From positions 1 through 19,385 of the forward strand of contig JAADEK010000091.1 in assembly GCA_013153455.1 (NCBI GenBank): a stretch of DNA of 19,385 bases. The letters are read 5' to 3'. Of the stretch, positions 1 through 19,385 are shown piece after piece. Numbering within the stretch: the first letter of the stretch is position 1; each line of letters opens with the position of its first letter. Below the pieces are notes generated by a model. It saw only the letters and a list, made by a program, of their open reading frames with translations, did no database searches and was not told where the DNA came from. Both the position numbers and the translations under genes were made by a program. The DNA comes from Aquificota bacterium. GTDB taxonomy: Bacteria > Aquificota > Aquificia > Aquificales > Aquificaceae.

Positions 1-387
1 CTCCGGGACGCAATCGGGTCTCGTTCCCACATCAAGCCCAACGACCTCCTCAAACTCAAGGACGGTGTCGTAAAGCTCCTTTAGCCTTTTTGTGTCCGCG
101 TATGTGTTTGTGTAGGACTGGAAGTAAACAAAGACGTAAGCGTCGGGGTAGCGCTGTTTTATGCGCGCGATGCCCGCGCTTATCTGCTCTCGCAGGGAGA
201 TGCGCGCGTCAAGGCGCGAGGGCTTTGAGCCGTCGTAGCAATACGTGCACCCTCCCCTGCCCTTCGTCCCGTCGCGGTTAGGGCACGTGAAGGGGAGGGC
301 TACGGTGAGTTTCCGAACGGGTCTGCCGTAGCGCTCCGCGAAGTAGTCCTTCAGGGAGTAGTAGGGTTTCGTCTTTAGCGCGGTCAT
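1..387 (-). CDS. Radical SAM protein, YhcC/TIGR01212-like (partial, C-terminus beyond the window)
   Basis: I translated 129 codons from an ATG at 387 back to the window edge without a stop; the gene continues past position 1. The N-terminus reads MTALKTKPYYSLKDYFAERY, followed by FTCPNRDG, a GGCTYC segment, then YFQSYTNTYADT and VGLDVGTRPDCVPE. The cysteine cluster (C35, C47, C50) is the 4Fe-4S/S-adenosylmethionine motif with the long first spacing of this family, and the YFQ-TNTYA and TRPDC blocks are its hallmarks. The family is widespread and its substrate is not firmly known. The start lies 44 nt after the dnaA stop on the same strand, so it is probably the last gene seen of that unit. 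There is no clear Shine-Dalgarno, and an in-frame TAA lies shortly upstream, which supports this ATG. Confidence 0.88.
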   Translation of the reverse strand, partial: MTALKTKPYYSLKDYFAERYGRPVRKLTVALPFTCPNRDGTKGRGGCTYCYDGSKPSRLDARISLREQISAGIARIKQRYPDAYVFVYFQSYTNTYADTKRLKELYDTVLEFEEVVGLDVGTRPDCVPE

Positions 388-431
388 CTTATTAAGTTTA
401 TGCCCTCGGTTTCCTTATTTTATGCTCACGC

Positions 432-1610
432 TCACAGCTTCGCGTTCGCCTGCTTCTCAAGAAAGCTAACGAGATGACCGAATTTACGGTCTTTCTTCTT
501 CCTTTCTTCTACCTTCCTTATGGCGTGTATCACGGTCGTGTGGTCTTTCTTCCTGAAGAACCTCGCTATCTCTATGAGGCTCGCGGAGGAGAGCTTCCTG
601 CAAAGATACATAGCTATCTGCTTTGCCTCGCTTACGCGACGCGTCCGCTTGTCCGAAAGGAGTTCCTCCGGTGAAAGGGCGTAGTATAGGGCAACGAACT
701 CAAGTATCTTCTCAAGCGTCCCCTTTCTCTTCCTTTCGCGGGGTTGGGGCGCTTTCAGCTTTATGAGCTTTACCTTACCCTCTATTTCCCGAACGTTCCT
801 CGCACCCATCAAAAGCTCTACGTATTCCTCCCTCGGGGGTATATCGTTCTCCTTCAGCTTTTCCTTTATTATCCTCAGCTTCGTCTTTTCGTCCAGTTCA
901 ATCTCAACGAGAACCCCTCCCTCAAACCTGCTGATAAGCCTGTCGGAGACGTCCTCAAGCTCCCTCGGGTGGCGGTCCGATGCGAGTATAACCTGAGACT
1001 CCCTCAGGTAGAGCGTGTTGAAGATGTTGAAAAACTCTATCTGCGTCCTCTCCTTCCCAGCAAGAAACTGAACGTCGTCAATCAGGAGCATATCCACCCT
1101 TTTATACTTCTCCCTGAACTCGTTTATCCTTCCCTCCCTCAGATAACTCACCATCTCACTCGCAAAGTCCCCCGCGGACGTGTATATAACCCTCAAGCCC
1201 CTCTTTCTCGCTTCGTTTCCCACCGCCTGGAGGAGGTGCGTCTTTCCCGTCCCCACCGAGCCGTATACAAAAACAGGGTTGTATAGCTCCCCCGGTCTTT
1301 CAAGAGCCTCAAGGACTACCCTATACGCGAGTCGGTTCCCCTCTCCGACGATAAAGTTCTCAAGCCTGTAGCGGGGGTTCAGAAGCTCTCCCCCCGCCCG
1401 CTCCTGTTTTCTCTCCCTTACCTCTATAAGACCCCTCAGCTCCTCCTCAAGGAAGTTCCGAACGAGCGTCTCAAGCCACTCCCTGTAATCGGGACCCGGC
1501 GCTATGAAGAGGAACTTACCCCCCTCCTGCCTTATCTCAAACATCTTCAAAAAGCGCTGTGCGTGCGCGTCCGCGCTCTTTATCCTGTTTATGAGCGTTT
1601 GGATGTTCAT
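432..1610 (-). CDS. dnaA: Chromosomal replication initiator DnaA
   Basis: DnaA is the AAA+ ATPase that binds DnaA boxes and opens the replication origin. Residues 1-60 form a small domain I with no obvious long domain II. The AAA+ module has a Walker A GSVGTGKT at 117-124, Walker B LLIDDVQF around 175-182 and a sensor/arginine-finger block SDRLISRFEGG. The C-terminal DNA-binding domain IV carries the signature KKDHTTVIHAIRKVEE from about residue 354. At 392 residues it is shorter than the E. coli protein (467), mainly by loss of domain II, which is usual in Aquificales. It follows the aldo/keto reductase by 86 nt. That gap contains a strong GC hairpin and a GATAAT hexamer 9 nt before the ATG. 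I saw no convincing DnaA box cluster in the window, so oriC is probably elsewhere. Confidence 0.97.
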   Translation of the reverse strand: MNIQTLINRIKSADAHAQRFLKMFEIRQEGGKFLFIAPGPDYREWLETLVRNFLEEELRGLIEVRERKQERAGGELLNPRYRLENFIVGEGNRLAYRVVLEALERPGELYNPVFVYGSVGTGKTHLLQAVGNEARKRGLRVIYTSAGDFASEMVSYLREGRINEFREKYKRVDMLLIDDVQFLAGKERTQIEFFNIFNTLYLRESQVILASDRHPRELEDVSDRLISRFEGGVLVEIELDEKTKLRIIKEKLKENDIPPREEYVELLMGARNVREIEGKVKLIKLKAPQPRERKRKGTLEKILEFVALYYALSPEELLSDKRTRRVSEAKQIAMYLCRKLSSASLIEIARFFRKKDHTTVIHAIRKVEERKKKDRKFGHLVSFLEKQANAKL

Positions 1611-1619
1611 TCACTTCTC

Positions 1620-1625
1620 ATTATC
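1620..1625 (-). promoter_or_regulatory. Candidate dnaA -10 element GATAAT close to the start codon
   Basis: On the minus strand GATAAT is followed by 9 nt and then the dnaA ATG. A start point 7-9 nt after the hexamer would leave at most a few leader bases. No good -35 is seen; the hairpin at 1635-1655 lies in the spacer region. The same hexamer and spacing occur before engB. This is inferred from sequence only. Confidence 0.4.
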
Positions 1626-1634
1626 TCTTCAATG

Positions 1635-1661
1635 ACCGCCCCCTGCGGGGGCGGTTTTTTT
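1635..1661 (+). terminator. Rho-independent-type hairpin, plus orientation, in the dnaA leader
   Basis: A perfect 9-bp stem (1635-1643 with 1647-1655) has a 3-nt loop TGC and is followed by seven T on the plus strand. The oddity is direction: all genes around it are on the minus strand, so the T-tract faces away from dnaA. It may stop antisense transcription, act as a DNA/RNA element of the dnaA leader, or both. Confidence 0.65.
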
Positions 1662-1696
1662 GAAAAACCTCAGGACTTTTCGTCCCTCGTCGTAAG

Positions 1697-2707
1697 TTAC
1701 TCAAAAAGTTTTAAAAATTCCTCCTCCCGAACGGGTTCTCTCTCAAGGACTTTCACGTTCTCCTCAAGGTGCTCGGGCTTGCTCATACCTATCAGGTATG
1801 TCCCCACCCCCGGTGTGCTCCTCACGAACTGTATGGCGGTGTGGACGTCGCTTTCGGTTGAGAAAAACTCCTTTAGCTTAGGGTGAACCCTCCCTATGAC
1901 GTTCCCCTGATAGAGCGTCGCGCTCGTGTAGACGTATATACCGAGCCTTTTTGCGGTCTCAAGTGTGGAGAGCCTCTCACCCCCCAGCTCTTGGTTTTTG
2001 AGCCTGAAGGCTTCCGTCATACCGAGGTTGTAAGGAAGCTGTATAAACCTAAAGTGATGACCCTCTCCCCCGACGCTTCTGGCAATCTCCCAAACGCGCG
2101 GGAGGCTTATGTGCTGTCGGGACGCGGGGGTCAGGCGAAAGGCGTTCCAAGTCGCAAGCCCGTAATACCTGAGCTTTCCCTCCTTTACCTTCTTCTCAAG
2201 TAGCTCAAAAAGCTCCCCGAGCGTCTCGTAGAACTCCTCTTTGTCCCTGTAGAGGAGTTGCTCCTCGGGGTTGTGTATGAAGTAAACGTCTACGTATGAG
2301 GTGCGGAGGTTCTTGAGACTCGTTTCAAAGCTCCAATCTATGAACTCCCTCCCCAGATAATGACCGTTCGGTGTCATCCTTGAGGGCTCAACAAGACCCG
2401 TGCGTATGAATGTCTCCTCAAAGTATTCCCTCGGGTCTTTACCGCTTTGGGCGTCGTATGGTATGTATCCGCCCTTCGTTGATACGATAAGCTTCTCCCT
2501 CCCGAGCTCTCTCAGCGCGTTTCCTACCGCGCGCTCGCTCAGCATATACCTGTAGTTTATTGCTGTGTCAACGACGTTTATCCCGCGCGAGAAGGCGAGC
2601 TTTATCGTCTCTTCGTAGCGCTTGCTCGTCTCGGGAGAAAGGTCACCCAGATACGTCCCCACCCCCATCTCCGAAAGCTTCATACCCATAAACTCTTTGT
2701 AAATCAT
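1697..2707 (-). CDS. Aldo/keto reductase family oxidoreductase
   Basis: This is an NAD(P)H-dependent TIM-barrel oxidoreductase. The N-terminus has the family pattern LSEMGVGTYLGDL. The expected catalytic tetrad is visible: D47 and Y52 in VVDTAINYRY, K78 in VSTKGGY and H145 in VYFIHNPEE. The C-terminal cofactor block is near TPGVGTYLIGMSKPEHLEEN. At 336 residues it is a full-length, soluble enzyme. The substrate cannot be deduced. It is the upstream neighbour of dnaA on the same strand and is divergent from purH, with only 17 nt between the two start codons, so its promoter must overlap purH or the mRNA is nearly leaderless. The first ATG is chosen because the strand begins in the family's usual place; M7 or M9 would also be possible. 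Confidence 0.9.
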   Translation of the reverse strand: MIYKEFMGMKLSEMGVGTYLGDLSPETSKRYEETIKLAFSRGINVVDTAINYRYMLSERAVGNALRELGREKLIVSTKGGYIPYDAQSGKDPREYFEETFIRTGLVEPSRMTPNGHYLGREFIDWSFETSLKNLRTSYVDVYFIHNPEEQLLYRDKEEFYETLGELFELLEKKVKEGKLRYYGLATWNAFRLTPASRQHISLPRVWEIARSVGGEGHHFRFIQLPYNLGMTEAFRLKNQELGGERLSTLETAKRLGIYVYTSATLYQGNVIGRVHPKLKEFFSTESDVHTAIQFVRSTPGVGTYLIGMSKPEHLEENVKVLEREPVREEEFLKLFE

Positions 2708-2724
2708 AGTTCTTAAATTTTAAA
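2708..2724. promoter_or_regulatory. 17-nt divergent start region between the aldo/keto reductase and purH
   Basis: The whole gap is AT-rich (agttcttaaattttaaa). For purH, TTAAAT at 2713-2718 lies 6 nt before the ATG; for the reductase, TAAAAT lies 9 nt before its ATG. Neither gene has a Shine-Dalgarno. Both strands could be transcribed from this one box with little or no leader. Inference only. Confidence 0.4.
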
Positions 2725-4254
2725 ATGATTCAGATGAAAGCGCTCATCTCCGTATACAACAAGGAAGGGATACACAAACTCGCGAAAGCCCTTGAGGAGC
2801 TCGGATACGAGATAATATCAACGGGCGGAACCGCCCGTTTCCTGAAAGAAAAAGGTATAAAGGTAACAGAGGTTTCCTCAATCACGAACTTCCCCGAGAT
2901 ACTCGGGGGAAGGGTAAAGAGCCTTCACCCCAAGATACACGGCGGGATACTATACAGGGACTGGGTGGAGGAAGACAAAAGACAGGTAGAGGAGCACGGG
3001 ATTCCCAAGATAGACGTTCTCGTCGTTAACCTCTACCCCTTTGAGGAAAAGCTAAAAGAGGGACTTCCCGAAAGGGAACTCATGGAATTCGTTGATATAG
3101 GAGGACCCGCGCTCATACGCGCGGGTGCTAAGAACTTCTTCAGGGTTGTCGTCCTCGTTGACCCGGAGGACTACGACTGGGTCATTGAGAAACTAAGGAA
3201 GGGGGCGCTCACGGTTGAGGACAGGGCATACCTCGCCCAGAAAGCCTTTTCACTCACCGCATACTACGACGCCCTCATAGCGGGAGCCCTGAAGAGGCTC
3301 CACTCAAACGACTCCCTCTTTACCTTTGAAGCCCTTCCCCTGAAGCGCTTAAAAAAGCTGAGATACGGTGAGAACCCCCACCAGAGGGGATTTCTTTACG
3401 AGAACCCCCTTGAGGAGCTCGGCATAACGAAGGCGCAAGTCCTGCAGGGAAAAGAGATGTCCTTCAACAACTACCTTGACGCGGACAGCGCGCTTCGGCT
3501 CGTGTCGGAGTTTCCGAACGACACCGTATGCGCGATAATAAAGCACACAAACCCCTGCGGTGTAGCGGTAGGAAAGACACCAGAAGAAGCCTTTAAAAGA
3601 GCGCTTGACGCGGACCCCGTTTCCGCCTTCGGGGGTATAGTCGCCTTCAACGACAAACTGGACCCAAATACCGCCAAAGAGCTTACCTCCCTCTTTCTTG
3701 AGATAGTTATAGCGCCCGATTACGACGAGGAAGCCCTCGCGGTCTTGTCAAAGAAGAAGAACCTGAGGGTCATAAAGGTCTTCGGTCTTCAAAGCTCCCT
3801 TGACGTAAAGAAGGTAAGCGGTGGATACCTGCTTCAGGACGAGGACACCGTCCTTTACGAAAACCTCAAGGTTGTAACAAAGAAAGAGCCGAGCGCACGG
3901 GAGATGCACGACCTCGTCTTTGCTTGGAAGGTGGTAAAGCACGCAAAATCAAACGCGGTCGTTATAGCAAAAGACCAAATGACGCTCGGGATAGGGACGG
4001 GGAACGTCTCCCGCGTGGACAGCCTAAAGTGCGCTATAGCAAAGGCGAAGGAAAGGGGATTTTCACTAAAGGGTGCGGTGGTTGCGTCAGAAGCTTTCTT
4101 CCCCTTTCGGGACAGTATAGACATAATGGCAAAGGAAGGGATAAGCGCGGTAATCCAGCCGGGTGGCTCAATAAGGGACGAAGAGGTAATAAGAGCCTGC
4201 GACGAGCACGGTATCGCTATGCTCTTCACAAACATGAGACACTTCAAACACTGA
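2725..4254 (+). CDS. purH: Bifunctional AICAR formyltransferase / IMP cyclohydrolase
   Basis: PurH performs the last two steps of IMP synthesis: transfer of formyl from 10-formyl-tetrahydrofolate to AICAR, then ring closure. The N-terminal IMP cyclohydrolase (MGS-like) domain shows SVYNKEGI, STGGTARFL and GGRVKSLHPKIHGG. The transformylase domain shows LRYGENPHQ, SFNNYLDADSALRL, the catalytic KHTNPCG (K273-H274), DPVSAFGGIVAFN, KHAKSNAVV and the terminal PGGSIRDEEV and TNMRHFKH. It is full length at 509 residues. The true start could be the second Met (2734), since homologues usually begin at MKALISVY. It stands alone on the plus strand, and its end overlaps the convergent thiE by 11 nt. Two strong intragenic hairpins lie early in the gene (2820-2839 and 2892-2908). 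Confidence 0.97.
   Translation: MIQMKALISVYNKEGIHKLAKALEELGYEIISTGGTARFLKEKGIKVTEVSSITNFPEILGGRVKSLHPKIHGGILYRDWVEEDKRQVEEHGIPKIDVLVVNLYPFEEKLKEGLPERELMEFVDIGGPALIRAGAKNFFRVVVLVDPEDYDWVIEKLRKGALTVEDRAYLAQKAFSLTAYYDALIAGALKRLHSNDSLFTFEALPLKRLKKLRYGENPHQRGFLYENPLEELGITKAQVLQGKEMSFNNYLDADSALRLVSEFPNDTVCAIIKHTNPCGVAVGKTPEEAFKRALDADPVSAFGGIVAFNDKLDPNTAKELTSLFLEIVIAPDYDEEALAVLSKKKNLRVIKVFGLQSSLDVKKVSGGYLLQDEDTVLYENLKVVTKKEPSAREMHDLVFAWKVVKHAKSNAVVIAKDQMTLGIGTGNVSRVDSLKCAIAKAKERGFSLKGAVVASEAFFPFRDSIDIMAKEGISAVIQPGGSIRDEEVIRACDEHGIAMLFTNMRHFKH
2820..2839 (+). repeat. Inverted repeat / hairpin early in purH
   Basis: AACGGGCGG at 2820-2828 and CCGCCCGTT at 2831-2839 are perfectly complementary with a 2-base centre (8 bp plus a 4-nt loop as RNA). 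It falls in the codons for the conserved STGGTAR motif, so protein constraint explains part of it. Confidence 0.7.
2892..2908 (+). repeat. Second inverted repeat / hairpin early in purH
   Basis: CCCCGAG (2892-2898) and CTCGGGG (2902-2908) pair perfectly around an ATA loop, 52 nt after the first purH hairpin. It covers the codons for PEILG, a conserved stretch of the cyclohydrolase domain. Confidence 0.65.
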
Positions 4255-4816
4255 AATCCCCCAGAAAGAGCGTTATACCCGCAACGCCGTGCGCGCGCTC
4301 AAGACACTCCCTCACGCGCTCCCGCGTTACGCCCCCGAGCGCGTAAACGGGTATCTCCAGCGCGCGGGATACCCTGCTGAGCTCCTCAAGACCGAGGGGT
4401 TTTGCTTCGGGGTGTGAGGTGGTTTTGAAGATTGGGGAGAGTGTGATAAAGTCCGCGCCCTGTCTTTGGGCAAAGAGGGCGCTCTTAAGTGAGTGAGCGG
4501 AGTAGCCCACAAGGAGCGAGGGCGCTATGCGCTTGACTACGGAGGGGGGCAAGGAGCGCTCAGGGAGGTGAACCCCGTCCGCTCTTACCGCGAGCGCAAC
4601 GTCAACCCTTTCGTTTATAAACAGAAGGGCGCCGTAGCGTTTTGTGAGTTCCCTCACCCGCTTCGCGAGCGAGTATAGCTCGCCAGCGGGGAGGTCTTTT
4701 TCCCTCAGCTGGAGCATCCTCACACCGCGCTCAAGTATCCGCTCAACGGTCCCGAGGAAGTCCTCCCCGTAGCGTCTTCTGTCGGTGATGGCGTAAAAGC
4801 GCGGAAGCTCAGACAT
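4244..4816 (-). CDS. thiE: Thiamine phosphate synthase family (ThiE/TenI)
   Basis: ThiE joins the thiazole and pyrimidine phosphates to give thiamine phosphate. The 190-residue TIM barrel shows YAITDRR at the N-terminus, the phosphate/pyrophosphate-binding block MLQLREKDLP, FINERVDVALAVRADGVHLP, GYSAHSLKSA, ADFITLSPIFKTTSHP, and the C-terminal phosphate loop YALGGVT with HGVAGITLFL. It is slightly short for ThiE (about 210). TenI, a paralogue that isomerises the thiazole product, shares these motifs, so TenI cannot be excluded. The ATG lies inside the last codons of the upstream fusion gene (8-nt overlap), preceded by a strong GAGGAGG Shine-Dalgarno. It is the last gene of the long minus-strand run and converges on purH. 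Confidence 0.88.
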   Translation of the reverse strand: MSELPRFYAITDRRRYGEDFLGTVERILERGVRMLQLREKDLPAGELYSLAKRVRELTKRYGALLFINERVDVALAVRADGVHLPERSLPPSVVKRIAPSLLVGYSAHSLKSALFAQRQGADFITLSPIFKTTSHPEAKPLGLEELSRVSRALEIPVYALGGVTRERVRECLERAHGVAGITLFLGDFSV

Positions 4817-6098
4817 TCCCCCTCCTCTTCCAAACGAGGTAAATCGTCAAAAGAACCCTCACGTTCGTTATGAGAGCAAGAAGGACGAAAAGCTCACGCA
4901 GGAGACCCAAGAGCGTCATAAGCATGATTAGGAATATCCTCTCGTCCCTCTTTCCGAGGAGGTATCTCAGTTCCCTTATAACCGCGTAGGCGTCCTCACA
5001 ATAGGCTCCCTTGTAGCGCTCTGTCGTGTAGCTCACCATCAGCGTCCCGAAGAGCGCACCGAAGACCCAAGGCATAAAGTCCCACGGGGGCTTTAGGTGA
5101 AAGGCGAGGGCGGAAAGGAAAGCGAAGTCAACGTATCTGTCAAGGACGGAGTCAAGCCAAGCCCCGAACTTCGTCGTCCTCATCTGCGCCCTCGCTACCT
5201 CGCCGTCAAGACCGTCAAGCATTGAGCTGAGCTGAAGCAAAACACCCCCCGCGGGGGGTGAGAAGTATGCAACGAGTGCGGAAAGCATACCCAAAAGAAA
5301 GGTAAAGACGGTTATCTGGTTGGGTGTAAAGTGCTCAACGAGGTAAGGAGATATGCGCGTTGAGAACTTCCTGTTTAGGTGTCTTGACACGAACCCGTCC
5401 CCCACACCCTTTACCGCGCTCTTTACGATAAGAACCCTTGCCCTCTTTACGTCCTCGGGGGTGTCTACGTCCATCCAGAAGTATCCCGAGAGCTCGGTGC
5501 AGGGCAGGCGTGACGCTTTTGCAAGCTCGCTCATCGTGAGCTTATCTTTCTTCTTTAGAAGCTCCTCCGCGACGTCAAATATATCCCTGCTCAGGATGAA
5601 AAAACCCGTATCAAACCCGTCGTAAGTTTTTAACCCCTTTCCTATGTCCTTTATCCTCCCGTTTTCGCACTTTACCTTCGTAGCCTCGTCCTTGTTTATG
5701 TATTTGCCTTCCCTGTCAAGGATTAAGCCCTCCCCCTTCAGGGCTTCCCGGACGAAGGCGTCCTCATACACGTGGTCCGACATCACCACCGCGAAACTCT
5801 CGTCCCCGAGCGCATCCTTCGCGAGCCAGAGGGAATAACCGTTCTCACGCTCCGGATGCGGGTTCGGGATTACACGGGCGGAAAGCCCCTTCTTTTTGAG
5901 AAATTCTTCCACCTTCTCCTTAAACCTTTTGTTCACTACGATGACGAAGTTCTCAACGCCCGCGGAAGAGAGCTGTTTCATTATACGGTAAAGGAGCTCC
6001 CTTCCCGCTACCTTCAGCAGAGCCTTCGGTATCTCGTCGGTGTAGGGTCTGAGGCGCTTTCCCTCTCCGCCCGCGAGTATCACCGCGCTCCTTACCAT
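4809..6098 (-). CDS. Fused inositol-1-phosphate cytidylyltransferase / CDP-inositol:inositol-1-phosphate transferase (DIP phosphate synthase)
   Basis: This is probably the bifunctional IPCT/DIPPS enzyme: CTP plus inositol-1-phosphate gives CDP-inositol, which is then joined to a second inositol-1-phosphate to form phosphorylated di-myo-inositol phosphate, a solute of hyperthermophiles. Residues 1 to about 225 are a nucleotidyltransferase (LAGGEGKRLRPYT at 8-20, K25, MSDHVYE at 106-112, WMDVDTPED at 208-216). Residues 250-429 are a CDP-alcohol phosphatidyltransferase with the full motif DxxDGxxAR-x8-GxxxDxxxD (D295, D298, D316, D320) and several membrane helices. It starts 6 nt after the preceding gene. 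The domain order and 429-residue length match the fused enzymes known from Archaeoglobus and Aquifex. A different polar head group is the main alternative. Confidence 0.85.
   Translation of the reverse strand: MVRSAVILAGGEGKRLRPYTDEIPKALLKVAGRELLYRIMKQLSSAGVENFVIVVNKRFKEKVEEFLKKKGLSARVIPNPHPERENGYSLWLAKDALGDESFAVVMSDHVYEDAFVREALKGEGLILDREGKYINKDEATKVKCENGRIKDIGKGLKTYDGFDTGFFILSRDIFDVAEELLKKKDKLTMSELAKASRLPCTELSGYFWMDVDTPEDVKRARVLIVKSAVKGVGDGFVSRHLNRKFSTRISPYLVEHFTPNQITVFTFLLGMLSALVAYFSPPAGGVLLQLSSMLDGLDGEVARAQMRTTKFGAWLDSVLDRYVDFAFLSALAFHLKPPWDFMPWVFGALFGTLMVSYTTERYKGAYCEDAYAVIRELRYLLGKRDERIFLIMLMTLLGLLRELFVLLALITNVRVLLTIYLVWKRRGNV
5243..5260. repeat. Perfect 18-bp GC palindrome inside the DIP-synthesis gene
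   Basis: CACCCCCCGCGGGGGGTG is fully self-complementary (7 bp plus a CGCG loop as RNA). It encodes the SPPAGG turn just after the first membrane helix of the transferase domain. Confidence 0.7.
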
Positions 6099-6104
6099 AG
6101 TGGT

Positions 6105-7625
6105 TTATTTTACTTTCGCGAGCTTTTCGTAGACCTCCCTCGCATACTTAAGGGCTTCCTCCCTCGTCTTTACCCTTCCCTCAAGTTGAGCCTCCTCAAG
6201 CGCTCTTTTTATCTCGCCTACGAGCTTCCCGGGCTTTATACCGAGCTCTTTCATGATATCGTGCCCGGAAAGGAGAGGCTTTTGGGGGCTTTTTTTTAGC
6301 TCTTTTCTGAAGCGCTCAAGCTCGTTTATCGTTTCTTTAAGAGCCTTCAGGTCTTCCTCCTCGTCACCGCTCGCGAGCGCATCCGCGAGCGAAAGCAGGA
6401 AAAGATGGGGAGCCACGTCCCCGCAGTCTTTCCAAAAGCGAGCCATCCCTCTTTTTGTGAGCTGTCCCTTCTTCAGGGCTTCCCTCAGGTAAAAGGGGCG
6501 AAGGTGGTGCCGAACGAGTTTCCCGACAAAGCGCGTAGCCTCCTCACCCCATCTTAAGCTCTTTCCTATCTTGCTCACGATTTCCTGACCCACCTTGTCG
6601 TGCTCGTAGAAGGTGACCTTTCCCTCGCGTATGCGGAAGGTTCTGGGTTTTCCTATGTCGTGAAGGAGGGCTCCCCACTTGAGGAGCTCTAAGTCCGTAA
6701 ACTCACCCAGAACCCTGAGCTTCCCGAGCTCCGAAAGGAGCTCCCCGCTCAGAAACTCCTCCTTTTTCTTCAGGATATCCTCAAGGTATTTGAGCGTCAT
6801 GAGGGTGTGCTCGTCCAAGGGGTATACGTGATGCTCGCCTTGGTCTTTTACCTTCCTTAGCTCCCCTATCTGGGGTATGATTGACTCAAGGACGCGGTAG
6901 CGGTAAAGCTCACGGATGACTTCGTGCGAGCGGTCTTCCTTCATTATCTTGAAAAGCTCGTGGGTTATGCGCTCCGGGGCGGACTTCAGGACGAGGGCGG
7001 GGTTTTCCCTCACAAACTCGTAAAAGTCTTCCGTGAGTTTTAGGTCTCTCTCTATCGCTATCCGAAATCCCCTCAGTATTCGGACCGGGTCTTTCTTTAG
7101 GTTTTCAAGGGATACGGGTCTCAGGAGTCCCCTCTCAAGGTCTTTTATCCCGCCGGTCGGGTCGTATACTATCGTTTGCTTTGCTCCTATGCTGAGGACG
7201 TCGTCAAGGCTCACCGCCATTGCGTTGGCGGTAAAGTCCCTCTCCTTTAGGTCTTCAACGAGAGCCTTCTCAAGGTCTTTACCCCGAAGGGGTGAGAAAT
7301 CAAACCTGTAGCGGTATGGGGGGAGGTGAAGAACGACGCTCGCAACGACGGGTCTCTTTATGAGAAAGCCCTTCTTCTCAAACACAAAGAAGTGTCCCCC
7401 GAGCTTCTCCGCGAGTTTCTTCGCAAGCTCAACGGGGTCCGCGGTTGTGAGGAAGTCAACGTCAACGTTGTATCCTATCTCCTCACCGAGAATCCTGTCC
7501 CTTACCCACCCCCCTACGATGAAACAGTAGTCCTCCCTCGGAAGGAGTTTCGCTATGTCGTCAAAGTATGAGAGGTAGAAGTTGAGCCCGTGGAGGGTGT
7601 GCTTTCCCGCGGTGTTTATCTCCAT
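6105..7625 (-). CDS. tRNA nucleotidyltransferase / poly(A) polymerase family with HD domain, likely CC-adding
   Basis: This class II nucleotidyltransferase builds or repairs the tRNA 3' CCA end. It has the nucleotide-binding head [14 protein letters not shown] (about 35-48), the two metal-binding aspartates D55 and D57 in NVDVDF, motif [10 protein letters not shown] (129-138), the RNA-head block [11 protein letters not shown] (179-189), and an HD phosphohydrolase-type domain (H273, HD at 322-323 in LLHDIGKP, then YEHDKVG). The length of 506 residues fits the small enzyme of Aquifex, where CCA addition is known to be split between CC-adding and A-adding enzymes. Specificity cannot be read from sequence alone, so a full CCA enzyme is possible. 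It lies 22 nt after radA, with a TATATT hexamer 9 nt before its ATG and no Shine-Dalgarno. Confidence 0.88.
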
Positions 7626-7634
7626 AGTGTTATT

Positions 7635-7659
7635 AATATACGCGCCCTCAGAAGAGGGC
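7635..7659 (-). promoter_or_regulatory. Hairpin over the radA stop codon plus -10-like TATATT before the CCA-type gene
   Basis: GCCCTC (7644-7649) pairs with GAGGGC (7654-7659). On the minus strand the TGA stop of radA overlaps the loop. Three nt later comes TATATT (7640 to 7635), then 9 nt and the next ATG. There is no T-tract, so it is not a classical terminator. An internal promoter or a coupling hairpin is possible. Confidence 0.35.
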
Positions 7660-8988
7660 TTCTATCGCCTCGCTCACGTGCGAGACCCCAATCACGTCCA
7701 TTCCGTCAATGTCTATCTTTACACCGCTCGGGACGAGCGCGCGCCTAAAGCCGAACTTTTTAGCCTCCTTTAGCCTCACGTCCGCGAAGTGAACCGCCCT
7801 TACTTCTCCCGCGAGCCCGACCTCACCGAACACGACCGTGTCGGGGGGAATCTGTTTTTCCTTCTTTGAGGAGACGACAGCCATCGCGACCGCGAGGTCC
7901 GCGGCGGGCTCCCTCACGGACATACCCCCCGCGACGTTCACAAACACGTCCGCGTCCCTCGTGAAGATTTTCGCTTCCTTCTCAAGGACAGCCAAGATAA
8001 GCGCAAGACGGTTGGGGTCATACCCTTGCGTCCTCCTTTGGGGTGTTGTGTAGAGGGCTGGGATGACGAGTGATTGAACCTCCAAAAGGACGGGCTTGCT
8101 CCCCTCCGTGTGCGGAAACACGACGCTCCCGGGCGCTGACGCCTTTTCGCTTATGAAAAAAGCGGAAGGCTCGGGAACCTCCTCAAGACCGCGGTCCGTC
8201 ATCTTGAAGACCGCTATCTCGCCCGTTGAGCCGAAGCGGTTCTTAATGACCTTAACGATTCTGTAGAAGTTAAACCTCTCACCCTCAAACTGAAGGACTG
8301 TATCAACGATGTGCTCAAGGACTTTGGGTCCCGCTATGCTCCCCTCCTTTGTAATCTGACCCACCAAGAAGGCGGGTATGCCCATCTCCTTGCAAAGCTC
8401 CGTGATGCGGTAGGTTACCTCCCTTACCTGACTCACGGAGCCTGCGGAGCTCTCAAGCTTCTCCGAGAAGACCGTCTGAACCGAGTCAAGAACCAAAAGC
8501 GAAGGCTCTTCCCTCTTTACCACCTCCGTTATCCTCTCAAGGTTCACCTCCGGGTATATGAGGAGCGAGTCGCTGTCTATACCGAGCCTCTTTGCCCTGA
8601 GGGCTATCTGAGTCCCCGACTCCTCTCCCGAAACGTAGAGAACCTTCCCGCTCTTTGCGAGCTTGTCCGAGACCTGAAGCAAGAGCGTTGACTTACCTAT
8701 CCCCGGCTCTCCCGCTATGAGGACGACCTGCCCCCGAACCAGACCGCCCCCGAGCGCGTTGTCAAGGCTCCCGTAGCCCGTGCTTATCCTGTCGCTTCTT
8801 TCTTCCTCCCAGCGGGATACGGGAAGAACGCGCGCCTCCCCCTGCGGAACGAGCGAAAAGGAAGAGCGGGGAAGACTTAGCTCCTCGGTGAGCGTATTCC
8901 ACTCCCCGCAGGAGGGGCACCTGCCCATCCACCTCACGGACTCATACCCGCAAGATTGGCACACGAAACGCGTCTTCACCTTACCCAT
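7648..8988 (-). CDS. radA: DNA repair protein RadA (Sms)
   Basis: RadA is a RecA-like helicase that extends strand exchange during recombinational repair. An N-terminal zinc finger (C10, C13, C24, C27) is followed by a RecA-type ATPase with Walker [10 protein letters not shown] (93-101), YVSGEES, Walker [12 protein letters not shown], the RadA-specific KNRFG motif in [14 protein letters not shown], and a C-terminal Lon-like domain ([28 protein letters not shown]). The 446 residues are full length and typical. It starts 8 nt after frdB and ends 22 nt before the CCA-type enzyme, so it is inside the ten-gene minus-strand run. No Shine-Dalgarno is evident; an AT-rich stretch precedes the ATG. Confidence 0.96.
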
Positions 8989-8996
8989 AAGAAGTT

Positions 8997-9680
8997 TTAA
9001 GATACGCCCTCGGGTGAGAGCATCAACTCCCTTATGAGCGTAGCGGGCTCAACTTCCTTGGGGCATGCGTTATTACATTTGTTGCAAGAGAGGCAGTGAT
9101 AGAGGTTCGTCGCGAGAGCCTCCCCGAGTCTCTCACTCCCCATCGCGTCCCTCGGGTCTTTAAAGAGTCGGTATATCTTCGCAAAGAGGAGGGGACCCGC
9201 GTATTCCTTCTCAAGGACTTGGGGACAATACGAGTGGCAAGCGAAGCACAAAATACAGTCCGCGGACTTCTCAAGCTCCCTCGCGAGCTTCGGCTCTATG
9301 GGTATATTTTTCTCCCTCTCCTTTACCCAAAGTTTTAATTCCTTCATTCGTTTAATTACCTCGTCGCCTTCCGCGACGAGGTCTTTTATTACTTTAAACT
9401 TATCAAGGGGTTCAATCACGACCTCCTTCCCCGAAAGAACGTATGGGAGAACCTGCTCCCTGCACGCGAGCTTAGGAAAACCGTCTATGAGAACCGCGCA
9501 CGTTCCGCATATGCCAGCCCTGCAAAAAGCCCGAAAGGACAAGGTGGGGTCTATCTCCTCCTTTACCTTCTGGAGGGCGGAGAGGAAGGTCATGCCCTCC
9601 TCGTAGGGAACGCTCACGCTCTGGTAGCTCTCCTGACCGCTTTGTGGCTCGTAGCGGTAGAGCTTGAGCTTTAGCTCCAT
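8997..9680 (-). CDS. frdB: Succinate dehydrogenase / fumarate reductase iron-sulfur subunit
   Basis: This subunit relays electrons between the flavoprotein and the quinone site or other electron donor. The plant-type [2Fe-2S] ligands are C53, C58, C61 and C73 (CRAGICGTC, then LAC). The C-terminal domain has C142, C145, C148 and C152 (CILCFACHSYCP) and C196, C199, C202 and C206 (CLSCNKCNNACP). Ordinary SdhB/FrdB lack the equivalent of C199 and carry a [3Fe-4S] centre there; here a second [4Fe-4S] is likely. No flavoprotein or membrane subunit is in the window, so the partners are encoded elsewhere, as is common for scattered Aquificales frd genes. It starts 2 nt after the amidohydrolase gene, with TAAAAT 6 nt before the ATG. 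Whether it serves reduction of fumarate or oxidation of succinate is not shown. Confidence 0.93.
   Translation of the reverse strand: MELKLKLYRYEPQSGQESYQSVSVPYEEGMTFLSALQKVKEEIDPTLSFRAFCRAGICGTCAVLIDGFPKLACREQVLPYVLSGKEVVIEPLDKFKVIKDLVAEGDEVIKRMKELKLWVKEREKNIPIEPKLARELEKSADCILCFACHSYCPQVLEKEYAGPLLFAKIYRLFKDPRDAMGSERLGEALATNLYHCLSCNKCNNACPKEVEPATLIRELMLSPEGVS
9358..9382 (-). repeat. 10-bp perfect hairpin inside frdB at the domain boundary
   Basis: ACCTCGTCGC (9358-9367) pairs with 9373-9382 around a 5-nt loop. It encodes DLVAEGDEV, between the [2Fe-2S] domain and the helical iron-sulfur domain. On the plus strand it is followed by CTTTTATT. Confidence 0.7.
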
Positions 9681-9682
9681 AA

Positions 9683-10417
9683 CTACATTTTAATCGGTAA
9701 AGCCCTCCTCACCTCGCTCAAGTAAAGGGGGTCATACCCCGCGACCAAGAGGGCGTCCCCCTTCTCGGAGTAGGCGAGAACCTCACCCCAAGGTGAGTAT
9801 ATACCCGAGCGACCCGCAAAGCGCGTCCCGCTTCCCTCTCCCCACGTGTTTGAAGCAACGAGGTAAGACTGAAGCTCAACCGCCCTCGCTTGGGACAAAA
9901 GTGAGAAATGCCTCCTCCTCGCATAGCCCCATTGCGCGGGAACGAGGACGATGTCGGGCTTGTTCCTTTGAAGCTCAAGGACGAGGTCGGTAAACCTCAG
10001 CTCAAAGCATATGAGAACCCCGACCTTCCCAAAAGAGGTCTCAAACACCTCGTTCTTCCGCCCCGGAACGAAATACCTGTCCTCGTCAAAGAGGGGAAAG
10101 AGCTTTATCTTGGGTCTTCTCCCTATGAGCTTCCCGTTGTCAATAAGAAAGGCTGTGTTCATCAAGCCCTCCGCGGTCTTCTCGGGAAGTGTCCCGCACA
10201 CGAGGAGTTTCCTCTTTGCGGAGATATCCGAAAGAAGCTCAAGAACCTCAGGTGTTTTGTCCGCGTATGAGCGAATAGTATCGTAATCAAGACCCGTGAG
10301 CCAAAGCTCCGGTAGGGCTACGACCGAACGCTCCGGAACGCTCTCAAGGAAGGAAATAACCCTCTTTAGGTTCTTCTCCGGACTTTGGGGTCTTATCTGA
10401 ACGGAAGCGAGCTTCAT
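9683..10417 (-). CDS. Nitrilase-superfamily carbon-nitrogen hydrolase (omega-amidase-like)
   Basis: This enzyme hydrolyses a C-N bond (amide) through the Glu-Lys-Cys triad of the superfamily: E37 in LPELWLTG, K103 in RPKIKLF and C137 in LICFELRF, all present and correctly spaced. It resembles the YafV/omega-amidase branch; the substrate is unknown. I place the start at 10417 rather than the longer frame start at 10477. The ATG at 10417 overlaps the upstream TGA as ATGA, has a GAGGG Shine-Dalgarno at good distance, and gives MKLASVQIRPQ, which is where the family begins; the extra 20 residues have no family match. The resulting protein is 244 residues. It is translationally coupled to the flavoprotein gene upstream and lies 2 nt before frdB. 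Confidence 0.9.
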   Translation of the reverse strand: MKLASVQIRPQSPEKNLKRVISFLESVPERSVVALPELWLTGLDYDTIRSYADKTPEVLELLSDISAKRKLLVCGTLPEKTAEGLMNTAFLIDNGKLIGRRPKIKLFPLFDEDRYFVPGRKNEVFETSFGKVGVLICFELRFTDLVLELQRNKPDIVLVPAQWGYARRRHFSLLSQARAVELQSYLVASNTWGEGSGTRFAGRSGIYSPWGEVLAYSEKGDALLVAGYDPLYLSEVRRALPIKM

Positions 10418-11526
10418 ACCCGAGCCCTCACAATACCCAAAAACAAACTCTTTAAAAAGAGCGGGAGACCCTCCCAAAAGAGCCTCTCGTAGCTCTTTTC
10501 ACCCCTCAGGAGTGACATATAACTCTCAAGCGCCCTTTGTCCCGCCATCTTAAAGGCGACGGATTGAAATCTGTAAGCGAGACGGGCTATCCTCCCCGCG
10601 TATGTAAGCTCACGAACGACGGGCTCCGCGAGCCTCGTATAAAGGGAAAGAGGTTCGGAAGGGTTCTTTACTATTGCTTCGCTCGCAAAGAGCGCGCTCC
10701 TCATCGCGTAAAGTATACCCTCCCCAAGAAGCGGGTCAACGAAGTTCCCCGCATCCCCGACGAGGAGAACCCTCTTTTTACCGAAAAAGACGTCCTCCTT
10801 CCCCTCCGCAAAGGGTATTACCCACCCGCGCGCCCTCGGGAGCTCCTCCGCGCGGAGGTGCCTCCTCGCGTATGAGCCAAGTATGCGGTAAAGGTTTTCC
10901 CTACCCGTTGATGCGATACCGAGGGCTGTTCCGAAAGCGCTCGGGAACACCCAAAGATAGCCCCTCTTCACAAAACCGAGCTCTATCCTCACCGTGTCCG
11001 GAGGAAACTCGTAGGGAAGGAAAAGCTCAAGCGAGCGGTAGAACTTCCTCCTCCCGAACCCGAGAGCCCTCGCAACCGCGGAGGAAGCCCCGTCCGCTCC
11101 CACGAGGAAGTCCGAGACAACCCTTCTTTTACTCGTCCTGATTACGAGCTTTCCCCCCTCCTCGGAAAAGGAGAGGAAGCTCTCCCCCTCACCGAGCTGG
11201 GCGCCCGCATCAAGCGCGAGGCGCGCGAGAAAGGCGTCAAACTCCGAGCGCTCAACGATGCGCGCAAGAGCCCCGTTTCGTTTTGATACGAGCTTTTCGC
11301 CCTTCAGTCCGAGCTCGCCCCGCCTTATCGTCGTGAGAAAGAGGCGGTGAGCGCTCGCGGGAAGGGCGCGAATAGTCCTTTCCGAAAGCGCCCCCCCGCA
11401 GAGCTTAAAGCGCGGGAGCTTCTTCTTCTCAAGGAGCAAGACCTTTAGCCCGCTTTCGGAAAGCAGGCGGGCGCACGTCGCCCCCGCGGGTCCCGCCCCG
11501 ACGACGACCGCGTCAAATTTCTCCAT
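10414..11526 (-). CDS. Geranylgeranyl reductase family FAD-dependent oxidoreductase
   Basis: This flavoprotein family reduces isoprenoid double bonds (chlorophyll side chain, archaeal lipids, quinone tails). It shows the dinucleotide fold VVGAGPAGATCARLL at the N-terminus, a GGAL motif near residue 44, the middle motif LVGADGASSAVAR, and the FAD-binding LLVGDAGNFVDPLLGEGI. At 370 residues it is full length, with a basic, hydrophobic C-terminal end that may touch the membrane. The start overlaps the end of rbfA by 14 nt, and the stop is shared as ATGA with the amidohydrolase. The substrate is not known. A role in saturating the side chain of the naphthoquinone used by Aquificales is my guess. 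Other flavin monooxygenase-like functions cannot be excluded. Confidence 0.85.
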   Translation of the reverse strand: MEKFDAVVVGAGPAGATCARLLSESGLKVLLLEKKKLPRFKLCGGALSERTIRALPASAHRLFLTTIRRGELGLKGEKLVSKRNGALARIVERSEFDAFLARLALDAGAQLGEGESFLSFSEEGGKLVIRTSKRRVVSDFLVGADGASSAVARALGFGRRKFYRSLELFLPYEFPPDTVRIELGFVKRGYLWVFPSAFGTALGIASTGRENLYRILGSYARRHLRAEELPRARGWVIPFAEGKEDVFFGKKRVLLVGDAGNFVDPLLGEGILYAMRSALFASEAIVKNPSEPLSLYTRLAEPVVRELTYAGRIARLAYRFQSVAFKMAGQRALESYMSLLRGEKSYERLFWEGLPLFLKSLFLGIVRARV

Positions 11527-11830
11527 CCGCGAGCTCTCTCGCTATCTTCGCGCTCTTGTCCTCCTCAAAGACGAGTTTCGGGAGCCTTCTTATCCTCAGG
11601 CTCCCGAGCTTTGACCTCAGCTCCCTTTCGTGCTCCGAGAGGTATTCCTTCACCTTTTGCGCGTTTTGTTCGGGCATCACGAGGAAGTAAACGCGCGCCA
11701 AAGAGAGGTCCTTGGTGAGCTCAACGCGCGTGATGCTCACGAGCCCGAGCTGTGGGGGGAGGTTTTGTGTGACGTGCTGGGCTATTATCTGGCGTATGCG
11801 CTCGTTCGCTCTTTGTTGCTTTTTGCTCAT
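11513..11830 (-). CDS. rbfA: Ribosome-binding factor A
   Basis: RbfA is a small KH-fold protein that assists maturation of the 30S subunit and the 16S rRNA 5' end, and is important in the cold and for assembly. The 105 residues begin MSKKQQRANERIRQIIAQHV and contain the family stretch LGLVSITRVELTKDLSLARV and the C-terminal LRSKLGSLRIRRLPKLVFEED; the length is typical. It overlaps orf109 upstream (ATGA at 11827-11830) and the flavoprotein gene downstream (14 nt), so translation is coupled on both sides. The usual infB or truB neighbours are absent here. Confidence 0.94.
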   Translation of the reverse strand: MSKKQQRANERIRQIIAQHVTQNLPPQLGLVSITRVELTKDLSLARVYFLVMPEQNAQKVKEYLSEHERELRSKLGSLRIRRLPKLVFEEDKSAKIARELADGEI

Positions 11831-12156
11831 TCCTCAATTTGTTCCATGATTTCCTCGTAGCGCATGAACTCGTCGCTCTTGAGGAGGTCCGTAATCACTT
11901 GGTCCATTTCCTTCTTGGTGAGGAACGCTCCAGCGAGGAGTCTTCCCGTGTAGCGGTTGTTCTTGATTTCCCAGAACATGTAAAACTCCGGATACTTTTC
12001 CTTCAGCTTTCTGTAGGCGTATCCGTATTTGCTGTCTTTGAGGGGGTTTTGTTCAATGAAGAAGTGGTCGGGTGAAATCTCAATGAGGTAAAGGACAGCC
12101 CCGCGCTTTGTTTTGACGAGCTTGAGTTTAAAGTCCCACTCCTTTAGCGTCTCCAT
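11827..12156 (-). CDS. Hypothetical protein of 109 residues between purU and rbfA
   Basis: I do not recognise this family. The protein is small, soluble and rich in Lys, Glu and aromatic residues. It begins METLKEWDFKLKLVKTKRG, has a probable beta-rich first half (AVLYLIEISPDHFFIEQ) and a helical C-terminal half with many acidic residues (TKKEMDQVITDLL, ending MEQIEE). There is no signal peptide, membrane helix or Cys pair. It has the strongest Shine-Dalgarno of the minus-strand run (AAGGAGGTG just before the ATG), so it is probably well expressed. Its stop is shared with the rbfA start as ATGA. Coupling to rbfA suggests a link to ribosomes or translation, but this is context only. Confidence 0.8.
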   Translation of the reverse strand: METLKEWDFKLKLVKTKRGAVLYLIEISPDHFFIEQNPLKDSKYGYAYRKLKEKYPEFYMFWEIKNNRYTGRLLAGAFLTKKEMDQVITDLLKSDEFMRYEEIMEQIEE

Positions 12157-12177
12157 CTTTCCACCTCCTTTTTATCA

Positions 12178-14324
<2,147 letters not shown>

Positions 14325-14332
14325 AGGAATTA

Positions 14333-14338
14333 ATTATC
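14333..14338 (-). promoter_or_regulatory. Candidate engB -10 element GATAAT close to the start codon
   Basis: On the minus strand GATAAT is followed by 8 nt and the engB ATG, giving a predicted leader of about zero to two bases. The hairpin 14339-14353 lies immediately upstream. The layout parallels dnaA. Confidence 0.42.
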
Positions 14339-14359
14339 ACCCGCGAAGCGGGTCTTTTT
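14339..14359 (+). terminator. Rho-independent-type terminator, plus orientation, between engB and the prefoldin operon
   Basis: ACCCGC (14339-14344) pairs with GCGGGT (14348-14353) around a GAA loop, followed by CTTTTT. It points along the plus strand, so it could end rsmA read-through and insulate the prefoldin promoter just downstream. Confidence 0.65.
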
Positions 14360-14367
14360 GAATTTTA

Positions 14368-14395
14368 TTGATTGTGTATCAGGTTTGCTTATATT
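14368..14395 (+). promoter_or_regulatory. Sigma-70-type promoter of the prefoldin operon
   Basis: TTGATT (14368-14373) and TATATT (14390-14395) are separated by 16 nt. The predicted start near 14402 leaves a leader of about 30 nt that contains the strong Shine-Dalgarno GAGGAGGTG before the ATG. This is the most conventional promoter and leader in the window. Confidence 0.6.
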
Positions 14396-14431
14396 AGTAA
14401 TTGTAGGAAATATTATTGAGGAGGTGGAACC

Positions 14432-14872
14432 ATGGCTGAGGAAAAGAAGGTAAGCGCGGAAGAAAAGATGGAAGAGCTTCATAAGGAGTTGAGGGGTTAT
14501 ATGGCTCAGATTGAGGCTCTCCGCGCTGAGATAGCTCTCATCAATCAGTCCATAGCGGACCTCAGGGCTGCCGCGGCTACGCTTAGGAACTTAAAAGACC
14601 TCGGTAAGGGTAAGAACATACTCATACCCATAGGGAGCACCGCTCAGATTGAGGCAAAGATTGAGGACGTTGATAAGGTGGTTATGAGCGTGGGTGCGGG
14701 TATATCCGCGGTTCTCTCCTACGAGGAGGCTCTCAAGAGGATTGAGGTTGAGATTGCTGCGCTTGAGGCTCTGAGGAGGTCACTTGAGGAGGCTATCGTT
14801 GAGCTTTACAACAAGACCGAGGAGCTCCTTGAGAGGGTCAGGGAGGTCGGGAAGCAAGAGGCTTCCGCGTGA
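14432..14872 (+). CDS. Prefoldin alpha-subunit-like protein
   Basis: Prefoldin (GimC) is a jellyfish-shaped hexameric co-chaperone of archaea and eukaryotes that holds unfolded proteins and passes them to group II chaperonins. The 146 residues have the alpha-type plan: a long N-terminal coiled-coil helix (about 8-55), a beta-hairpin region (about 62-95, ILIPIGSTAQIEAKIEDVDK then VVMSVGAGISAVLSYEEA), and a second long helix (about 97-140). The core IPIG, the IEDVDKVVMSVGAG block and the YEEALKRIE helix start match archaeal alpha subunits closely. The Shine-Dalgarno is near-consensus and the codons are simple, suggesting high expression. It heads a four-gene operon, and the next start is 9 nt away. 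Prefoldin-like genes are rare in bacteria; Aquificales are among the few where I expect them. Confidence 0.88.
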   Translation: MAEEKKVSAEEKMEELHKELRGYMAQIEALRAEIALINQSIADLRAAAATLRNLKDLGKGKNILIPIGSTAQIEAKIEDVDKVVMSVGAGISAVLSYEEALKRIEVEIAALEALRRSLEEAIVELYNKTEELLERVREVGKQEASA

Positions 14873-14881
14873 GGCGGTTTT

Positions 14882-15574
14882 ATGGACCAAAGGGAGCTGA
14901 GGGAGCTAATAGCCCTAAATACGCTCGTCTTTGAGACGCTCGGAAACCCGCCGACGGAGAGGGAGTTTGATTTTCACGCCCTCCGTCGGTGGGGGCTTGA
15001 CCTTCTTTTCGGGAAGAAGGACGGGAGGGATGCTTTTTTTGTTTCGGACATAGGGAAGCGCTCGTCGGGGGACGTATACGAGGAGGGGGGTTCAAGATAC
15101 GAGGTTCTTGAGGTTCTCTCGGAGCTACCGAAGGGTTCGCGCTTGGTCGCGAGGGTTGTCTCCTCGGAGGGTAGTTCCTTCGTAGTTGGGTCTCTCATTT
15201 ACGGGGAAAGCTCTCAGGAGATTTTTCGTATACCCGCGCCCTCAATGCTTATGGCTTTCTTTTTGAGGAACCGTCTTTTTCACCTCGCTAACTGTCTCAG
15301 GAGCGTGGGTATCTTGACGGAGTTCGTCCACAGCAGGGGGCAGGAGGGGAAGCCTCTTCCTTACCGTGCTCTCCCGAACGTCGCGCGCAGGTTTTTACAA
15401 AACGCAAAGAAGATAGAGAGGGACGCGGGTTTCGGGAGGGTAGCTCTCGCTTTTTTCGGTAAAAACAGGGAGGGAGACCACCGCTTCAGGGTCTCTTGGA
15501 TACTCCCGACGATAGCTCTCTTTGATATTGACATAGCGGAAAGGGCGGACAAGAATATAGGAGCGTTCAAATGA
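14882..15574 (+). CDS. Unknown 230-residue protein in the prefoldin operon
   Basis: I do not recognise this family. It has no signal peptide, membrane helix, Cys cluster or nucleotide-binding loop. The N-terminal 60 residues are mixed helix ([20 protein letters not shown], then [15 protein letters not shown]). Residues about 65-130 look beta-rich ([30 protein letters not shown]). The C-terminal part is helical and basic ([19 protein letters not shown]), ending [20 protein letters not shown]. It starts 9 nt after the prefoldin-alpha-like gene, and its stop is shared as ATGA with the RAMP-like gene, so it is translated as part of one set. Many Arg residues near the C-terminal half could fit RNA binding, but that is a guess. 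A strong 13-bp hairpin lies near its 5' end. Confidence 0.85.
14947..14993 (+). repeat. Long inverted repeat near the start of the unknown prefoldin-operon gene
   Basis: CCGACGGAG (14951-14959) and CTCCGTCGG (14981-14989) pair perfectly. Flanks extend this through one G-U and three C-G pairs to 14947/14993, for a 13-bp stem with a 21-nt loop, 66 nt into the gene. Confidence 0.75.
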
Positions 15575-16290
15575 GGGTTCTCCTTTGGACTCCCGTTCTC
15601 TTAAAGGAAAGGGCTTTCCCGAGGAAGGATGGTGTTCCTTTTATCCCTTCCGGTTATGTGAGGGACGCCTTCCTCAACGCGCTTATATACTACGCTTTTA
15701 AGAAGGACAAGGTGCTTGAGAGGAGGGTTCTTGAGTTTTTGCTTGAGGAGGACTTGAGCCCCAAAAGGGCGGTTGAGTTTGTGAAGGAGTCCGTTCTTGA
15801 GAGGCACCCGGAGGTGGGGGAGCTTGAGGTGAGCGATGCGGTTCTTGAGGAGGGTGTTCTGAGGAAGGCTCGGGTGGTTCTTTACGACCTTCGCTACAAG
15901 GCGGAGGTTGAGGTGTTTGACGCGGAGCTCGGGACGGGTGCGGGGAGTCTTGATGTCTCGTTCCCGAGTCCCGAGAGGTTGAGAAGCGCGTGTCATTCCT
16001 TTGCGGAAGCTCTTCTTCACGCGGAAAGGACGCTCGTTCGGGGGCATCCGCTTGAGGAGAGCTTTTACGTTCCCCTTTCGGGTGAGATAAAGCGCTGGGA
16101 GGTGCCCTTGAGGCTCGGGCGCTGGACCGACGACGAGCTCAGGGAAAAGCTCTTTTGGTTTTGGGGGGACAAGAGGGTAAGGGAGAGGGTGAGGAGACTG
16201 CTGGGGAGGGATATAAGACCCGCGAGGGTCTTTTTCTACCCGAGGGAGGGGAAATTCCTCGGATGGACGGAGGTAAGGAGAGATGTTTGA
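15571..16290 (+). CDS. RAMP-like (Csm5-type) orphan protein in the prefoldin operon
   Basis: The 239-residue protein resembles RAMP proteins of type III CRISPR effectors, most like Csm5. After a first beta strand ([11 protein letters not shown]) comes [19 protein letters not shown], the place where Csm5 has IPGSSxKGAxRTAxxYY. A strand-rich middle follows ([30 protein letters not shown]), then a helix with [11 protein letters not shown], a block [13 protein letters not shown] resembling the Csm5 LRLGxGxG loop, and a terminal [15 protein letters not shown] resembling Csm5 PLGWVKI. The usual Gly-rich loop is degenerate and the protein is shorter than Csm5 (350-400), so it may be a derived, non-CRISPR member. 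It overlaps its neighbours on both sides (4 nt and 8 nt). No other cas gene or array is present. Homology is by eye only. Confidence 0.5.
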
Positions 16291-16564
16291 GAAGGTCAAG
16301 AAGGTTCTCAGCACGCTGAGGGGTTCGCTTTCGGGAGACTCTCCCCACATACCCCGAAAGGAAATCCAGAGCGCCATAGACCTCCTTGAGCAGATAGAGA
16401 GGGATATACTTGAGAAGGAGCTTGAGGCTGCGCTTGAGGCTCTTGAGCAGCTTGACGAAAACAGGAAGTTCTTCTACCTGATAGGTAAGCTCTACGTTGA
16501 GGTCACAAAGGAGGAGGCAAAGAGGCTCATAGAGCTTGAGCTGAAAAAATTGAGGGAAGAGTGA
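16283..16564 (+). CDS. Short prefoldin beta-subunit-like protein
   Basis: The 93-residue protein has a helix-hairpin-helix plan. From about residue 45 the sequence LEALEQLDENRKFFYLIGKL and VEVTKEEAKRLIELE parallels the archaeal beta-subunit stretch of the form ALEEIETLPDDAQIYKTVG, then VKTTKEKAVQEL. It includes the Y-L-I-G-K-L strand and the VTKEEA turn. Residues about 27-55 form the N-terminal coiled coil; the C-terminal helix is only about 20 residues, whereas archaeal beta subunits (about 115-120 residues) have a full-length one. The ATG overlaps the RAMP-like stop by 8 nt and is preceded by AGGTAAGGAG. It closes the four-gene operon. A generic coiled-coil protein is the alternative, but the hairpin match is specific. 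Confidence 0.6.
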   Translation: MFEKVKKVLSTLRGSLSGDSPHIPRKEIQSAIDLLEQIERDILEKELEAALEALEQLDENRKFFYLIGKLYVEVTKEEAKRLIELELKKLREE

Positions 16565-16601
16565 TTAAATAAGTCTTTCGTAACCTTAATACAGGGGTAT
16601 T

Positions 16602-16751
16602 ATGAGAGCTTTTGGCGTTGGGCTTATGGTTGCCTCCTTTGTGCTAAAAATATCCAAGGAAATAGGAGAAAAAACACTTTTGGCGCTTCTTTTGTTCGGT
16701 CTCTTCATGGTTCTCAGCGGGGCTATACTGCATCTGTATGGAGAGGGGTGA
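16602..16751 (+). CDS. Small membrane protein of 49 residues
   Basis: This ORF reads from an ATG with an AGGGG Shine-Dalgarno 4 nt away. The product begins MRAFGVGLMVASFVLKISKE and has one clear hydrophobic helix, LLALLLFGLFMVLSGAILHL (residues about 26-45), ending YGEG. The short hydrophobic N-terminal part could be a second, weaker segment. It sits 37 nt after the prefoldin-beta-like gene on the same strand. I do not recognise the family. It could be a small subunit of a membrane complex. Support comes from the Shine-Dalgarno, the helix and the overlap with a second similar ORF. Confidence 0.5.
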   Translation: MRAFGVGLMVASFVLKISKEIGEKTLLALLLFGLFMVLSGAILHLYGEG

Positions 16752-16854
16752 TTACTTTTTAATCTTAATGGCGCTCATCGGCTCTCTGGGACTCTGGAGT
16801 TTGTATTTCCTAATGACATTCTTCGCAAAGAAGAAAAGACAAAAAGAAACTTAA
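16738..16854 (+). CDS. Second small membrane protein of 38 residues, overlapping the first
   Basis: From ATG 16738, 14 nt inside the preceding small ORF and in another frame, 38 codons encode one hydrophobic helix (FLILMALIGSLGLWSLYFLM) and a strongly basic tail (AKKKRQKET). The tail predicts a cytoplasmic C-terminus. The layout resembles small subunits of respiratory complexes (CcoQ- or NapE-sized proteins), but there is no sequence match I can claim. The start has no good Shine-Dalgarno, so translation would be coupled to the upstream ORF; an internal Met at 16768 would give 28 residues. The stop lies 17 nt before the convergent narB stop. Together these two ORFs fill the 307-nt space between the prefoldin operon and narB. 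Confidence 0.45.
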   Translation: MERGDYFLILMALIGSLGLWSLYFLMTFFAKKKRQKET

Positions 16855-16871
16855 GGTAAAGGGTTATATCC

Positions 16872-18887
16872 CTAACACCTTCCCGCCTCCTTCCTTACCT
16901 TTACCTTTACGCCCGCGAACTTGAGGTCAGGCTCACCTGAGAGGGGGTCGGTTCGGTCCGAAACGAGGTAATTGGTCGGCTCACCGAACTCCCTCGGGTA
17001 TCCGAATGGTGCAAATATATGACCCTCTTTTACGTTCCCGAAAACGACCACCCTCTCTATTTCCCCCCTCTCGGAATAAAGCGTGACTATGTCCCACTCC
17101 TTTATACCCAAGCGCTGGGCGTCTTTCGGGTTCATCACGACAAAGGGGGGAACCTCGCCCTTCAGTAGCTCGGGAGCCTTTCCCGTCTTTGTCATCGTGT
17201 GCCACTGGTTTTTTAATCTACCCGTTATGAGGATAAAATCCCCGTCTTCCTTCGGAAGCTCAAAGCGCGCGGGGAAAAAGCGCGCCTTCCCGCTTTTTGT
17301 CAAAAACGGGGAGTCCTCATACAACCACCGCTTTCCCCAGCGCGCGGGGAGCTTGTCGTAATCAAGCTCCGAAATATCACAAAGCCTTCCCTTCGTTGAG
17401 AGGGCGAACTCCCTGAATATCTCCCTCGCGCTCCTGTAAGGGAAAAGCCTTTGTGCGCCCATCTTCCTCCCGAGCTCAGTAAAGATAAGCCAATCGGGCT
17501 TTGCCTCACCCGGTGCCTCTCGGAAAGCCTCGCAGAGCGTGATAGTCCTATCCGAGCCCGTCATTACCCCCTCCTTTTCCCCCACCTGAGACGCGGGGAG
17601 GATGAGGTTCGCAAACTCACACGTATCGTTCCAGTATGCGTCCTGAACTACGAGAAAAACCCTCCCCAGAGCCTCCTCCACCTTCCTGAGTTCCGGGAGG
17701 GATACCGCGGGGTTTGTGCAAACGACCCAAAGGAAGGTAATCTCCCCCCTTCTCATCTTCTCAATCGCGGAGGTTATCGTGGGTCCCGGCTCTGGTGATA
17801 TACCCTTTACGCCCCAAAACTCCTCCATAAACCTCCTGTCCTCCTCGTTCCTCACGTCCCTGTAGCCCGGAAGACCGCTCGTCAAGTATCCGACCTCCCT
17901 TCCCCCCATCGCGTTCGGCTGACCCGTGAGCGAGAACGGACAGCCCCTCTTTCCGACCCTACCTGTAGCGAGGTGGAGGTTTATGAGGGCGAGGTTCTTC
18001 ATAACACCGTTCACCGACTGATTTAGCCCCTGACACCACATAGATACGAGCTTCTCGCTCTTTGCAAAAAGCTCCGCTATGAAGTAAATATCCCTCTCCT
18101 CAACACCGCATATCCCCGAAGCGACCGAAGGGGGGTAGAGCCTCGCCTCACCGAGCGCTTCCTCAAAACCCTCCGTCCTGCTTTTTATAAACTCCTCATC
18201 AATCCACCCCTCCCTCTCAAGCACCCAAAGAACCGAGTTCAAAAAGACCGTATCCGTCCCAGCCCTTACGGGTATGTGGACGTCGCTCCTCCTCGCGGTC
18301 TCCGTCTCAACGGGGTCAATACAAACCACCAGCGCGTCGCTCGTTTCGCGCTTTCTCTTCAGAACCCTCTTGAATAAAACCGGGTGCGCGACGGACGCGT
18401 TTGAGCCTATAAAAAGAAAGACGTCCGCGTCGTCTATATCCTCATACGTGCAGGGAGGACCGTCGGAGCCGAAAGCCAACTTATACGCCACGACCGCGGA
18501 AGCCATACACAGGCGCGAGTTTGCGTCTATGTTGTTAACACCCAAGAAACCCTTAACGAACTTATTTATTACGTATGACTCCTCCGTAAGGAGCTGACCC
18601 GATATATAAAAGTAAAGCTCACGGGGGTCCCTCCTTGATATCTCACGAGCCAAGATGTCGTAAGCTTCCTCCCACGAGATTTCCCTAAAGGGTTCCCCCT
18701 TTTTCTCCCTAAAGAGGGGGCGCGTGAGCCTCCCCTTGTCCATTACCTTCGGAAGGTAAACGGGCTTCTTACATATATCACCCCTGTTCGCGGGATGCTC
18801 AAAATCACCCTTTACCCTTCCCCTTTGGTCAACGTAAAGACCGCAACCCACACCGCAAAACGGGCACTGGAACCTCCTTTCGCTCAT
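16872..18887 (-). CDS. narB: Assimilatory nitrate reductase catalytic subunit (NarB/NasA type)
   Basis: This bis-MGD molybdoenzyme reduces nitrate to nitrite in the cytoplasm for nitrogen assimilation. The [4Fe-4S] ligands are C8, C11, C15 and C39 (CPFCGVGCGL, GDICKKP). The molybdenum ligand is C127 in NSRLCMASAV. The middle has CQGLNQSVNGV and LTGQPNAMGGREVG; the C-terminal domain has the NarB/NasA-typical QWHTMTKTGK and SDRTDPLSGEPDLKFAGVKV. There is no Tat signal, so it is not periplasmic NapA, and Cys rather than selenocysteine at 127 plus the C-terminal motif argue against formate dehydrogenase. The length of 671 is slightly short of cyanobacterial NarB. The electron donor is not encoded here. 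A near-perfect sigma-54 promoter lies directly upstream, as fits nitrogen control. Confidence 0.9.
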   Translation of the reverse strand: MSERRFQCPFCGVGCGLYVDQRGRVKGDFEHPANRGDICKKPVYLPKVMDKGRLTRPLFREKKGEPFREISWEEAYDILAREISRRDPRELYFYISGQLLTEESYVINKFVKGFLGVNNIDANSRLCMASAVVAYKLAFGSDGPPCTYEDIDDADVFLFIGSNASVAHPVLFKRVLKRKRETSDALVVCIDPVETETARRSDVHIPVRAGTDTVFLNSVLWVLEREGWIDEEFIKSRTEGFEEALGEARLYPPSVASGICGVEERDIYFIAELFAKSEKLVSMWCQGLNQSVNGVMKNLALINLHLATGRVGKRGCPFSLTGQPNAMGGREVGYLTSGLPGYRDVRNEEDRRFMEEFWGVKGISPEPGPTITSAIEKMRRGEITFLWVVCTNPAVSLPELRKVEEALGRVFLVVQDAYWNDTCEFANLILPASQVGEKEGVMTGSDRTITLCEAFREAPGEAKPDWLIFTELGRKMGAQRLFPYRSAREIFREFALSTKGRLCDISELDYDKLPARWGKRWLYEDSPFLTKSGKARFFPARFELPKEDGDFILITGRLKNQWHTMTKTGKAPELLKGEVPPFVVMNPKDAQRLGIKEWDIVTLYSERGEIERVVVFGNVKEGHIFAPFGYPREFGEPTNYLVSDRTDPLSGEPDLKFAGVKVKVRKEAGRC

Positions 18888-18897
18888 ACCCCTTTAT

Positions 18898-18915
18898 TTG
18901 CAACAACCGTGCCAA
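18898..18915 (-). promoter_or_regulatory. Sigma-54 (RpoN) -24/-12 promoter of narB
   Basis: Minus strand TTGGCACGGTTGTTGCAA matches the consensus YTGGCACGRNNNTTGCW, with GG (18913-18912) and GC (18901-18900) exactly 10 nt apart. Position -12 at 18900 puts +1 near 18888, one base before the narB ATG at 18887, so the AAAGGGGT stretch before the ATG would mostly be outside the mRNA. Confidence 0.85.
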
Positions 18916-18918
18916 TAA

Positions 18919-18931
18919 TGATTTAAAATCA
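18919..18931. promoter_or_regulatory. 13-bp perfect inverted repeat, candidate operator
   Basis: TGATTTAAAATCA is a perfect palindrome around one base. It is centred about 37 bp upstream of the predicted narB start and about 58 bp before the PAS gene start. It recalls a CRP/FNR-family half-site TGAT/ATCA, but with a 5-bp gap instead of 4. Confidence 0.35.
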
Positions 18932-18982
18932 AAAATTTAAAGACCCTTCGGGTGGAAAAATAATAAAGAGGGGGTATTATCC

Positions 18983-19385
18983 GTGGCATTTGAGAGCCTT
19001 CGTGAACTCGTTGATTGCGTAAACGCCCTCGGTGAGCCGTTCGCGATAATAGACCTAAAAACGGGAAAGATAGTATTTACGAACGCGCCCTTCGGGCGCG
19101 TATACGGAAAAGACCCAAAGGGGGAGGACGCTCAAGAAGTCTTCGGTAGCTCCTTCCTCTCCCTCCTCAGAAAGGCAAGCGAAGAAAGCCTGACGCTAAA
19201 AACCGTAACCCTAAAGGACTCAAAAAAGGAAACACTCATACCCTACGAGGTAGAAGTAAAGAAGGTAGTCCTAAAGGAGGGAGCCTTTGCCCTCGTTCAC
19301 TTCAGGGAACTTACCCAAAGCGTCCGCATACACGAAAAACTCGCCTGCACAAAGCGCATATACGAAACACTCGGTAGGATAAACG
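18983..19385 (+). CDS. PAS-domain signalling protein (partial, C-terminus beyond the window)
   Basis: A GTG start with a strong AGAGGGGG Shine-Dalgarno 8 nt upstream opens a frame without stop to the window edge (134 codons). The product begins (M)AFESLRELVDCVNALGEPFA, then IIDLKTGKIVFTNAPFGRVY, the typical opening of a PAS sensor domain, with a second half ALVHFRELTQ completing it. The last residues, KRIYETLGRIN, look like the start of a GAF domain in PAS-GAF-GGDEF/EAL proteins. A diguanylate cyclase or phosphodiesterase output is therefore likely but not seen. It is divergent from narB and shares the 95-nt regulatory gap with the sigma-54 site, but I see no evidence that it regulates narB. 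Confidence 0.8.
   Translation, partial: MAFESLRELVDCVNALGEPFAIIDLKTGKIVFTNAPFGRVYGKDPKGEDAQEVFGSSFLSLLRKASEESLTLKTVTLKDSKKETLIPYEVEVKKVVLKEGAFALVHFRELTQSVRIHEKLACTKRIYETLGRIN

Follow-up and report, generated by a model that had tools for sequence, protein, structure and literature searches.

A gamma-type prefoldin operon with UPF0128 and Csm5-like partners, apparently a not yet described system for survival of heat or stress in Aquificota

Four tightly packed genes of an Aquificota bacterium, encoding a heat-type prefoldin subunit (PfdA), a UPF0128 protein, a Csm5-like RAMP and a shortened prefoldin beta-like subunit (PfdB), form a cassette of heat-loving Aquificota that has the appearance of a new, not yet described system for surviving heat or stress. 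As the gene set is conserved and its members co-occur, a dedicated system is likely, and the operon could well be the core of a thermophile heat or stress proteostasis cassette that is built on a gamma-type prefoldin and has the UPF0128 and Csm5-like proteins as dedicated partners. Among the matches listed in literature searches on prefoldin in Aquificota or bacteria, or together with Csm5 or YfdX, no description of the cassette was found. The window, by which we mean the whole stretch of 19,385 nucleotides that was analysed, is one contig of a 1.15-Mb genome in 126 contigs that is 82.9% complete.

The operon and its four proteins

The genes lie on the forward strand at 14432–16564 in the order PfdA-UPF0128-RAMP-PfdB, and the packing described in a first-pass annotation of the sequence, a 9-nt gap followed by overlaps of 4 and 8 nt, turned out to be exact to the base in an ORF check. 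A ribosome-binding-like GGAGGTGG is present upstream of the first ATG, that of PfdA. The same annotation had placed the operon under one good promoter, and a candidate sigma-70-like site (TTGATT-16-TATATT, a consensus match) is indeed found upstream at 14368–14395 on the forward strand, but the scanned region holds three such sites against 1.0 expected, so that it argues only weakly for a promoter.

Judged by sequence comparison, PfdA (146 aa; 14432–14872, forward strand) is a true prefoldin alpha-type subunit that is nearer to the filament-forming, heat-induced gamma type than to the canonical alpha. It exceeds the curated cut-offs of PF02996 (E 1.4e-25, 90 bits against a Pfam cut-off of 23.2) and TIGR00293 (93.8 against 53.9 bits), and the earlier label "prefoldin-alpha-like" is thus borne out by a profile match to prefoldin and not to a generic coiled coil, although the type is the gamma or "alpha 2" heat kind accompanied by a shrunken beta, not the canonical one. 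The closest solved chain is 6vy1_A, "Prefoldin subunit alpha 2" (E 4e-34; runner-up 1fxk_C, 4.3e-11), which we take to be the gamma-prefoldin of Methanocaldococcus jannaschii, and a family profile made from 17 PfdA sequences gave 1.5e-49 for 6vy1_A versus 1.7e-15 for the canonical alpha 2zdi_C. In a tree of 25 rows, with only four archaeal alphas and with long branches flagged by the program on the alpha side, a branch at 97/92 parts the bacterial PfdA and three archaeal gamma-like proteins from these alphas. A Methanococci protein of the Methanocaldococcus gamma type (locus L213), almost identical to the 6vy1 chain (9.9e-76), joins the Aquificota family f3 at 100/99.

Filament-type prefoldin is a chaperone known mainly from archaea. 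In the passages seen of one source, gamma-prefoldin is described to form filaments and to rise 26-fold in M. jannaschii upon lethal heat shock, with no interaction with its own alpha or beta subunit and with a mini-beta unnamed in these passages (PMC11117396). Part of another source assigns high-temperature survival of Thermococcus kodakarensis to PfdC/PfdD, one of its two alpha/beta pairs (PMC4473059, citing Danno 2008). The group II chaperonin profile TIGR02339 was over its cut-off in none of the 136 Aquificota genomes, among them the window's genome at 82.9% completeness; it matched weakly in 124 of them and in all bacterial controls and passed the cut-off in four archaeal controls. The chaperonin that would mark a classical prefoldin in the same cell thus appears, at the level of profile searches, to be missing from these genomes.

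PfdB (93 aa; 16283–16564, forward strand) passes PF01920 marginally (28.8 bits, cut-off 27.6) over profile positions 12–76 of 106. Since PF01920 still picks up 20 of its 22 homologues (E up to 0.1) and its profile matches the solved prefoldin betas 3aei_A and 2zdi_A, the name "prefoldin-beta-like" was well chosen, with the form being shortened: against the full-subunit family TIGR02338 it scores 21.2 bits versus an equivalog cut-off of 73, which is not the score of a full prefoldin beta. Across loci PfdB has 49–99 aa compared to the 110 positions of the TIGR02338 profile, lengths at which the two long coiled-coil arms of a full subunit are not kept. By longest frame, 93–99 aa are found in the window's genus, 81–92 in families f3 and f4, 50–82 in f2 and 50–85 in f5, and a "mini-beta" of 49–65 aa occurs in 37 of 59 loci, some of which are the same contig fetched twice. 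Its hairpin R-K-x-Y-Y-x-x-G-x-L-M-V-E-V is retained while the flanking helices on both sides shrink. A gamma-type alpha also adjoins a short beta in three archaeal genomes (56, 90 and 93 aa): the 56-aa mini-beta homologue (E 8.5e-21) follows the Methanococci gamma-prefoldin gene of L213, and at a Thermococcus locus (L214) the 90-aa beta matches the solved "prefoldin beta subunit 2" at 6.4e-18, this pair probably being PfdC/PfdD of T. kodakarensis. Because alpha subunits are described with two hairpins and beta with one (PMC7370476) and a gamma-prefoldin engineered to have a single functional beta-sheet interface serves as filament cap (PMC4895442), as far as the parts seen of both sources go, a one-hairpin mini-beta would by analogy be expected to end or close a gamma-prefoldin assembly.

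The second gene (14882–15574, forward strand) had been called an unknown 230-residue protein. Its length and uncharacterised function stand, and its confident structure model matched no solved fold, but the family already has a name, as the protein is a full-length member of UPF0128 (PF03673, E 5.8e-85, over cut-off; also TIGR00703). Literature searches under four of its names found no paper.

For the third gene product (239 aa; 15571–16290, forward strand), family searches with the single sequence gave no match of note, TIGR01899 included. Profile and fold bore out the previous "RAMP-like" and sharpened it to Csm5. TIGR01899 (Csm5) is matched by 8 of 25 homologues at E up to 1 (best 1.7e-6), with its cut-off reached at none of the listed stand-alone RAMP places, and the structure model predicts a complete Csm5 fold of the Cas7 type over the whole chain. 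Six of the top-ranking solved chains (6iqw_F, 6mur_F, 6xn3_J, 6o7e_Y, 9ash_J, 7uzz_E) were named Csm5 by search, and the remaining top rows we take to be Csm5, in part by entry title. In an alignment to ten Csm5 rows only, the residue is kept in 12 of 29 aligned Csm5-conserved columns, 8 further columns being not aligned; alterations affect the K-G-x-x-R helix and the glycine that follows LRxG, and the N-terminal motif H-I-G-x-G falls outside the aligned part. Going by the model, this free-standing protein, encoded away from CRISPR loci, keeps the whole Csm5 fold, and many of the residues conserved in Csm5 are gone from it.

In type III-A CRISPR systems Csm5 belongs to the effector and recruits PNPase and RNase R. 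An RNA-linked chaperone could therefore be imagined, in which the Csm5-like protein has retained binding to RNA ends or to enzymes of RNA decay while prefoldin and UPF0128 protect or assemble the ribonucleoprotein under heat. The complete modelled fold is in line with this, as is a pI of 7.7–9.6 among the 25 RAMP homologues (8.9–9.6 in 10 real Csm5), and in two Nautiliaceae loci radical-SAM and PTPS genes, which are presumably of the kind making queuosine, are located upstream of UPF0128-RAMP (Pfam was run on L167 only). Csm5 is also reported, in the part seen of that source, to bind and stimulate PNPase (PMC9762709). The changed or unaligned Csm5 motifs and lost conserved columns speak against it, and an Rfam scan of the window gave no family at gathering score. 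An RNA role for the cassette is possible, but this particular machine we regard as unlikely, and a proteostasis cassette remains the preferred reading.

Distribution in Aquificota and beyond

PfdA is found over the PF02996 cut-off in 47 of 136 Aquificota genomes (48 at E up to 1e-3; G090, with a weak match below cut-off, is left out of the count). UPF0128 is present in 47 as well, a count that includes G004 and G128 despite fragments only, the one in G004 having two stops; four f3 genomes carry two copies. The RAMP profile marks 48 genomes, after five of 53 at E up to 1e-3 were dropped (G065, G097, G098, G100, G104), in which the sole match covers a short part of a longer frame listed as Csm5. 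All three proteins occur together in 44 genomes, and per anonymous family the core genomes number 4/64, 19/41, 5/7, 1/2 and 15/22. PfdA and UPF0128 share 45 genomes (within 6 kb in 38), PfdA and RAMP 46 (39 within 6 kb), UPF0128 and RAMP 44 (40 within 6 kb), while 87 genomes lack both PfdA and UPF0128; Fisher p for co-occurrence is near 1e-30 with shared ancestry ignored. In five f3 genomes as well as in G112 and G113, PfdA is on a different contig from its partner genes, yet they co-occur. Whether the order holds in relatives had been proposed as a check on the operon, and here the gene content proved to be conserved while the order varies between families: PfdA-M2-M1-UPF0128-RAMP-PfdB is seen in the window's genus and UPF0128-RAMP-PfdA-PfdB elsewhere. 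Decay also occurs, with a 65-aa RAMP remnant in G073 (locus L132) and a RAMP without PfdA or UPF0128 in G105 and G106.

M2 (about 160 aa) and M1 (about 180 aa) are small membrane-type proteins that gave no family over cut-off. In three genomes belonging to the window's genus their genes sit inside the operon, and many f2 and f5 loci have them after it. The window's genome has M2-M1 on a separate contig with a DUF505 protein next in line, and at another locus of this genus (L062) a DUF505 protein comes after PfdB. M2 is present in 41 of 136 genomes, 35 with PfdA and 6 without. A further neighbour is YfdX (PF10938), which is over cut-off in 34 genomes, or 33 after G012 was dropped (26.9 bits with its neighbours). 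It accompanies PfdA in 31 of 47 genomes, within 6 kb in 19 of these 31, and is seen in 12 of 14 f2 loci holding PfdB and after RAMP in three of the four f3 loci examined; the window's genome (83% complete) shows none. In six UPF0128 loci whose titles name other phyla, YfdX also appears together with an HdeD-type protein. According to the part seen of one source, YfdX and HdeD form the envelope-stress module of tLST that is required for E. coli heat resistance (PMC8290217).

A UPF0128 scan of wider genome contigs gave 99 relatives, of which 80 loci were kept, titled Campylobacterota, Bacteroidota, Deltaproteobacteria, WOR-3, other MAGs and archaea. These titles are MAG labels and some are apparently wrong, as L104, L107 and L112, titled WOR-3, carry Desulfurobacteriaceae-type cassettes, and phylum claims therefore rest on the anonymous genome groups where possible. 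By title, the organisms carrying the cassette are mostly vent and hot-spring thermophiles. With loci at contig ends included, RAMP is found in 51 of the 80 loci, PfdA in 28, RAMP without PfdA in 23 and neither in 29, and all 51 RAMP genes are directly downstream of UPF0128 on the same strand (gap -200 to 150 nt). Eighteen genomes without RAMP at the UPF0128 locus have it elsewhere in 2 of 11 bacterial and 0 of 7 archaeal cases. Among 35 genomes without PfdA at that locus, strong gamma-type matches elsewhere were obtained in 3 of 8 archaea and in none of 27 bacteria, 15 of which carry RAMP; YfdX is over cut-off in 21 of these bacterial and none of these archaeal genomes, with the background rate of each group outside the figures. 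From these searches the wider core would be UPF0128 plus RAMP in bacteria and UPF0128 alone in archaea. Since UPF0128-RAMP exists in bacteria that lack gamma-type prefoldin, the pair must do something without it, and prefoldin looks like a module joined on in Aquificota rather than the core.

The dedicated complex suggested at first is thus upheld as far as the gene set is conserved and co-occurring, and weakened in that the UPF0128-RAMP pair stands without this prefoldin in other bacteria. One may go further and regard UPF0128 and the Csm5-like protein as a machine in its own right, serving envelope or RNA modification, for which the prefoldin pair is only an assembly chaperone or holder in Aquificota, as would suit the 23 of 51 UPF0128-RAMP loci without PfdA and the five f3 genomes in which the trio is kept with PfdA on another contig. 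All 47 PfdA genomes among the 136, however, have UPF0128 or RAMP, so that the link goes beyond convenience, and no catalytic fold was recognised; we find this reading rather improbable.

Proposed function

Stress proteostasis, suggested by the heat-type prefoldin, the spread among thermophiles, YfdX/HdeD and the membrane partners, is the best-supported account among the readings, and the case for it stands about evenly balanced. PfdA would assemble via its two beta-hairpins into oligomers or filaments and hold unfolding proteins, and PfdB, with one hairpin and short arms, would bind the free ends of the PfdA assembly and close or cap it, in the way the engineered cap does but as a natural protein. 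UPF0128 and the Csm5-like protein, whose genes stay side by side on one strand where prefoldin is lacking too, would be a dedicated pair working on or with the prefoldin assembly, and their role may be that of an adaptor, a client or an RNA-binding arm, with adaptor or preferred client favoured in our model. In many relatives M2, M1 and the envelope-stress protein YfdX might extend the response to the cell envelope. Several observations count against such a heat cassette: in the 27 bacterial genomes tested UPF0128 occurs without gamma-type prefoldin, 15 of them having RAMP; five of the eight archaeal genomes with UPF0128 likewise gave no gamma-type prefoldin; the window's own genome shows no YfdX and keeps M2-M1 elsewhere; M2 occurs without PfdA; the M. 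jannaschii gamma-prefoldin is described as not binding its own alpha or beta; and 60 of the 64 genomes of the window's family manage without PfdA. A bolder version, which we hold to be doubtful, would be a bacterial filamentous prefoldin with its length set by a natural tentacle-poor beta cap and carrying a de-CRISPRed Csm5 and a new-fold UPF0128. Such a machine, combining chaperone and RAMP, would be connected to proteins of the membrane and of envelope stress and would do without any group II chaperonin, and its type of mini-beta would also be the so far unrecognised partner of the M. jannaschii gamma-prefoldin.

Unrelated genes of heat adaptation that share a transcription unit and are passed on jointly without acting together would explain the shuffled order and the single losses, but the same set is built in several orders and retained even when unlinked (five f3 genomes, G113), and the reading frames overlap, which makes mere travelling companions quite improbable. 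A defence role is unlikely, and a defence system reusing a Cas protein, although Csm5 is a CRISPR effector subunit and the distribution is patchy, has hardly any chance, as PADLOC, which covers described systems only, gave 19 low-scoring matches for the coiled-coil PfdA and none for the other three, the searches made detected no CRISPR gene in the window, neither the window's genome nor G092 (5 contigs, 100% complete by estimate) gave a match to Csm1 or Csm5 at E 0.001, and neighbour genes in relatives, named by eye, resemble housekeeping genes.

Significance and comparison with known systems

Prefoldins were stated to be absent in bacteria in the part seen of a 2017 paper (PMC5635000), with which a heat-type prefoldin in 47 of 136 Aquificota genomes contrasts; database annotation already has "prefoldin subunit alpha" in Aquifex, Persephonella and Thermovibrio. 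As no group II chaperonin passed the cut-off in the 136 genomes, PfdA offers a natural test of prefoldin acting alone. A Csm5-type protein outside CRISPR would mean that a Cas subunit had been exapted, the small beta gene beside gamma-prefoldin might provide a natural end-cap for a filament that, as described in the part seen of the source, is already used in nanotechnology (PMC4895442), and UPF0128 gains a context with a fixed partner and a likely process.

Compared to the M. jannaschii gamma-prefoldin, PfdA belongs to the same prefoldin alpha subfamily by score and tree, and a short beta gene adjoins the gamma gene in a Methanococci genome too, but PfdA is bacterial, is encoded with UPF0128 and a Csm5-like protein and is known here from sequence. 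T. kodakarensis PfdC/PfdD is similar in the gamma-type alpha beside a short beta seen in a Thermococcus genome, and differs in that no UPF0128 or RAMP is present in the 3.4 kb seen around this locus. From type III-A Csm5 the RAMP differs in size (239 aa versus 329–466 aa in the ten Csm5 used), in having no CRISPR partners, in the conserved columns kept and in staying below the TIGR01899 cut-off where listed. Gene 2 is a full-length member of the UPF0128 family. A feature in common with tLST, the locus of heat resistance, is that several lineages encode YfdX close to UPF0128, at times joined by an HdeD-type protein; the window's genome shows no YfdX, and the likeness covers YfdX and HdeD, whereas tLST itself also has ClpK and small heat-shock proteins.

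Prefoldin genes outside the window

At an archaeal locus from a Methanocaldococcus-type genome (L213:1323-1914, minus strand) the reading frame immediately after a gamma-prefoldin gene encodes 56 aa, overlaps that gene and corresponds to the mini-beta, the form of PfdB of 49–65 residues in which one hairpin is kept. It is possible that this mini-beta is a so far unrecognised partner of the filamentous chaperone gamma-prefoldin. Outside the Aquificota, two Oceanithermus proteins named prefoldin subunit alpha (P0217 and P0222) are members of the same PfdA family, with P0217 being included in the PfdA tree. The full Desulfurobacteriaceae-type cassette is also present on three contigs titled candidate division WOR-3 (L104, L107 and L112), for which the MAG labels or the binning may be wrong.

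Copies and neighbours of UPF0128

Four genomes of the anonymous Aquificota family f3 (G107, G108, G110 and G111) carry two UPF0128 copies each, one near the consensus and the other diverged. In two Nautiliaceae loci (L167 and L170) UPF0128-RAMP is preceded by genes for a radical-SAM and a PTPS protein, which we take to be of the queuosine type; in L167, the locus scanned with Pfam, the arrangement lies at 586-3369. At a further locus, L212, a radical-SAM gene lies a few kb away from the RAMP gene. The gene directly after UPF0128 encodes an 82–85 aa protein in methanococci and Thermococcus (L155, L156, L161, L165 and L173), and the one member scanned, that of L155, gave no Pfam family over the cut-off. 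In L151 and L154, both contigs labelled Aquificota, UPF0128 is followed by one protein that is alike in both and was identified in L151, the one scanned, as DUF2122, 'RecB-family nuclease'.

Small membrane-type proteins and DUF505

Downstream of the operon the window contains two very short membrane-type reading frames, one of 49 aa (16602-16752) and one of 28 aa (16768-16854), the latter read by eye. For the 49-aa frame a family profile search gave no match over the cut-off and a search for M1 and M2, the small membrane-type proteins found near the operon in many relatives, gave none either. Elsewhere in the window's own genome, on contig C13 (L205, 3840-6969), a protein of the DUF505 family (PF04458, E 5.9e-241 in Pfam) is encoded after an M2-M1 pair. 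An mnmG-like gene, named by eye, adjoins these three genes. In this genome M2-M1 and DUF505 lie on a contig separate from that of the operon, whereas in close relatives M2-M1 is found within the prefoldin operon, which ends with a DUF505-like gene.
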